From positions 124,001 to 188,000 of the forward strand of contig CANQAM010000001.1 of the NCBI GenBank assembly GCA_947589325.1: a stretch of DNA of 64,000 nucleotides. Direction: 5' to 3'. Position 1 is the stretch's first letter; the number at the start of each line of letters is the position of its first letter. The stretch comes from an uncultured Bacteroidales bacterium. Lineage in GTDB: Bacteria; Bacteroidota; Bacteroidia; Bacteroidales; UBA11471. The position numbers and the translations under genes are program-made. Below, in pieces: positions 1 through 64,000 of the stretch. A model generated the notes under the pieces. The model was not told where the DNA came from and did not search any database. It saw only the letters and a program-made list of their open reading frames with translations.

Positions 1-205
1 ACAAGTCGGGTATGACGGGAACATATTTTTTGAGGCGTCGCCCGTTTTTTGTCGAAACGACCCACTTTTTCGGGGTGAAAGTTTTAATGCCGGCTTTGTC
101 TAAATTATCGGCGGTCTTTTCCCGAAAACCGTATAAAAAGCGCATAACAAACCATTGCGGTGTGTTTTCCTTGTCGTTTTGTTTGGTTATGCAGTCGTCT
201 TTCAC
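1..205 (-). CDS. UpxY/NusG-like capsular polysaccharide transcription antiterminator, N-terminal part (truncated by window edge, GTG start)
   Basis: Minus-strand translation from GTG at 205: (V/M)KDDCITKQNDKENTPQWFVMRFLYGFREKTADNLDKAGIKTFTPKKWVVSTKNGRRLKKYVPVIPDL, open to the edge; resembles the NGN domain of UpxY/NusG. TAnnTTTG promoter at 261-268 upstream. Not in ORF track. Confidence 0.72.
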   Translation of the reverse strand, partial: MKDDCITKQNDKENTPQWFVMRFLYGFREKTADNLDKAGIKTFTPKKWVVSTKNGRRLKKYVPVIPDL

Positions 206-260
206 GTCAAATCGTTTTTTTGAAAAAAGTGATGTTTCGCTCTTCCTTTTCAGTATTGGG

Positions 261-268
261 CAAAGGTA
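261..268 (-). promoter_or_regulatory. Bacteroidota -7 promoter motif TACCTTTG for the UpxY-like gene
   Basis: caaaggta on + strand, about 55 nt upstream of the GTG start. Confidence 0.55.
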
Positions 269-403
269 CCATAAATCCTTTTATTATCAAAGAAACGATA
301 ACAAATAAAGCCATATCTTTTATAGGTCGTATTTCCATTATTCATTGAAAAATTTTTTCGGTTTCTGTTTTCCTATTATCTTTGCCCCAAACAAAGTAAA
401 CGA

Positions 404-829
404 ATGGTCGGAAAATACAACATATTATGCGTTGCCCTTTTTGTTTGTATGGCGGTTTTCGGTTTTCTGGCTTGCAGCAGCGATACCGATGACGAATTGC
501 GGGGGCGTTGGCAGTTCTCCTATTGCGAATATCCGGCAGGCGGTACCTTTGCTTGCGATTCGGCATTTTACAGTTTCGACAGAGGAGTATTTAAATTGCA
601 GAAATTGATCCCCAACGGTCATGGCTCTTATCAGACTTACGGAAATTATGTGTTGGCGGGCGATTCTCTTATTCTTTCCATACCCCGCCTGCCTGTCGGG
701 GCGGTGTTTTGTGTACCGCCTTTTGATTGGGGGCGCGACGGTAGCAAGCGTTTTCTTGTCGGAGAGGTTTCCCGCCGCCGGCTGATGCTCTCGTGCCGTG
801 ATACGGTTTATCATTTCAGAAAATTTTAA
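404..829 (+). CDS. Small putative lipoprotein (lipocalin-like) of unknown function
   Basis: 141 aa; signal peptide with lipobox-like FLACSS; TATCTTTG promoter motif just upstream. Confidence 0.65.
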   Translation: MVGKYNILCVALFVCMAVFGFLACSSDTDDELRGRWQFSYCEYPAGGTFACDSAFYSFDRGVFKLQKLIPNGHGSYQTYGNYVLAGDSLILSIPRLPVGAVFCVPPFDWGRDGSKRFLVGEVSRRRLMLSCRDTVYHFRKF

Positions 830-836
830 TGCCGCC

Positions 837-2294
837 ATGTTTCGTTTCCGTTACATATTGTTTTTGTTGTTTTTATCGATGTTTGCCTTTCCTGTGAAGG
901 CGCAGTTTCACATGGACTATTCCGTCGAAGCCAACGTCGTGGCGGGCGGTGGCGACTATACACCCTATTATCTGATGAACAAACGCGGCGGCATGGTGTC
1001 GTTCAATCCCAACAACGGCTACCTGCGTGCTGCCGTGCAAAAAGCGGCGGACTCTGCCCGCGTGTTTACCTACGGGTTCGGACTGGACGTGTCGGCGGCA
1101 TACAACAACGATATTCCGGCTTATGTGCAACAGGCTTATGTCGAGCTGCGTCTTTACTGTCTTGCGCTCACGGCTGGCAGTCGCGAAGAAGGGTCGCTGC
1201 TGTGGAACGACGCTTTGTGCAGCGGCGGTTGGGTGTGGAGCGGCAACAGCCGTCCCGTGCCGCAGGTACGCATCGGCATTCCCGAATTTGTAAACTTCCC
1301 GTGGACACATGGCGTGATGCAGATTCGAGGCGAAATAGCCTACGGTCGTTTCGACGACGACAAGTACCAACGTCATACGCATGGTGACGGTATGCGGTAT
1401 TCGCGCGGTATACTCTATCATCGAAAATACCTCCTGCTTCGTTTCGGGAAAACGACCCAAAAAGTCTATGGAACAATCGGCATAGATATGGCGGCGCAGT
1501 TCGGCGGCAAGGTTTATAACGCCGACGGCACGGTGGCATACGATTTCCCGTCGTCCGCTATCGATTACCTGAAAGTGTTTGTGCCTAAAAGCGGCGGGGA
1601 GAGTTCTCCGGAAATAGACCAAGTAAATATTACAGGAAATCATTTAGGCTCCTATCTGCTGGAAGTGGGTTTGCGTCAAAAAACGTGGGAGGGGCGCATC
1701 TATTACGAACACCCGTTCGACGACCATTCCGGTATGACATTCCGCAACAAGTTCGACGGGTTGTGGGGCGTGGAGTACCGGAGCAAAGCCGCCTGTCCGG
1801 TGGTGAAAGGCGTCGTAGTGGAATACCTCAATACCAGAGACCAAAGCGGCCCTTTTCTTTGGGATAAGACCGATGAAATACCCGTGCAGGTAAGTGCGGG
1901 CGATAATTATTACGGACATGGTGCCTATAACGGTTGGACGCATTGGGGGCATACGATAGGCAATCCGTTGGTCGCTTCGCCCGGGTACAATGCCGATGGC
2001 TATTTAGGTTTTGTGTGTACACGTGTGGAGGCGCTCCATGTCGGGCTCGAAGGGTACATCGTGCCGCAGTTCGATTATCGTCTACTGGCATCGATACAGC
2101 GCGGGTGGGGAAATCCCGACGCGCCTTTTACCGATATACGGAAAGAATTTTCGGGAATGCTCGAAATCGATTACCGCCCCCGACAGCTTGGCGGGTGGCG
2201 TTTCGGAGTGGGAATAGCCGTCGATGCCGGTACGCAGTTTGGAAACAATTGGGGCATACAGTTCGGCGTAACCAAATCGGGAAGACTTTTCTGA
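837..2294 (+). CDS. Capsule assembly Wzi family outer-membrane protein
   Basis: 485 aa from ATG at 837; signal peptide; Wzi-like beta-barrel pattern (PYYLMNKRGG, EFVNFPWTHGVMQIRGE). Confidence 0.8.
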   Translation: MFRFRYILFLLFLSMFAFPVKAQFHMDYSVEANVVAGGGDYTPYYLMNKRGGMVSFNPNNGYLRAAVQKAADSARVFTYGFGLDVSAAYNNDIPAYVQQAYVELRLYCLALTAGSREEGSLLWNDALCSGGWVWSGNSRPVPQVRIGIPEFVNFPWTHGVMQIRGEIAYGRFDDDKYQRHTHGDGMRYSRGILYHRKYLLLRFGKTTQKVYGTIGIDMAAQFGGKVYNADGTVAYDFPSSAIDYLKVFVPKSGGESSPEIDQVNITGNHLGSYLLEVGLRQKTWEGRIYYEHPFDDHSGMTFRNKFDGLWGVEYRSKAACPVVKGVVVEYLNTRDQSGPFLWDKTDEIPVQVSAGDNYYGHGAYNGWTHWGHTIGNPLVASPGYNADGYLGFVCTRVEALHVGLEGYIVPQFDYRLLASIQRGWGNPDAPFTDIRKEFSGMLEIDYRPRQLGGWRFGVGIAVDAGTQFGNNWGIQFGVTKSGRLF

Positions 2295-2310
2295 ACCTTT
2301 CAAATACAGA

Positions 2311-2347
2311 CGAGAGAGGCAAATTCCTTATGAATTTGCCTCTCTCG
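2311..2347. terminator. Bidirectional hairpin terminator between wzi-like gene and rpmE2
   Basis: CGAGAGAGGCAAATTC-cttat-GAATTTGCCTCTCTCG perfect 16-bp stem between convergent genes. Confidence 0.75.
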
Positions 2348-2370
2348 TGTTTTCGTAAAACAGTATCGGA

Positions 2371-2634
2371 TTATTTCTGTTTGTTCTGCATGTGTTTTGC
2401 GTAACGGCTCATGAACTTATCTACGCGGCCGGCGCTATCGACAAGTTTCTGTTTGCCCGTGAAGAACGGGTGCGACGAACTGGTGATTTCGAGTTTTACC
2501 AACGGATAAGTAACGCCGTCTATTTCGATGGTGTCTTTTGCCGCTATCGTGGAGCGGGAGATGAACGTGTCGTCGTTTGACATATCTTTGAATACGACCG
2601 GACGATAATTCTCAGGGTGAATTCCTTTTTTCAT
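2371..2634 (-). CDS. rpmE2: 50S ribosomal protein L31 type B
   Basis: MKKGIHPENYRPVVFKDMSND...SSSHPFFTGKQKLVDSAGRVDKF. Confidence 0.95.
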   Translation of the reverse strand: MKKGIHPENYRPVVFKDMSNDDTFISRSTIAAKDTIEIDGVTYPLVKLEITSSSHPFFTGKQKLVDSAGRVDKFMSRYAKHMQNKQK

Positions 2635-2833
2635 ATCTAAATTCTTTTATTTGCAATCATTGGCACGGTGGTAAAACGTGCATTTTTTATAATGGCTTGC
2701 AAATGTAAGCATAACTTTCGATATACAAAAATATTTTTCCTCTTTTTGCAAAATCTTTCTGTTTCGATGTTTTTTGAAAAGTGCAGGTGAAAAATTTTTT
2801 ATACCTTTGACTGTTCATATAAATGGATTATTT

Positions 2834-3580
2834 ATGTTTTGGTTTGGAAAGAAAAAAACGCCGGAACAGTTGTTCTATCATACTGATTTACACTCCCATT
2901 TGTTGCCGGGTATCGACGACGGTTCGCCCGATGCGGCAACCTCCGTCGAGTTGCTGCGTTATATGCAGTCATGGGGTGTGAAGCGGCTTTGCGTAACTCC
3001 GCATGTGGTGCTCGGCCGCTTTGAAAACACGCCGGAAAGCATCGACGCCGCTTACCGACAGCTACGACAGGAAATGGACAGACAGGGCGTGGAAATGGAA
3101 ATACATTGTTCCGCCGAATACCGTATGGACGATAATTTTCACCGGATTCTCGATGCGGGAGGTTCCGAATTGCTTCCCCTGCCCGGAAATTATTTGTTGG
3201 TCGAAAACTCTTTTTCCCAGCCGGCTCTCGACTTGGATAATTTGTTATTCAATTTGATGTTGAAAGGCTTTCAACCCATTCTTGCGCACCCCGAACGCTA
3301 CCATTATTATCATTCTAAAAAGGAAACCTATCGACATCTGCACAACGCCGGCTGCCTTTTTCAGGTCAATTTGCTTTCCCTTGCCGGTCATTACGGAAAA
3401 GCCCCGAAAGAAATAGCCCTTTGGCTTTGTAAAAACGATATGATCGATTTCTTGGGCAGCGACCTGCACCACCGCGACCATGCGGAAGCCATCACCGAAT
3501 GGCTTTGCACGAAAGAGTACCGGCAGCTCGCGGATAGATTGGCGAACATTCGGAACGATAAAATATTTGCGTCAAGATAA
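2834..3580 (+). CDS. CpsB/CapC-family tyrosine-protein phosphatase (PHP domain), capsule-related
   Basis: FYHTDLHSHLLPGIDDGSPD ... LAHPERYHYY ... FLGSDLHHRDH metal-binding motifs; start reset to ATG 2834; TACCTTTG motif upstream. Confidence 0.85.
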   Translation: MFWFGKKKTPEQLFYHTDLHSHLLPGIDDGSPDAATSVELLRYMQSWGVKRLCVTPHVVLGRFENTPESIDAAYRQLRQEMDRQGVEMEIHCSAEYRMDDNFHRILDAGGSELLPLPGNYLLVENSFSQPALDLDNLLFNLMLKGFQPILAHPERYHYYHSKKETYRHLHNAGCLFQVNLLSLAGHYGKAPKEIALWLCKNDMIDFLGSDLHHRDHAEAITEWLCTKEYRQLADRLANIRNDKIFASR

Positions 3581-3582
3581 GA

Positions 3583-3613
3583 AAATATCCGAAAGCCGAG
3601 CTTCCGGATATTT
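3583..3613 (+). terminator. Rho-independent terminator
   Basis: AAATATCCG...CGGATATTT followed by ctttttt. Confidence 0.65.
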
Positions 3614-3638
3614 CTTTTTTTCCATGGTTTCCGTTATT

Positions 3639-4007
3639 TCAGAAAGGTAAATCGTCGGAGGAATTGCTCTCCGGTTCGAGGTCGGCAGTGGGAGGGGGCA
3701 CGCTGCCCGTTTGAGGAGGCACGGCGGCATTTCCGCCCGATACTTTCTCTATTTTCCATGCACGTACATCGGTGTACCAGCGTCCGTGCGATTCACGGCT
3801 TTCCAAGTCGAAACTTACGATTACTTCGTCGCCTACGGCAGCCGGATATTGCTCTATCCGATTCCCGTTTACCTGAAAACAGATTTTGCGTGCATACTGA
3901 TCTTGCATTTCCAGCACATACTCTTGTTTTCTCCACTCTTTTCCGCTCACCTGACCGATACCGCTTTGCAGGGGGAGCACTTGAACGATACGACCTTTTA
4001 CTTCCAT
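3639..4007 (-). CDS. DUF3127 domain protein (OB-fold/SSB-like)
   Basis: MEVKGRIVQVLPLQSGIGQVSGKEWRKQEYVLEMQDQYARKICFQVNG; acidic SSB-like tail SSDDLPF. Confidence 0.8.
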   Translation of the reverse strand: MEVKGRIVQVLPLQSGIGQVSGKEWRKQEYVLEMQDQYARKICFQVNGNRIEQYPAAVGDEVIVSFDLESRESHGRWYTDVRAWKIEKVSGGNAAVPPQTGSVPPPTADLEPESNSSDDLPF

Positions 4008-4269
4008 AATTACTTTTATTAAGATAAATTACTCGGACAAAGATAAATATTATCGCTTTCACACAAAACATTTTAACAATAAAAAAGACGTTTTATTGAT
4101 AAAGATGTGAAAATTGTCAAGTAAAAAGGAACAATCGCAAGAATTTCGACAAAAGATTTACCCTATTGCCAAATGTCGGTAACTTGCAGTTAAAAAACCG
4201 ACCCGTAAAAATTTGGCGGCACGCATATATTCTTTATCTTTGCGGGAAAGAAAAGAGATACCTATATTT

Positions 4270-4629
4270 ATGGAAGAAAACCGAAAATTGATACAAACCA
4301 TTATCGAAGGCATACAGGAGAAGAAAGGCAAAAAAATCGTTACGGTCGATTTGACGAAAATCGAATCGTCGTCGGCGCAATATTTCATTATCTGTCAGGG
4401 CGGTTCGCCCATGCAGGTAGCAGCTGTTGCCGACTCGGTGCGCGAAACCGTGCTCGATAAAATCGGCGTAAAGCCTTTCAATTACGATGGTTATCGAAAT
4501 GCCCAGTGGATAGTTATCGATTACGGACATATTTATGTGCATATATTCCAGCCGGAGCAGCGCAATTACTACAAGCTCGAACAGTTGTGGAGCGATGCCA
4601 AATTGACAGAGCTCCCCGATGTGGAATGA
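4270..4629 (+). CDS. rsfS: Ribosome silencing factor RsfS
   Basis: SAQYFIICQGGSPMQVAAVADSVRETV ... WIVIDYGHIYVHIFQPEQRNYYKLEQLWSDA. Confidence 0.93.
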   Translation: MEENRKLIQTIIEGIQEKKGKKIVTVDLTKIESSSAQYFIICQGGSPMQVAAVADSVRETVLDKIGVKPFNYDGYRNAQWIVIDYGHIYVHIFQPEQRNYYKLEQLWSDAKLTELPDVE

Positions 4630-4676
4630 TTTTTGCACGATGTCGATAAAGTCAAACATGAATTTGTTTTCGTTTT

Positions 4677-6749
4677 ATGGGAAATAACAATCCGCAAAAA
4701 GGCAATAAAAAAATATTCCGTATCAATCTGTATTGGATGTACGCCCTGATAGCTCTTTCGCTTATCGGGGTCTATTATATGAACGACGGCTCCTCATCGA
4801 AGAAAGTGAGCTGGACGGAGTTTGAACAAATGGTGCAGGAGGGCGGTACGGTGGAGCGTATCACCGTCTATACCAATAAGGACTATTTGGAAGTCGTGCT
4901 TTCCGATTCGACCGCCCGAAAAGTTTTCAAGACCGACGATGCCAAAAGACTCGGACGCTCGCCCAAACTTTTTGTGAACATTCCCGATGCCGCTACTTTC
5001 AATGAGGAAGTAAACAGCTGGAAAGAAAAGTTCGGTTTTTCTACGCAGATTACTTATGAAAAGAGCAGCGATTTCAGCGATATGCTTTGGTCGTTCGGGC
5101 CTATTATACTCCTGTTCGTCTTTTGGTTCTTCCTGATGCGGCGTATGTCCGGCGGCGGAGGTGGAGGAGGCGGCGTCTTCAATGTGGGCAAGTCCAAAGC
5201 ACAGCTTTTCGACAAGGAAGGCTCCATAAAAGTTTCTTTCAAAGATGTGGCGGGACTTTCCGAAGCCAAAGAGGAGGTGGAAGAAATCGTCGAATTTCTG
5301 AAAAATCCGAAACGTTATAACGAGTTGGGCGGCAAGATACCCAAAGGCGCCCTGCTCGTGGGGCCTCCGGGTACGGGTAAAACCCTGCTCGCCAAAGCCG
5401 TTGCCGGTGAGGCGAATGTGCCGTTCTTCTCGCTCTCCGGCTCCGATTTCGTCGAAATGTTCGTCGGCGTCGGCGCCTCGCGGGTGCGCGACCTCTTTCG
5501 GCAGGCGAAAGAAAAATCGCCCTGCATCATCTTCATCGACGAAATCGATGCCGTAGGTCGGGCGCGCGGCCGCAACCCGAACATGGGCGCGAACGATGAG
5601 CGCGAAAATACATTGAATCAGCTGCTTACCGAAATGGACGGTTTCGGCACGAACAGCGGCATCATCGTCCTGGCGGCGACCAACCGTGTGGACATTCTCG
5701 ACAAAGCCCTCTTGCGGGCAGGCCGTTTCGACCGGCAGATTTATGTGGAGCTGCCCGACCTCAACGACCGCAAGGAAATTTTCAAGGTGCACCTGCGCGG
5801 CGTAAAGATAGACGAGTCGGTGGATATCGATTTGCTGGCGCGTCAGACTCCCGGATTTTCGGGCGCCGACATTGCCAACGTCTGCAACGAAGCCGCCCTC
5901 ATCGCTGCGCGCAAACGCAAGCAGTGGGTGCAGAAACAAGACTTCATGGACGCTGTCGATCGCATTATCGGCGGTCTCGAAAAACGCACGAAGATTACCA
6001 CGAACGAGGAAAAACGCTCCATTGCCATACACGAAGCAGGACATGCCGCATTGAGCTGGTTCCTGCAATATGCCAATCCGTTGGTGAAAGTGACTATCGT
6101 CCCGCGTGGAAAAGCGCTCGGCGCCGCATGGTATCTGCCGGAGGAGCGGCAGATTACGCCGAAGGAGGCGATGCTCGACGAAATGTGTGCCACGCTCGGC
6201 GGGCGCGCTGCCGAAGAGCTGTTCATCGGACACATATCCACCGGCGCGGCAAACGACCTCGAACGGGTTACCAAGCAGGCATACGCCATCGTGGCATACT
6301 TCGGCATGAGCAGCGAGCTGCCCAATATTTCCTATTACGACTCGACGGGGCAGGACTACGGTTTCACCAAACCGTACAGCGAGGAGACCGCCCGCACCAT
6401 CGACAAAGAGGTGAGCCGCATCATCAGCGAGCAGTATGAACGGGCTAAAAAATTGCTCTCCGAACACGCCGAAGGGCACGCGCAATTGACGCAGGTGCTT
6501 ATCGAGCGCGAAGTCATCTTCACCGAAGATGTGGAGCGCATATTCGGTAAACGCCAGTGGGCATCGCGAAGCGAGGAAATACTCCGCGACAACAAGGCGT
6601 TGGAAGAACAGAAAACCGAAGAATCCGCCGCACCGGTCGATGCCGCTTCCACCGGCGATGCCGCACCCGCAAAGGCTGATACGGAGAATCCCGCAGATGC
6701 CGAAACTCCGGCTGCCGACACTTCCGTCGAAACCAAAGACAAAGAATAA
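4677..6749 (+). CDS. ftsH: ATP-dependent zinc metalloprotease FtsH
   Basis: AAA motifs [30 protein letters not shown] zinc site. Confidence 0.97.
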
Positions 6750-6799
6750 AATACATAGCCGCCGACGGACGACCGTCGGCGGCGTTATCGCATAGAACC

Positions 6800-7648
6800 A
6801 TGAAAAATCTCCTTACCCGTTCCATAACCGGAATCTTGTTCGTCGCCGTCATCATCGCCGCCACGTGGTACAGTGCGGAATCTTTTCGCGGACTCGTACT
6901 CATCATCACCATACTCAGCCTCTCCGAGTTTTACCGCCTTGTCTGCCCGAATGCCTTTCGGCGCACGCTCTATGCCGACATAATGGGCGGCACCTATTTA
7001 GTCGGCGTGCTGTTCATCATCTTCGCCTATCCGGTCGTGCTTCCGGTGTCGGCAGTGATGCTTATGTTCATTCCCTATATGCTGTATCTGTTCTATACGT
7101 TCATCATACGCCTTTACCTCAAAGAAGAAAATCCCATTGCCTCGTGGGCTACGTCGCTGCTCGGACAGCTCTACATCGCCCTGCCGTTGGGCTTGCTTGC
7201 CCTTGTCGCCTATCCTCCGGTGGGCGCGGGGAGCGCCTACAACGCCCGAATGGTGCTCGCGTTCCTCTCCTTTATCTGGATTAACGACACCGGCGCCTAC
7301 GTCGTGGGCTGTACGCTCGGACGGCATCGTCTTTTCGAACGCATATCTCCGAAAAAGTCGTGGGAAGGATTTTTCGGCGGATTCATTTTCTGCCTGCTAT
7401 TGGGGTGGGTATGGTCACGCTATTGCCCGTTGATGCTCGACCTGTGGCAATGGTTGGGATTCGCCGTCGTGGTGTCGCTCTTTTCCACTTTCGGCGACCT
7501 GTGCGAATCGCTCCTGAAACGCACCCTGCAAGTCAAGGATTCCGGCTCGATACTGCCCGGACACGGCGGTATGCTCGACCGCTTCGACAGCGTATTTCTC
7601 GCCGCGCCCGCAGCCGCAGCCTACCTCACCCTCGTATTGTCGATGTAA
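6800..7648 (+). CDS. cdsA: Phosphatidate cytidylyltransferase
   Basis: Multi-TM; C-terminal GDLCESLLKRTLQVKDSGSILPGHGGMLDRFDS signature. Confidence 0.95.
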   Translation: MKNLLTRSITGILFVAVIIAATWYSAESFRGLVLIITILSLSEFYRLVCPNAFRRTLYADIMGGTYLVGVLFIIFAYPVVLPVSAVMLMFIPYMLYLFYTFIIRLYLKEENPIASWATSLLGQLYIALPLGLLALVAYPPVGAGSAYNARMVLAFLSFIWINDTGAYVVGCTLGRHRLFERISPKKSWEGFFGGFIFCLLLGWVWSRYCPLMLDLWQWLGFAVVVSLFSTFGDLCESLLKRTLQVKDSGSILPGHGGMLDRFDSVFLAAPAAAAYLTLVLSM

Positions 7649-7652
7649 AAAA

Positions 7653-7681
7653 TTTCGGTCGGAAAACTTTTCCGACCGAAA
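7653..7681. terminator. Bidirectional hairpin terminator after cdsA
   Basis: TTTCGGTCGGAAAA-c-TTTTCCGACCGAAA. Confidence 0.75.
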
Positions 7682-7716
7682 CAAGCAAGGACAAATAGTG
7701 TGCCTGTCGGAGCAGA

Positions 7717-7815
7717 TTATTTCTTGCCCGGCTTCTCGCACGAAGATGATTTGCCACCCTTTTGCGCTTCATCGTTGCAGCATTTGCCCGATTTTTTTTC
7801 GTCCATTTTGTTCAT
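7717..7815 (-). CDS. Putative 32-aa Cys/Lys-rich small protein
   Basis: MNKMDEKKSGKCCNDEAQKGGKSSSCEKPGKK*, below the ORF-track cutoff. Confidence 0.4.
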   Translation of the reverse strand: MNKMDEKKSGKCCNDEAQKGGKSSSCEKPGKK

Positions 7816-7867
7816 GACTTAAAAAATTAAAAAGTTAAACATAGCTATTCAGAAAATCCGACAGCTT

Positions 7868-8080
7868 TCATTTCTTCATTTCGTCGGCGAGGGAGTGGGC
7901 CTTGTCTTTCATCTCCTCCACCTTTTCGGCGGCTTTGTCGGCAACTTTCGTGCCGGCCTCGAGCAGGCGCTTTTTCCATTCGGCAGCCTCTTTCGATTTC
8001 GCCGACATTTTGCAACAGCACATCGCCATGCCGAGTACGATACCCAACCCTATGCCCAAACAGAAATTTTTACTTTTCAT
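7868..8080 (-). CDS. YtxH-like small membrane-anchored protein
   Basis: N-terminal TM followed by KAADKAAEKVEEMKDKA-type helix. Confidence 0.6.
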   Translation of the reverse strand: MKSKNFCLGIGLGIVLGMAMCCCKMSAKSKEAAEWKKRLLEAGTKVADKAAEKVEEMKDKAHSLADEMKK

Positions 8081-8105
8081 AATCGTATGTTTTTAGAATT
8101 GAACT

Positions 8106-8360
8106 CTATTGATTTACAGGTCTGCGTCTGAACAGCGAAACAATCCACAACAGCAGCACCGCTCCGATGAGCGATGTCAGCAAATTACCCGCCAACCCTG
8201 CCGACGTAAAACCGAACAGTCCGAACAGCCAGCCGCCCAACACGCCGCCCGCAATTCCGAGCAGCAGATTCACGAACAGCCCGAAACCGCCGCCCCGCAT
8301 TAGTTTGCCCGCCAAAAATCCGGCAAGAATGCCGATGATGATGTACCATACAAATTCCAT
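8106..8360 (-). CDS. GlsB/YeaQ/YmgE family stress-response membrane protein
   Basis: IIIGILAGFLAGKLMRGGGFGLFVNLLLGIAGGVLGGWLFGLFG glycine-zipper pattern. Confidence 0.88.
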   Translation of the reverse strand: MEFVWYIIIGILAGFLAGKLMRGGGFGLFVNLLLGIAGGVLGGWLFGLFGFTSAGLAGNLLTSLIGAVLLLWIVSLFRRRPVNQ

Positions 8361-8490
8361 AATCCTTTTTTTTAGACCGATGATTAATCTTTTGTTTACA
8401 CCCATACAACGCCTTGCCGACCCGTTGGTTCGAACCCTCTTTCCCGATTAACAACCTTTTCCCTTTCTTCCCGTTTTTTTCGATACGAAA

Positions 8491-8519
8491 AAAGGCCGCA
8501 TACCGTGTATGCGACCTTT
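8491..8519 (-). terminator. Terminator of the L28-L33-DUF4295 cluster
   Basis: Minus strand: AAAGGTCGCATAC-acg-GTATGCGGCCTTTTTTTTCG. Confidence 0.75.
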
Positions 8520-8542
8520 GATATAGATTGAAAGGACTCTCC

Positions 8543-8695
8543 TTATTTTGCGAGAAATTCGTTCACTTTTTCGTTGGGAACCATTTCCGATTGGAATACA
8601 TAAGCTCCGGTCTTGGGCGATTTCACCATTTTGATGACTTTGGAGTAGGTGCGGCCTTCACCTTTTTGGAGCGATGCGACGGTTTTCTTTGCCAT
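8543..8695 (-). CDS. DUF4295 family small protein
   Basis: MAKKTVASLQKGEGRTYSKVIKMVKSPKTGAYVFQSEMVPNEKVNEFLAK*; conserved partner of L28/L33 in Bacteroidota; below track cutoff. Confidence 0.85.
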   Translation of the reverse strand: MAKKTVASLQKGEGRTYSKVIKMVKSPKTGAYVFQSEMVPNEKVNEFLAK

Positions 8696-8704
8696 GGCTG
8701 CTTA

Positions 8705-8893
8705 TTATTTGATTTCTTTATGAATGGTTACTCTTCTCAGTATGGGGTTGTATTTTTTCAACTCCAAACGTTCGGTGGTATTTTTTCTGTTTTTGGTCGT
8801 GATGTAACGCGACATACCCGGCATACCACTCTCTTTCTGCTCGGTGCATTCGAGAATCACTTGGACTCTGTTGCCTTTTGCTTTCTTTGCCAT
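8705..8893 (-). CDS. rpmG: 50S ribosomal protein L33
   Basis: [39 protein letters not shown]. Confidence 0.95.
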
Positions 8894-8904
8894 ATCCTCT
8901 TACA

Positions 8905-9144
8905 TTAAGCGTTTAGATAACCTTTGCTGGCTGCCTGTTTCAGAGCGGCGTCCAGACCCATTTTGTTGATGGTGCGCAGACCTGCTGCCGAAATGCGCAA
9001 GCTGATCCAGCAATCCTGTTCTACCCAATAGAACTTTTTGGTAAATAAATTGACGTTGAATCTTCTCTTCGTACGTCTTTTCGAGTGGGATACGTTATTG
9101 CCAACCATGGCTTTCTTTCCCGTAATCTGACAAATTTTAGACAT
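8905..9144 (-). CDS. rpmB: 50S ribosomal protein L28
   Basis: [34 protein letters not shown]. Confidence 0.96.
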
Positions 9145-9297
9145 CTCGCTATCTATTTTATTATTTTATTCAAGGGTGTTTGAAAAACAGAGTGCAAAGT
9201 AAGCGATTTTCAACATACCTTCCAAATTTTCTCCCGAAATAATTACAAAATATTTTTCGCACCCGTTGCAAAAGCGTTTTTTCTGGATATAGAAAAA

Positions 9298-9327
9298 GCC
9301 GCCCAGCCATGTGAATGGCAGGGCGGC
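9298..9327 (-). terminator. Hairpin terminator downstream of the BspA-like gene
   Basis: GCCGCCC-a-GCCAT-gtga-ATGGC-a-GGGCGGC, followed on minus strand by a T-run. Confidence 0.65.
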
Positions 9328-9378
9328 GTGTCCAAATTATTTATTCAGGAAATTCTCTTTTTATTCTATCGTCATTTT

Positions 9379-11643
9379 TTATTCTACGACGATGCGCAGG
9401 GTTTTCGTCCCTTTGCTGCCGATAATCTGCAACAGATAATAACCGGTCGAGGCGGCGGGAATTTTCACCGGCTGCCATTCGTCCGTACCGGAAAGCACAC
9501 CTTGTGCTATCTGTGCGCCATGCAGGCTTATCACCCGATACCATGTCGCTCCGTCGGCACCGACTACCTGCACGCCTATCTCGCCGTTGCGCACCGGATT
9601 GCCGGACAGGCGGACTGCAAATCCCTCTTCCGCTGCGGTCTCTTCTATTCCCGACAGATTGGGATCTTCTCCGGTGGTGAAGCTCTCGGTATTGCCGTAG
9701 GTCGTCTTTTTGGCGGTGGTGGCATAAGCGCGATAGTAGTAGGTGGTATTGTAGTCAAGTCCCGTAAGGGTTACGCTCATCAGCGAGCCGGAGCCTTCGA
9801 TGCGTTCGGGGTTGCTCGCCGTCGAGCGGGAAACAGGGGTTTCTGCCCAATACTCGAAGCCCTGCGAGAGCAGCTCGTCGGAGCCTTCCACAATGTAGCC
9901 CGAAATCGTGCTGTTGTTGCCGTGCACTTCGCCCGAGCGGGTGCTTACCGTCGGCTCGAAGTAAGCATAGACGTCACGGGTGCCGAATGCCGACCATGCA
10001 CCGTAGTAGTATTTCCCGCTTACGGTGCGGTAGAAAGGACGGTATTTATAATATTTTTCCGGAGTGAGATTCCGCAGCGTTCCCGAGATTTTACCATCGA
10101 CAATGGGAGTTTCCGAGAAGGTCGAGGGTACGAGTTCGGGGTCGTCGTAGCGCCGCCACTCGAAGCCGGCGCCGATTACGGCATCGCACGCGATGTCCGC
10201 CGTAAGGGTGGCGGAGGTGTTGGATATGTTGATCGCCGGCAGGGTGGTGAGTTTTACGGTATCGGTGGTGAAGGACGTTTCGCAGGTAAGCAGGTCGCCG
10301 TATTTTGTTTCCACAAAGAATTTAGCCTCATACTCGGTTTGGGGTTCGAGGTCGGTAACGGTTACCGATGCCGATAACGGCGTGATGGTATAATTCGTAT
10401 TTTCAGCATCGCAACGGACTGATGATACCGGAAATTCCATTCCGAATTTATCCCTTAGAGTACAACTGTAGGTTGTTTCTCCCACTCGGTTTTCCACAAG
10501 TTCAAGATGCAAAAGACCATGTATAAAGCTTCCCCAAGGGCTATTCAGGTATGCAACCATAGCCCCTTTCGGATAATGAAAAACGGCATTTTTATATGTC
10601 CTGTCATCAAAAACCTTAATAGCAATAGTTGATGGAATAGGATTTAATGAAGTAACCGTATTCAATTGGCTGCAAAAGTAAAAAGCATAGTCGCCGATAG
10701 CGATAACACTTTCGGGTATCGTTACCGACGTCAAGCCCGTGATATAAAAAGCATAGTCGCCGATAGTAGTAACGCTATTACCTATCGTTACCTCTTTCAA
10801 ACCGGAGCAACCGGAAAAAGCAAATTTGCCAATAGAAGTAACGCCATCGCCTATCGTTACCGATGTCAAGCCCGTGTAATCGACAAAAGCCCACTTGCCG
10901 ATAGCGGTAACACCGTCGGGTATGGCATATCGGTTCAGACCGCTCGGCGCAAAAGCTTTCAAGGTATCGTTTACAATAAGACAATGCCCGTTGTCCGATG
11001 CAAATTTTCCCTTAAATTCTGTCAAACCTGTGCAACCGGAAAAAGTCCCGTCGCCGATAGCGGTAACGCTCTCGGGTATCGTTACCGACGTCAAGCCCGT
11101 GCAACCACTAAAAGCCATGTCCCCGATAGATGTATTGAGTATCGTTACCGACGTCAAGCCCGTGCAATCCCTAAAAACCTCGTTCCCGATAGAGGTAACG
11201 CTTTCGGGTATCGTTATCTCTGTCAAACCTTTACAATCGAGAAAAGCTTGGCTGCCGATAGAGGTAACGCTTTCGGGTATCGTTACCTCCGTCAAGCCCG
11301 TACAACCCCTAAAAGCCCCGTTCCCGATAGATGTAACGCTTTCGGGTATCGTTACCGTCTTCAATCTATCGCACAATAAAAAAGCCGTCTTGCCGATAGC
11401 GGTAACCCGATATTCGGTTTCGTTATGCGTTATCGTTTCGGGAATGGTTACATCGCCCGAATAATAGTTTCCACCCGAAAGATATTTATTCGTAACCTCG
11501 ACCGTCTTATCACTCGATGAAGTAATGTTGTAATAGATGCCGCCGGTATAAAAGTCATAGTCATACGCCCACGCAGCGGGGGAGAAGGCGAGGAAGAAGA
11601 TGACTCCCCAAAATTTTTGAAACATTTGTCTGTGTCGTTTCAT
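9379..11643 (-). CDS. BspA-type leucine-rich-repeat (LRR_5) surface protein with FN3-like domains and putative T9SS C-terminal region
   Basis: Tandem ~23-aa repeats (TSVTIPESVTSIGNGAFRGCTGL); C-terminus YYLLQIIGSKGTKTLRIVVE. Confidence 0.85.
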   Translation of the reverse strand: MKRHRQMFQKFWGVIFFLAFSPAAWAYDYDFYTGGIYYNITSSSDKTVEVTNKYLSGGNYYSGDVTIPETITHNETEYRVTAIGKTAFLLCDRLKTVTIPESVTSIGNGAFRGCTGLTEVTIPESVTSIGSQAFLDCKGLTEITIPESVTSIGNEVFRDCTGLTSVTILNTSIGDMAFSGCTGLTSVTIPESVTAIGDGTFSGCTGLTEFKGKFASDNGHCLIVNDTLKAFAPSGLNRYAIPDGVTAIGKWAFVDYTGLTSVTIGDGVTSIGKFAFSGCSGLKEVTIGNSVTTIGDYAFYITGLTSVTIPESVIAIGDYAFYFCSQLNTVTSLNPIPSTIAIKVFDDRTYKNAVFHYPKGAMVAYLNSPWGSFIHGLLHLELVENRVGETTYSCTLRDKFGMEFPVSSVRCDAENTNYTITPLSASVTVTDLEPQTEYEAKFFVETKYGDLLTCETSFTTDTVKLTTLPAINISNTSATLTADIACDAVIGAGFEWRRYDDPELVPSTFSETPIVDGKISGTLRNLTPEKYYKYRPFYRTVSGKYYYGAWSAFGTRDVYAYFEPTVSTRSGEVHGNNSTISGYIVEGSDELLSQGFEYWAETPVSRSTASNPERIEGSGSLMSVTLTGLDYNTTYYYRAYATTAKKTTYGNTESFTTGEDPNLSGIEETAAEEGFAVRLSGNPVRNGEIGVQVVGADGATWYRVISLHGAQIAQGVLSGTDEWQPVKIPAASTGYYLLQIIGSKGTKTLRIVVE

Positions 11644-11664
11644 TGCAAAAAAATTAAAAGGCAC
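9379..11664 (-). repeat. DNA-level tandem repeats encoding LRR_5 units (mainly 10700-11400)
   Basis: Recurrent segments such as ggtaacgctttcgggtatcgttacc(g/t)...gtcaagcccgt. Confidence 0.6.
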
Positions 11665-11704
11665 TTGCGGCTCGGAGAGTGCCGATAACGATTTTTCGAT
11701 TCAG

Positions 11705-11943
11705 GCATAAAAAAGAAGCGGAGCCACTGTTTCACCCGTTTATTGCTGTGGACCTAGGAATCCCATGAAATACAAACAAGTGATAGCAACCCCACTTTGG
11801 TCGTATATCCGAGATAGATATAACAAACCAAAGAGAGAGCGTACTTTCCACCTTCCGTATTTCATCGTTGAAATTTCCTAGGTTTCAGCAATGGACGATG
11901 CGAAAACGCTTTCTTCAATATGTCTGCACACCGGTCGGGTGTA
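11705..11943 (-). ncRNA. Structured small RNA, 6S RNA (SsrS)-like candidate
   Basis: One long interrupted hairpin: ATTGCTG/CAGCAAT, ACCTAGGAA/TTCCTAGGT, ATGAAATAC/GTATTTCAT, central bubble, CTTTGGT/ACCAAAG, TATATC/GATATA; TACCTTTG promoter at 11949-11956; T-rich 3' end. Confidence 0.6.
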
Positions 11944-11948
11944 CGGAG

Positions 11949-11956
11949 CAAAGGTA
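11949..11956 (-). promoter_or_regulatory. TAnnTTTG promoter for the 6S-like RNA
   Basis: caaaggta on + strand. Confidence 0.55.
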
Positions 11957-11995
11957 GTCATTTTCTTGAAAGTACGCTCTTGTATTGTTGTTTTT

Positions 11996-12136
11996 TTATC
12001 GAAAAAGATAAAAAGCGATATTTTCCGGCACCGAACAGACGCAGGCAAACGCCTCTCCGTCTGCCCGGAAAAGGCGAATTGACTGCACCAATCGCCCGTA
12101 AAAAGCAGTCGGCATATCACGCCGGCACATTTTCAT
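11996..12136 (-). other. Promoter-driven short transcript: structured RNA or 46-aa small ORF
   Basis: TATCTTTG at 12156-12163; ATG at 12136 opens MKMCRRDMPTAFYGRLVQSIRLFRADGEAFACVCSVPENIAFYLFR*; TTTTCCGG...CCGGAAAA stem followed by T-rich tail. Confidence 0.35.
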
Positions 12137-12388
12137 GGTCTTTCTTATTTTGCCGCAAAGATAATTTAGAAAATACGAATTTACAAAACTTTCCGCTAAA
12201 AATTTTTGGTTTTATTCGCGGAAAATTTTCAGAAAAGCGGCAAGCGAAAAATCAAATAAATTTTCGGGACAGCAGAGAGAAAGGCATATAGGAAAAACAG
12301 AGTTAGGATTCGGAGTTTTTCCGGTACGAAAAAATCCCCTCCCGACAGGAAGCGTCGGGAGGGGATAAAGGTTTCCGCCGGACGGCTG

Positions 12389-12937
12389 TCAGTCGAGCAG
12401 CATACCTTTGCGTACCGTGCGGGCGGCTTCGTCGCCGTATGTCAGGCGGATAATCGTCGAGGCGAACTCGATAGCAGCGGCAGGACCTTTGCCCGTAACC
12501 ACAGAACCGTCTATCTCGACCATATTGCCGGTGGGCGTCGCACCCGTCATGCGCTTTTCGAAGCCCGGATAACAGGTGGCTTTGCGACCTTTGAGAATGC
12601 CGCACGCACCGAGCACGTAAGGCGCGGCACAGATAGCAGCCACCGGACGCTCTTGGGCGGCGTGGGCTTTCAGCGCCTCGATGAGCGGCGCGCAGTTTGC
12701 CAGATTGTCGGCGCCGGGCAGACCGCCGGGCAGGATAAGCCACAGCGCTTCGGCAAGCGGTGCTTCGGCGAGGGTAAGGTCGGCGGTAACGGGTATGCCG
12801 TGCGCGCCGGTTACGCTCTTTTCGCCGGTAATGGCGACAGTGCGTATCTCCATGCCTGCGCGTCGCATCATATCGACGACGGTCAAGGCTTCGATTTCTT
12901 CAAATCCTTCTGCAAGGAACAAGTATGATATATTCAT
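12389..12937 (-). CDS. DJ-1/PfpI (ThiJ/YajL-like) family protein
   Basis: FLAEGFEEIEALTVVDMMRRAG ... AAICAAPYVLGACGIL nucleophile elbow. Confidence 0.9.
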   Translation of the reverse strand: MNISYLFLAEGFEEIEALTVVDMMRRAGMEIRTVAITGEKSVTGAHGIPVTADLTLAEAPLAEALWLILPGGLPGADNLANCAPLIEALKAHAAQERPVAAICAAPYVLGACGILKGRKATCYPGFEKRMTGATPTGNMVEIDGSVVTGKGPAAAIEFASTIIRLTYGDEAARTVRKGMLLD

Positions 12938-12968
12938 AGCGATTTGTTTTTTGGGTGCAACATGAGGG

Positions 12969-14483
12969 TTATTCCACGGTAATGCCGTCGATGACGAAAT
13001 CGGCGATGCGGAAACGGAGGTTGTCGCTCTCGGCGACGCTCCACGGGTAGATGCGCACGGCCAGCCGTTCACCCGGTTTTACGGAGGTGTTTACCGGCAG
13101 CGTGACGGTGCGGGCGCCGCTTTCGGGGCGTTGGTTTTCGCCCAAAATGGTGCGGGGGTAGAAGTCGTTGCTTTTCGACAGGGCAGCCCGATAGGCTACG
13201 CCGCCGTCCAACGTGAAAGTGATTTGACGGGCGAGGAATGTCTTTTTGTTTCCTTTGAATACGAACTCCACGTAACGGTCGCCCGCCTCGTCGATGTCGG
13301 CAGGCCATTTGCCGCCGGCAATGGCGATGCCGGCTTCGCTCTCGTCGAGCCCTTTCAGCGTATATTTTCCGATTTCGGCTTTTTCGGGTGTTTCGAGCGC
13401 GATGACGCGGCTCTCGGCTACGACGGGAATTTTGCGTTTCACCTTTCCGCACGCGACGGTTACCGCATCGTTTATCGTCCCTGCCTGTTCGGGGGTGAAG
13501 TAGAGGTAGCAGCATTGGTTCCACAGTTTGCCTTCGGTGTAGGGCAGCGTCACCGATTCCTGCCGTTGGGCGTCGGGGGCGGAGGCGACGGTCATGCCCT
13601 TCGGGGCGGTAACGACGATTTCATCTTCGCGTTCGGGCAGCGCCAGACCCGTCAGGTCGAAGCGCATACACGCCTCGTCGCCCACGTACATCTGTCCGAA
13701 GTTCAAGGTTCTCGGATTGAGAACGATAGGCACGTCGGGGCGTACATACTCCGTCAAGATGCCCGCCTGTTGCAGCGCCTGCGCCACCATGCGGGCGTAG
13801 AGCGCCGCACCCGTAGCCTGCGTGTGCGTGCCGTCGGTGGGCGCGTAGATGAGGTCGGTCGCCTGTTGCTCGCCCAACTCCTCGATAAAGGCTTTCGTGA
13901 GGGCGGTGTGGTCGATGAGGGGCACCTGCATTTCGCGGGCGACCTGCTTCATCACATATACGTAGTCGAGCGTGGTGTCGCCCGCCGCGCCCAAGTTGTG
14001 GCACCCTTTCGGCGAAATCGTCCCGTCGGCGGTGTAGTAGCGCCGCACGATAGGAGTGATGAGTATCGGGGTGGCGCCGAGAGCGCGGGTTTCGTTCACG
14101 TAAGTTTCGAGGTTGGCTTTGTAGTGACCCCACGGGTCGGTGCCGCGACCGTCGTCGCTGTAAGTGCCGTTGCCTTTCTCGTCGTTGTGGGCGAACTGTA
14201 TCAGCACGTAATCGCCCGGCTGTACGGCGGCTTTCACTTTATCCCACAGCCCTTCGCTCATAAAAGAGCGGGTGCTGCGACCGTTGCGTGCGTAGTTTAT
14301 CACTACGGCATCGTCGGTGAAAAATTCTTGGAACATCTCTCCCCAGCCGCGTGCGCGGGTGGTATTCTCGGCATAGTCTGCCATGGTGGAGTCGCCTATC
14401 GTGTGTATGCGAACCTCTTTTCGGGAGCACGCCGACAACATGCAGCAAGCCGCTGTCAGCGCCATAAAGAATTTTGTTTTCAT
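12969..14483 (-). CDS. SGNH/GDSL hydrolase, rhamnogalacturonan acetylesterase-like
   Basis: IHTIGDSTMADY; RNGRSTRSF; QFAHNDEKG; DGTHTQATGA catalytic blocks; lipobox. Confidence 0.85.
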   Translation of the reverse strand: MKTKFFMALTAACCMLSACSRKEVRIHTIGDSTMADYAENTTRARGWGEMFQEFFTDDAVVINYARNGRSTRSFMSEGLWDKVKAAVQPGDYVLIQFAHNDEKGNGTYSDDGRGTDPWGHYKANLETYVNETRALGATPILITPIVRRYYTADGTISPKGCHNLGAAGDTTLDYVYVMKQVAREMQVPLIDHTALTKAFIEELGEQQATDLIYAPTDGTHTQATGAALYARMVAQALQQAGILTEYVRPDVPIVLNPRTLNFGQMYVGDEACMRFDLTGLALPEREDEIVVTAPKGMTVASAPDAQRQESVTLPYTEGKLWNQCCYLYFTPEQAGTINDAVTVACGKVKRKIPVVAESRVIALETPEKAEIGKYTLKGLDESEAGIAIAGGKWPADIDEAGDRYVEFVFKGNKKTFLARQITFTLDGGVAYRAALSKSNDFYPRTILGENQRPESGARTVTLPVNTSVKPGERLAVRIYPWSVAESDNLRFRIADFVIDGITVE

Positions 14484-14664
14484 TTTACTTTTATGAATAG
14501 GGGAACAAATATAGAAAAATTATTAAAAATGGCGACGATTTGTCAAAGAAAAAAACGATGAAAAAATTTTTTCGGGAATATTGGCAAAGATAGAAGAAAA
14601 TGCGGCGGAAACGACCTGCCTATTTCCGATTTTTTTGCTACCTTTGCAGCTAAAATTTTTACCT

Positions 14665-15207
14665 ATGTCCGATACAGAGAAACAGTTTGAGCACGTCATC
14701 GCGATTTGCCGCGACCTGTATGCCGAAAAGTTGCAGGATTACGGGGCATCGTGGCGCATTATGCGTCCGGCATCGCTCACCGACCAGATATTCATCAAGG
14801 CGAAACGCATACGCAGTATCGAAGAAAAAGGCAAGGCGTTGATAGCCGAGGGCATTCGCTCCGAAATCATCGGTATCGTCAATTACGGAATTATCGCATT
14901 GATACAGTTGGAGCTGGGATATACCGATACGGTGGATATCACCAACGAAAAAGCGTTGGAACTGTACGACAAGCACATGACCGTTACCAAGAATCTCATG
15001 TACGCCAAGAACCATGACTACGACGAGGCGTGGCGCGGTATGCGCACCACTTCATACACCGACCTGATACTGATGAAGATATATCGCACCAAACAGATAG
15101 AAAACCACGAAGGCAAAACCCTCGTGTCGGAAGGCGTCGATGCCAATTATATGGATATGGTCAATTATTCGCTGTTCGGTCTGATAAAACTCGAATATGG
15201 AGGTTAA
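14665..15207 (+). CDS. DUF1599 domain protein
   Basis: Two repeats of YAEKLQDYGASWRIMRPASLTDQIFIKAKRIRSIEEKG; TACCTTTG promoter at 14639-14646. Confidence 0.85.
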   Translation: MSDTEKQFEHVIAICRDLYAEKLQDYGASWRIMRPASLTDQIFIKAKRIRSIEEKGKALIAEGIRSEIIGIVNYGIIALIQLELGYTDTVDITNEKALELYDKHMTVTKNLMYAKNHDYDEAWRGMRTTSYTDLILMKIYRTKQIENHEGKTLVSEGVDANYMDMVNYSLFGLIKLEYGG

Positions 15208-16543
15208 GCAGAAAGACACGGTTAAACAGTTTGTTTTGCAGACGCTTGTCGTGGCAGCGCGGCTCGTTGTCGGCGGCACATTCCTTTTTTCCGGATTCGT
15301 GAAGGCGGTCGATCCCGTCGGTATGTCGCTGAAAATCGAGGAATACCTGCTCACTTTCGGACTGGACTATTTCCGGTCGTTCTCTTTCTTTTTGGCGGTG
15401 GCTTTCGGGGCATACGAATTTATGCTGGGGGCGGGTACGCTCTTCGGCACTTACCGCCGGCTTACTTCGTGGCTGCTGCTGTTCACGATGTCGTTTATGA
15501 CGTTGCTCACGCTCTATCTGGCCGTGGCGGAGCCGATAGCCGATTGCGGCTGTTTCGGCGAAGCCGTGCATCTTACCCCGTGGCAGTCGTTCGGGAAAAA
15601 CATCGTTTTGCTGTTGCTCGTTCTCTTTCTGGTGCGCTGCAACGAGCGGGTGAGAGGCGTGTATCATAAAGAGCTGCAATTACTTACGGTCTATTTCTTT
15701 CTGCTCTTTTCGGTAGGATTGTCGCTTTATGCCTACTATTATCGCCCCTTGTTCGATTTTCGTCCGTACAAAAGGGGCGTGAACTTGCGGGAGGCTCTTG
15801 CTGCCAATCCTTACGACGACCCGCATTTCATTTATGAAAAAGACGGGGTGCGGCAAGAATTTACGATAGACACCCTGCCCGCCGATACGGCATGGCATTT
15901 TATCGACAGAACGGAAGCACCGGCAGGAAAGCCGAATGATATACGGAATTTCGTCATATACGACGACGATGAAGATATTACCGAGAATATTCTTGCCGAC
16001 AAAGGGTATACATTTCTCTTGATGATACCCTCGCTTCGCGATACCGAGAACGATGCTATCGACAAAATCGACGAACTCTACGAATACGTGTTGTGGCACG
16101 GGTACAACCTCTATTGCCTGACTGCCTCGTCTGCCGAAGAAATTGCCGAGTGGCAGGACGATACGGGCGCCGATTATCCCTTCTACACGATGGAGGCTTC
16201 GACGATACGCACCGTTGTGCGCGGCGACCCGGGTATCGTGTTGTTGCACGACGGCGTCATCGTACAGAAAATGCGGGCGGCAAACCTCCCTGAAGAATCG
16301 CGCTTGACCGATTTTTTGGAAAGCTATGCTGCCGGTGTGCCGGTGGAATACGGAATTTTCAGACCGCTTATGACGGTGATAATCCTCTTTTTCGTACCGC
16401 TGCTGCTATTGCTGCTCATGTCGAAAATCGTCGAGGCGTATGTCATACGCGCTCGCGCCCGTCGGGTGGCCCGCCTGCGGAAATTGCGCGACACCTTGTC
16501 TGAAAAAATAAAAAAGAACCCGAAAAAAGATACTATCAACTAA
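15197..16543 (+). CDS. DoxX-family / BT_3928-like membrane protein
   Basis: [30 protein letters not shown]-terminus; overlaps DUF1599 gene. Confidence 0.8.
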
Positions 16544-16553
16544 TATAAAGAAT

Positions 16554-17312
16554 ATGAGAAAAAACATTGTCGCAGGAAACTGGAAAATGAACAAAACCCT
16601 GCAAGAAGGTTTGAATTTGGCAAAAGGTATTGAAGCTGCTTTGGCAGGAAAAAAGGTAAATTGCGAAGTTATTATCGGTACGCCGTTTATCCACTTGGCG
16701 TCGTTGGCGCAGACCATCGACACGAAAAAAATCGGCATCGCCGCCGAAAATTGCGCCGACAAGGTTTCGGGCGCATACACCGGCGAAGTGTCGGCAAGCA
16801 TGGTCGCTTCCACCGGAGCGAAGTATGTCATACTGGGGCACTCCGAACGCCGCGCCTACTATCACGAAACGCCCGAGATACTGAAAGAAAAAGTGCTCTT
16901 GGCGCTGGCCAACAACCTGATTCCGATTTTCTGCATCGGCGAAGTGCTCGAAGAACGCGAAGCCGGCAAACACTTTGAGGTCGTAAAGTCGCAGATCGAA
17001 AATTCGCTTTTCAACCTTTCCGCCGAAGAGTTCGGTAAAATCGTGCTGGCATACGAACCCGTGTGGGCTATCGGTACCGGCAAGACGGCAACCGCCGCAC
17101 AGGCTCAGGAGATGCATGCTTTCATACGCGCCACGCTCGCTGCCAAATACGGCAAAACGGTAGCCGACAACTGCTCCATTCTCTATGGCGGCAGCTGCAA
17201 GCCCTCCAATGCCAAAGAACTTTTCGCCAATCCCGATGTCGATGGCGGACTCATCGGCGGCGCAGCCCTCGAAGTCGAGTCGTTCATGGGCATCATCGAA
17301 GCCTTTTCGTAA
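16554..17312 (+). CDS. tpiA: Triosephosphate isomerase
   Basis: [35 protein letters not shown]. Confidence 0.98.
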
Positions 17313-17326
17313 CTGAAAAATTCCCG

Positions 17327-17358
17327 TTCTGTCTGCTCCTGCGGGAGCAGACAGAACA
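17327..17358 (+). terminator. Intra-operon hairpin between tpiA and SPOR gene
   Basis: GTTCTGTCTGCTCC-tgcg-GGAGCAGACAGAAC perfect stem. Confidence 0.5.
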
Positions 17359-17387
17359 TCTCTTTGGGACGTAAAGAATCCGAACGT

Positions 17388-17891
17388 ATGAATAAAAAAA
17401 TTCTTTTCCTTTTCTTCTCCTTTGCCCTTGCCCTGTCGGCAGGCGCGCAAGAGGTGGCGACCGACGACGAAGCCGCTGCCGCCGATACCTCTATCGTGCA
17501 GTCATTGACCCGACCGTCCGGCGGAGCGCAGGTCGTTGTCGCGCAGGATTCCGTGCTCGATGTCCGCCTTTCGCGCAACAGCGGGTCGTTGAAAGTGAAC
17601 GAAGAAGGGCATATTTTTACACAGGGATACCGGATACAGGTTTTCTCCGACAACCGGCGCAATGCGCGCGAAGAAGCCGACGTCCGTTCACAATACATCG
17701 CCGAGTCCGATACACTCATACCCGTATACGTTACCTATCTGTCGCCGTTCTGGCGGCTGCGCATAGGCGACTACCGCACGTACGAAGAAGCCTTCATACA
17801 GATGCAGGCGATAAAAAAACAATTCCCGCGATACGCCGCCGAGATGCGAATCGTCAAAGATGAAATCGTCCTACCCCTTTCCGTACAATAA
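17388..17891 (+). CDS. SPOR domain-containing protein
   Basis: Signal peptide; GYRIQVFSDNRRNAREEADVRSQYIAE ... PFWRLRIGDYRTYEEA; probable ATG at 17388. Confidence 0.85.
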   Translation: MNKKILFLFFSFALALSAGAQEVATDDEAAAADTSIVQSLTRPSGGAQVVVAQDSVLDVRLSRNSGSLKVNEEGHIFTQGYRIQVFSDNRRNAREEADVRSQYIAESDTLIPVYVTYLSPFWRLRIGDYRTYEEAFIQMQAIKKQFPRYAAEMRIVKDEIVLPLSVQ

Positions 17892-17893
17892 TC

Positions 17894-18490
17894 ATGCAAG
17901 ATATAGAATCGCTTTCCGACGAACGGCGCGTAGAGTTGTTGGCAAAACATTACAAAGCCATACTCGAATTGTTGGGCGAAGACCCTTCGCGGGAGGGCTT
18001 GTTGAAAACCCCTTGTCGGGCGGCACGTGCCATGCTGGCGCTCACGGCCGGATACCGGCAGTCGCCCGAAGAAATACTCCGCTCGGCGCTTTTCAAAGAG
18101 GAATACGGTTCGCGCGGACAAATCGTCGTCGCACGCGATATCGAATTTTATTCCTTCTGCGAACACCACATACTTCCCTTCTTCGGCAAAGTGCACATCG
18201 GGTACATACCCACCGGCTACGTAACGGGGCTTAGCAAGTTGGCGCGACTGGTCGATGCCTTTGCCCGCCGCTTGCAGTTGCAGGAGCGCCTCACTCTCGA
18301 AATTTGCGAAGCCCTGCAAAAGACGCTCGCCCCGGAGGGCGCCATTGTCATGATGGAGTCGCGCCACCTCTGCATGCAGATGCGCGGCGTCGAAAAGCAG
18401 GGTACCGTAACGACTACCTGCTCCTATACCGGCGTGTTCGAAGACATCGCCCGCCGCGAAGAATTTTTCTCGATGCTCGCCCGCCGCTGA
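17894..18490 (+). CDS. folE: GTP cyclohydrolase I
   Basis: GEDPSREGLLKTPCRAARA; CEHHILPFFGKVHIGYIP; MMESRHLCMQMRGVEK. Confidence 0.97.
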   Translation: MQDIESLSDERRVELLAKHYKAILELLGEDPSREGLLKTPCRAARAMLALTAGYRQSPEEILRSALFKEEYGSRGQIVVARDIEFYSFCEHHILPFFGKVHIGYIPTGYVTGLSKLARLVDAFARRLQLQERLTLEICEALQKTLAPEGAIVMMESRHLCMQMRGVEKQGTVTTTCSYTGVFEDIARREEFFSMLARR

Positions 18491-18609
18491 TATCAATGCC
18501 GACATCGGCGAGAGTATGCCGCAATACAAGTATGCCAAAGTGAAAGTAATCGAATTGAACGCGGAAAAGAATAGAATGACGGCATAGTTCACGCCGTCCG
18601 TGAAAACAA

Positions 18610-18642
18610 AAAGCCATACAAATCATTGATTTGTATGGCTTT
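18610..18642. terminator. Hairpin terminator between folE and tRNA-Asp
   Basis: AAAGCCATACAAATC-att-GATTTGTATGGCTTT. Confidence 0.75.
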
Positions 18643-18657
18643 ATTGTTGGACTTCTG

Positions 18658-18731
18658 CGGTGCGGACGGGACTCGAACCCGCGACCCCATGCGTGACAGG
18701 CATGTATTCTAACCAGCTGAACTACCGCACC
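18658..18731 (-). tRNA. tRNA-Asp(GTC), CCA not encoded
   Basis: GGTGCGG acceptor, CATGC-CTGTCAC-GCATG anticodon arm, GGTTCGAGTCC T-loop; TATCTTTG promoter upstream. Confidence 0.95.
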
Positions 18732-19075
18732 TTCGGGCTTGCAACTCGCAAGGTTCTCTTTCGAATTGCGGTTGCAAAGATAAGCGATATTTTTGTTTTG
18801 TACAATAAATGCGAACTTTTTTCATCGAAAAAATATTGTATGCCGATTGTTTCTGCCATGTTTTAGCCTTTCCCTCGATGAAATAATTTCTTTACCGCAG
18901 ACGTTGGCTTTCAAAAGAATTTGTATATCTTTGTAATTGCGATTGGTATGCTCGATTTTTTATGCGGAGTTTTGTGCTTCGTCGTGAAATATTTTCGGCA
19001 TACAATTAGTTGAAAATAAGAGCTGTTTGCCGTTTTTTTATGGCATACGGTTTTCGGATAGCGAAAGATAAAAAT

Positions 19076-19870
19076 ATGCGGTCGCCTGTAAAACCTAAAA
19101 AATCGTTGGGGCAGCACTTTTTGAAAGACCTCGACATCGCCCGTCGCATTGCCGATACGATGGACGCTTACAAGGGTATGCCCCTCCTCGAAGTGGGACC
19201 GGGCACGGGCGTGCTTACGCAATTCCTGCTTGCAGCGCATCACGATCTTTCCGTCGTGGAGCTCGACCGCGAATCGGTCGCCTACCTGCGGACGCATTTT
19301 CCCAACCTCGACGGCCGCATCGTCGAAGACGACTTTTTGCGGCTGCATCTCGACGAAATGTTCCCCGACCGCTTCTGCATCATCGGCAATTATCCCTACA
19401 ACATATCGAGCCAGATATTTTTCAAGGTGCTCGACTACAAAGACCGCATACCCTGTTGCAGCGGCATGATACAGAAAGAGGTGGCGGAGCGCATGGCGGC
19501 AAAGCCGTGCTGCAAAGCCTACGGCATATTGAGCGTACTCATGCAGGCGTGGTACGATATCGAATACCTTTTCACCGTACCCGAACACGTGTTCGAGCCG
19601 CCGCCCAAAGTGAAGTCGGCGGTCATTCGCATGACGCGCAACCGCTCGGTTTCGCTCGGCTGCGACGAGCGGCTGTTCCGCCAAATCGTGAAAACGGGAT
19701 TCAACCAGCGGCGCAAAACGCTGCGCAATTCGCTGCGTTCGTTGGTGGAAAAAGATTGCCCGCTGCTGAACGAGCCTGTTTTCGACAAACGTCCGGAACA
19801 ACTTACCGTTGCCCAGTTCGTAACGCTTACCGGACAAATGCAACCCTATGTATTACCCGTCAAACAATAG
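19076..19870 (+). CDS. rsmA: 16S rRNA (adenine1518-N6/adenine1519-N6)-dimethyltransferase
   Basis: PKKSLGQHFLKDLDIARRIAD; LEVGPGTGVLT; IIGNYPYNISSQI. Confidence 0.96.
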   Translation: MRSPVKPKKSLGQHFLKDLDIARRIADTMDAYKGMPLLEVGPGTGVLTQFLLAAHHDLSVVELDRESVAYLRTHFPNLDGRIVEDDFLRLHLDEMFPDRFCIIGNYPYNISSQIFFKVLDYKDRIPCCSGMIQKEVAERMAAKPCCKAYGILSVLMQAWYDIEYLFTVPEHVFEPPPKVKSAVIRMTRNRSVSLGCDERLFRQIVKTGFNQRRKTLRNSLRSLVEKDCPLLNEPVFDKRPEQLTVAQFVTLTGQMQPYVLPVKQ

Positions 19871-19876
19871 CGCAGA

Positions 19877-21226
19877 ATGGAAAAATTCACACCGGAATAT
19901 TTGGAGATGATTCGCGCCATCGTTGCCGAAAAAAATACCGAGCAGGCGAAAGTCGAGCTTCAAAAGCTGCACCCTGCCGACATTGCCGAACTCTATCGGG
20001 CGCTGGAACTCGACGATGCCGAGTTTCTCAACCAGCTGCTCGACAAGGAAAAGGCCGCCGACGTACTGATGGAATTCGATGAAGACGAGCGTAAAAAGCT
20101 GCTCAAAGAAATTCCTACCGAAACGATTGCCCGCGAATTTATCGACCACCTCGACACCGACGATGCCGTCGATCTCATACGAAACCTCGACGAGGAGGCA
20201 CAGGAAGAAGTGCTTTCGCACATCGACGACGCCGAACAGGCGGGCGATATTGTCGATTTGTTGAAGTACGACGAAGACACCGCCGGCGGTATCATGGGCA
20301 CCGAAATGGTGATTGTGAACGAAAATTGGAGTATGCCCGAGTGCGTGAAAGAGATGCGCCGGCAAGCCGAAGAAATGGACGAAATCTATTACGTCTATGT
20401 CGTCGATGACGACGGCAAGCTGCGTGGCGTCTTTCCGTTGAAAAAGATGATTACCCACCCGTCGGTCTCGAAAATAAAGCACGTCATGAAGAAAGACCCC
20501 GTGTCCGTGCGTACCGACGATACGATAGAAACAGTGGCGCAGACCATCGAAAAATACGACTTGGTGGCGATACCCGTCGTCGATAGCATCGGGCGGCTGG
20601 TCGGCCGCATCACCGTCGATGATGTCATGGACGAGGTGCGCGAACAGGCGGAACGCGACTACCAGATGGCTTCGGGTATCTCGCAGGACGTGGAGACGAC
20701 CGACAACATTTTTGCACAGACCTACGCCCGCCTGCCGTGGCTGCTCATCGGCATGATAGGCGGTATAGCCAACTCCGTGATACTGGGAAATTTCGAGAGC
20801 GGTTTCGCCCTCAATCCCGCCATGGCGCTCTTTATCCCGCTGGTCGGCGGTACGGGCGGTAATGTGGGCATACAGTCGTCGGCTATCATCGTGCAGGGTC
20901 TCGCCAACAAATCGCTCTCGCTCGAACACGCCGGTCGGCAGATTTTCAAAGAGTTGGGCGTTTCCATCATCAACGCCTGCATGATTTCGGTATTGGTGTT
21001 CGCCGCCTGCTACCTCCTGCATTTGGGCAGTGCGGCGCTGACGATAGCGGTATCGCTTTCGCTTTTTGCCGTAGTCATTTTTGCCTCGATATTCGGCACG
21101 TGTGTACCCATTGCTCTCGAAAAGATGAATTTCGACCCCGCCATTGCCACCGGTCCTTTCATCACCATAACCAACGATATCATCGGTATGCTCATCTACA
21201 TGGGCATCTGCGCCCTGCTGTTATAG
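19877..21226 (+). CDS. mgtE: Magnesium transporter MgtE
   Basis: MgtE N-domain, CBS pair, C-terminal TM with GGTGGNVGIQSSAIIVQG. Confidence 0.96.
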   Translation: MEKFTPEYLEMIRAIVAEKNTEQAKVELQKLHPADIAELYRALELDDAEFLNQLLDKEKAADVLMEFDEDERKKLLKEIPTETIAREFIDHLDTDDAVDLIRNLDEEAQEEVLSHIDDAEQAGDIVDLLKYDEDTAGGIMGTEMVIVNENWSMPECVKEMRRQAEEMDEIYYVYVVDDDGKLRGVFPLKKMITHPSVSKIKHVMKKDPVSVRTDDTIETVAQTIEKYDLVAIPVVDSIGRLVGRITVDDVMDEVREQAERDYQMASGISQDVETTDNIFAQTYARLPWLLIGMIGGIANSVILGNFESGFALNPAMALFIPLVGGTGGNVGIQSSAIIVQGLANKSLSLEHAGRQIFKELGVSIINACMISVLVFAACYLLHLGSAALTIAVSLSLFAVVIFASIFGTCVPIALEKMNFDPAIATGPFITITNDIIGMLIYMGICALLL

Positions 21227-21240
21227 GTAATACCTTATAT

Positions 21241-21280
21241 AACAATAGAGGCGGAAATTTTCATTTCCGCCTCTATTGTT
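21241..21280. terminator. Bidirectional terminator mgtE/dnaJ
   Basis: AACAATAGAGGCGGAAAT-tttc-ATTTCCGCCTCTATTGTT, perfect 18-bp stem between convergent genes. Confidence 0.85.
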
Positions 21281-21295
21281 ATCACTCTTTGTGAA

Positions 21296-22450
21296 TTACT
21301 CGAACATGTGGCGCAGCTTGCTGAAAATACGGTCTTTTACCGAGCGGCTCGGCGTGAAGTTGGCAGTGCGCAGCTCCTCGATTTTTTTCCGCTCGTCGGC
21401 ACTCAGATTTTCCGGCACATAGACCGAAAGGTTCACCAACAGGTCGCCTGTGCCGTAGCTATTGACGGAGGGCAGTCCTTTGCCCCGCAGCCGCAGCACT
21501 TTGCCGGGTTGCGTGCCGGCTTCTATCTTTACTTTGGCTTTCCCTTCGATGGTGGGCACTTCGAGCGTACCGCCCAACGCTGCTGTCGGGAAATCTATCA
21601 GTGCGTTGTATATCAAGTCGTTTTCGTCGCGCAGCAAATCGGGGTGCGGTTCTTCCTGTACGAGAATCAGCAGGTCGCCGTTCACGCCGCCGTGCCGTGC
21701 CGCATTTCCCGCGCCGTTCATCGAGAGCTGCATGCCCTCCGACACGCCCGCCGGAATGTTCAGCGAAATCACTTCGTCTTCTTTCAAGATGCCCTCGCCG
21801 TTGCATTTGGGGCATTTGTGGGTGATGATGCGCCCTTCGCCGCCGCATTTGGGGCAGGGCGAAGTCGATTGCATGGCGCCGAGTATGGTCTGCCGCACCT
21901 GCGTTACGACACCGCTGCCATTGCATTGCGGGCAGGTTTCCGATGCCGTGCCGTTTTCTGCGCCCGAACCTTTGCAGTCGGGGCAGGCGACATATTTTTT
22001 CACCTTGATTTTTTTCTCGACGCCGGTGGCGATTTCTTGTAACGTAAGTTTCACGCGCACGCGCAGGTCGGTACCGCGATTCACCCGTTTGCTGCGACGG
22101 CTGCCGCCGCCGAAGCCGCTGAATCCGCCAAAACCTCCGAACCCGCCGAATATATCGCCGAAGTGTGAGAATATATCTTCCATCGACATGCCGCCCGCGC
22201 CGCCGAATCCGCCTGCGCCGCCTTCCATGCCGGCGTGTCCGAAGCGGTCGTAGCGCGCCCGTTTGTCGGGGTCGCTCAACACCGAATAAGCCTCTGCCGC
22301 CTCTTTGAATTTTTCTTCCGCCGTCTTGTCGCCCGGATTTTTGTCGGGGTGATATTGAATGGCTTTTTTGCGGTAGGCTTTTTTTATCTCATCTGCCGTC
22401 GCTGTTTTGGCGACTTCCAGCACTTCATAATAATCTCGTTTTTCGCTCAT
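21296..22450 (-). CDS. dnaJ: Chaperone protein DnaJ
   Basis: J domain with HPD; G/F region; four CxxCxGxG zinc repeats. Confidence 0.98.
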
Positions 22451-22468
22451 GGCAATTTGTTTTTACGA

Positions 22469-23062
22469 TTATTCGCCCACGACCACTTTGGCGAAGCGTA
22501 TCACTTTGTCGTTCATCGTGTAGCCTTTCTGCACGCAGTCGATTACTTTCCCTTTCTGTTCCGGAGTGGGAGCGGGGAAGGTGGTTACCGCCTCGTGGTA
22601 TTCGGTATCGAAGTCGGCGTTTTCGGTTGGAATTTCTTTCACGCCGTGCTGTTCGAGATAGCTTTTGAATTTGTTGTAAATCAGCTCGATGCCTTTCTTC
22701 ACGGCTTCCACGTCGGCGTTGGAGGCGATGGCTTGCATGCCGCGCTCGAAGTCGTCGATGACGGGCAGAATATCTTTCAGGCACCCTTCGCCGCCGTTGC
22801 GTATGAGGTCGGCTTTCTCTTTGAGGGTACGTTTTCTGAAATTTTCGAGGTCGGCGCGCGCCAGCAGATAATCTTTTTTCAATTGTTCTGCTTCGGCTTT
22901 GAGGCGTTCGTTTTCCTCTGCCAATGTGTCAGTTTTGGGGGTGTCGGCATTTTCTTCTGCTGACACCTCTGCATTCGCTTCCGGTGTTTCCGGCGTCGCT
23001 TCCTTCGGGGTTTCCAACTCTTCCTCCGGTTGCTCTTTCGTATGTTTGTTTTTCATAATCAA
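22469..23062 (-). CDS. grpE: Nucleotide exchange factor GrpE
   Basis: ARADLENFRKRTLKEK; VIDDFERGMQA; C-terminal beta domain. Confidence 0.95.
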   Translation of the reverse strand: MIMKNKHTKEQPEEELETPKEATPETPEANAEVSAEENADTPKTDTLAEENERLKAEAEQLKKDYLLARADLENFRKRTLKEKADLIRNGGEGCLKDILPVIDDFERGMQAIASNADVEAVKKGIELIYNKFKSYLEQHGVKEIPTENADFDTEYHEAVTTFPAPTPEQKGKVIDCVQKGYTMNDKVIRFAKVVVGE

Positions 23063-23174
23063 TAAATTGCAATTTCTTTTACCGTTTTACGGGCAGTCGC
23101 CGGCATCGCGCCGGCAACTCTATTTATGCAAAAATATTGCCAAAATGGCAAATAAGTCTTTTTGACAGCCTGCC

Positions 23175-23996
23175 TTAATAGGCGCATGCTCCGCTCCAAA
23201 TCCGGCAGCCGGCGAAAATCTTTTCCGCATCTTCGGGCAGCTGTTCGAACAGCCCGTAAACCGTCGAGCCGGAGCCCGACATCGCTGCATACGCCGCACC
23301 CGCCTCGTAAAGCCGTTTTTTCAACTCCGCCAGCTGCGGGTGGAGGGCAAAGACGCTCTTCTCGAAATCGTTTTCCACCCGCCCTTTCCACTCCGTTACG
23401 GGGCGTTGCAGCAGGTCGCGCAGGGCGACGGGCGGCACGGCGGGCGTTACGGCGGAGTAGGCTTCGGCAGTGGAAACCGCCACCGGCGGCTTCACCAACA
23501 GCAGGTGATACCCTTTCAGCGACAGCGCGAGAGGCGACAGCCGGTCGCCGATTCCCTCCGCCAGCATGGGGCGGTCGTATATGAAGAAAGCACAGTCCGC
23601 GCCTAATCGGGCGGCATAGTGCGCCAGCGCCTCGTCGGTGAGCGGCAGGGCGTAGAGGTCGCGCAGGAGGCGCAAGGCGTGAGCAGCGTCCGACGAGCCG
23701 CCGCCGAGACCCGCCCCGAAAGGAACGTTTTTGTGCAGGTACGCCTCCACCGGCGGCAGCGCAAAGTCCGCCGCCAGCAGCCGGTAGGCTTTTGCCACGA
23801 GGTTGTTTTGCGGGTCGCCGTCGATGGCGATGCCCGACAGATGCAGCCGGCACCCTTCGCCGTCGGCGGGAACCATTTCGAGGGCGTCGCACCACCCGAC
23901 GGGGTAGAAAGCGGTGGCGATGTCGTGATAGCCGTCCGTGCGGCGGGAAATCACCTGCAAGCCCAGATTGATTTTGGCATTCGGAAAAACGACCAT
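23175..23996 (-). CDS. ispE: 4-(cytidine 5'-diphospho)-2-C-methyl-D-erythritol kinase
   Basis: FPNAKINLGLQVISRRTDGYHDI; PFGAGLGGGSSDAA GHMP-kinase motif. Confidence 0.95.
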   Translation of the reverse strand: MVVFPNAKINLGLQVISRRTDGYHDIATAFYPVGWCDALEMVPADGEGCRLHLSGIAIDGDPQNNLVAKAYRLLAADFALPPVEAYLHKNVPFGAGLGGGSSDAAHALRLLRDLYALPLTDEALAHYAARLGADCAFFIYDRPMLAEGIGDRLSPLALSLKGYHLLLVKPPVAVSTAEAYSAVTPAVPPVALRDLLQRPVTEWKGRVENDFEKSVFALHPQLAELKKRLYEAGAAYAAMSGSGSTVYGLFEQLPEDAEKIFAGCRIWSGACAY

Positions 23997-24160
23997 AAAA
24001 AATAATTTTTGCAAAGGTAGCGATTTTTCCGACACCCTTTGTCTTTCCGCGATAATCTCTTTTGTCGCGATGTCCGGCAGGGCAGGGGAGCGGCTTTTTC
24101 GCTGCATCTGTTTTTGTTTCGCGATAAATTGACTACCTTTGCGCCGATAAAATTCCGTTC

Positions 24161-25066
24161 ATGGACAAGAAAGATGCACGCCGCACCCGCCGCCCCGACA
24201 AGACGGCTTTCTATCGGGTCGCCGAAGACGCCCGCCTGCTCGACTTCCTTTTCGCCACCTTCGGCGACAGGAGCAAGACGACCGTCAAGTCGTACCTTGC
24301 TCACCGGCAGGTCACGGTGAACAATGCGGTCGCCACGCGCTTCGACACGCCCCTGCACGCGGGCGACGAAGTGTCGGTCGATTTCACGCGCGGGTTTCCC
24401 GAGTTTCGCCACCCACGCCTGCGCATTGTCTATGAAGACGAATACCTGCTCGTCGTCGATAAAGGCTACGGCTTGCTCTCCATGGCGACCGACCGCGTCC
24501 GCGAAAAGACCGCCTACCGCATACTGGCAGACTACGTGCGGCAGTCCGACCCCGCTGCCCGCATATTCATTCTCCACCGGCTCGACCGCGACACGTCGGG
24601 GCTGATGATGTTTGCCAAGAGCCAAGCCGTGCAGGAGGCGATGCAGCGGGCGTGGAACGACATGGTCATCGACCGCCGCTACGTCGCTGTGGTCGAGGGC
24701 GAGCCCGACCCGCCGAAAGGCGAAATCACCTCTTACCTCAAAGAAAACGTCGCCTTTCAGGTCTATTCCACCGACGACCGCGAGAACGGCAAATTCGCCC
24801 GCACCGCTTACGAAGTCTTGGCGACCAACGGCCGCTACTCCCTCGTCGAGCTGCAATTGGCTACCGGACGCAAGAACCAGATTCGCGTGCACTTGCATGA
24901 CATCGGGCACCCCATCGCCGGCGACCGCAAGTATGGCGCTGCCGGCAATCCGCTCGGACGGCTGGCGCTGCACGCCGTCCGCCTGCGCTTCGTCCACCCC
25001 GTTACACGGCGCGACATGTTTTTCGAGACCCCTTTGCCGGCAGGTTTCCGACAAATTGTGCATTGA
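24161..25066 (+). CDS. RluA-family pseudouridine synthase
   Basis: S4-like N-terminus; HRLDRDTSGLMMFAKS; ATGRKNQIRVHLHDIGHPIAGDRKYG. Confidence 0.93.
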   Translation: MDKKDARRTRRPDKTAFYRVAEDARLLDFLFATFGDRSKTTVKSYLAHRQVTVNNAVATRFDTPLHAGDEVSVDFTRGFPEFRHPRLRIVYEDEYLLVVDKGYGLLSMATDRVREKTAYRILADYVRQSDPAARIFILHRLDRDTSGLMMFAKSQAVQEAMQRAWNDMVIDRRYVAVVEGEPDPPKGEITSYLKENVAFQVYSTDDRENGKFARTAYEVLATNGRYSLVELQLATGRKNQIRVHLHDIGHPIAGDRKYGAAGNPLGRLALHAVRLRFVHPVTRRDMFFETPLPAGFRQIVH

Positions 25067-25164
25067 AAAACATAAATAAACAAAAATCTTATTACCTTTG
25101 CATACGCAAAAAAGAAGCGGCGTTTCCCCGAAACCGCCGCATCGTTCGATAAAAGCAAGAAAAA

Positions 25165-27627
25165 ATGAATATTTCGTATAATTGGCTGAAAGAGTACCTG
25201 CATCTCACGCTCACCCCCGAAGAAACGGCGGCAGCCCTTACCTCCATAGGTCTTGAAACCGGCGGTATCGAAGAAGTGCAAGCCATACGCGGCGGGCTCG
25301 AAGGGTTGGTCGTAGGCAAAGTGCTTACCTGCATCGACCACCCCGATTCCGACCACCTGCACATCACCACCGTCGATTTGGGCGACGGGCAGCCCGTGCA
25401 GATAGTCTGCGGCGCCCCCAACGTCGCCGCCGGACAGCACGTCATCGTCGCCACCATAGGCACGGTGCTCTATTCCGGTGACCAGAGTTTCACCATTAAG
25501 AAATCGAAAATACGCGGCGCCGAGAGTTTCGGCATGATTTGCGCCGAAGACGAAATAGGCATCGGCACCTCGCACGACGGCATCATCGTCCTGCCCGACA
25601 CCGCCCGCCCGGGCACCCCCGCCAAAGAATACTATCACCTCGAAAGCGATTATATACTCGAAGTCGATATTACCCCCAACCGCATCGATGCCGCCTCGCA
25701 TTACGGCGTGGCGCGCGATTTGGCGGCATGGCTGCGCCGGCAGGGCGTGGAGCCCGAGCTGCACCGCCCCTCTGTCGAAGCCTTCCGCATCGACAATCCG
25801 GCGGGCGATGCCATAAAAGTATCCGTCGAAAATCCCGAAGCCTGCATACGGTACAGCGGCTTGACGATACGCGGCGTCCGCGTCGCCGAAAGTCCCGACT
25901 GGCTGAAAAAACGCCTCTCCGCCATCGGCTTGCGACCCATCAACAACATCGTCGATATTACCAACTACCTGTTGCACGCCACCGGGCAGCCCCTCCACTG
26001 TTTCGATGTGAAACAGATATCGGGCGGCACTGTTCGGGTGAAGACCCTCCCCGAAGGCACCCCCTTCGTAACCCTCGACGAGGTAGAGCGCAAGCTCTCC
26101 GACCGCGACCTCATGATATGCAACGACCGCGAAGGTATGTGCATCGCCGGTGTATTCGGCGGGTTGCAGTCGGGCGTAACCGCTGCCACCACCGACGTCT
26201 TTCTCGAATCCGCCTGTTTCCACCCCACATGGGTGCGCAAGACAGCCCGCCGGCACGGACTTTCTACCGACGCCTCTTTTCGCTTCGAGCGCGGCGTCGA
26301 TCCCAACGACACCCTCTATGTGCTCAAACGTGCCGCCCTCTTGGTCAAGGAGCTGGCAGGCGGCGAAATCGCCGGCGACATCGTCGATATCTATCCCGAG
26401 CCGGTCGCCCCGTACCCCGTAACCCTCGCCTACGACCACATCGACGCCCTCGTCGGCAAGCAGATACCTCACGACGTCGTGCGCGAAATACTCCGCTCCC
26501 TCGAAGTCGAAATCGTTTCCGATGCCGACGGCGTGCTCACCCTGCGCGTCCCCACCTACCGTGTCGATGTGCGCCGCCCCGTCGATGTCATCGAAGACAT
26601 ACTCCGTATCTACGGTTACAACAACGTGGAGGTTACCGACACCGTACACTCCAACCTCTCCTATAAAACCCCGACCGACAGCAGCTACGCCATGCAGCGG
26701 CTTATCTCCGAACAGCTTACCGGCTGCGGCTTCAACGAAATCATGAACAATTCGCTCACGAAAGTAGCTTATTATGCCGACTCCGCCCTGTTCCCCGCCG
26801 ACCGCTGCGTCCGCCTGCTCAACCCCCTGAGCGCCGACCTCAGCGTCCTGCGCCAGACCCTTCTGTTCGGCGGGTTGGAGAGCATCGCCCGCAATATCAA
26901 CCGCCGCCGTCCCGACCTCCGTTTCTACGAGTTCGGCAACTGTTACCGCTTCGACCCAGCCGCCGATGCCTCCGTCAAGGTGCTCGCTCCGTACAGCGAA
27001 ACGCAGCATCTCGCCTTGTGGATTACCGGCAACCGCGTCGCCGGCAGTTGGGCGCACCCCGATGAACGCGCCGGCGTATTCGAGTTGAAAGCCCATGTCG
27101 AAAACATCTTCGCCCGCATCGGTATTGAAAGCCGCCGCCTCACTTTCACGCAGAGCGCCGACGAGCTTTTCTCCGCCGCCCTCGACATCGCTTCGCGCGA
27201 CGGTCGCGCGGTCGGTCGTCTCGGCATCGTCGCCCGCAAAATGCTGAAAAAGTGCGACATCGACGCCGAAGTCGCATTCGCCGAACTCGACTGGTCGCTC
27301 CTCATGCGCATGGCAGGCAAGAAAGTTACCTTTACCGAGATACCCAAATATCCCCCTGTCCGCCGCGATTTGGCGCTTCTGCTCGACAATGCCGTCACCT
27401 TTGCCGACGTCGAGAAAACCGTGCTCGAAACCGACCGCCGCATCATACGCAGTGTAACCCTTTTCGACGTCTATGAAGGCAAAAACCTTCCCGCCGGCAA
27501 AAAGTCGTATGCCGTAGCCCTGCTTTTGCAGGACGAGACAAAGACCCTCGACGAGCGGCAAATCGAAAACACCATGCAGCGCGTTGTCGCCAACCTCCGC
27601 AGCAAACTCGGCGCCGAGCTGCGATAA
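25165..27627 (+). CDS. pheT: Phenylalanine--tRNA ligase beta subunit
   Basis: MNISYNWLKEYL...; EMAP-like domain; B3/B4 and C-terminal FDX-ACB domain. Confidence 0.97.
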   Translation: MNISYNWLKEYLHLTLTPEETAAALTSIGLETGGIEEVQAIRGGLEGLVVGKVLTCIDHPDSDHLHITTVDLGDGQPVQIVCGAPNVAAGQHVIVATIGTVLYSGDQSFTIKKSKIRGAESFGMICAEDEIGIGTSHDGIIVLPDTARPGTPAKEYYHLESDYILEVDITPNRIDAASHYGVARDLAAWLRRQGVEPELHRPSVEAFRIDNPAGDAIKVSVENPEACIRYSGLTIRGVRVAESPDWLKKRLSAIGLRPINNIVDITNYLLHATGQPLHCFDVKQISGGTVRVKTLPEGTPFVTLDEVERKLSDRDLMICNDREGMCIAGVFGGLQSGVTAATTDVFLESACFHPTWVRKTARRHGLSTDASFRFERGVDPNDTLYVLKRAALLVKELAGGEIAGDIVDIYPEPVAPYPVTLAYDHIDALVGKQIPHDVVREILRSLEVEIVSDADGVLTLRVPTYRVDVRRPVDVIEDILRIYGYNNVEVTDTVHSNLSYKTPTDSSYAMQRLISEQLTGCGFNEIMNNSLTKVAYYADSALFPADRCVRLLNPLSADLSVLRQTLLFGGLESIARNINRRRPDLRFYEFGNCYRFDPAADASVKVLAPYSETQHLALWITGNRVAGSWAHPDERAGVFELKAHVENIFARIGIESRRLTFTQSADELFSAALDIASRDGRAVGRLGIVARKMLKKCDIDAEVAFAELDWSLLMRMAGKKVTFTEIPKYPPVRRDLALLLDNAVTFADVEKTVLETDRRIIRSVTLFDVYEGKNLPAGKKSYAVALLLQDETKTLDERQIENTMQRVVANLRSKLGAELR

Positions 27628-27673
27628 ACTCCGAAAAATCATACATTATATATAATAGAAAAAACAGAACAAT

Positions 27674-28399
27674 ATGGGAAGAGCATTTGAATACCGGAAA
27701 GCCCGTAAACTCAAACGGTGGGGCAACATGGCACGCACCTTTACCAAACTCGGAAAAGAAATATCCATCGCCGTAAAAGCCGGCGGTCCCGACCCCGACG
27801 CCAACCCCCGCCTCCGCGTCCTCATTCAGAACGCCAAAGCCGCCAACATGCCGAAAGAAAACGTCGAGCGCGCCATCAAAAAAGCCACCTCCAAAGACGA
27901 AGGCGACTACAAGGAAGTACTCTTCGAGGGCTACGGACCCTACGGCATCGCCATTGTCGTCGAAACCGCCACCGACAACAACAACCGCACCGTCGCCAAC
28001 ATTCGCAGCTACTTCAACAAAGCCGGCGGCTCGCTCGGCACCTCCGGAAGTCTCTCCTTTCTTTTCGAGCACAAAAGCGTGTTCCACGTCAAACCCAAAG
28101 ACGGCGTGTCGCTCGACGACCTCGAACTCGAACTCATCGATTTCGGTGTCGATGAACTCGATGCCGACGACGAAGAAATCGTACTCTACGGCGAATTCGA
28201 ATCCTTCAACGCCATACAGAAATACCTCGAAGACAACGGCTTCGAGATTACCTCTGCCGAGTTCGAGCGCATTCCCAACGACACGAAAGAAGTGACCGAC
28301 GAACAGCGCGCCCAAATCGAAAAACTCATCGAGCGCATCGAAGACGATGAAGACGTGCAAAATGTCTTCCACAATATGAAAGAACCCGACGAAGAATAG
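27674..28399 (+). CDS. YebC/PmpR family transcriptional regulator/translation factor
   Basis: MGRAFEYRKARKLKRWGNMARTFTKLGKEISIAVKAGGPDPDANPRLR. Confidence 0.95.
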   Translation: MGRAFEYRKARKLKRWGNMARTFTKLGKEISIAVKAGGPDPDANPRLRVLIQNAKAANMPKENVERAIKKATSKDEGDYKEVLFEGYGPYGIAIVVETATDNNNRTVANIRSYFNKAGGSLGTSGSLSFLFEHKSVFHVKPKDGVSLDDLELELIDFGVDELDADDEEIVLYGEFESFNAIQKYLEDNGFEITSAEFERIPNDTKEVTDEQRAQIEKLIERIEDDEDVQNVFHNMKEPDEE

Positions 28400-28427
28400 C
28401 CTAAAAAATAGTTTCTTTTCATTTCGG

Positions 28428-28457
28428 TCGGGCAGACGCAGCAAAGCGGCTGCCCGA
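28428..28457 (+). terminator. Rho-independent terminator after yebC-like gene
   Basis: TCGGGCAG...CTGCCCGA followed by TTTTTTT. Confidence 0.75.
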
Positions 28458-28608
28458 TTTTTTTACCCGCCGACGGAAAAAAGAAAGCCGCATACGCTTT
28501 CCTCTCTCGCAGCGCGTACACCTTTTCCGCCACTCGCGCGGAGCGCGGGTGGCAGGGTGGAGGCCCTCGCCTGCCGCCGCTCCCCTGCCGCAAAACGACA
28601 TAAAAAAA

Positions 28609-28635
28609 TCCCCTTGCGGGTTATCTGCAAAGGGA
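28609..28635 (-). terminator. Terminator of the DUF4160-DUF2442 operon
   Basis: Minus strand: TCCCTTTGC-agataaccc-GCAAGGGGA-TTTTTTT. Confidence 0.7.
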
Positions 28636-28658
28636 AAGCGTTTCTCCGCAAAAGCCGT

Positions 28659-29060
28659 TCACACCGCCGTCAGTTCCGCCCCGATGCGCCGGATTTCCGC
28701 TTTTATCGATTCCAACCGTTCGGGCGACGGACGTTTCGACCCGCTGATATACTGAGCCAACAGGCTTTGCGCCATACCCAACCGCCGCGCTATGGCAGAA
28801 GCGTTGATTTCAGGGTGCGCCATGAACAGGTCGTATAACGTATTCTCCTTTTTGGAACGGAAAAATCCCTCGAAACTCAAATCCTCGTCGAGTTCCTCCC
28901 AGTGAATGCCGAAAGCATCGTGTGAGAAATTCGCCCGCTGCGCCGGCGTTGCATATTTCAGACGCGGGTAGTCGGCAAACTTTTCGCAAGCCACCCTGCC
29001 GTCGTCCGTCCGAATGCACACCCCCGTATCGGAAAGCCATATATCCCTAACTGTAATCAT
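28659..29060 (-). CDS. DUF2442 domain protein with C-terminal helix-turn-helix
   Basis: N-terminal MITVRDIWLSDTGVCIRTDDGRVACEKFADYPRLKYATPAQR (DUF2442-like) and C-terminal NASAIARRLGMAQSLLAQYISGSKRPSPERLESI (XRE-like HTH). Confidence 0.8.
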   Translation of the reverse strand: MITVRDIWLSDTGVCIRTDDGRVACEKFADYPRLKYATPAQRANFSHDAFGIHWEELDEDLSFEGFFRSKKENTLYDLFMAHPEINASAIARRLGMAQSLLAQYISGSKRPSPERLESIKAEIRRIGAELTAV

Positions 29061-29062
29061 AA

Positions 29063-29300
29063 CTATTTGTTGCTGTTAAAAAATTTGTTCCAATGTTCGG
29101 CAATGATTTCGCGGTTTTCTTCGATGACCGCTTCAACCATTTTCAGCTCCGCCGGCTTTAAGCCGTGATTTTCGACCAACGAAACAGGGTTCAAAGAAAA
29201 CTTTGCCCGTATCCCCTTTCACGACGTGTACGTGAATAGGCTCGTGGTCGTTGGCGTAAAACATGAATCGGAAACCGAATAAAATAAAAATAGTAGGCAT
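29063..29300 (-). pseudogene. DUF4160 domain protein, apparently frameshifted
   Basis: Frame 1: MPTIFILFGFRFMFYANDHEPIHVHVVKGDTG; shifted frame: AKFSLNPVSLVENHGLKPAELKMVEAVIEENREIIAEHWNKFFNSNK*. Start-to-stop span of 238 nt is not a multiple of 3. Confidence 0.75.
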
Positions 29301-29322
29301 TGCTTTCAATATTTGGAAAGTA

Positions 29323-29330
29323 CAAATATA
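29323..29330 (-). promoter_or_regulatory. TATATTTG -7 promoter element of the DUF4160-DUF2442 operon
   Basis: caaatata on + strand, with a TTTTG -33-like element about 20 nt upstream. Confidence 0.6.
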
Positions 29331-29348
29331 GGTAATAAATTTATTACC
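29331..29348. promoter_or_regulatory. 18-bp perfect palindrome (putative operator) in the promoter spacer
   Basis: GGTAATAAATTTATTACC. Confidence 0.65.
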
Positions 29349-29642
29349 CGCAAAAGAAAACAAAAAAAATTTCCACCTCGCCGTTTTTCCCCGCCGCACT
29401 CTACCCGCCGTGCCGCAAAGAAAAAGAGAAAGCCACCCGCCTATGCGGGTGGCGGGAGAGGGAAGTGCGTCCACTCGCTCCCGACCCGCCGTCCCATTTT
29501 TTTATTTTCCTTTTTTCCTCGTCCTGCTTTTTTATTTCGGGAAAATCCCGACTCCCAACGAATTGATTTTTATACATAACTTTTTGTCTTTTTCAAAAAA
29601 TATATTATATTTGCAACAATAAGGTATTTATAAACAGAATTT

Positions 29643-30647
29643 ATGAATTATAACAATTTGGAAAACTCTGTAAAATACTTCGCGGGAGAACACGGAGTAC
29701 ATTTCGGATTGTCAGTCGATACCGTCGGCTTCCAGTCGGTGAAGCCGGGCGAACACTACCCGCCGACTACCCACCCGTCAGGCTTCTACTTCAACACTGT
29801 CAAGGGGCGCACCCTCCAAGAATACCAACTGCTCTACATCACCAAAGGCAGTGGCACTTTTGCCTCTGCCCACCGTCCCGACCAACCGCTCGAAAAAGGC
29901 TCGCTGGTATGCCTCTTCCCCGACGAATGGCACACCTACCACCCCAATGAAAAAAACGGTTGGAACGAATACTACATCGGCTTCAACGGTGCCGCTGCTC
30001 TGACATACCTCGACGAAGCCGGCATAACGCCGGAAAACCCTATCCTGAAAGTCGGCTTCAATGCCGACTTGGTGCGCCTTTTTCAAGAAGCCATAGAAGT
30101 GGGAAAAACCGACAAAAATGCCGTGCAAGAACGCCTCAGCAGCATCATCGTACACATACTCGGCTTGGCGTGCTACCTCTCGCGCAACAACACCTTCGAA
30201 GACGACAACATCGGTCAGAAAATAGAACGTGCCAAAATCATCATGATAGAAAACCTCTACAAAGAAGTCGATGTCGAAGAACTTGCCGCCAAACTCAACC
30301 TCTCGTACAGTTGGTTCCGTAAACTCTTCAAAGAATACACCGGCTACGCCCCGGCCAAATACTATCAGGAACTCAAAATAAAAAAAGCCGAAGACCTGCT
30401 CGTACACACCTCTTTTTCCGTGAAAGAAATCGCCTATATACTCAATTACAAGTCGTCGGAGCATTTCTTCTCCCTCTTCAAGAAAAAAAACGGATTTACC
30501 CCGCTGGAATACCGCGTCCACATACGCGGCAGCGAATCGGGTGAGAATGTACGCGGAAACCGGCGCGACGAACTGCCCCCGCTTCCCGAACCTTCGGAAA
30601 AACTCATCGACGAGCTGCTCATCGACCACCACCACAGAGAAAATTGA
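29643..30647 (+). CDS. AraC family transcriptional regulator (cupin-like N-terminus, C-terminal HTH)
   Basis: C-terminal NLSYSWFRKLFKEYTGYAPAKYYQELKIKKAEDLL...YKSSEHFFSLFKKKNGFTPLEYR. Confidence 0.92.
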   Translation: MNYNNLENSVKYFAGEHGVHFGLSVDTVGFQSVKPGEHYPPTTHPSGFYFNTVKGRTLQEYQLLYITKGSGTFASAHRPDQPLEKGSLVCLFPDEWHTYHPNEKNGWNEYYIGFNGAAALTYLDEAGITPENPILKVGFNADLVRLFQEAIEVGKTDKNAVQERLSSIIVHILGLACYLSRNNTFEDDNIGQKIERAKIIMIENLYKEVDVEELAAKLNLSYSWFRKLFKEYTGYAPAKYYQELKIKKAEDLLVHTSFSVKEIAYILNYKSSEHFFSLFKKKNGFTPLEYRVHIRGSESGENVRGNRRDELPPLPEPSEKLIDELLIDHHHREN

Positions 30648-30783
30648 ACATATTTTTTACGGACGCAATCTTTTGCGCCCGTATTATTTTGTCCTCTCGA
30701 AAAAATATACTACCTTTGCTCCTGATTTTTGAGGCCATATAATGTCTAATTTAGTAGTAAGAAAATCAAATTATTAAACAACA

Positions 30784-32568
30784 ATGGAAGAAAAACAAGT
30801 CAATCCCGTCGAAAATTTCGACTGGGAAGCCTATGAAAAAGGCGACGTAGTTACCGGCAAAAGCCGCGAAGAGTTGATCGAAACCTACGATCGCTCGCTC
30901 AACACCGTAAACGACAAAGAGGTAATCGAAGGTACCGTCATCTCCCTCAACAAAAGAGAAGTCGTAGTAAACATCGGTTACAAATCGGACGGCGTCATTT
31001 CGATGAACGAATTTCGCTACAACCCCGACCTCAAAGTGGGCGACAAAGTCGAAGTGTACATCGAAAATCAGGAAGACAAAAAAGGACAGTTGGTACTCTC
31101 CCACAAAAAAGCGCGCGCAACCCGCTCGTGGGATCGCGTAAACGCTGCCCTCGAAAACGACGAAATCATCAAAGGTTACATCAAGTGCCGTACCAAAGGC
31201 GGTATGATTGTCGATGTATTCGGCATCGAAGCCTTCCTGCCCGGCTCGCAAATCGACGTAAAACCCATACGCGACTACGATGTATTCGTTGGCAAAACGA
31301 TGGAATTTAAGGTCGTAAAAATCAATCAGGAATTTAAGAACGTCGTTGTTTCGCACAAAGCCCTCATCGAAGCCGAGCTCGAACAACAGAAAAAAGAAAT
31401 CATCGCCAAACTCGAAAAAGGTCAGGTGCTCGAAGGTACCGTCAAGAACATCACCTCTTACGGCGTGTTCATCGACCTCGGCGGCGTGGACGGTCTTATC
31501 CACATCACCGACCTCTCGTGGGGCCGCGTAAGTCACCCCGAAGAAATCGTTTCACTCGACCAGAAACTCAACGTCGTGATACTCGACTTCGATGACGAGA
31601 AGAAACGCATTGCACTCGGTCTGAAACAACTCACCCCGCACCCGTGGGACGCTCTCGACCCCGACCTCAAAGTGGGCGACAAAGTGAAAGGCAAAGTCGC
31701 CGTGATGGCCGACTATGGCGCATTCGTAGAAATAGCTCCGGGCGTCGAAGGGCTTATCCACGTATCGGAAATGTCGTGGTCGCAGCACCTGCGCAGCGCA
31801 CAAGACTTTATGAAAGTAGGCGACGAAGTCGAAGCCGTCATACTTACCCTCGACCGCGAAGAACGCAAAATGTCGCTCGGTATCAAACAGCTCAAACCCG
31901 ATCCTTGGGAGAGTATCGAAACCAAATATGCCGTAGGTTCGCGTCATCAGGCAAAAGTGCGCAACTTCACCAACTTCGGCGTGTTCGTCGAAATAGAAGA
32001 AGGCGTCGAGGGCTTGATTCACATCTCCGACCTGTCGTGGACGAAGAAAATCAAACACCCCTCCGAATTTACCCAAATCGGCGCCGACATCGAAGTACAA
32101 GTACTCGAAATCGACAAGGAAAACCGTCGTCTCAGTCTCGGACACAAACAGCTCGAAGACAACCCGTGGGACGCATTCGAGAGCGTATTTACCGTAGGCT
32201 CCGTACACCCGGGCACCATCGTCGATATGCAGGAAAAAGGCGCTGTCGTAGCACTGCCCTACGGCGTCGAAGGTTTCGCCACTCCCAAACATTTGGTGAA
32301 AGAAGACGGTACACAGGCACAGGTCGATGAAAAACTCGACTTCAAAGTTATCGAGTTCAACAAAGACGCCAAACGCATCATACTCTCGCACAGCCGCATA
32401 TTCGAAGATGCCGCCAAAGCCGAAGCCCACAAAGAGGCTTCCGCAAAGAAAGCTGCAAAGAAAGCTGCCAAAGCAGCCGAAGAAGCCGCAGCTCCCCAAG
32501 TGGAAAAAACCACGCTCGGCGACATCGAAGAACTGGCTGCCCTCAAAGAAAAACTCTCCGGAAAATAA
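30784..32568 (+). CDS. rpsA: 30S ribosomal protein S1
   Basis: Multiple S1 repeats (GVFIDLGGVDGLIHITDLSWGRVSHP etc.); Ala/Lys-rich tail. Confidence 0.96.
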   Translation: MEEKQVNPVENFDWEAYEKGDVVTGKSREELIETYDRSLNTVNDKEVIEGTVISLNKREVVVNIGYKSDGVISMNEFRYNPDLKVGDKVEVYIENQEDKKGQLVLSHKKARATRSWDRVNAALENDEIIKGYIKCRTKGGMIVDVFGIEAFLPGSQIDVKPIRDYDVFVGKTMEFKVVKINQEFKNVVVSHKALIEAELEQQKKEIIAKLEKGQVLEGTVKNITSYGVFIDLGGVDGLIHITDLSWGRVSHPEEIVSLDQKLNVVILDFDDEKKRIALGLKQLTPHPWDALDPDLKVGDKVKGKVAVMADYGAFVEIAPGVEGLIHVSEMSWSQHLRSAQDFMKVGDEVEAVILTLDREERKMSLGIKQLKPDPWESIETKYAVGSRHQAKVRNFTNFGVFVEIEEGVEGLIHISDLSWTKKIKHPSEFTQIGADIEVQVLEIDKENRRLSLGHKQLEDNPWDAFESVFTVGSVHPGTIVDMQEKGAVVALPYGVEGFATPKHLVKEDGTQAQVDEKLDFKVIEFNKDAKRIILSHSRIFEDAAKAEAHKEASAKKAAKKAAKAAEEAAAPQVEKTTLGDIEELAALKEKLSGK

Positions 32569-32590
32569 TTCTTCCGGAACACCGATAGAA

Positions 32591-32617
32591 AGAGCGCGTA
32601 GGGTCGATACGCGCTCT
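32591..32617 (+). terminator. rpsA terminator
   Basis: AGAGCGCGTA-gggtcga-TACGCGCTCT-TTTGTTTTTTTT. Confidence 0.8.
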
Positions 32618-32702
32618 TTTGTTTTTTTTGAAAAAAAACGCGAAATTCCGCAACGGAATCGGGACGAATGATTATATTTGCCCCGTAAAAAAGTGTTTAA
32701 TT

Positions 32703-33842
32703 ATGAAAAAATACGGAGCTGTTTTATTGTTGGCAATCCTGCTTTTTCCGACAGCGGTTAAAGCGCAGGAAGAAAAAGTCTATACCCTGCCGTCGGCGCA
32801 GCCTGTTTACGAACCGACCTATCGCAACGACGGCATCGACGCCCCTGTGAAAAACGTCATATTCATGGTAGGCGACGGCATGGGGCTGGCACACATGGCA
32901 TCTGCCCTCTATGCCAATCGCGGCGACCTCACCATTGCACGGCTGCACCATATCGGGCTTGTGCGCACACAGTCGGGAAACCGCTACATCACCGACTCGG
33001 CTGCCGCCGGCACAGCTTATGCCACCGGCAGGAAAACCGACAACAATTGTGTCGGCACTGCCGCTGCCGGCGACACCCTCGAAAATATGACCGAGATACT
33101 TGCTGCTCGCGGTTATGCCACCGGCATCGTTACCACCGATAAAATTTCGGGTGCTACGCCTGCTGCTTTTTATGCTCACCAGCCCAAGCGGAGCATGACC
33201 GCCGAGATACTCACCGACCTTGCCCACACGCGCGCCGACTTTGTCGCCGGCAGCAGCGTGTCGCTCTTTGAGAAAATGGAAGGTGGAAAACTCGATTCGC
33301 TGCGGGCACACGGTTTCACCGTCGTGCACGACTTCCGCGCCCTCCCTGAGCTTGCAGCCGACAAGATAGCTTTGATTGCTTGCGACCGTGATGCCGAATG
33401 GGTGCAAAACGGACGCGACTCCGACTACCTGCGCGCGGTATCCGAATTTGCCATGAAATTTCTTGCCGACAAGTCCGACAAAGGATTTTTCCTGCTCATC
33501 GAAGGGGCTGAAATAGACCATGCCGCTCACGGCAACGACCTCGAAGGCGTTGTGCGCGAGACCCTCGATTTCGATAAAGCCGTTGCCGAAGCCCTGCGCT
33601 TTGCCGACAGCAACGGCGAAACCCTCGTCGTCATACTCGCCGATCACGAAACCGGCGGCTTGGCGTTGGGCGACGGCGATGTGAGCGAAGGCCGCGTATC
33701 GGGCCGCTTTACCTCGACCGGACACTCGCCCGTGCCCGTGCCCGTATATGCCTACGGTCCGCACGCCGACGATTTCTGCGGCGTACTCGAAAACACCGAA
33801 ATATTTTTCCGCATCAGAGCCGCTTTGCAGCACGGCAGATAA
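32703..33842 (+). CDS. Alkaline phosphatase family protein
   Basis: NVIFMVGDGMGLAH; TDSAAAGTAYATG; EGAEIDHAAHGND; ADHETGG. Confidence 0.93.
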   Translation: MKKYGAVLLLAILLFPTAVKAQEEKVYTLPSAQPVYEPTYRNDGIDAPVKNVIFMVGDGMGLAHMASALYANRGDLTIARLHHIGLVRTQSGNRYITDSAAAGTAYATGRKTDNNCVGTAAAGDTLENMTEILAARGYATGIVTTDKISGATPAAFYAHQPKRSMTAEILTDLAHTRADFVAGSSVSLFEKMEGGKLDSLRAHGFTVVHDFRALPELAADKIALIACDRDAEWVQNGRDSDYLRAVSEFAMKFLADKSDKGFFLLIEGAEIDHAAHGNDLEGVVRETLDFDKAVAEALRFADSNGETLVVILADHETGGLALGDGDVSEGRVSGRFTSTGHSPVPVPVYAYGPHADDFCGVLENTEIFFRIRAALQHGR

Positions 33843-33860
33843 TCGCTCGATACCATACCG

Positions 33861-33898
33861 AAAAGCCCCGTTTCTCGCACGAGAAACGGGGCTTTTCG
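33861..33898. terminator. Bidirectional terminator
   Basis: GAAAAGCCCCGTTTCTCG-ca-CGAGAAACGGGGCTTTTC. Confidence 0.85.
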
Positions 33899-33911
33899 TC
33901 TGTTGGCGAAA

Positions 33912-35978
33912 TCATTTCTTTTTCAGTTCGGGATAGCTGATGCGCGTGTGATACACCGTTTTCAGTTTTTCGATGAAAGCCGTCTTTATTTCGGAAATTT
34001 CTCTGAAACTGATGGGGCTGTCTTTGTGCAGCCCTTCGGCTATCTGCGCGTCGATAATGGTATTGACCAGTTTGGAAATGCTTTCTTCCGTATATTCTTT
34101 CAGGCTGCGCGAAGCCGCCTCCACCGAATCCGCCATCATCAGCAGGGATTCTTCTTTCGTCGAAGGGTTCGGACCCGGATAGGTGAACACATCTTCATCG
34201 ACGGGCTCGTTCGGGTGTTCATTTACATATTTGTTGTAGAAGTAGCGCGTTTTTCCAAGTCCGTGATGCGTGCTTATGAAGTTGGTAATCATTTGCGGAA
34301 GTCCCAGTTTTTCGGCACCTTTCACCCCGTTTTTTACATGGTTGATGATGATTTGGGCGCTCTCCTCGTAAGGCAGCGTGTCGTGCGGGTTGATGCCCGA
34401 TTGGTTCTCGGTGAAAAATGCCGGATTTTCCAATTTCCCGATATCGTGGTAGAGGGCGCCCGTGCGTATGAGCTGCGCTTGCGCGCCGATGCGGTTGGCG
34501 GCGTCGGCTGCCAGATTCGACACCTGTATGGAGTGTTGGAATGTGCCCGGCGCCGTTTCCGACATGTGTCGGAATATCGGCAGATTGATGTCCGACAATT
34601 CCACCAGTGTTACGGTGGATATGAATCCGAACGTTTTTTCGAGCAGGTATATCGACAGATAAGTAAAGAACAGCAGCGTGCAGTTGATACCGAAGTAGAA
34701 AAATATTTGCGGGTCGAGCTTGTCGGCACCCTCGAAGATGAACGTGTAACCCGTGTAGGTGCACGAATAGGTGAGGAATATCAAGATGACGCAGCGCAGC
34801 AGTTGCGAGCGGCGAACCAACTCTTTCAAATTATTGATGGCTGTAATCGTTACCGCCAACTGGAAGAAAATAAATTCCAAATGATATGGTACGGCAAACG
34901 TGCAGAGCAGCAGCGCAATCGCACTCGAAATCAGCGCAATCGACTTTTTCAGAAACACTACGACCGTAATCGGCAGAATGGCGAACGGCATGACGTACAT
35001 GCCGGCGGTCGCGTAGAGGTCGCACAACAGATAGCAGACGACAGTCGTTGCCGTAACCATGAGTACCACGAACCCCAGTTTTTTCAAGTCGTAGAACGTG
35101 CGGGAGTAGAATATCGCCAAGTAGCGGTACAGAAAAATGAATAGTATAAGTATGATAATTACCTGTCCCGCAAACGAAAACAGTTCATGCTGCTTGTCGC
35201 TGCGCCGATTGTCTTTCTGCGATGTGCGATTCATCGATTGCAGGATAAGGTAAATTTGCGGGGTAACGATGTCGCCCCGCCCGATGATTTTCTCTCCCTT
35301 TTGCACCATGCCTATCGATTGCGGTATGCGTTGCAGCATGATGTTGAGTGCGTCCTGCGATTTTATACTGTCATACAGAAGGTTCGCCACCAGATAGCTG
35401 TTGAGGTTGCAATGGTTCAAAATTTCCTGCTGCTTGTTATCCGCACGGCTTATGATATATTCGTATGCCGAACGCGGAGTAAACAGGCTTTCGATATTGT
35501 ATTCGCCTCGCAGCGTGTTGCGATTGACGATACGCACGCCGCGAGTACTCTTTTGTAAAAGGTCATTGTAGGTGTTTATATCGATAATACCCTGATTATA
35601 AACGTTATTCAATGCCTTTATGGCATATTGGTAAGCTGCGGTCGATTGTTTGTTTTCCAAAAGATATTGGTGGTCTGCCTTGAAACTTTCGATTTCCTCC
35701 TGTCCGATGTTTGTACTAATTTCAAAAAACGGCAGCGCACTTTTTCGCACGCTGTCCTGCTCGCGGCGGAATTGCGCTTCGTCCTTGTAAATAGGAAAAT
35801 CCCTGTCGGCGGTGAGCAGGTTGTATCGCCACGGTTTCCCTTCCTGAAAGATGTATTCCGATTTTTCTTTTCTCGGGAAAAAGTACAATACCAAAGCCAC
35901 TGCACCGACGAAATAAGCCAACTGGCACCAACCGATACGGCTCATGAATATGTGCCGGAAAAATTTTTTCATGTTCAT
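33912..35978 (-). CDS. 7TM-HD (PgpH/YqfF-like) HDIG-domain membrane phosphohydrolase
   Basis: Extracellular 7TMR-HD region, TM block, HD motif GALYHDIGKLENPAFFTENQ. Confidence 0.9.
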   Translation of the reverse strand: MNMKKFFRHIFMSRIGWCQLAYFVGAVALVLYFFPRKEKSEYIFQEGKPWRYNLLTADRDFPIYKDEAQFRREQDSVRKSALPFFEISTNIGQEEIESFKADHQYLLENKQSTAAYQYAIKALNNVYNQGIIDINTYNDLLQKSTRGVRIVNRNTLRGEYNIESLFTPRSAYEYIISRADNKQQEILNHCNLNSYLVANLLYDSIKSQDALNIMLQRIPQSIGMVQKGEKIIGRGDIVTPQIYLILQSMNRTSQKDNRRSDKQHELFSFAGQVIIILILFIFLYRYLAIFYSRTFYDLKKLGFVVLMVTATTVVCYLLCDLYATAGMYVMPFAILPITVVVFLKKSIALISSAIALLLCTFAVPYHLEFIFFQLAVTITAINNLKELVRRSQLLRCVILIFLTYSCTYTGYTFIFEGADKLDPQIFFYFGINCTLLFFTYLSIYLLEKTFGFISTVTLVELSDINLPIFRHMSETAPGTFQHSIQVSNLAADAANRIGAQAQLIRTGALYHDIGKLENPAFFTENQSGINPHDTLPYEESAQIIINHVKNGVKGAEKLGLPQMITNFISTHHGLGKTRYFYNKYVNEHPNEPVDEDVFTYPGPNPSTKEESLLMMADSVEAASRSLKEYTEESISKLVNTIIDAQIAEGLHKDSPISFREISEIKTAFIEKLKTVYHTRISYPELKKK

Positions 35979-36196
35979 TCCTTCTTATGTCGGACGGCGT
36001 GGGCTTTCCACGCCGGTTCTGCGGTCGAAAAACGGTGCAATTTATGGAAATTTTTTCAGATACCAAAAATATTTTTCTCTTTCGTGCCCGTTTTCGGAAG
36101 ATGTCGTTCGCGTGCGGCATGCCATGGCTGCCGCTCTTGCGAGCGCAGCCGGAAATTTCTTGCGCGCAGACGCGCCCGACCGGTAAAATGGATTTG

Positions 36197-36811
36197 TTAT
36201 CGGATAAAGTTGGTCGGCGTGCGGTCTTCGATTTCGGGGAGCTGCTGCCTGCCTGCGGCAATGCTTTTCAGCAGCCACGCCATGTTGTTGCCCAGCGTGC
36301 GCATGGTCTGCAACCCCTCTTTGTCTTTCAACACATCGGCGGGCGTAAGACCGTGCACGGCATTCCAATATTGCGACGACACCACCGGCATACGGTTTAT
36401 CGTGAAATATTTGTTCAGCCGGTCGAACGTCGCCGTCGTGCCGCTGCGTCGGGCACTCGCCACGGCTGCGGCAGGCTTGAATTGCAGCGCGTCGCCGCCC
36501 GCGTAGAATATGCGGTCTAAGAGGGCGCACAGCGCGCCGTTCGGTCCGCCGTAATATACGGGCGAGCCTACCACCATGCCGTCGGCTTGCCGTAGGCGTT
36601 TCAATATCTCGTTGGCGGGATCGTCGTCGAAAGCGCACCGGCCGAGTTCGCAGCACCGGCCGCAGGCTATGCAGCCCCGCACGGGCTTGGTACCGATAGA
36701 GCAGATTTCGGTGTCGATGCCGTTCTTGTTCAGTGCGGCAGCTACTTCTGCCAGCGCCGTGTAGGTGCACCCTTTTTCGTGCGGACTTCCGTTTATCAAA
36801 ACTACTTTCAT
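36197..36811 (-). CDS. Flavodoxin-family NAD(P)H-dependent oxidoreductase
   Basis: MKVVLINGSPHEKGCTYTALAEV; GSPVYYGGPNGAL; CxxCxxC-like CIACGRCCELGRC. Confidence 0.88.
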   Translation of the reverse strand: MKVVLINGSPHEKGCTYTALAEVAAALNKNGIDTEICSIGTKPVRGCIACGRCCELGRCAFDDDPANEILKRLRQADGMVVGSPVYYGGPNGALCALLDRIFYAGGDALQFKPAAAVASARRSGTTATFDRLNKYFTINRMPVVSSQYWNAVHGLTPADVLKDKEGLQTMRTLGNNMAWLLKSIAAGRQQLPEIEDRTPTNFIR

Positions 36812-36843
36812 ATCGATATGTTTTTATTGGGTTATTCCTCGAT

Positions 36844-38073
36844 TCAGTCGTGCAGCTTGCGGCGCAGGAAGAAGCTGCGCGTGAACAGCAGCAACAGCAG
36901 CGTCCCTGCCACTTGCATGGCGGCGGTGAACCAGAATGCCGCCGCGTAGTCGAAATATTCCGCCAAGATGCCGCCGAGCAGTATGCCGATGCCCATGCCC
37001 AAGTCCCACGATGTAAGTATCGTGGAGTTTGCCGTGCCCCGCTGGTCGTTGCGCGCCATGTTGATAAACATGTTCAGAAAAGCCGGATACATGCGTCCGT
37101 TGCCCAAGCCCAACAACAGCGGCGACACGTAGTAAGCCCACGTGCCGGGCGACCATGCGAACAGCGTCAGCCCCACCGACGAAAGTATCGTCCCTTGCAG
37201 AGCGTTTTCCGTGAGCCGTCCTTTCCGCAGCGAGCGGGCACCCGTCAGGCGCGAAACGAAAAGTCCCGTCGCGATAATGGCGAAAAACAGCCCCGTACCG
37301 TCGGTGATGCCCAACTTCTCTTTACTGTATATCGCCACGTAGTTGCTCATCACGCCCCAACATAAGCCGAACAACATGATGTTCACCGCCAGAAGCCATC
37401 CGCGGGCAAGGAAGAAGTGGTCGAGGCTCAATTTCGGTTTCTCCGCCACGCGCTCGCGGGGGCGGGTTTTTATGGTCGATACGGTAGCGAAGCCCAAGAA
37501 AGCCACGACAAGCGACAGCCAGAAAAGCAGCCGGAAATTATCTGTTGCGGAGTAGATGTAGATGCCCACCGTAGGGGCGATTGCCATGGCGAGGTTGTTG
37601 CTCAGTCCGTAATAGCCCACCCCTTCGTTGCGGCGCGACGACGGCAGCACGTCTATCGCCACCGTGCTGTTGGCCACCGTAGTGGCGCCGAACGGCAGCC
37701 CGTGCAGGGTGCGCACGATGGCGAACATCAGTATCGACGCCGCCCCGAGATACCCCGCAAAGCAGATGAAGAAACAGAAAAAGCAAAGCATCAGCACCTT
37801 CCGCCGGTCGAACGTATCGACGATGAATCCGCTGAACGGTCGCACCACGAGCGCGGCCACCACGTAGCCCGACAGCACGAAGCCTATCATGTCTTTGTTT
37901 GCCGTAAACTGGGAGTCGAGATAGAGCGGCAGGAGAGGAGTGAGGATATAGAACGAGAAAAACAGCAGGAAGTTGCCCGTCATCACCTTGATGTATTCCT
38001 TGTTCCAAAGACGCTCGGAAGGACGGGCGGCGAGAGGTTCTTTCGTTTCGGAAGCTGCATTTTTCCGTGCCAT
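36844..38073 (-). CDS. MFS transporter
   Basis: 12-TM pattern; start at ATG 38073 (MARKNAASETKEPL). Confidence 0.9.
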   Translation of the reverse strand: MARKNAASETKEPLAARPSERLWNKEYIKVMTGNFLLFFSFYILTPLLPLYLDSQFTANKDMIGFVLSGYVVAALVVRPFSGFIVDTFDRRKVLMLCFFCFFICFAGYLGAASILMFAIVRTLHGLPFGATTVANSTVAIDVLPSSRRNEGVGYYGLSNNLAMAIAPTVGIYIYSATDNFRLLFWLSLVVAFLGFATVSTIKTRPRERVAEKPKLSLDHFFLARGWLLAVNIMLFGLCWGVMSNYVAIYSKEKLGITDGTGLFFAIIATGLFVSRLTGARSLRKGRLTENALQGTILSSVGLTLFAWSPGTWAYYVSPLLLGLGNGRMYPAFLNMFINMARNDQRGTANSTILTSWDLGMGIGILLGGILAEYFDYAAAFWFTAAMQVAGTLLLLLFTRSFFLRRKLHD

Positions 38074-38280
38074 GGTGTCATACGAATTTTTCCGATGCAA
38101 AATTAATTCATATTCGATTCCGCCGCAAACAAATTCGCAGAATCTCTTGCCCGAATTTTTACACACGGCATCGAATCTGTTTGAAAAAAGCACACCCGTA
38201 TGCAAGAAATTGTTACTTTTGTGTGCCTGTTTGTTACGCGGGAATTTCCGGTAACGAAAGCGACAAAAAAACGAATACCG

Positions 38281-38640
38281 ATGTTCTATATCTCGAAACG
38301 CATGGAAATAGCAGGCTCGCACAGCCTGACCCTCTCTTACGAAAGCAAGTGCGAAAGTCTGCACGGGCACAACTGGATTGTTACCGTATATTGCAAGTCG
38401 GAAACGCTCAATGCCGACGGCATGGTGTGCGATTTCACCCGCATCAAAGAACAGATACACGGTTACCTCGACCACGGCAACCTCAACGAGCTGCTGCCGT
38501 TCAATCCCACCGCCGAAAACATTGCCCGCTGGGTCGTCGAGCGCATACCCGAATGTTACAAATGCAAGGAGCAGGAGAGCGAAAACAACACCGCCCTCTA
38601 CGTAGCCGACTCTGCCGGCGGCGAAGACGACGCCCTATGA
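38281..38640 (+). CDS. queD: 6-carboxytetrahydropterin synthase
   Basis: SHSLTLSYESKCESLHGHNWIVTVYC; DFTRIKEQIHGYLDHGNLNE. Confidence 0.92.
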   Translation: MFYISKRMEIAGSHSLTLSYESKCESLHGHNWIVTVYCKSETLNADGMVCDFTRIKEQIHGYLDHGNLNELLPFNPTAENIARWVVERIPECYKCKEQESENNTALYVADSAGGEDDAL

Positions 38641-39218
38641 GAGTAAACGAAATTTTCTATTCGCTGCAAGGCGAAGGGCACTTCACCGGCACGCCCGCCA
38701 TTTTCATTCGCTTGGCGGGGTGCAACCTGCGGTGCGGCTTCTGCGACACCGACCATCGCGCCTTCTGCGAACTCTCGGAGGAAGACATCATGCAGGCGGT
38801 TGCTCCGTACCCTGCTCGGCATGTGGTCGTTACCGGCGGCGAGCCGATGCTCCAGCTCACACCCTCGCTCGTGGAGCGCCTGCACCGCGCCGGCAAATTC
38901 GTGCAGGTCGAAACCAACGGCACCGTACCCGCCGCCGATGCTCTTGCCGTCGATTGGTACACCTGCTCCCCGAAATTCGATTTTTGCCCCGATGCGCCGC
39001 TCCGCCTGCAATCCGTCGATGAATTGAAAGTCGTTTATTGCGGGCAGCCTATGGAGCCGTACGACGGCATCGCGGCGAAAGTCTATTCCCTGCAACCCTG
39101 CGATTGCAGCGATGCGGCGCGCAATGCCGAACTCCTCGCCGCCGCGATTGCCTACGTCGAGGCGCACCCCCGCTGGACGCTTTCCCTCCAAACCCACAAA
39201 CTCCTCCACCTGCGGTAA
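38637..39218 (+). CDS. queE: 7-carboxy-7-deazaguanine synthase (radical SAM)
   Basis: RVNEIFYSLQGEGHFTGTPAIFIRLAGCNLRCGFCDTDH; ATGA overlap with queD. Confidence 0.95.
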   Translation: MRVNEIFYSLQGEGHFTGTPAIFIRLAGCNLRCGFCDTDHRAFCELSEEDIMQAVAPYPARHVVVTGGEPMLQLTPSLVERLHRAGKFVQVETNGTVPAADALAVDWYTCSPKFDFCPDAPLRLQSVDELKVVYCGQPMEPYDGIAAKVYSLQPCDCSDAARNAELLAAAIAYVEAHPRWTLSLQTHKLLHLR

Positions 39219-39245
39219 ATTTTTACGAAAAAGTGTGGTAATAAC

Positions 39246-39302
39246 CTCTGCTTTTAGATAATTATATTAAATTTGTGGAATATAATTCACCTAAAAACAG
39301 AG
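39246..39302. promoter_or_regulatory. Inverted repeat bracketing the mcrB promoter
   Basis: CTCTGCTTTTAG (39246-39257) and CTAAAAACAGAG (39291-39302), 11/12 match; TAAATTTG -7 motif at 39268-39275 between arms. Confidence 0.5.
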
Positions 39303-39305
39303 TAG

Positions 39306-41180
39306 ATGATACCACCGACAGAGAAGTCTCAAAAAAATTTTTTGAGTAAGGAAAAGCAAAAATCGGAGCATACCCCGCGTGTATGGCTTTATCACCCGGG
39401 TGAAAATGCCTGTATGTGGAACGATTGTCTGGCCCAAAACAAAATATGTATTGCATGGGACGAGATGGGCGATTTGGCTGGGTATCGGGATATAGATGAT
39501 TTGACAAAGGCGTTGCAAGAAGTTTATCATAAAAAAGACGCCACTTTCCGAAACGACCGTCTTGCCTTATGGCAATTCGTTCATGAAATGCAGGTCGGCG
39601 ATATTGTTTATGCGAAGAAAGGGAAAAATACGATTCTCGGACGGGGTATTGTGAAAGGGAAGTATGTTTACGACAGCTCTCTGTCTGCTTACCGGAATAT
39701 CCGACGAGTACAATGGACGCATTGGAAGGCGCGGAATTATGAGGCACGCAAACTGATTCCCGATACGATGACCGATGTAGATGTGTATGGCTCTCAACCA
39801 AAAACATTGGTAACCAAAACTTTGACGGATATAAGTTCGTATGCCGATTTCGTGCAGAATTTGAATGATTTGGTGGTCGGCGGTGCCGGTGCAGAAGATA
39901 ACAAAAATTATTGGTGGCTGGTTGCTTCGCCCGATATGTGGAGGTTTTCCGATATCGGTGTCGGCGAAACGGAAGCGTACACGCTGTATAATGAAAATGG
40001 AAACAAACGCAGGGTATTTCAAAATTTTTTGGACGCCAAGACGGGCGACAAGGTTATCGGCTACGCTTCGACCCCGACCCTGCAAATTGTGGCTTTGGGT
40101 GAAATAGCTCGGGAAACAGACGCGCAGCAGCTCTATTTCCGCAAGACCGAGCAGCTGCTCAATCCCGTCGATTATTCCGAGATAAAGAAATGCAGTGAAT
40201 TGCAGAATATGGAGTGTATGGCGGGCGGTGGCAGGGGAACGCTTTTCAAAGTAACTCCCGAAGAATATCAAATACTTATGGAAATTATCCGTGCAGAGAA
40301 TCCGTTGCCGGCGTCGGCATCGTTGCCGTCGTACACCGATGCCGATTTTCTCGACGAGGTGTATATGTCTGCCGACAATCTGCACAGATTGAAGCATCTG
40401 CTGCAAAAGAAACAGAACATCATTTTACAGGGTGCGCCCGGTGTGGGGAAAACATTTACCGCCAAACGGCTGGCATACGTGTTGATGGGCGTAAAAGATG
40501 AGCAGCGGGTGGAGATGGTACAGTTTCATCAGAATTATACTTACGAAGATTTCATCATGGGATACAAGCCTGATGAAACGGGCGGTTTCGAGCTGCGGCA
40601 CGGCGTATTTTACAAGTTTTGCAAAAAAGCCATGAATACGCCCGACAAAGATTTCTTTTTCATCATCGACGAAATAAATCGCGGCAATTTGAGTAAAATT
40701 TTCGGGGAGCTGTTGATGCTTATCGAAAACGGCTATCGCGGAAAGGAGATAAAATTAGCCTATACGGAGGAGCTGTTTTCCGTCCCGAAAAATCTGTATA
40801 TCATCGGTATGATGAACACCGCCGACCGCAGTCTGGCGATGATAGACTATGCGCTGCGCCGACGTTTCAGTTTCTTCGAAATGAATCCCGGATTCGATAC
40901 CGACGGCTTCAAAAAATACCGGTCGGGTCTCGCCAGCGAGCGTTTCGACAAGATTATCGAGGGTGTGAAGCATTTGAATGACATCATTGCCGACGATGAT
41001 TCTTTGGGTGCAGGGTTCTGCATCGGTCACAGTTATTTCTGTGGGCAGTCATCGTTTGACGACGAATGGCTGGCGAACGTCATCGAATACGACATTGCCC
41101 CGATGTTGTGCGAATATTGGTTCGACGACGAGCAAAAGTATAAAACGCGAATCGAACAACTGCGCAACCTGCTAAAATGA
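39306..41180 (+). CDS. mcrB: McrB-type AAA+ GTPase with EVE-like N-terminal domains (type IV restriction)
   Basis: Walker A QGAPGVGKTF; DEINRGNLSKIFGELL; McrB motif IIGMMNTADRSLAMIDYALRRRF; N-terminal PGENACMWNDCLAQNKICIAWDEMGDL and NYWWLVASPDMWRFSDI..TGDKVIGYAST regions. Confidence 0.88.
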   Translation: MIPPTEKSQKNFLSKEKQKSEHTPRVWLYHPGENACMWNDCLAQNKICIAWDEMGDLAGYRDIDDLTKALQEVYHKKDATFRNDRLALWQFVHEMQVGDIVYAKKGKNTILGRGIVKGKYVYDSSLSAYRNIRRVQWTHWKARNYEARKLIPDTMTDVDVYGSQPKTLVTKTLTDISSYADFVQNLNDLVVGGAGAEDNKNYWWLVASPDMWRFSDIGVGETEAYTLYNENGNKRRVFQNFLDAKTGDKVIGYASTPTLQIVALGEIARETDAQQLYFRKTEQLLNPVDYSEIKKCSELQNMECMAGGGRGTLFKVTPEEYQILMEIIRAENPLPASASLPSYTDADFLDEVYMSADNLHRLKHLLQKKQNIILQGAPGVGKTFTAKRLAYVLMGVKDEQRVEMVQFHQNYTYEDFIMGYKPDETGGFELRHGVFYKFCKKAMNTPDKDFFFIIDEINRGNLSKIFGELLMLIENGYRGKEIKLAYTEELFSVPKNLYIIGMMNTADRSLAMIDYALRRRFSFFEMNPGFDTDGFKKYRSGLASERFDKIIEGVKHLNDIIADDDSLGAGFCIGHSYFCGQSSFDDEWLANVIEYDIAPMLCEYWFDDEQKYKTRIEQLRNLLK

Positions 41181-42229
41181 TGATCGACAAAGGCATACCC
41201 ATTAAAAACATCTACTATATGCTTACGTATGCGTTCAAGGAATTGACGCACAACAATTACGAGCAGATAGCCGGAGAAGATTTCGAGAATATTTACGACC
41301 TGTTCGCCGAAATACTCTCGAAAGGCATTGCCTATCTTTTGAAACAGGGTTTGCACAAAGAATACGTCGAGAAGACGGAACCGACGACTTCACTGCGTGG
41401 AAAACTGAATCTGCAAAACACAATGCAGGAAAAGCGGTCGCAACGGGTACAGCTCGTTTGCGAATACGACGAATTGATGGAAAACAACCTGTTCAATCAA
41501 ATTTTGAAAACTTCGGTTTTACTGCTTGTCCGGCATACTGGCGTCGATAGGCGGCGCAAACACGCCCTGCGCCGCGCGATGCTGTTTTTTGAACGGGTCG
41601 ATGAAATAAAGCCGGCGGATATACATTGGCACCGATTGCGGTACGACCGCAACAGCCGTACATACAGAATGTTGCATTCCCTTTGTTATTTCCTCCTGCA
41701 AAACGAACTGCTTACGACGGAAGACGGGTTTGCGAAGATGCCGAAATTTTCCGACGAGCACATGAATCTGCTGTTTCAGCGGTTCGTGTTGAATTACTAC
41801 AAGCGGCACCACCCGCAGAACAAGCCGCGGGCAAAACAGATAAAATGGAATTTTGTCGGCGAAACCGAATCGAATAATATCCTGCCGATTATGCAGAGTG
41901 ATATTCTTTTGTCGATAGGCGAACGGACGCTCATTATCGACACGAAATATTACAGCCATATCATGCAGGAGAATTTCGGAAAACACACTATCCATTCACC
42001 GAATTTCTATCAGATATACACGTATGTCATGAACGAGGATACCGCGCATACGGGAAAAGTCGATGGCATACTGCTGTATGCACGTCCGTTGGATAACGAG
42101 TTACCCGACGACGTGTCGTTTACGCATAGAGATGGAAACATTTTTATGATTCGGACGCTGGATATGAATCAGGATTTTCCGAAGATAAAAATGCAACTGG
42201 ACTCCCTGCTTGATTACCGACAGGAGTGA
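41177..42229 (+). CDS. mcrC: McrC family 5-methylcytosine restriction endonuclease subunit
   Basis: IPIKNIYYMLTYAFKEL; PD-(D/E)xK-like MQSDILLSIGERTLIIDTKYY; ATGA overlap with mcrB. Confidence 0.9.
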   Translation: MMIDKGIPIKNIYYMLTYAFKELTHNNYEQIAGEDFENIYDLFAEILSKGIAYLLKQGLHKEYVEKTEPTTSLRGKLNLQNTMQEKRSQRVQLVCEYDELMENNLFNQILKTSVLLLVRHTGVDRRRKHALRRAMLFFERVDEIKPADIHWHRLRYDRNSRTYRMLHSLCYFLLQNELLTTEDGFAKMPKFSDEHMNLLFQRFVLNYYKRHHPQNKPRAKQIKWNFVGETESNNILPIMQSDILLSIGERTLIIDTKYYSHIMQENFGKHTIHSPNFYQIYTYVMNEDTAHTGKVDGILLYARPLDNELPDDVSFTHRDGNIFMIRTLDMNQDFPKIKMQLDSLLDYRQE

Positions 42230-42233
42230 TTTA

Positions 42234-43721
42234 TTACCGCTCGAACGTTTTGGATTTTTCGACGGCGGGAATCGTGCGCCCGTTGAGGCGTACGTTTTTC
42301 ACGTTCTGCAACACGTACGGTCGTTGGTCGCGGGGTGCGACGGCGACGTTTTCGAGCACGACGTTTTCCGCCTGCCGTATGATGACACCCTTGTCGGTGT
42401 CGGCAAGAGAGATGTTTCGCAGCTCGATGTCCTGTATCGGCATTTCCGGCAGGCCGTTGAAATAGACGGCTTTTTTCCCGCCGATGCCCGTGATGTCGCT
42501 GATGTGGATATTCCGGAATACCGGCGTGCCTTCATCTACGGCGGCGGGTCGCGGCGAGTCCGCCTCTTTCGTGGCGTAATAGAGGTCGAAAAGTATGTTT
42601 TCGTTGGCGATGTCGAACATATTGATGCGGCGGCAGAAAATGTTTTCCACTGTGCCGCCTCTGCCGCGCGTACTCTTGAAGCGCAGACCCACGTCGGTGC
42701 CGATGAACGTGCAACGGTCGATGACCACGTTGCGCACGCCGCCCGACATTTCGCTGCCCACCACGAAGCCGCCGTGTCCGTGATACACCGTGTTGTCGCG
42801 CGCTATGACGTTTTGGCACGGCCACCCTCTGCGGCGTCCGGCGGCATCTTTGCCCGACTTGATGCAGATGGCATCGTCGCCGGCGTCGAACGAACAGCCG
42901 CAGACGATTACGCGGTCGCACGACTCCACGTCGAGTGCGTCGCCGTTTTGGGCGTACCACGGGTTGATAACGGAAACGCCTTGTATCACAAGGTCTTCAC
43001 AATGCAGCGGGTGAATGCACCATGCCGGCGAATTGCGGAAAACGGCGTCTTGCAGCACCACCCGTTTGCATTCGAACAGCCGCACCATGTTGGGGCGACC
43101 TTCGCCCTCTTCGGTGGCGGCTGCGGCATTGGGGTACCACGTGTTGCCGTCGCTGCTGAGCACGCCGCCCGAAGCGACGAGCTGTTTCCATTGGCTTTCC
43201 GTGAGTTTGCCGCGCCTCACCATGCGCCACGTGCTGCCGTTGCCGTCGAACACGCCTTTTCCCGTAATGGCGATGTCGTGTGCGCCGTTGGCATAAATGG
43301 GCGAGGTGGCGTGTATCTTGCGGTTGTCCATGCTGTTGTCGTTGGGCAGCAGCGGGTATTGTGTGTGGTCGTCGGTGAACAGCACGAAGGCGTTGGCTTC
43401 GGTGTGGAGCCGCACGTTGCTCCGCAGCTCGATGGGACCCGTAATCCACAGTCCCGCCGGAATCACCACCGTGCCGCCTCCTTTGCCGTTTACGTGGCGT
43501 ATCGCCGCGTCGATAGCCTGCGTGTTGAGGGTGCCTGCGCCCGCTGTCGCGCCGAAATCGACGATGCTCACCCGATAGTCGGGAAACGTCGGCAGCGCGA
43601 CCGCCTGCATTTCAAAAGGAATATCTTGGTAGATGTCGTCGGGCAGGGGGCGTATCGCCTGTGCCCGCAAGGCTGCCGCGCCGCCTAAAAAAGTGCATAG
43701 CAGCAATACGATTTTTTTCAT
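42234..43721 (-). CDS. Glycoside hydrolase family 28 (polygalacturonase)
   Basis: Beta-helix; NPWYAQNGDALDVESC, SFDAGDDAICIKSGKD, GHGGFVVGSEMSGG motifs. Confidence 0.92.
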   Translation of the reverse strand: MKKIVLLLCTFLGGAAALRAQAIRPLPDDIYQDIPFEMQAVALPTFPDYRVSIVDFGATAGAGTLNTQAIDAAIRHVNGKGGGTVVIPAGLWITGPIELRSNVRLHTEANAFVLFTDDHTQYPLLPNDNSMDNRKIHATSPIYANGAHDIAITGKGVFDGNGSTWRMVRRGKLTESQWKQLVASGGVLSSDGNTWYPNAAAATEEGEGRPNMVRLFECKRVVLQDAVFRNSPAWCIHPLHCEDLVIQGVSVINPWYAQNGDALDVESCDRVIVCGCSFDAGDDAICIKSGKDAAGRRRGWPCQNVIARDNTVYHGHGGFVVGSEMSGGVRNVVIDRCTFIGTDVGLRFKSTRGRGGTVENIFCRRINMFDIANENILFDLYYATKEADSPRPAAVDEGTPVFRNIHISDITGIGGKKAVYFNGLPEMPIQDIELRNISLADTDKGVIIRQAENVVLENVAVAPRDQRPYVLQNVKNVRLNGRTIPAVEKSKTFER

Positions 43722-43897
43722 GGCAGAAAATTTTTTAACAGAACAAATATAATGATTGTCAAACCGAAAAAAACAAAACGCATTGAAAATTTTTGAGAAA
43801 ACAATGAAAAAGCACCCGTTTTGTGGAAAATCTGCAAAAGTATGGGGCATTTTTGAGATATTTTGTGTAATATTGCGCCGCAAAAGCAAAAACCGCT

Positions 43898-43942
43898 ATG
43901 TGTAATATCGTACCGCATATTCTATTTATCACTACCCCTTAG
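43898..43942 (+). other. Putative leader peptide ORF upstream of thrA
   Basis: MCNIVPHILFITTP*; enriched in Ile/Thr/Val/Leu; ends at CCCCTTAGGGG hairpin and G9 tract. Confidence 0.25.
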
Positions 43943-44062
43943 GGGGGGGGAGGTTGAACGTTTTTTCCGTATTTTTCTCGGTAGAGAATTTTTCTTGTTT
44001 TCAAGTCTGTTATTTGGCTGTGGCGAATGCGGTTTGCGCAGCGGTAAAACTATGTATATTCC

Positions 44063-46498
44063 ATGAAAGTGTTGAAATTCGGCGGAACATCGGTAGGTTC
44101 CGTGAAAAGTCTCAAAAATGTAAAACAGATAGTCGAGGCGTGCCAAGAACCCGTCATCGTGGTCGTTTCGGCATTGGGCGGCATCACCGACAAGCTGCTG
44201 GAAACCGCGCGGCAGGCAGCCGCCGGCTTGCCCGATTATGAAGACAATCTGCGCGAAATCGTCGCCCGCCACCACGACATCATCGCCGGCATCGTAGCCG
44301 AAGAGCGGCGCGACGAGGTGCGCCGGCAGACCGACAGCCTGCTCGACGAGCTGGGCAACATCTATCGCGGCGTCGCCCTTATCCGCGACCTCTCGGTGAA
44401 GACGCAAAACATCATCGTGAGCTACGGCGAGCGGCTGTCGTCGTTCATCATCAGCCGCGTCATCGACGGTGCGGAACATTACGACTCGCGCGCGTTCATC
44501 AAGACCGAAGCGCAGTTCGAGAAAAACATCGTCGATTTCGAAACCACCAACCGCCTGATACGCGAAGTCTTCGCCATGCTGCCGCAGGTGGCGCTCGTGC
44601 CCGGATTCATTTCTTCCGACAGCCGCACCGGCGAGATAACCAATCTCGGACGGGGCGGTTCCGACTACACCGCCGCCATTCTGGCTGCCGCTCTCGATGC
44701 CTCCCGCCTCGAAATCTGGACCGACGTCGATGGTTTTATGACCGCCGACCCCCGCGTCATCAACAACACTTACGTCATCGAACGCCTCTCTTTCATCGAG
44801 GCAATGGAGCTTTGCAACTTCGGCGCCAAAGTGATATATCCCCCTACGATATATCCCGTTTACCACAAGAACATTCCTATCGTTATCAAAAATACGTTCA
44901 ACCCCGAGGCTCCCGGAACGCTGATTACCGAAACCGTCAGCCGTACCGACGGAAAAGCCATCAAGGGCATTTCGTCGATTAACGATACCTGCCTTATCAC
45001 CGTGTCAGGTCTGGGCATGGTGGGCGTCATCGGCGTCAATCGCCGCATTTTCACGGCGTTGGCGCAATCGGGTATCAGTGTGTTTTTAGTGTCGCAAGCC
45101 GCCTCCGAAAACAATACTTCGATTGCCGTGCGCAATGCCGATGCCGACCGCGCTATTGCCGTGCTCGACAAAGAGTTCGCCCACGAAATAGAGATGGGCG
45201 AGATGAGCGAAGCCCACGCCGAACGCGATTTGGCGACCGTCGCTATCGTGGGCGAAAACATGAAGCACACGCCGGGTATCGCCGGAAAACTGTTCAACAC
45301 GTTAGGACGCAACGGTATAAACGTCATCGCCTGCGCACAGGGCGCATCGGAAACGAACATTTCATTTGTCATCGCACTGGGCAGTCTGCGCAAGGCGCTC
45401 AATGTGATACACGACTCGTTCTTCCTCTCCGACACGCAGGTGCTGAACGTGTTTATCACGGGCATCGGTCTGGTGGGCAGCAACCTGCTCGAACAGATAC
45501 GCAGCCAGCAGCCCCGCCTGCTGAAAGAAAAATCGCTGCGCATCAACATCGTAGGGTTGGCAAATTCCCGTCAGGCGATTTTCTGCCGCGAAGGCATTTC
45601 GCTCGACAATTACGAAGAACAGCTGAAAGCCTCGCCGGTGAAAAGCACGCCCGAGACGATTCGCGATGCGGTGATACAGATGAACATTTTTAACTCGGTT
45701 TTCGTCGATTGCACGGCAAGCCCCGAAATCGCCGCCATTTATCAGGAGCTGCTCGACCACAATGTGTCGGTGGTGGCTGCCAACAAGGTGGCGGCAGCGT
45801 CGGACTATGAAAACTACGCGCTGCTGAAACAGACCGCCCGCCGCCGCGATGTGAAGTTTCTTTTCGAAACCAACGTGGGTGCGGGTCTGCCCATCATCAA
45901 TACCATTAACAGCCTGATAAACAGCGGCGACACGATACTCAAAATCGAAGCCGTCGTGTCGGGAACGCTGAATTACATTTTCAATGTGTTGAGCGAGGAG
46001 GTGCCGTTGAGCCGCGCCATACGCATGGCGCAGGAGGCGGGGTACAGCGAGCCCGACCCGCGCGTCGATTTGAGCGGACAAGACGTGCTGCGCAAGCTCG
46101 TCATTCTCGCCCGCGAGGCGGGATACCGCATCGAGCAGTCCGACGTCGAAAAAGAGCTTTTCGTTCCCGACAAATATTTTCAAGGCACGCTCGAAAACTT
46201 CTGGAAGCACATTCCCGAACTCGATGCCGAGTTCGAGCAGCGCCGCCGCGAAGTGGCGGTGCAGGGCAAGCGCTTCCGTTTCGTCGCCTCCCTCCGCAAC
46301 GGCAAGACACGTATCGGCTTGCAGGCGATAGGGCGCGAACACCCCTTCTACGAACTCGAAGGCAGCAACAACGTGATACTGATAACGACCGCCCGCTACA
46401 ACGAATACCCCATGATTATCAAGGGATACGGCGCTGGCGCACCCGTTACGGCGGCAGGTGTGTTCGCCGACATCATCAGCATTGCGAACATTCGATAA
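44063..46498 (+). CDS. thrA: Bifunctional aspartate kinase / homoserine dehydrogenase
   Basis: MKVLKFGGTSVGSVKSLKNV; ACT repeats; HSD domain GIGLVGSNLLEQ, FETNVGAGLPIINT. Confidence 0.97.
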   Translation: MKVLKFGGTSVGSVKSLKNVKQIVEACQEPVIVVVSALGGITDKLLETARQAAAGLPDYEDNLREIVARHHDIIAGIVAEERRDEVRRQTDSLLDELGNIYRGVALIRDLSVKTQNIIVSYGERLSSFIISRVIDGAEHYDSRAFIKTEAQFEKNIVDFETTNRLIREVFAMLPQVALVPGFISSDSRTGEITNLGRGGSDYTAAILAAALDASRLEIWTDVDGFMTADPRVINNTYVIERLSFIEAMELCNFGAKVIYPPTIYPVYHKNIPIVIKNTFNPEAPGTLITETVSRTDGKAIKGISSINDTCLITVSGLGMVGVIGVNRRIFTALAQSGISVFLVSQAASENNTSIAVRNADADRAIAVLDKEFAHEIEMGEMSEAHAERDLATVAIVGENMKHTPGIAGKLFNTLGRNGINVIACAQGASETNISFVIALGSLRKALNVIHDSFFLSDTQVLNVFITGIGLVGSNLLEQIRSQQPRLLKEKSLRINIVGLANSRQAIFCREGISLDNYEEQLKASPVKSTPETIRDAVIQMNIFNSVFVDCTASPEIAAIYQELLDHNVSVVAANKVAAASDYENYALLKQTARRRDVKFLFETNVGAGLPIINTINSLINSGDTILKIEAVVSGTLNYIFNVLSEEVPLSRAIRMAQEAGYSEPDPRVDLSGQDVLRKLVILAREAGYRIEQSDVEKELFVPDKYFQGTLENFWKHIPELDAEFEQRRREVAVQGKRFRFVASLRNGKTRIGLQAIGREHPFYELEGSNNVILITTARYNEYPMIIKGYGAGAPVTAAGVFADIISIANIR

Positions 46499-46510
46499 AA
46501 GACCGGAAAC

Positions 46511-47728
46511 ATGAAATACATTATCGTTTTGGGCGACGGTATGGCAGACGAGCCGATACCCGCATTGGGCGGCAAGACCCCTTTGCAGGCTGCCGATACG
46601 CCCGCTATGGACTGGCTGGCGGCGCACGGACGCTGCGGCCGCCTCAACACCGTGCCCGACGGTTTCGAGCCGGGCAGCGAAATTGCCAACATGGCGATTC
46701 TCGGCTACGACCTGCCGACGGTATTCGAGGGGCGCGGCTCGCTCGAAGCTGCCAGCATGGGCATCGATATCGCCTCCGACGAAATGGCGATGCGCTGCAA
46801 TCTGATTTGCATCGAAGACGGCAAAATAAAAAACCACTCGGCGGGACACATTTCCAACGAGGAGGCGGCAGAACTGATAGCCTACCTGCAAAAAGAGCTG
46901 GGCGGCGGAGCGGTGAATTTCTTTCCGGGCGTTTCGTACCGCCACCTGCTGAAAATCAAAGGCGGCAACAAAGCCCTAAAATGCACCCCGCCGCACGACG
47001 TGCCCGGCACGCCTTTTTGCGACGTGCTCGTGCGTCCGCTCGATGCCGCAGCCGAGCCGACCGCCGCGCTGCTCAACCGCCTGATTCTGCGCTCGCAAAC
47101 GCTGCTCCCGCTGCACCCCGTAAACCTGCGCCGCAAAGAGCAGGGCAAGGACATGGCAAACAGCATTTGGCCGTGGTCGCCCGGCTACAAGCCCCGCATG
47201 GCGACGCTTTCGGCGCGCTACGGAATAGGGCGGGGGGCGGTCATTTCGGCGGTAGACCTTATCAAGGGCATCGGCGTGTATGCCGGACTGCGCCCCATTG
47301 CCGTACCCGGCGCCACCGGTCTTTACGATACCAATTACGAAGGCAAGGCAGCAGCCGCCATCGAGGCGCTGCGCACCGACGATTTCGTGTATCTGCACGT
47401 CGAAGCCAGCGACGAGGCGGGGCACGAAGGCGATGCCGACCTCAAAAAACTGACGGTCGAATACCTCGACCACCGCATATTGCAGCCGCTGCTCGACGCC
47501 GCCGACAGCTTCGGCGAGCCGCTCACCATCGCCCTGCTGCCCGACCACCCGACGCCCTGCCGGCTCCGCACCCACACGGCGGCGGCGATACCGTTCGTCA
47601 TTTACAAGCCGGGTGAGGCGCCCGACGCCGTGCAAAAGTACGACGAGTTCAGTGTGGCAGGCGGTTACTACGGTACGCTTTCGGGCGACCAATTCATGCA
47701 GGCGCTCTTCGCCGCACCCGGAAAGTAA
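46511..47728 (+). CDS. Cofactor-independent phosphoglycerate mutase (ApgM family) / ThrB2-like putative homoserine kinase
   Basis: MKYIIVLGDGMADEPIPALGGKTPLQAADTPAMDWLAAHG; located between thrA and thrC. Confidence 0.9.
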   Translation: MKYIIVLGDGMADEPIPALGGKTPLQAADTPAMDWLAAHGRCGRLNTVPDGFEPGSEIANMAILGYDLPTVFEGRGSLEAASMGIDIASDEMAMRCNLICIEDGKIKNHSAGHISNEEAAELIAYLQKELGGGAVNFFPGVSYRHLLKIKGGNKALKCTPPHDVPGTPFCDVLVRPLDAAAEPTAALLNRLILRSQTLLPLHPVNLRRKEQGKDMANSIWPWSPGYKPRMATLSARYGIGRGAVISAVDLIKGIGVYAGLRPIAVPGATGLYDTNYEGKAAAAIEALRTDDFVYLHVEASDEAGHEGDADLKKLTVEYLDHRILQPLLDAADSFGEPLTIALLPDHPTPCRLRTHTAAAIPFVIYKPGEAPDAVQKYDEFSVAGGYYGTLSGDQFMQALFAAPGK

Positions 47729-47897
47729 CGGTATTTCACGGTATAAACAGGTTCACCGGCTCGGCAAGAAAAATGGAATTTTGATACATTTTTTTTTGAT
47801 ATTCGATAAAAATGTTTATCTTTGCGCTAAGACGGGCGGCAAAATGGTCGCTATAAAACGGCAAAATGCCGTCCGCACAAATATTTGAAATCGTATC

Positions 47898-49202
47898 ATG
47901 CTATATTACAGTACCAATAAGCAATCGCCTGCCGTTGCGCTCGAAGAAGCCGTCGTGCGCGGACTTGCACCCGACAAAGGTTTGTATATGCCCGAGCGCA
48001 TCAAAACCCTGCCTCCCGCCTTTTACCACAACATGGGCGAAATGTCTTTTCAGGAAATTTCGTTCATCGTGGCCGAAGCCTTTTTCGGCGAAGATATGGA
48101 GGCGGATATTCTCAAAAACATCGTTTACGACACGCTCCGTTTCGACGTCCCGTTAGTGCGGGTGCACGACTCCATATACAGCCTCGAACTCTTCCATGGT
48201 CCGACGCTGGCGTTCAAAGATGTCGGCGCGCGGTTTATGGCGCGGCTGCTGGGATATTTCATACGGAAAGAGGGGCGTCGTGAGGTGAATGTGCTCGTCG
48301 CCACCTCGGGCGATACCGGCAGCGCGGTGGCAAACGGATTCCTCGATGTCGAGGGAATACACGTTTATGTGCTCTATCCGAAAGGAAAAGTCAGCGAAAT
48401 ACAGGAAAAACAGTTTACGACGCTGGGCAAAAACATCACCGCGCTCGAAATTGACGGCACCTTCGACGACTGTCAGGCGCTGGTGAAGAATGCCTTTATG
48501 GACGAGGAGCTCAATCGCAAGATGGCGCTCACGTCGGCAAACTCTATCAACGTCGCCCGCTTCCTGCCGCAGGCGTTTTACTACTTCTACGCCTATGCGC
48601 AGCTCGAAAAACAGGACGCTGCCCGCGAGGTGGTGATATGCGTGCCGAGCGGCAATTTCGGAAATATTACGGCGGGGCTTTTCGCCAAGCGTATGGGCTT
48701 GCCCGTAAAACGCTTCATCGCCGCCAACAACCGGAACGACATATTCTATCAATACCTGCGCACGGGAGAATATTCGCCCCGACCCTCCGTGCCGACGCTT
48801 GCCAATGCGATGGACGTGGGCGCGCCGAGCAACTTCGCCCGCGTGCTCGACCTCTACGGCGGTTCGCACGAAGCCGTTTGCGCCGATATTTCCGGCGCCG
48901 CCTATACCGACGAACAGATACGGGAAACCCTTGCCGACGTCTACCGCCGCCACCATTACCTGCTCGACCCGCACGGCACCTGCGGCTATCGCGCGCTGGC
49001 AGAGGGATTGCAAGCCGGCGAGACGGGCGTATTCCTCGAAACGGCGCACCCCGCGAAATTCATCGACCGCGTGGAGCCGATTATCGGCGAGCGCGTGGCG
49101 ATACCCGACACCTTGCAGCGCTTTATGCAGGGCACAAAACAGAGCATACCGCTGCCCTCCGATTTCGTACACTTCAAGCGCTATCTTCTCGGTCGTCGAT
49201 AG
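47898..49202 (+). CDS. thrC: Threonine synthase
   Basis: GPTLAFKDVGARFMARLLGYF; ATSGDTGSAVANGF; VPSGNFGNITAGL; TATCTTTG promoter motif in the intergenic region. Confidence 0.96.
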   Translation: MLYYSTNKQSPAVALEEAVVRGLAPDKGLYMPERIKTLPPAFYHNMGEMSFQEISFIVAEAFFGEDMEADILKNIVYDTLRFDVPLVRVHDSIYSLELFHGPTLAFKDVGARFMARLLGYFIRKEGRREVNVLVATSGDTGSAVANGFLDVEGIHVYVLYPKGKVSEIQEKQFTTLGKNITALEIDGTFDDCQALVKNAFMDEELNRKMALTSANSINVARFLPQAFYYFYAYAQLEKQDAAREVVICVPSGNFGNITAGLFAKRMGLPVKRFIAANNRNDIFYQYLRTGEYSPRPSVPTLANAMDVGAPSNFARVLDLYGGSHEAVCADISGAAYTDEQIRETLADVYRRHHYLLDPHGTCGYRALAEGLQAGETGVFLETAHPAKFIDRVEPIIGERVAIPDTLQRFMQGTKQSIPLPSDFVHFKRYLLGRR

Positions 49203-49218
49203 GCGAAACGATATAATA

Positions 49219-49251
49219 AAACAGCGCACCCGTTTTTCGGGTGCGCTGTTT
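49219..49251. terminator. Bidirectional terminator after thrC
   Basis: AAACAGCGCACCCG-ttttt-CGGGTGCGCTGTTT. Confidence 0.85.
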
Positions 49252-49268
49252 TTCGTATAGAAAGGTGC

Positions 49269-49382
49269 TTAACGGTAGTAAGCTAACAAAGTCGTTATGC
49301 AGATGATGACGATGCCTATCCATATTATGCATACGACGATAGCAGTAATCAGGCAGCCGTCCTTCCGCGGCGTTCGGTTCAG
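49269..49382 (-). CDS. Putative 37-aa single-pass membrane peptide (non-ATG start)
   Basis: From CTG at 49382: LNRTPRKDGCLITAIVVCIIWIGIVIICITTLLAYYR*; 8 nt after the GH29 stop codon; absent from ORF track. Confidence 0.35.
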   Translation of the reverse strand: MNRTPRKDGCLITAIVVCIIWIGIVIICITTLLAYYR

Positions 49383-49390
49383 TCAAGTAG

Positions 49391-50680
49391 CTAAATGGCG
49401 ATTTCTACAATCGAATCTACTTCGTCGGCATGCTCGGGCAATTGCAAAGTGAGGCATTTTGTTTTCCTGTCGTACTGCCAGCCGCATTTTTCGCCGGTGA
49501 GAAGATATACCGATTTCGGCCGTTTCGGCAGAGCGACGGAAATGGTCGTAACGGCACGGTCGAGCACGTGAAGAAAAATTCGGTTATCGGTTTGCGTGGA
49601 TACGCCCCATTTTTCGGAAAAAGGTCCGGCGACAGTATTGTAAATGCTTTTGCCGTACTGGCTCAGCCATGCACCGATTCCGCGCAGGCGGTCGATTGAC
49701 GCGGCGGGAAGCTCTCCGTTCGGCTGTGGCCCGATGTTGAGAAGCAGGTTGCTGCCTTTTCCGGCAGCCCGCACAATCAGAGTTATCAATTCTTCGGTGG
49801 ATTTGTAATTGGTGTCGCTTACCTTGTAGCCCCACATTCCATTCATCGTTTGACACATTTCCAACGGCAAACGGCTGATTTCCTGCCCCGAAAGTCCCGC
49901 CGTATTTTCGCCGGGCAGATCGCGCTCGAACATTTGGAAATCTTCACCTTCCAGCGGCAGAAGGTGATGGTTGTTGCCGATGAGCAACTCCGGCCGGATT
50001 GAATGGGCATAGTTGTATAATTCGGTTATCCGCCAGTCGAAATTTTTAGAATCATGATCCCAGTAGCCGTCGAACCAAAGCGCGCCGATTGGGCCGTATT
50101 GTGTCAGCAGTTCGTGAATCTGCCGTTTCATAAAGCCGAAATAACTTTCGTAGTCGGGGTGTGGCGTGCGTCCCGTGCGGATTCCCGACCCGCCGATAGG
50201 GTAATCCTCTCGTATCCAGTCGAGCAGGGAATAATAAAGATGCAGCCGTATTCCTTCCTCTTGGCAGGCTTCGGAGAGCTCTTTCAACACGTCGCGGCCG
50301 AAAGGGGTGGCACGGACTATGTTGTAGTCGCTTTCTGCCGTATTCCACATGGAAAATCCGTCGTGGTGCCGCGATGTGAATGTAATGTATTTTGCACCGG
50401 ACTCTTTGATGAGCCGTACCCATTCGCTGGCATCGAACCGGTGCGGATAGAAAGCATCGGCGGCTTTGGCATATTCATCTTTGTTGATGCCGTCATTCAA
50501 GTACCATTCCCCTTGGGCGAATGTGCTGTATATACCCCAGTGAATGAAGATGCCGAAGCGGAAACCCTCGAATTCAGTGCGCTTCTCCATGTTTTCTTTT
50601 GTCGGTTGATAGGCTGCATATAGCGGTGCAGTAACCGTTGCGAACAGCAAAAGCGGTAAAATAAATTTCTTTATCATCAT
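49391..50680 (-). CDS. Alpha-L-fucosidase (GH29)
   Basis: RFGIFIHWGIYSTFAQGEWY; KYITFTSRHHDGFSMWNT; GALWFDGYWDHD; NLLLNIGPQPNGE. Confidence 0.93.
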   Translation of the reverse strand: MMIKKFILPLLLFATVTAPLYAAYQPTKENMEKRTEFEGFRFGIFIHWGIYSTFAQGEWYLNDGINKDEYAKAADAFYPHRFDASEWVRLIKESGAKYITFTSRHHDGFSMWNTAESDYNIVRATPFGRDVLKELSEACQEEGIRLHLYYSLLDWIREDYPIGGSGIRTGRTPHPDYESYFGFMKRQIHELLTQYGPIGALWFDGYWDHDSKNFDWRITELYNYAHSIRPELLIGNNHHLLPLEGEDFQMFERDLPGENTAGLSGQEISRLPLEMCQTMNGMWGYKVSDTNYKSTEELITLIVRAAGKGSNLLLNIGPQPNGELPAASIDRLRGIGAWLSQYGKSIYNTVAGPFSEKWGVSTQTDNRIFLHVLDRAVTTISVALPKRPKSVYLLTGEKCGWQYDRKTKCLTLQLPEHADEVDSIVEIAI

Positions 50681-50914
50681 GTTCGTTTTTGTGTATTGTA
50701 ACTTTTGGAAACATTCGGCGGGCGTCGTATGAAAATGCCGTTCGACAGCAATGGCCGGCCTCATGCATCGAAGTGCAAATATATGATTTTTTCGATATTA
50801 TTACAAAGGCATGGATATTTAATGATACAAATCGTACACAGAAAGATTTTTGCACAGTCGGTGCAGTAGAATTTCTCGACAATTTTATTACCTTTGCTCG
50901 TATAAATACGAATT

Positions 50915-51757
50915 ATGAAATACATCGGTGCACACGTCAGCGCGACGGGCGGTGTGGAAAACGCCCCCGAAAATGCGCATCGGATAGGAGCGACGGCTTT
51001 CGCGCTCTTTACGAAAAATCAACGTCAGTGGTTTTCGTCGCCCTTGTCGGCAGAGAGCATACAACTTTTCAAGGAGCGGTGTGCGGCATACGGCTACACG
51101 GCGGCGCAGATACTGCCGCACGACAGTTACCTCATCAATCTGGGACACCCGCAGGAAGAGGGGTTGGCGAAGTCGCGCGCCGCGTTTCTCGACGAAATGC
51201 AGCGGTGCGAGCAGTTAGGGCTGTCGCTGCTGAATTTCCACCCGGGTTCGCACCTGCGTGAAATCTCCGTCGAGGCGTGCCTCGACCGCATCGCCGAGTC
51301 CATCAACCGGACGCTCGACAAGACGTCGGGCGTTACGGCGGTCATCGAAAACACGGCGGGGCAAGGCTCCAACGTGGGCTTCCTGTTCGAACATCTGGCA
51401 TACATCATCGACAAGGTCGAGGACAAAAGCCGCGTCGGCGTCTGCATCGACACCTGCCACACGCTGGCCGCCGGTTACGACCTGATAACCCCCGAAGGCT
51501 TCGAGCAGACCTTCCGGCAACTGGACGAAATCGTGGGATTGAAATACCTGCGGGGTATGCACATCAACGATTCCAAGAAAGGGCTTGCCTCTCATATCGA
51601 TCGCCACGAGGTGCTGCGCGAGGGCGAGTTGGGAGCGCCGTTGTTCGAGCGCATCATGCGCGACGCCCGTTTCGAGGGCATTCCGCTGATTCTCGAAACG
51701 CCCGACGAAGAGCGGTGGAGCGAAGAAATCGCGTGGCTTAAAAGCCTTTGCCGCTGA
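50915..51757 (+). CDS. nfo: Deoxyribonuclease IV (endonuclease IV)
   Basis: [54 protein letters not shown]. Confidence 0.96.
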
Positions 51758-51917
51758 CGGTTTTGCCTGAAAAAGAAACGGTTTCTACCGGACAGGGAAA
51801 AGTTAATTTTACTTGACGGTATCAAAATCGTTATGAAAAATATCAAAATAAAAGAAATAGCCCCCTTTTTATAGAGTTTCTTTGCATAACTACCATGAAA
51901 TCAAATAATTCTTATAT

Positions 51918-54900
51918 ATGCGTATTTATCGTAAAATAGGAACGGGAGCGTTGCTGCTGCTGTTTCCGCTGTTCGTGACCGCACAGGAATTGGAATTGCC
52001 GCAAACGGAAGAGCTTTCGCGCGGTGTCGTAGCCGTGAAGATGTCGAAAAGCGAAGGACAGAAGAAAGACGGAATTTTCATCAGTTGGCGCTTTCTCGAA
52101 ACCGACAAGGCGAGCACGGCATTCAACGTCTATCGCGACGGCACCAAGCTGAATGCGGAACCGCTCACTGCCGTAACGAACTATACCGATACGGGCGGAA
52201 GCGTCTCTTCCAAATATGAAGTCGAAACTCTTGTCGATGGCAAGTCGGTAGAGCGCGTTGCCGCCGGAGAAGTTTGGGGAAATATCTACAAGGAAATTCC
52301 GTTGAACCGTCCCGCCGCCGGTATTACGCCGCCGTATTCCTGTACCCGTAATAAAGTGCAATACAACTATCCCAATGGGGAAGAATATTCCTATACTCCC
52401 AACGATTGCAGCGTGGGCGATGTCGATGGCGACGGCGATTACGAAATCATCGTGAAGTGGGACCCTTCCAATCAGCAGGATAATTCCTTAGCCGGCTATA
52501 CGGGCAATGTGTATCTCGACTGCTATGAAATGGACGGCACGAAATTGTGGCGTATCGACTTGGGGCAGAACATACGCGCCGGTGCGCACTACACGCAGTT
52601 TATGGTCTATGACCTCGACGGCGACGGCAAAGCTGAAGTCGCCTGCAAGACGGCGCCGGGTACGGTCGATGGAAAAGGAAAAAACGTATTGATGAACAAT
52701 GACGACCCGAATGCCGATTATCGCAATTCGTCGGGCTATATACTTAGCGGACCGGAATATCTGACCGTGTTCAACGGCGAAACGGGCGCTGAGCTTGCCA
52801 CCGTTGCCTACAACCCGCCGCGCGGAAGTGTCAGCGCTTGGGGCGACAGCTATGGAAACCGTGTCGATCGTTTTTTGGCTTGCATCGCTTATCTCGACGG
52901 CGTAAAGCCGAGCCTTGTCATGTGTCGCGGATACTATACGCGGACAACGTTGGTGGCTTACGATTTCGACGGCAAAAATCTGAAGCAAAAGTGGATGCAC
53001 GATTCTGCCACTGCCGGAAAAGATGCTTACGGACAGGGCAACCACAATCTCTCCGTCGGCGATGTCGATTACGACGGCTGCGACGAAATCATTTACGGCG
53101 CCTGCGCCATCGATCATGACGGCTCGCTGCTTTACCGCACGGGACGGGGACACGGCGACGCCATACACTTTTCCGACCTCGACCCGAGTACCGAAGATTT
53201 GGAAGTATTTACCCCGCATGAAGAAAGCCCTTATGGTTTCGATATTCACAATGCAAGAACAGGAGATATACTATACAGTGAATCGTCTTCCGAAGATAAC
53301 GGGCGCGGGATAGCTGCCGATATCGATGTTAATCATCGCGGCTTCGAGTTTTGGAGTAGTGCCAACGGCAATGTCTATGATTGTCAGGGTAAGGTTATTA
53401 GTTCGAGCGGACGACCGTCAGTCAATTTCCGCATCTATTGGGACGGCGACCTGCAAGACGAACTGCTCGACGGCAATGTCATCGACAAATGGAATTCCGG
53501 CCGTAAAAAGGCTTCCCGCATATTCTCGCCGTCAAGTTATCAAAATGCCAGTACATGCAACTCTACCAAGAAAACGCCGAACCTGCAAGCCGACCTTTTC
53601 GGCGACTGGCGGGAGGAGTTGGTGTTGTGGAATGGTAGCAATTCGTCGTCGCTGGTCGTGTTTACGACGACCTACGATTCGCCCTACCGCATGGTTACCC
53701 CCATGCACGACCACATCTATCGCATGGGCATTGCGTGGCAGAATGTGGCATATAACCAGCCTCCCCACTTGGGATATTACATAGGCGACGGACCCGACAA
53801 GACGGGTGCACGTCTGACAAAACTCGGCGAAGGCGCTCCCAATCAAATACTTGAAATAGAGGAGGAGATAGTGCCGTTCGGCTACCGATGGACAAATGCC
53901 GAAAGCATGGAGGCTGCGGGGTTGCCCGCCGGCGTAACCGCCAAAGTCGATAAAGAGGCGCGTACGATATGGATCAGCGGCACGCCGACGAAAGAAGGAA
54001 CATATAATTATACCCTCTCTACCGTCGGAAGCAGTACGGATGCCTCGCAGTCGGGTACGATAACCGTGCGGAAGAAAGCGATTATCACCGATGTGGCGCA
54101 TTTCAAATTCGACGAAACATCGGGCACGACTGCCGAAAACGAAATTTCCGGTTCGGCTATTGCTACCGATAAAAACGAAAATTCCGGTTCGTCTTCTGCC
54201 GGCGATTTTACCCCCGAGTGGGTGGAAGGCATAGAGGGCGGAGCTATTTCGTTCCCGAATAGAGAAAAGATAGGCGGTATGGTGCAGTCGCATTACGATG
54301 CCATGAAGCTGGGAAATGAGTCTTTCTCCATCACTTTGTGGTTTAAGTCGCCGGGCGGCACCGACAGCGATTTAGACTGGTATCTGTTCCACAAAGGCAG
54401 CCATACAGAAGATCAGGCAACCGGAGCGAGCGGCAAGTGGGTTGGCATACAATATAGGAAAAATAACCTCACGTTCGGTATCGACGATAATAAGACGAAA
54501 ACGAATATCGACGTTCCCGCTTCGGACTATTTCGACGACCGCTGGCACTTCCTTGCCTGCGTGCGCGATGTGGAGAGCAAAGAGATAATCATGTATATCG
54601 ACGGCGAAAGGGTTGGCTCGACCACCGACAAGACCGGCGATATATCGGAGACGGAAGCCATGGTTATCGGCAATCGCAACGTCCTTTTCGATAATCCGTA
54701 TCAGGGCGCACTGGACGAATTGAAGATTTCCACCGGTGCATTGAGCGCCGCTAAGGTCAGAAAAATGTACGAAGAGCACAAGGCTGCCGGCATCGACGAA
54801 ACCACCGTATCGGCAACCGAGCGCGTGAACGTATATCCGACAGTTGTCGATGACTATACCCGCATCGTACTCAACGGCGTTTCCGACGAAATGGCAACAT

Positions 54901-55067
54901 TCGTCATCAACAACATGGCGGGTGCCGAAGTCTATAACCGCAGCTACTACATCGAAGGCGGCGAGCCTTTGGTTATCAGCGGACTCGGCGAACTGCCCGC
55001 CGGCGTGTACACGCTTTCGGTAACGACCTCCGACGGCACCTACACCCGCAAGTTGGTCAAAAAGTAA
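51918..55067 (+). CDS. Rhamnogalacturonan lyase (PL11-like) with LamG-like domain and T9SS type A sorting tail
   Basis: RGVVAVKMSKSEGQKKDGIFISWRFL; DCSVGDVDGDGDYEIIVKWDPSNQQDN; C-terminal VNVYPTVVDDYTRIVL...LPAGVYTLSVTTSDGTYTRKLVKK. Confidence 0.92.
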   Translation: MRIYRKIGTGALLLLFPLFVTAQELELPQTEELSRGVVAVKMSKSEGQKKDGIFISWRFLETDKASTAFNVYRDGTKLNAEPLTAVTNYTDTGGSVSSKYEVETLVDGKSVERVAAGEVWGNIYKEIPLNRPAAGITPPYSCTRNKVQYNYPNGEEYSYTPNDCSVGDVDGDGDYEIIVKWDPSNQQDNSLAGYTGNVYLDCYEMDGTKLWRIDLGQNIRAGAHYTQFMVYDLDGDGKAEVACKTAPGTVDGKGKNVLMNNDDPNADYRNSSGYILSGPEYLTVFNGETGAELATVAYNPPRGSVSAWGDSYGNRVDRFLACIAYLDGVKPSLVMCRGYYTRTTLVAYDFDGKNLKQKWMHDSATAGKDAYGQGNHNLSVGDVDYDGCDEIIYGACAIDHDGSLLYRTGRGHGDAIHFSDLDPSTEDLEVFTPHEESPYGFDIHNARTGDILYSESSSEDNGRGIAADIDVNHRGFEFWSSANGNVYDCQGKVISSSGRPSVNFRIYWDGDLQDELLDGNVIDKWNSGRKKASRIFSPSSYQNASTCNSTKKTPNLQADLFGDWREELVLWNGSNSSSLVVFTTTYDSPYRMVTPMHDHIYRMGIAWQNVAYNQPPHLGYYIGDGPDKTGARLTKLGEGAPNQILEIEEEIVPFGYRWTNAESMEAAGLPAGVTAKVDKEARTIWISGTPTKEGTYNYTLSTVGSSTDASQSGTITVRKKAIITDVAHFKFDETSGTTAENEISGSAIATDKNENSGSSSAGDFTPEWVEGIEGGAISFPNREKIGGMVQSHYDAMKLGNESFSITLWFKSPGGTDSDLDWYLFHKGSHTEDQATGASGKWVGIQYRKNNLTFGIDDNKTKTNIDVPASDYFDDRWHFLACVRDVESKEIIMYIDGERVGSTTDKTGDISETEAMVIGNRNVLFDNPYQGALDELKISTGALSAAKVRKMYEEHKAAGIDETTVSATERVNVYPTVVDDYTRIVLNGVSDEMATFVINNMAGAEVYNRSYYIEGGEPLVISGLGELPAGVYTLSVTTSDGTYTRKLVKK

Positions 55068-55093
55068 ACTCCCGATAATCTTTTGATAGATGC

Positions 55094-55122
55094 GCCGCCC
55101 GGACGATTGTCGTTCGGGCGGC
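55094..55122 (+). terminator. Hairpin terminator after PL11 gene
   Basis: GCCGCCCG...CGGGCGGC. Confidence 0.6.
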
Positions 55123-55187
55123 ATTCGTTTTTGCCCGTGTCCGGACGCACGTTTCCCTTGCGGTGCCTCCGGCTGCGGACAAAAAAA

Positions 55188-55211
55188 ATCGGGACGCCGA
55201 AGCGTCCCGAT
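55188..55211 (-). terminator. Terminator after the glycogen phosphorylase gene
   Basis: Minus strand: ATCGGGACGC[18 protein letters not shown] stem followed by TTTTTTT. Confidence 0.7.
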
Positions 55212-55233
55212 ACAGCGTTTTTTCACAGTATTA

Positions 55234-57786
55234 TTAGAACCAGCGCACGTATGCGAAATCCTGACGATGAGGCAGGTCGGGATTTTTCGGATAGATGCGG
55301 AAGGAGTATTTGAATACGCCGGCACGCTTCACGCTGTTCTGTACCGCATACGTTACGACGTCGCCGTCGCTCTTTATCGGTTTCATTTCGGAAACTTTGT
55401 AGAGTTTCTGCTCTCCGTCGAGAATACGTACGACAACCAACTCTACGCCTAAGCAGTCGGCAAGTCCGTTGCAGGCAATCGATACCTCTATATCGTAGGT
55501 ATTGCCGGCGCAGAGCGTGGTGCGCGTTTCGGGCAGATTGACACCTTTTACCGTTATGCCGGCCCACTTCTCTGCCACTTTCTGTTTCCATGCGGCAATC
55601 TCTTTGGCTTTTTTGAAGTCGTTTGCCATGAGCAGTTTCGAGCGTTTGGCCTCTTTGATGTAGAAGCGTTCCAGATAGTCGTCGAGCATGCGTTTCATCG
55701 TGAACTCGGGAGCGATTTGCGCAATCGAGTTTTTGATGTATTGAATCCACTCGGGCGAATAGCCTTTGCTGTTTTTGGCGAAGTAGAGCGGAATGATATT
55801 GTTTTCGAGCATGAAATAAATCGTGGCGGCATCGAGTTGGTCTTGATGACCTTGCTCTTGGAAGGTGCGTTTGTCGGTCAATGCCCAGCCTGCGCCCTCT
55901 TTGTAGCCTTCGTACCACCAGCCGTCGAGCACCGAGAAGTTGAGTACGCCGTTCATTTCGGCTTTCTCGCCCGACGTACCGGAGGCTTCGAGCGGGCGGG
56001 TCGGCGTGTTGAGCCAGATATCCACACCCGAAACGAGGCGTTTCGCCATCTTCATGTCGTAGTTTTCGAGGAAGATGATTTTACCGAGGAATTCGGGCCG
56101 GCGCGAAATTTCGATGATGCGTTTTATCAAATCCTGACCGGCGCCGTCGGCGGGGTGTGCCTTGCCGGCAAAGAGGAATTGTACGGGGTATTGCGGGTTG
56201 TTCACGATCTTGGCGAGGCGGTCGAGGTCGGAGAACAGCAGGTGCGCCCGTTTATAGGTGGCGAAGCGGCGGGCGAAACCTATCAGGAGCGCATTCGGAT
56301 TGATGCGTTCGAGAATGGAAACCACGCGAGCAGGGTCGCCCTGATTCTTCACCCAGTTTTCGCGGAACTCTTTGCGCACGAAGTCGAGCAGTTTGTTCTT
56401 CATCGTCTGGCGCATGGCCCAGATCTCTTCATCGGGCACGTCGTAGATTTTCTGCCACAGCGAGCGGTCGTTTTGATGCGTCAGGAAGTCGGCGCCGAAA
56501 TGTTTGGTATAAAACTCTTTCCACTCCGAAGCCGCCCATGTGGGCATGTGCACGCCGTTGGTTACGTAGCTTACGTGCAGCTCGTCGGGCGAATAGCCTT
56601 TCCAGATAGGTTGGAACATGCGCTGCGACACTTTCCCGTGCAGCCAGCTTACGCCGTTTACCTCTTGGCAGGTGTTGCAGGCGAAAACGCTCATCGAGAA
56701 TTTTTCGCCCGAGCCCGGATTTTCGCGGCCCATGTCCATCAGTTCGTTGAACGTGATGCCGAGTTTGGCGGGGAACTCGCCCATGTATTTGCCGAACAGC
56801 GATTCGTCGAAGTAGTCGTGTCCCGCAGGCACGGGCGTGTGCACCGTGTAGAGCGACGACGAGCGCACCACTTCCAACGCTTCGGCGTATGAGAGTTTGT
56901 CTTCTTCGATGTAATCCACCAAGCGTTGTACGTTGATGAGGGCGGCGTGTCCTTCGTTGCAGTGGTAGATGTTTTTCTTGATGCCCAAACGTTTGAGCAT
57001 CAGTATGCCTCCGATACCCAGCAGGTATTCCTGTTTCATGCGGTTCTCCCAGTCGCCGCCGTAGAGTTGGTAGGTGATGGAGCGGTCGAATTCGCTGTTG
57101 AGCTCCATGTCGGTATCCATCAGATACAGAGGCACGCGGCCCACGTTCACCCGCCAGATGTTGGCATAGACGATGCGGCCCGGATAGGGCACTTCGAGTA
57201 TGATGGGTTTGCCCGTTTCATCGACGACACGTTCGAGCGGCAGCTGGTTGAAGTTCTGCGCTTCGTAGTTGGCAAGCTGCTGACCGTCCATCGAAAGGGT
57301 CTGCGTGAAGTAGCCGTAGCGGTAGAGGAATCCGACGGCAACCATGTCGATGTTGCTGTCGCTTGCCTCTTTCAGATAGTCGCCTGCCAAGATGCCCAGA
57401 CCGCCCGAATAGATTTTCAGAATGTTTGCCAAACCGTATTCCATACTGAAATAGGCGATGGAGGGGAGGTCGGCTCTGTGCTTCTCGTCCATGTATTTGC
57501 GGAATTTCACGTATTGGGTGTTGATGGTAAGCATCAACGCTTTGTCGGCGATGATTTCTTCAAAACGTTCATAGCTGGTGCGGTTGAGCATCAGTACAGG
57601 ATTTTCGCCGACGGCGCTCCACAGTTCGGGGTCGATGGCTTTGAACATCTCGGTGGCTTCGTTGTTCCACACCCACCACACGTTGTGTGCCATTTCTTGC
57701 AGCACGCTCAATTGGGCGGGTACGCGCGATTCGATGGTAATGTCGCGCCATGCAGGCGCATTGGCATTGCTTACTTGTACTTTCAT
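55234..57786 (-). CDS. glgP: Alpha-glucan family phosphorylase (GT35)
   Basis: [52 protein letters not shown]. Confidence 0.94.
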
Positions 57787-57814
57787 AAACTGTTTATATT
57801 GGTTTATATATCTT

Positions 57815-59506
57815 TTATTCCTCTTCGTTTTCGCCGGCGAACATCGGCTGCCGTGCCTCTTCGGCGACGCGGCGCAGGGCTATGTCGTAGGCTTTTTTGT
57901 AATACTCGATGAAGCGGCTCCACTCCGCTTTTTCGGCGGTGGCGGCAGCTGCGTGGCGCATGCGTATCCAGCGTTCTTTGTCGAGGCCGGCCACCCACAT
58001 GATGGTGCCGGCAAGGTCTTCGGCCACCTGCTCGAAATTGAAATCGGTGCGGCGCAGCACGGCGACGCCTTTCTTCTCCATGTCGCCCTCGCCCGACGAG
58101 CAAATCCAGCGTCCGAATCCCGACAGATCGGTCGTTACGGTGGGTATGCCGAAAGCGATGCTTTCGAGCGGCGTGTAGCCCCACGGCTCGTAATACGACG
58201 GGAATGCCGTCGCGTCGAATCCTATCAGCAGGTCGTAGTAGCTGCGGTTGGCTATTCCGTCGCTGCCGGTGAGGTACGACGGCAGGAATATCACTTTCAG
58301 CCGCGAGTCGGGGTGCTGCCCGAAAGCGCAGTAATGGATTTGGTTCATTATTTGGTCTTCGGCGTAGTTGTGCAGCGTGTGGGTGATGTAGGGGTCGGTG
58401 AGCGGATAGTCGCAGAGCGTTTTGCTGTGCATGCGCTCCTGCAAGTCCGTGCGGGCTTCGCGCACCCATGCCGGCACGAGTACGAAGGCGATGATTTCGC
58501 GTTTGCCGTTGTAGCGGTATTGCAGGCGGCGCAGGGCATCGACGTAGAGGTCGATGCCTTTGTTCTTGAATTCGTAGCGACCCGAAGTCGCCAGCAGGAA
58601 AGCATCGTCGGAAGGACGGTAGCCTATGAGCGATGCCGCGATTTTCAGCAGGCATTCGCGGGCGGCGGCACGCTTTTTGGCATAGAGCTCCTCTTTGGGT
58701 ACGAAGTTGTTTTCAAAGCCGTTGGGCGTAACCACGTCGGGGCGTTTCTCCAACAGTTGGGCGCATTCCGCTGCCGTTACCTCGCTCACGGTGGTGAATG
58801 CCGAAGCGAAATGGGCGGCCTGCCGCTCGACCGAATGTTTCGCCTCCATGTTCAATTCCTCCGCCATCTGGGTGCCGTTGTAGCCCGCCATGTAGCCGTA
58901 GAGCGGTTTGCCGTTGGCGGCTATGGAGCGGCCTATCGACGTGGCGTGGGTCGTGAACACGGTAGCTATGCCGGGTACGGCGCGGCGCAGGTAGAGCAGC
59001 CCCATGCCCGTCTGCCATTCGTCGAAGTGGGCGACCACCTTGTATTGTTCGCCTTTTATATAATGATAGAAGTGTTCGATGACTTGCGCCGCCGCGCAGG
59101 CAAACATGCACGACTCGTCGTAATCGCCGTAGGCGCGGAGCGACTTCACGCCGTATGTCTCCCACATGGAGGCGTATATTTCGTTGCGGCGGGCGAACAT
59201 GTCCTGAAAATCGACCAGCACGACAATCGGACGTCCGGGAATGTTCCAGCGTCCCACCCGTATTTTCAGTCCGGAGGCGAGCGCAGCGGCTTTCCAGCCT
59301 TTCAGCAGCGTGCGCGATTCAGTAAAAAAGGGCGACGGCGCCGACTTCCACACATCGGGGCCGATAAAGATATTCCGGTCTTTGTTGATTTGCTGCAGCG
59401 TATGCGCTTTCGTCGAGAGCACCGTGTAGATGCCGCCCACCAGATTGCACACTTCCCAGCTCACTTCAAACAGATAATCGGGATATAATTGTCGTTTTGT
59501 CGCCAT
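57815..59506 (-). CDS. Glycogen/starch synthase (GT3-type glycosyltransferase)
   Basis: [72 protein letters not shown]. Confidence 0.92.
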
Positions 59507-59709
59507 AAGATTTTTATCGTCGAATGAAAAACTGCGCGAATTTACAACAAAAAAACGAGATAGACTCTATTCGTTTTTTATTATTTTTCAACATGCCGCG
59601 ATTATTTCAACTTTTCTTTTTTTTCGGCTCGTGTGAAGGAATTTGAAAGCGGCGGAACCATATTTTCTTGTTGAACGTGGTTGGGGCGGGGGACAAGCCG
59701 CATGAAAAA

Positions 59710-59737
59710 AACGAGGTCGGACACGTCCGACCTCGTT
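59710..59737 (-). terminator. Terminator after pectate lyase gene / bidirectional hairpin
   Basis: AACGAGGTCGGA-cacg-TCCGACCTCGTT. Confidence 0.7.
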
Positions 59738-59757
59738 CTCTTGTTAAGGCGTTATGT

Positions 59758-62700
59758 TCAAAGGCTTACCTTGAATGTCCGCGCTGCGGTTTTCAGCAGG
59801 TAGAATCCTTTTTGCAGCGAGAATGTCGCTTTGTCGGCTGCGGCTTTCTGCGAAGCGATGATGCGTCCCGACAAGTCGATGACATCTACCTGTTCGCCCG
59901 TCGGTACGCCGCTTACGGTTACCGTGCCGTCCGCTACCGTTACGGTTATGTTGTCGGCGATGTTTTCATCGAGGGCATCGACCTCTTTAATGGTGAAGGT
60001 GTAGGAGAGTTCGGGGTTGCAGCGTCCGGTTTCCGTGGTGATGAATATACTTTCACCGAAAGAGCCTGCGGGTATGTTCAGGGTGTATTTGCCCGCAGCG
60101 GTTACCGCTTCTTCGCCCAATGTCGCTACGATTGTGTTGGCTTCGCCGTCGGAGAGCGTGACAGGATATTCGGTTTCTCCATTCGTCAGCGTTGCTGCCG
60201 CTGTTTCTGTCGTTCGGATAGAACTTTCGTTGTCCCTGAAAGACAAGATAAATTCTTTGAGCGACGTGTGCGTTTCCGCCGTGTCCGGCGTTATGCCTGT
60301 CGGAATAATCTCTTCTTCCCGTTTCAGCTCTCTTACGCCATTTCCTTCGCTGTCGGAAATTTTCAACTGGCTGACGGTAACGCTGCCGTCGCCAAGTTCT
60401 GTTGCCGTGAGCTTGATGAAGCGCGATTCTTCGTTAAGGCGTATTATATCGTCGAACGGAAAATCGCCGGCATGCAGTACGCGGATTGTGCGCCATGTCG
60501 GATCACCGGAGTCCTTGACTACATCGGGATTCCGCGTTTCCTGTATTTTGAATTCCACATTTCCCGTTCCGTTGTAGGCGGCTTTCACGTCTATGGCTAA
60601 AGCTATGTCATCGAAATAAGCCATGATTTTATCGCTCGTTTTCGTAAGAGTTGCGTCGTCATTTGTAGCCGTGCCGGTTATCCAATGGGGATAATCGTCT
60701 TTTTGGCTTTGTTGCGTGCCGTCTGTCCGTGTAAAGTGGGTATAGTCATTGAACGGAGAGAAGTCGAGCGGTTGGTTTATGGCTGCTTTGCCATAGTGAG
60801 TTTCGCCTTCTTCTTTCGGATTGAAGAAATCGCGTGTCGTGAAAGTGATTTTTTCCGCAAACGTTTTTGAACCGTCGGTCGTCGTCAGTGCGCCTTTGGG
60901 TATGGTAACGGTATATTCCGTAAGGACATTCAATGCGTTGAATGTAAGGGTTACGGTCTTTCCCGATACCGTAACGTTCATTTCTTCATATTTGCGCGGC
61001 GAGAGTTCGATGCCGATGCCTTCATTATATTTGGCATTCTCGTTGAGCGTAAATTCAAGTTTTGTCCCGTCCATATAGCTGATATTCTCCGCATCGGGAT
61101 ATTTTTCTATGAACAGCGTTTGCTTGGGCGTAAATGTCCAAATCTCTCCACTTGTCGTACCGATTTTATTTTTAGCATCTACCCGCCAATAAAAGGGACG
61201 GTTCTCTAAAAACTCATGATTCGTATCCGTTGGCCGCCATACCAATTTTGGTTCAGTAAGATCCGATGCTATTTTTGTCATATCATCACGGTGGCGAAAA
61301 TCACCGAGATATACATCGTATTTTACCGTGTCCTTGTAACTTTTGGTCGTATTTTCCCACGAAAGGGTAACGTATTGGACAGATGGAGGAACGGCTCCGT
61401 TGTTTTGGGGAGTGGGGTTGGTGCAGGCGACAGGTGCAGTGGGGTCGCCTATCGTTTCGGTGGAAAGCGAAATGTAATCCGACTGAAACTCATATTCACT
61501 ATTGATTGCACATACCCGGAAATAATAAGCCTTTTCAGGTTGCAGACCCTCTGCCCGATAAGTCGTTGTGTTTGCAGGCAGTGTGTCGCATACTGTAAAT
61601 GTCTGGTTATCTTCCGATTTTTCGACAATATAAGCGGTCTCGTTCACGGTATTGTTACTGCCGGCATTGTCTTGCCACTGCAATTCGATAGCGAATTTTT
61701 CCTGTTTCGTTGCTTGCAGCTGGGTCGGCATTTTCATGTACGGATAAGCTCTGTCGATGGTGAATACGTATCTTTCGATATTGGCGTATCCGGTTTTTTC
61801 ATCGATTTTCTTGGCGTCGTCGGGATTTTGGGGATTGAGGCCGTGAGTCGTTTCCCATTCGTCGGGTATACCGTCTTTGTCGCTGTCGAGCGGTTTTTTA
61901 CCCTTGTTGAGTATGCCCGTACCACCGTGCGGCAGTTCTTTTTCGGAAGAAATACCGTTTATCGAACCTTTTGTTCCGAACGATTTTAATTCGTCGATCA
62001 GGTATTGGTCTACCTCATCGCGCGCCGGAAGGCAGGGGCCTACGCTGTCGATAATCCAGTAGAGTGCTTCTTCGGCTGTCATTATCTTGGAAATCGTAGG
62101 GTGCAGTTTGGGAATGTCGGTAAAAGAGTTGAGGTTGGCTACCTGTTTGCTGCCTCCGTTTTCGGTATACTCCGTTCCGTCCAGTACGCCGTTGTTATTG
62201 TTGTCGTAATAGTTGCCTGCACCGTAAAATTGGAATGCATCTTTTCCGCGTGTGAACGGTTTGGAGCCTTTCCACGGTCCTGTTACGAAATAGTTGCCCT
62301 CTATGTGCGCCCACGAAGAAGCCTCCGTGTCGCCCATGATGTAGCAGCCGCCCCCGCCCCAGTTATATACCACGTTATTGACATATTGGTTAAGGCCTTT
62401 CACTTTCGGGTTGCGGGTTTTGTTTTCGATATAGAGGTTGCGGTAGAGCGTAACGCCGCCGTTGGTCTGCATCAAGCCGCCGCAGGCGTGACTTTGCAGA
62501 CCCTGCCCCATAATGGAGTTTTGAATGGTAATGTCGGTAGGTTCCGAACCTTTGTTGTCCCAGTTTATGGAGAAACATTCATCGCGTCCCCACAGGGCGG
62601 ATATGTGGTCGAATATCATGGTTTTTCCGTTGGCGATGCCGCAGGCGTCTTTACCGCTGTCGCCACCTTTTCCCATACGGAAACGCATGTGCCGTACAAT

Positions 62701-63063
62701 CAGGTTGCTGGCGCCCGAGAACGATACGCGGTTGCCGTACACCTGTATGCCTTCGCCCGGAGCGGTCTGTCCCAGCACGGTGAGGTCGCCTTTGAACACC
62801 AAGAGTGATTTCAGCCTGATGACGCCCGTCGTATCGAATACGACGATGCGGTTCGGCTGGCTTACGGCATCGCGCAGCGATCCTTCACCGCTGTCGTTGA
62901 GGTTGGTTACGTGATAGATTTCTCCGCCCCGGCCTCCGGTGGCATACCGACCGAAGCCTTCGGCTCCCGGAAATGCCAACAGCTTTTCCTGTGCCTGTAC
63001 GGCAGCGGGGACGAACAACATGGCGAGCCACAGCGCTCCCATGATGAAAGTTGTCTTTTTCAT
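59758..63063 (-). CDS. Pectate lyase (PL1-like) multidomain protein with FN3/Ig-like domains and T9SS-like C-terminus
   Basis: LLAFPGAEGFGRYATGGRGGEIYHVTNLNDSGEGSLRDAVSQPNRIVVFDTTGVI; C-terminal DVIDLSGRIIASQKAAADKATFSLQKGFYLLKTAARTFKVSL. Confidence 0.92.
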   Translation of the reverse strand: MKKTTFIMGALWLAMLFVPAAVQAQEKLLAFPGAEGFGRYATGGRGGEIYHVTNLNDSGEGSLRDAVSQPNRIVVFDTTGVIRLKSLLVFKGDLTVLGQTAPGEGIQVYGNRVSFSGASNLIVRHMRFRMGKGGDSGKDACGIANGKTMIFDHISALWGRDECFSINWDNKGSEPTDITIQNSIMGQGLQSHACGGLMQTNGGVTLYRNLYIENKTRNPKVKGLNQYVNNVVYNWGGGGCYIMGDTEASSWAHIEGNYFVTGPWKGSKPFTRGKDAFQFYGAGNYYDNNNNGVLDGTEYTENGGSKQVANLNSFTDIPKLHPTISKIMTAEEALYWIIDSVGPCLPARDEVDQYLIDELKSFGTKGSINGISSEKELPHGGTGILNKGKKPLDSDKDGIPDEWETTHGLNPQNPDDAKKIDEKTGYANIERYVFTIDRAYPYMKMPTQLQATKQEKFAIELQWQDNAGSNNTVNETAYIVEKSEDNQTFTVCDTLPANTTTYRAEGLQPEKAYYFRVCAINSEYEFQSDYISLSTETIGDPTAPVACTNPTPQNNGAVPPSVQYVTLSWENTTKSYKDTVKYDVYLGDFRHRDDMTKIASDLTEPKLVWRPTDTNHEFLENRPFYWRVDAKNKIGTTSGEIWTFTPKQTLFIEKYPDAENISYMDGTKLEFTLNENAKYNEGIGIELSPRKYEEMNVTVSGKTVTLTFNALNVLTEYTVTIPKGALTTTDGSKTFAEKITFTTRDFFNPKEEGETHYGKAAINQPLDFSPFNDYTHFTRTDGTQQSQKDDYPHWITGTATNDDATLTKTSDKIMAYFDDIALAIDVKAAYNGTGNVEFKIQETRNPDVVKDSGDPTWRTIRVLHAGDFPFDDIIRLNEESRFIKLTATELGDGSVTVSQLKISDSEGNGVRELKREEEIIPTGITPDTAETHTSLKEFILSFRDNESSIRTTETAAATLTNGETEYPVTLSDGEANTIVATLGEEAVTAAGKYTLNIPAGSFGESIFITTETGRCNPELSYTFTIKEVDALDENIADNITVTVADGTVTVSGVPTGEQVDVIDLSGRIIASQKAAADKATFSLQKGFYLLKTAARTFKVSL

Positions 63064-63264
63064 GGTCTTTCTTTTAATTTGTTGGTTTGCGCAAATCCGA
63101 CAATGATATTTTATCGAATTTACGGAGCAAATATAATAATTTTTTTTACAAATTACCATATAGGGTGCATTCTTAACATTTCGACACATATTTTTGATAA
63201 TCGGAATGTTACGATGCTTTTCCTCTTTCGTTTTTCGGTGCGGCGGCGAAACCGCCGCTCGCCG

Positions 63265-64000
63265 TTACCGCCGGCGGTTTTGCTGTTGCTGCTTCCGCAG
63301 GGCAGCCTGCTGCTGGCGCTGCGCCTCTTCGAGCCGTGCCATGAAGCCCGATTTTTTCTTGGGCTTTTTCTGGTTCTCTTTGAGCTTGGCGAGCACTTTT
63401 TCCTCGTTGATGCACTTGCGGAAGATGTAGGTCTGCACGATGGTAATCAACAGCGATACGAAGTAGTAGTAGCTCAATCCCGAAGCGTAGTTGTTGAAGA
63501 TGAACAGGAACATCAGCGGCATGAGATACATCATCGCTTTCATGCCGGGCATCTGTTGTCCGCCGCCCGTGCTGTCCATGTTTATCTTCGTATAGAGAAT
63601 GTTGGTGATGGTCATCAACAGGCAGAAAAGACTGATGTGGTTTCCGAAGTAGGGGGTGATGATGGGAATGTAGGCGTCCCACGAGAAAATGGCGTCGTAC
63701 GACGAAAGGTCGTCAGCCCACAGGAACGACTGCTGCCGCAGCTCGATGGAGGAGGGGAAGAACGCGAACATCGCCAGCAGTATAGGCATCTGCAACAGCA
63801 CCGGCAGACAGCCGCTCATGGGATTGGCACCCGCATTGCTGTACAACTCCATCGTGGCGCGCTGCCGTTCCATCGCCTTTTCCTGTCCGGGATATTTGGC
63901 GTTGATTTCTTCGACCTGCGGTTTCAGCACGCGCATACGTGCGCTCGACATATACGACTTGAATGTCAGTGGCATAAGCACCGCCTTGATGATAAGCGTG
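63265..64000 (-). CDS. yidC: Membrane protein insertase YidC, C-terminal part (truncated by window edge)
   Basis: [82 protein letters not shown]; reading frame open to 64000. Confidence 0.95.

Follow-up and report, generated by a model that had tools for sequence, protein, structure and literature searches.

The locus and its promoter

The window, a stretch of 64,000 nt from the genome of an uncultured Bacteroidales bacterium, contains a short operon in which a broken DUF4160 gene precedes a gene for a DUF2442 protein with a helix-turn-helix (HTH). The relevant features all lie on the minus strand:

28659..29060, minus strand: DUF2442-HTH gene, 133 aa, proposed antitoxin and autorepressor (Pfam, AlphaFold2, PDB fold match)
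28743..28769, minus strand: recognition helix QSLLAQYIS, residues 98-106 (helix in the model; covaries with the operator half-site)
29063..29218, minus strand: 3′ part of the DUF4160 gene, in a different frame (PF13711 positions 33-65, E=5e-6)
29133..29300, minus strand: 5′ part of the DUF4160 gene, then out of frame, 55 aa; putative toxin, broken (PF13711 positions 1-31, E=3e-8)
29323..29330, minus strand: -7 element TATATTTG, adjoining the operator (sequence; TAnnTTTG in aligned promoters)
29331..29348, minus strand: operator palindrome GGTAATAAATTTATTACC (perfect dyad; kept in orthologues, identical in the sister species)
29351..29355, minus strand: -33-like element TTTTG (sequence; TTG in aligned orthologous promoters)

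Read along the minus strand, the promoter consists of TTTTG (29355-29351), CG, GGTAATAAATTTATTACC (29348-29331) and TATATTTG (29330-29323), and the DUF4160 start codon follows at 29300, ∼22 nt past the -7 element. Housekeeping promoters of Bacteroidota have the consensus TTTG, a spacer of about 19-21 nt, and TAnnTTTG, a form that the window promoter shares with its aligned orthologues, the distance from TTTG to TAnnTTTG being 20 nt. An 18-bp perfect palindrome between TTTTG and the -7 element, filling the promoter spacer, had been described in an earlier note on this DNA, and both observations are borne out: GGTAATAAATTTATTACC is its own reverse complement and occupies 18 of the 20 nt, namely the 18 that adjoin the -7 element.

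Taken as a bare sequence the palindrome is unremarkable. It is the longest gapless palindrome of the whole window, and simulating the window 60 times with a first-order Markov model gives 0.48 palindromes of 18 bp per window, with 38% of the simulated windows having one. As about half a palindrome of this kind is expected per window, the case for an operator rests on its placement and on its relatives. With regard to placement, GGTAATAAATTTATTACC is by far the best spacer palindrome among the 48 TAnnTTTG sites of the window (9-bp arms versus at most 6). The exact 18-mer occurs once in the 2.35-Mb assembly and no second promoter site of the same type is present in this genome, so regulation through it would be local. 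Elsewhere in the genome, the matches with two mismatches and those with a short spacer are in coding regions (a ribosomal-protein cluster, an enzyme gene) and were dismissed as chance hits. Upstream of the operon, in the intergenic region it shares with an AraC-type gene at 29643, there is also a GC-rich, terminator-like inverted repeat, GCCACCCGC..GCGGGTGGC (window 29433-29456).

The DUF2442-HTH protein and the broken DUF4160 gene

The protein encoded by the second gene carries a DUF2442 domain (residues 10-71, Pfam E=5e-13) and an Xre-type HTH (about residues 74-132, HTH_3 E=8e-5). Its HTH_3 score (PF01381) of 23.1 bits is marginally above the curated cut-off of 23, and this score together with the recognition helix of the model places it among the Xre/HTH_3-type repressors. 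The AlphaFold2 model, built from 62 relatives, has a mean pLDDT of 92.8; a single-sequence folding model was poor (pLDDT 54) and was set aside. Over the whole model, both domains included, the closest fold is that of NE0471 from Nitrosomonas europaea (PDB 2AUW), a putative DNA-binding protein for which the available sources give neither operator nor partner, at a borderline Foldseek E-value of 1.4e-3 and 12% identity; weaker matches to the HTHs of P22 c2, SinR and HigA2 follow. Unlike the fold search, PDB sequence searches returned nothing informative; NCBIfam yielded no match, and the PADLOC anti-phage defence models matched neither DUF2442-HTH nor DUF4160.

The earlier note spoke of a DUF4160-DUF2442 operon, which holds for the adjacency of the two genes and their Pfam matches but not for the DUF4160 frame, which is split by a frameshift. 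Compared with intact orthologues (intact copies are found in L036-L039 and L041) the window's DUF4160 gene has a net loss of 2 nt. A sequencing error is unlikely, because the same frameshift is present in the sister species G006. In that species ACG also replaces the DUF4160 start codon and the -7 element reads TATATTTA, its last G lost, so that promoter activity there may be reduced; the palindrome is identical to the window's. Judging from these sequences, the DUF4160 toxin is probably dead in both genomes. Between the two species the DUF4160 remnant (window 29063-29300; L001 versus L005) has 0 substitutions in ∼227 nt, versus 39 mismatches in the remaining ∼866 aligned nt; chance after selection, local exchange and residual constraint are candidate causes.

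A DUF4160/DUF2442 type II toxin-antitoxin system with measured autoregulation is known in Dickeya dadantii, where repression of its own promoter by DhiA amounts to ∼50% and that by the assayed toxin-antitoxin complexes to 70-99% (DhiTA; PMC8198452), the promoter thus being repressed by the antitoxin and more strongly by the complex. Autoregulation in this family is therefore already published. The window locus resembles DhiTA in its domain pair and in having the toxin gene first, and it has a candidate operator for antitoxin autoregulation; the available text of PMC8198452 names no operator and does not state whether DhiA has an HTH. Unlike DhiTA, the toxin frame is broken, and neither the window's genome (G000) nor G006 has an intact toxin gene at this locus. 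As DUF4160 is split across two frames, the window locus is, on its sequence, a degraded, probably non-working member of the DhiTA kind. The same domain pair is found on the Thermus thermophilus plasmid pIOK9, where a type II toxin-antitoxin system has been proposed and no Thermus transformants were obtained when the second ORF had been deleted, behaviour like that of a toxin-antitoxin pair; it differs from the window locus in its 92-aa DUF2442 protein and plasmid setting, and the available text gives no operator (PMC12724237). The window's genome also contains a second, intact DUF4160-DUF2442-HTH operon (L002, G000:C22) with the operator GGAAT-N8-ATTCC, whose DUF2442 protein has an extra C-terminal HTH-like stretch.

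Conservation of the site and its pairing with the recognition helix

At genus and family level the gene turned up in just 2 of 7 genomes, not enough for a judgement of its conservation, and searches at the level of order and phylum, of genome contigs and of viruses were then used, the whole genomes and genome contigs giving 99 DUF2442-HTH loci. Of these, 77 have usable sequence upstream and a recognition helix of QS type; nearly all are from Bacteroidota, and in 73 of the 77 at most one of the 12 half-site positions departs from GGTAAT/ATTACC (58 are exact), the site taking the form GGTAAT-N5/6-ATTACC. In essentially all relatives the site adjoins TAnnTTTG, with TTG upstream. We aligned 35 dereplicated orthologous promoters (clusters <80% protein identity), in which conservation is limited to TTG (28-34 of 35, base by base), the operator and TAnnTTTG (nearly all 35) and drops to background level on either side; since the pattern by which the 35 were picked fixes most half-site positions, the independent evidence in this result comes from the TTG and TAnnTTTG, which stand at a fixed distance. 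The palindrome that the earlier note suggested seeking upstream of orthologous operons is hence kept across Bacteroidales in both position and sequence, in contrast to the DNA on either side of it. No recognisable site was seen at the HTH loci L050, L065, L067, L018, L019 and L027, and L011 has a different long inverted repeat.

The site also depends on the HTH. By the strict pattern it occurs in 29 of 54 HTH clusters (0.36 expected in shuffles) versus 0 of 16 clusters of HTH-less DUF2442 proteins (Fisher P=7e-5), in a set of loci related by descent from which clustering removes relatedness only partly. The HTH-less proteins may regulate by other means. Because loci without any DUF4160 keep the operator, it follows the HTH gene and not the toxin. 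Furthermore, other recognition helices pair with other palindromes in the same place, with both arms altered together:

QSLLAQY: GGTAAT
QSLLAAY: GGATAT or GGTTGT (GGATAT..ATATCC in L010)
NATLLRNY: GGTAT or GGAAT
NATLLRNY / NPTLLRNY (L016, L017): GGTATC..ATACC
AALLRNY (L002, the paralogous operon of the window's genome): GGAAT..ATTCC
HKSLLAKY (L012): GGTCTC..TAGACC
NKSLLARY (L014): GGTATA..TATACC

At one locus (L060) two DUF2442-HTH genes of differing helix class lie ∼1 kb apart.

Viral contigs and phages were searched after this code had been read off and serve as a held-out check. Among viral QS-helix loci with enough upstream sequence, most have a promoter spacer containing the GGTAAT operator; L190 is plainly an exception, and L189 and L191 have slightly altered copies. 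The exact 18-mer of the window recurs in L188 and L196. Two further viral loci agree with their helix class, GGTATT..AATACC accompanying DATLLRNY (L198) and GGTCTC..TAGACC accompanying HKSLLSKY (L197), and L187 (KQSLLAAY) repeats the site of L113, of which it may be the same element. Phage-borne copies can differ in arrangement: L178, L192-L195 and L179 (Bacteroides phage BT-TP2) have two tandem operators ∼30 nt apart upstream of DUF4160, versus usually one in chromosomal copies, and in BT-TP2 (L179 926-1398) DUF2442 and HTH are encoded apart, by gp37 and gp38, a split version of the otherwise fused antitoxin.

An independent family, the HTH-bearing HicB antitoxins of Bacteroidales, uses the same type of HTH, and the same helix goes with the same GTAAT half-site: in the hicAB promoter, GTAAT..ATTAC accompanies QSLLAQY in 11 of 12 HicB clusters and GTAAA..TTTAC accompanies [TS]LLSQY in 15 of 19, neither class having the other's site (Fisher P=1e-7). 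Shared descent weakens this P value but not the match with the DUF2442-HTH half-site. HicAB is unlike the window locus in its antitoxin and toxin domains, and at these loci (L148-L177, two helix classes with two half-sites) the operator overlaps the -7 element by ∼4 nt, whereas the DUF2442-HTH operator adjoins it. The HicB of the window's own genome has the helix AALMRQY and no GTAAT site.

Probable autorepression and the loss of the toxin

The conservation of the site, its absence where the HTH is missing and the way its sequence tracks the recognition helix support the proposal of the earlier note that the DUF2442 HTH is the ligand and that the operon is autoregulated. The palindrome is very probably the operator through which the DUF2442-HTH protein represses its own promoter, and the protein here an orphan antitoxin-repressor. 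We infer that the protein would bind as a dimer, its two recognition helices (QSLLAQYIS) each lying on one GGTAAT half-site. Because its site takes up the promoter spacer right up to the -7 element, the bound dimer would exclude RNA polymerase, which amounts to classical negative autoregulation, the antitoxin repressing its own promoter. Where relatives have an intact DUF4160 toxin, it is presumably a co-repressor, by analogy with DhiTA. In the window's genome the DUF4160 frame is broken, so that through this site an orphan antitoxin-repressor would limit its own expression.

If instead an unlinked transcription factor, for example an AraC-type or global regulator, bound the palindrome, the proximity of DUF2442 would be incidental. 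An AraC-family-like gene does adjoin on the plus strand and many repressors use spacer palindromes, but across unrelated genomes and phages the site tracks whether a DUF2442 HTH is present and which helix it has, rather than the genes around it, and in the window's genome it is the sole promoter site of this sort; we consider such a factor improbable. Still less likely are the two remaining explanations. A chance palindrome in AT-rich intergenic DNA would agree with the simulated frequency, but position-specific conservation over dozens of diverged loci, with both arms changing in step, makes it hardly credible. The dyad could form a hairpin if transcribed, as expected of an RNA element of the operon (a hairpin or leader attenuator), but it lies upstream of the -7 element and thus outside the transcript of this promoter, and it adjoins TAnnTTTG in essentially all relatives, so that this role too is very remote.

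DUF4160 is full-length in 62 of the 98 scorable loci, broken or partial in 17 and missing in 19, leaving 36 of 98 without an intact toxin in a set gathered via the antitoxin, from which toxin-only loci would escape. The operator is retained about equally with and without toxin. On the protein tree, for which few columns are available, the toxin label needs 28 changes, at least 11 of them forced by well-supported branches, and toxin loss with retention of the operator thus appears recurrent from the sequences. Orphan antitoxins are a known phenomenon, for which an anti-addiction hypothesis exists (PMC7354431). The operator, the code common to HicB and the retention after toxin loss were not found in a search of open-access papers.

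Since DUF4160-DUF2442 modules on phages and mobile elements have a like or even an identical operator, toxin-less DUF2442-HTH genes could conceivably be retained as guard repressors, a tentative reading that we regard as unlikely. If it were true, a resident orphan antitoxin would silence the promoter of an incoming DUF4160-DUF2442 module on arrival and neutralise its toxin, and it could also cross-talk with hicAB promoters having the GTAAT half-site. Together, these results equip an almost unstudied toxin-antitoxin family, along with the HicB antitoxins of gut Bacteroidota, with a defined operator and a simple helix-to-half-site code, so that reporters could directly test for cross-talk between different families of toxin-antitoxin systems and for what the many orphan antitoxins do.
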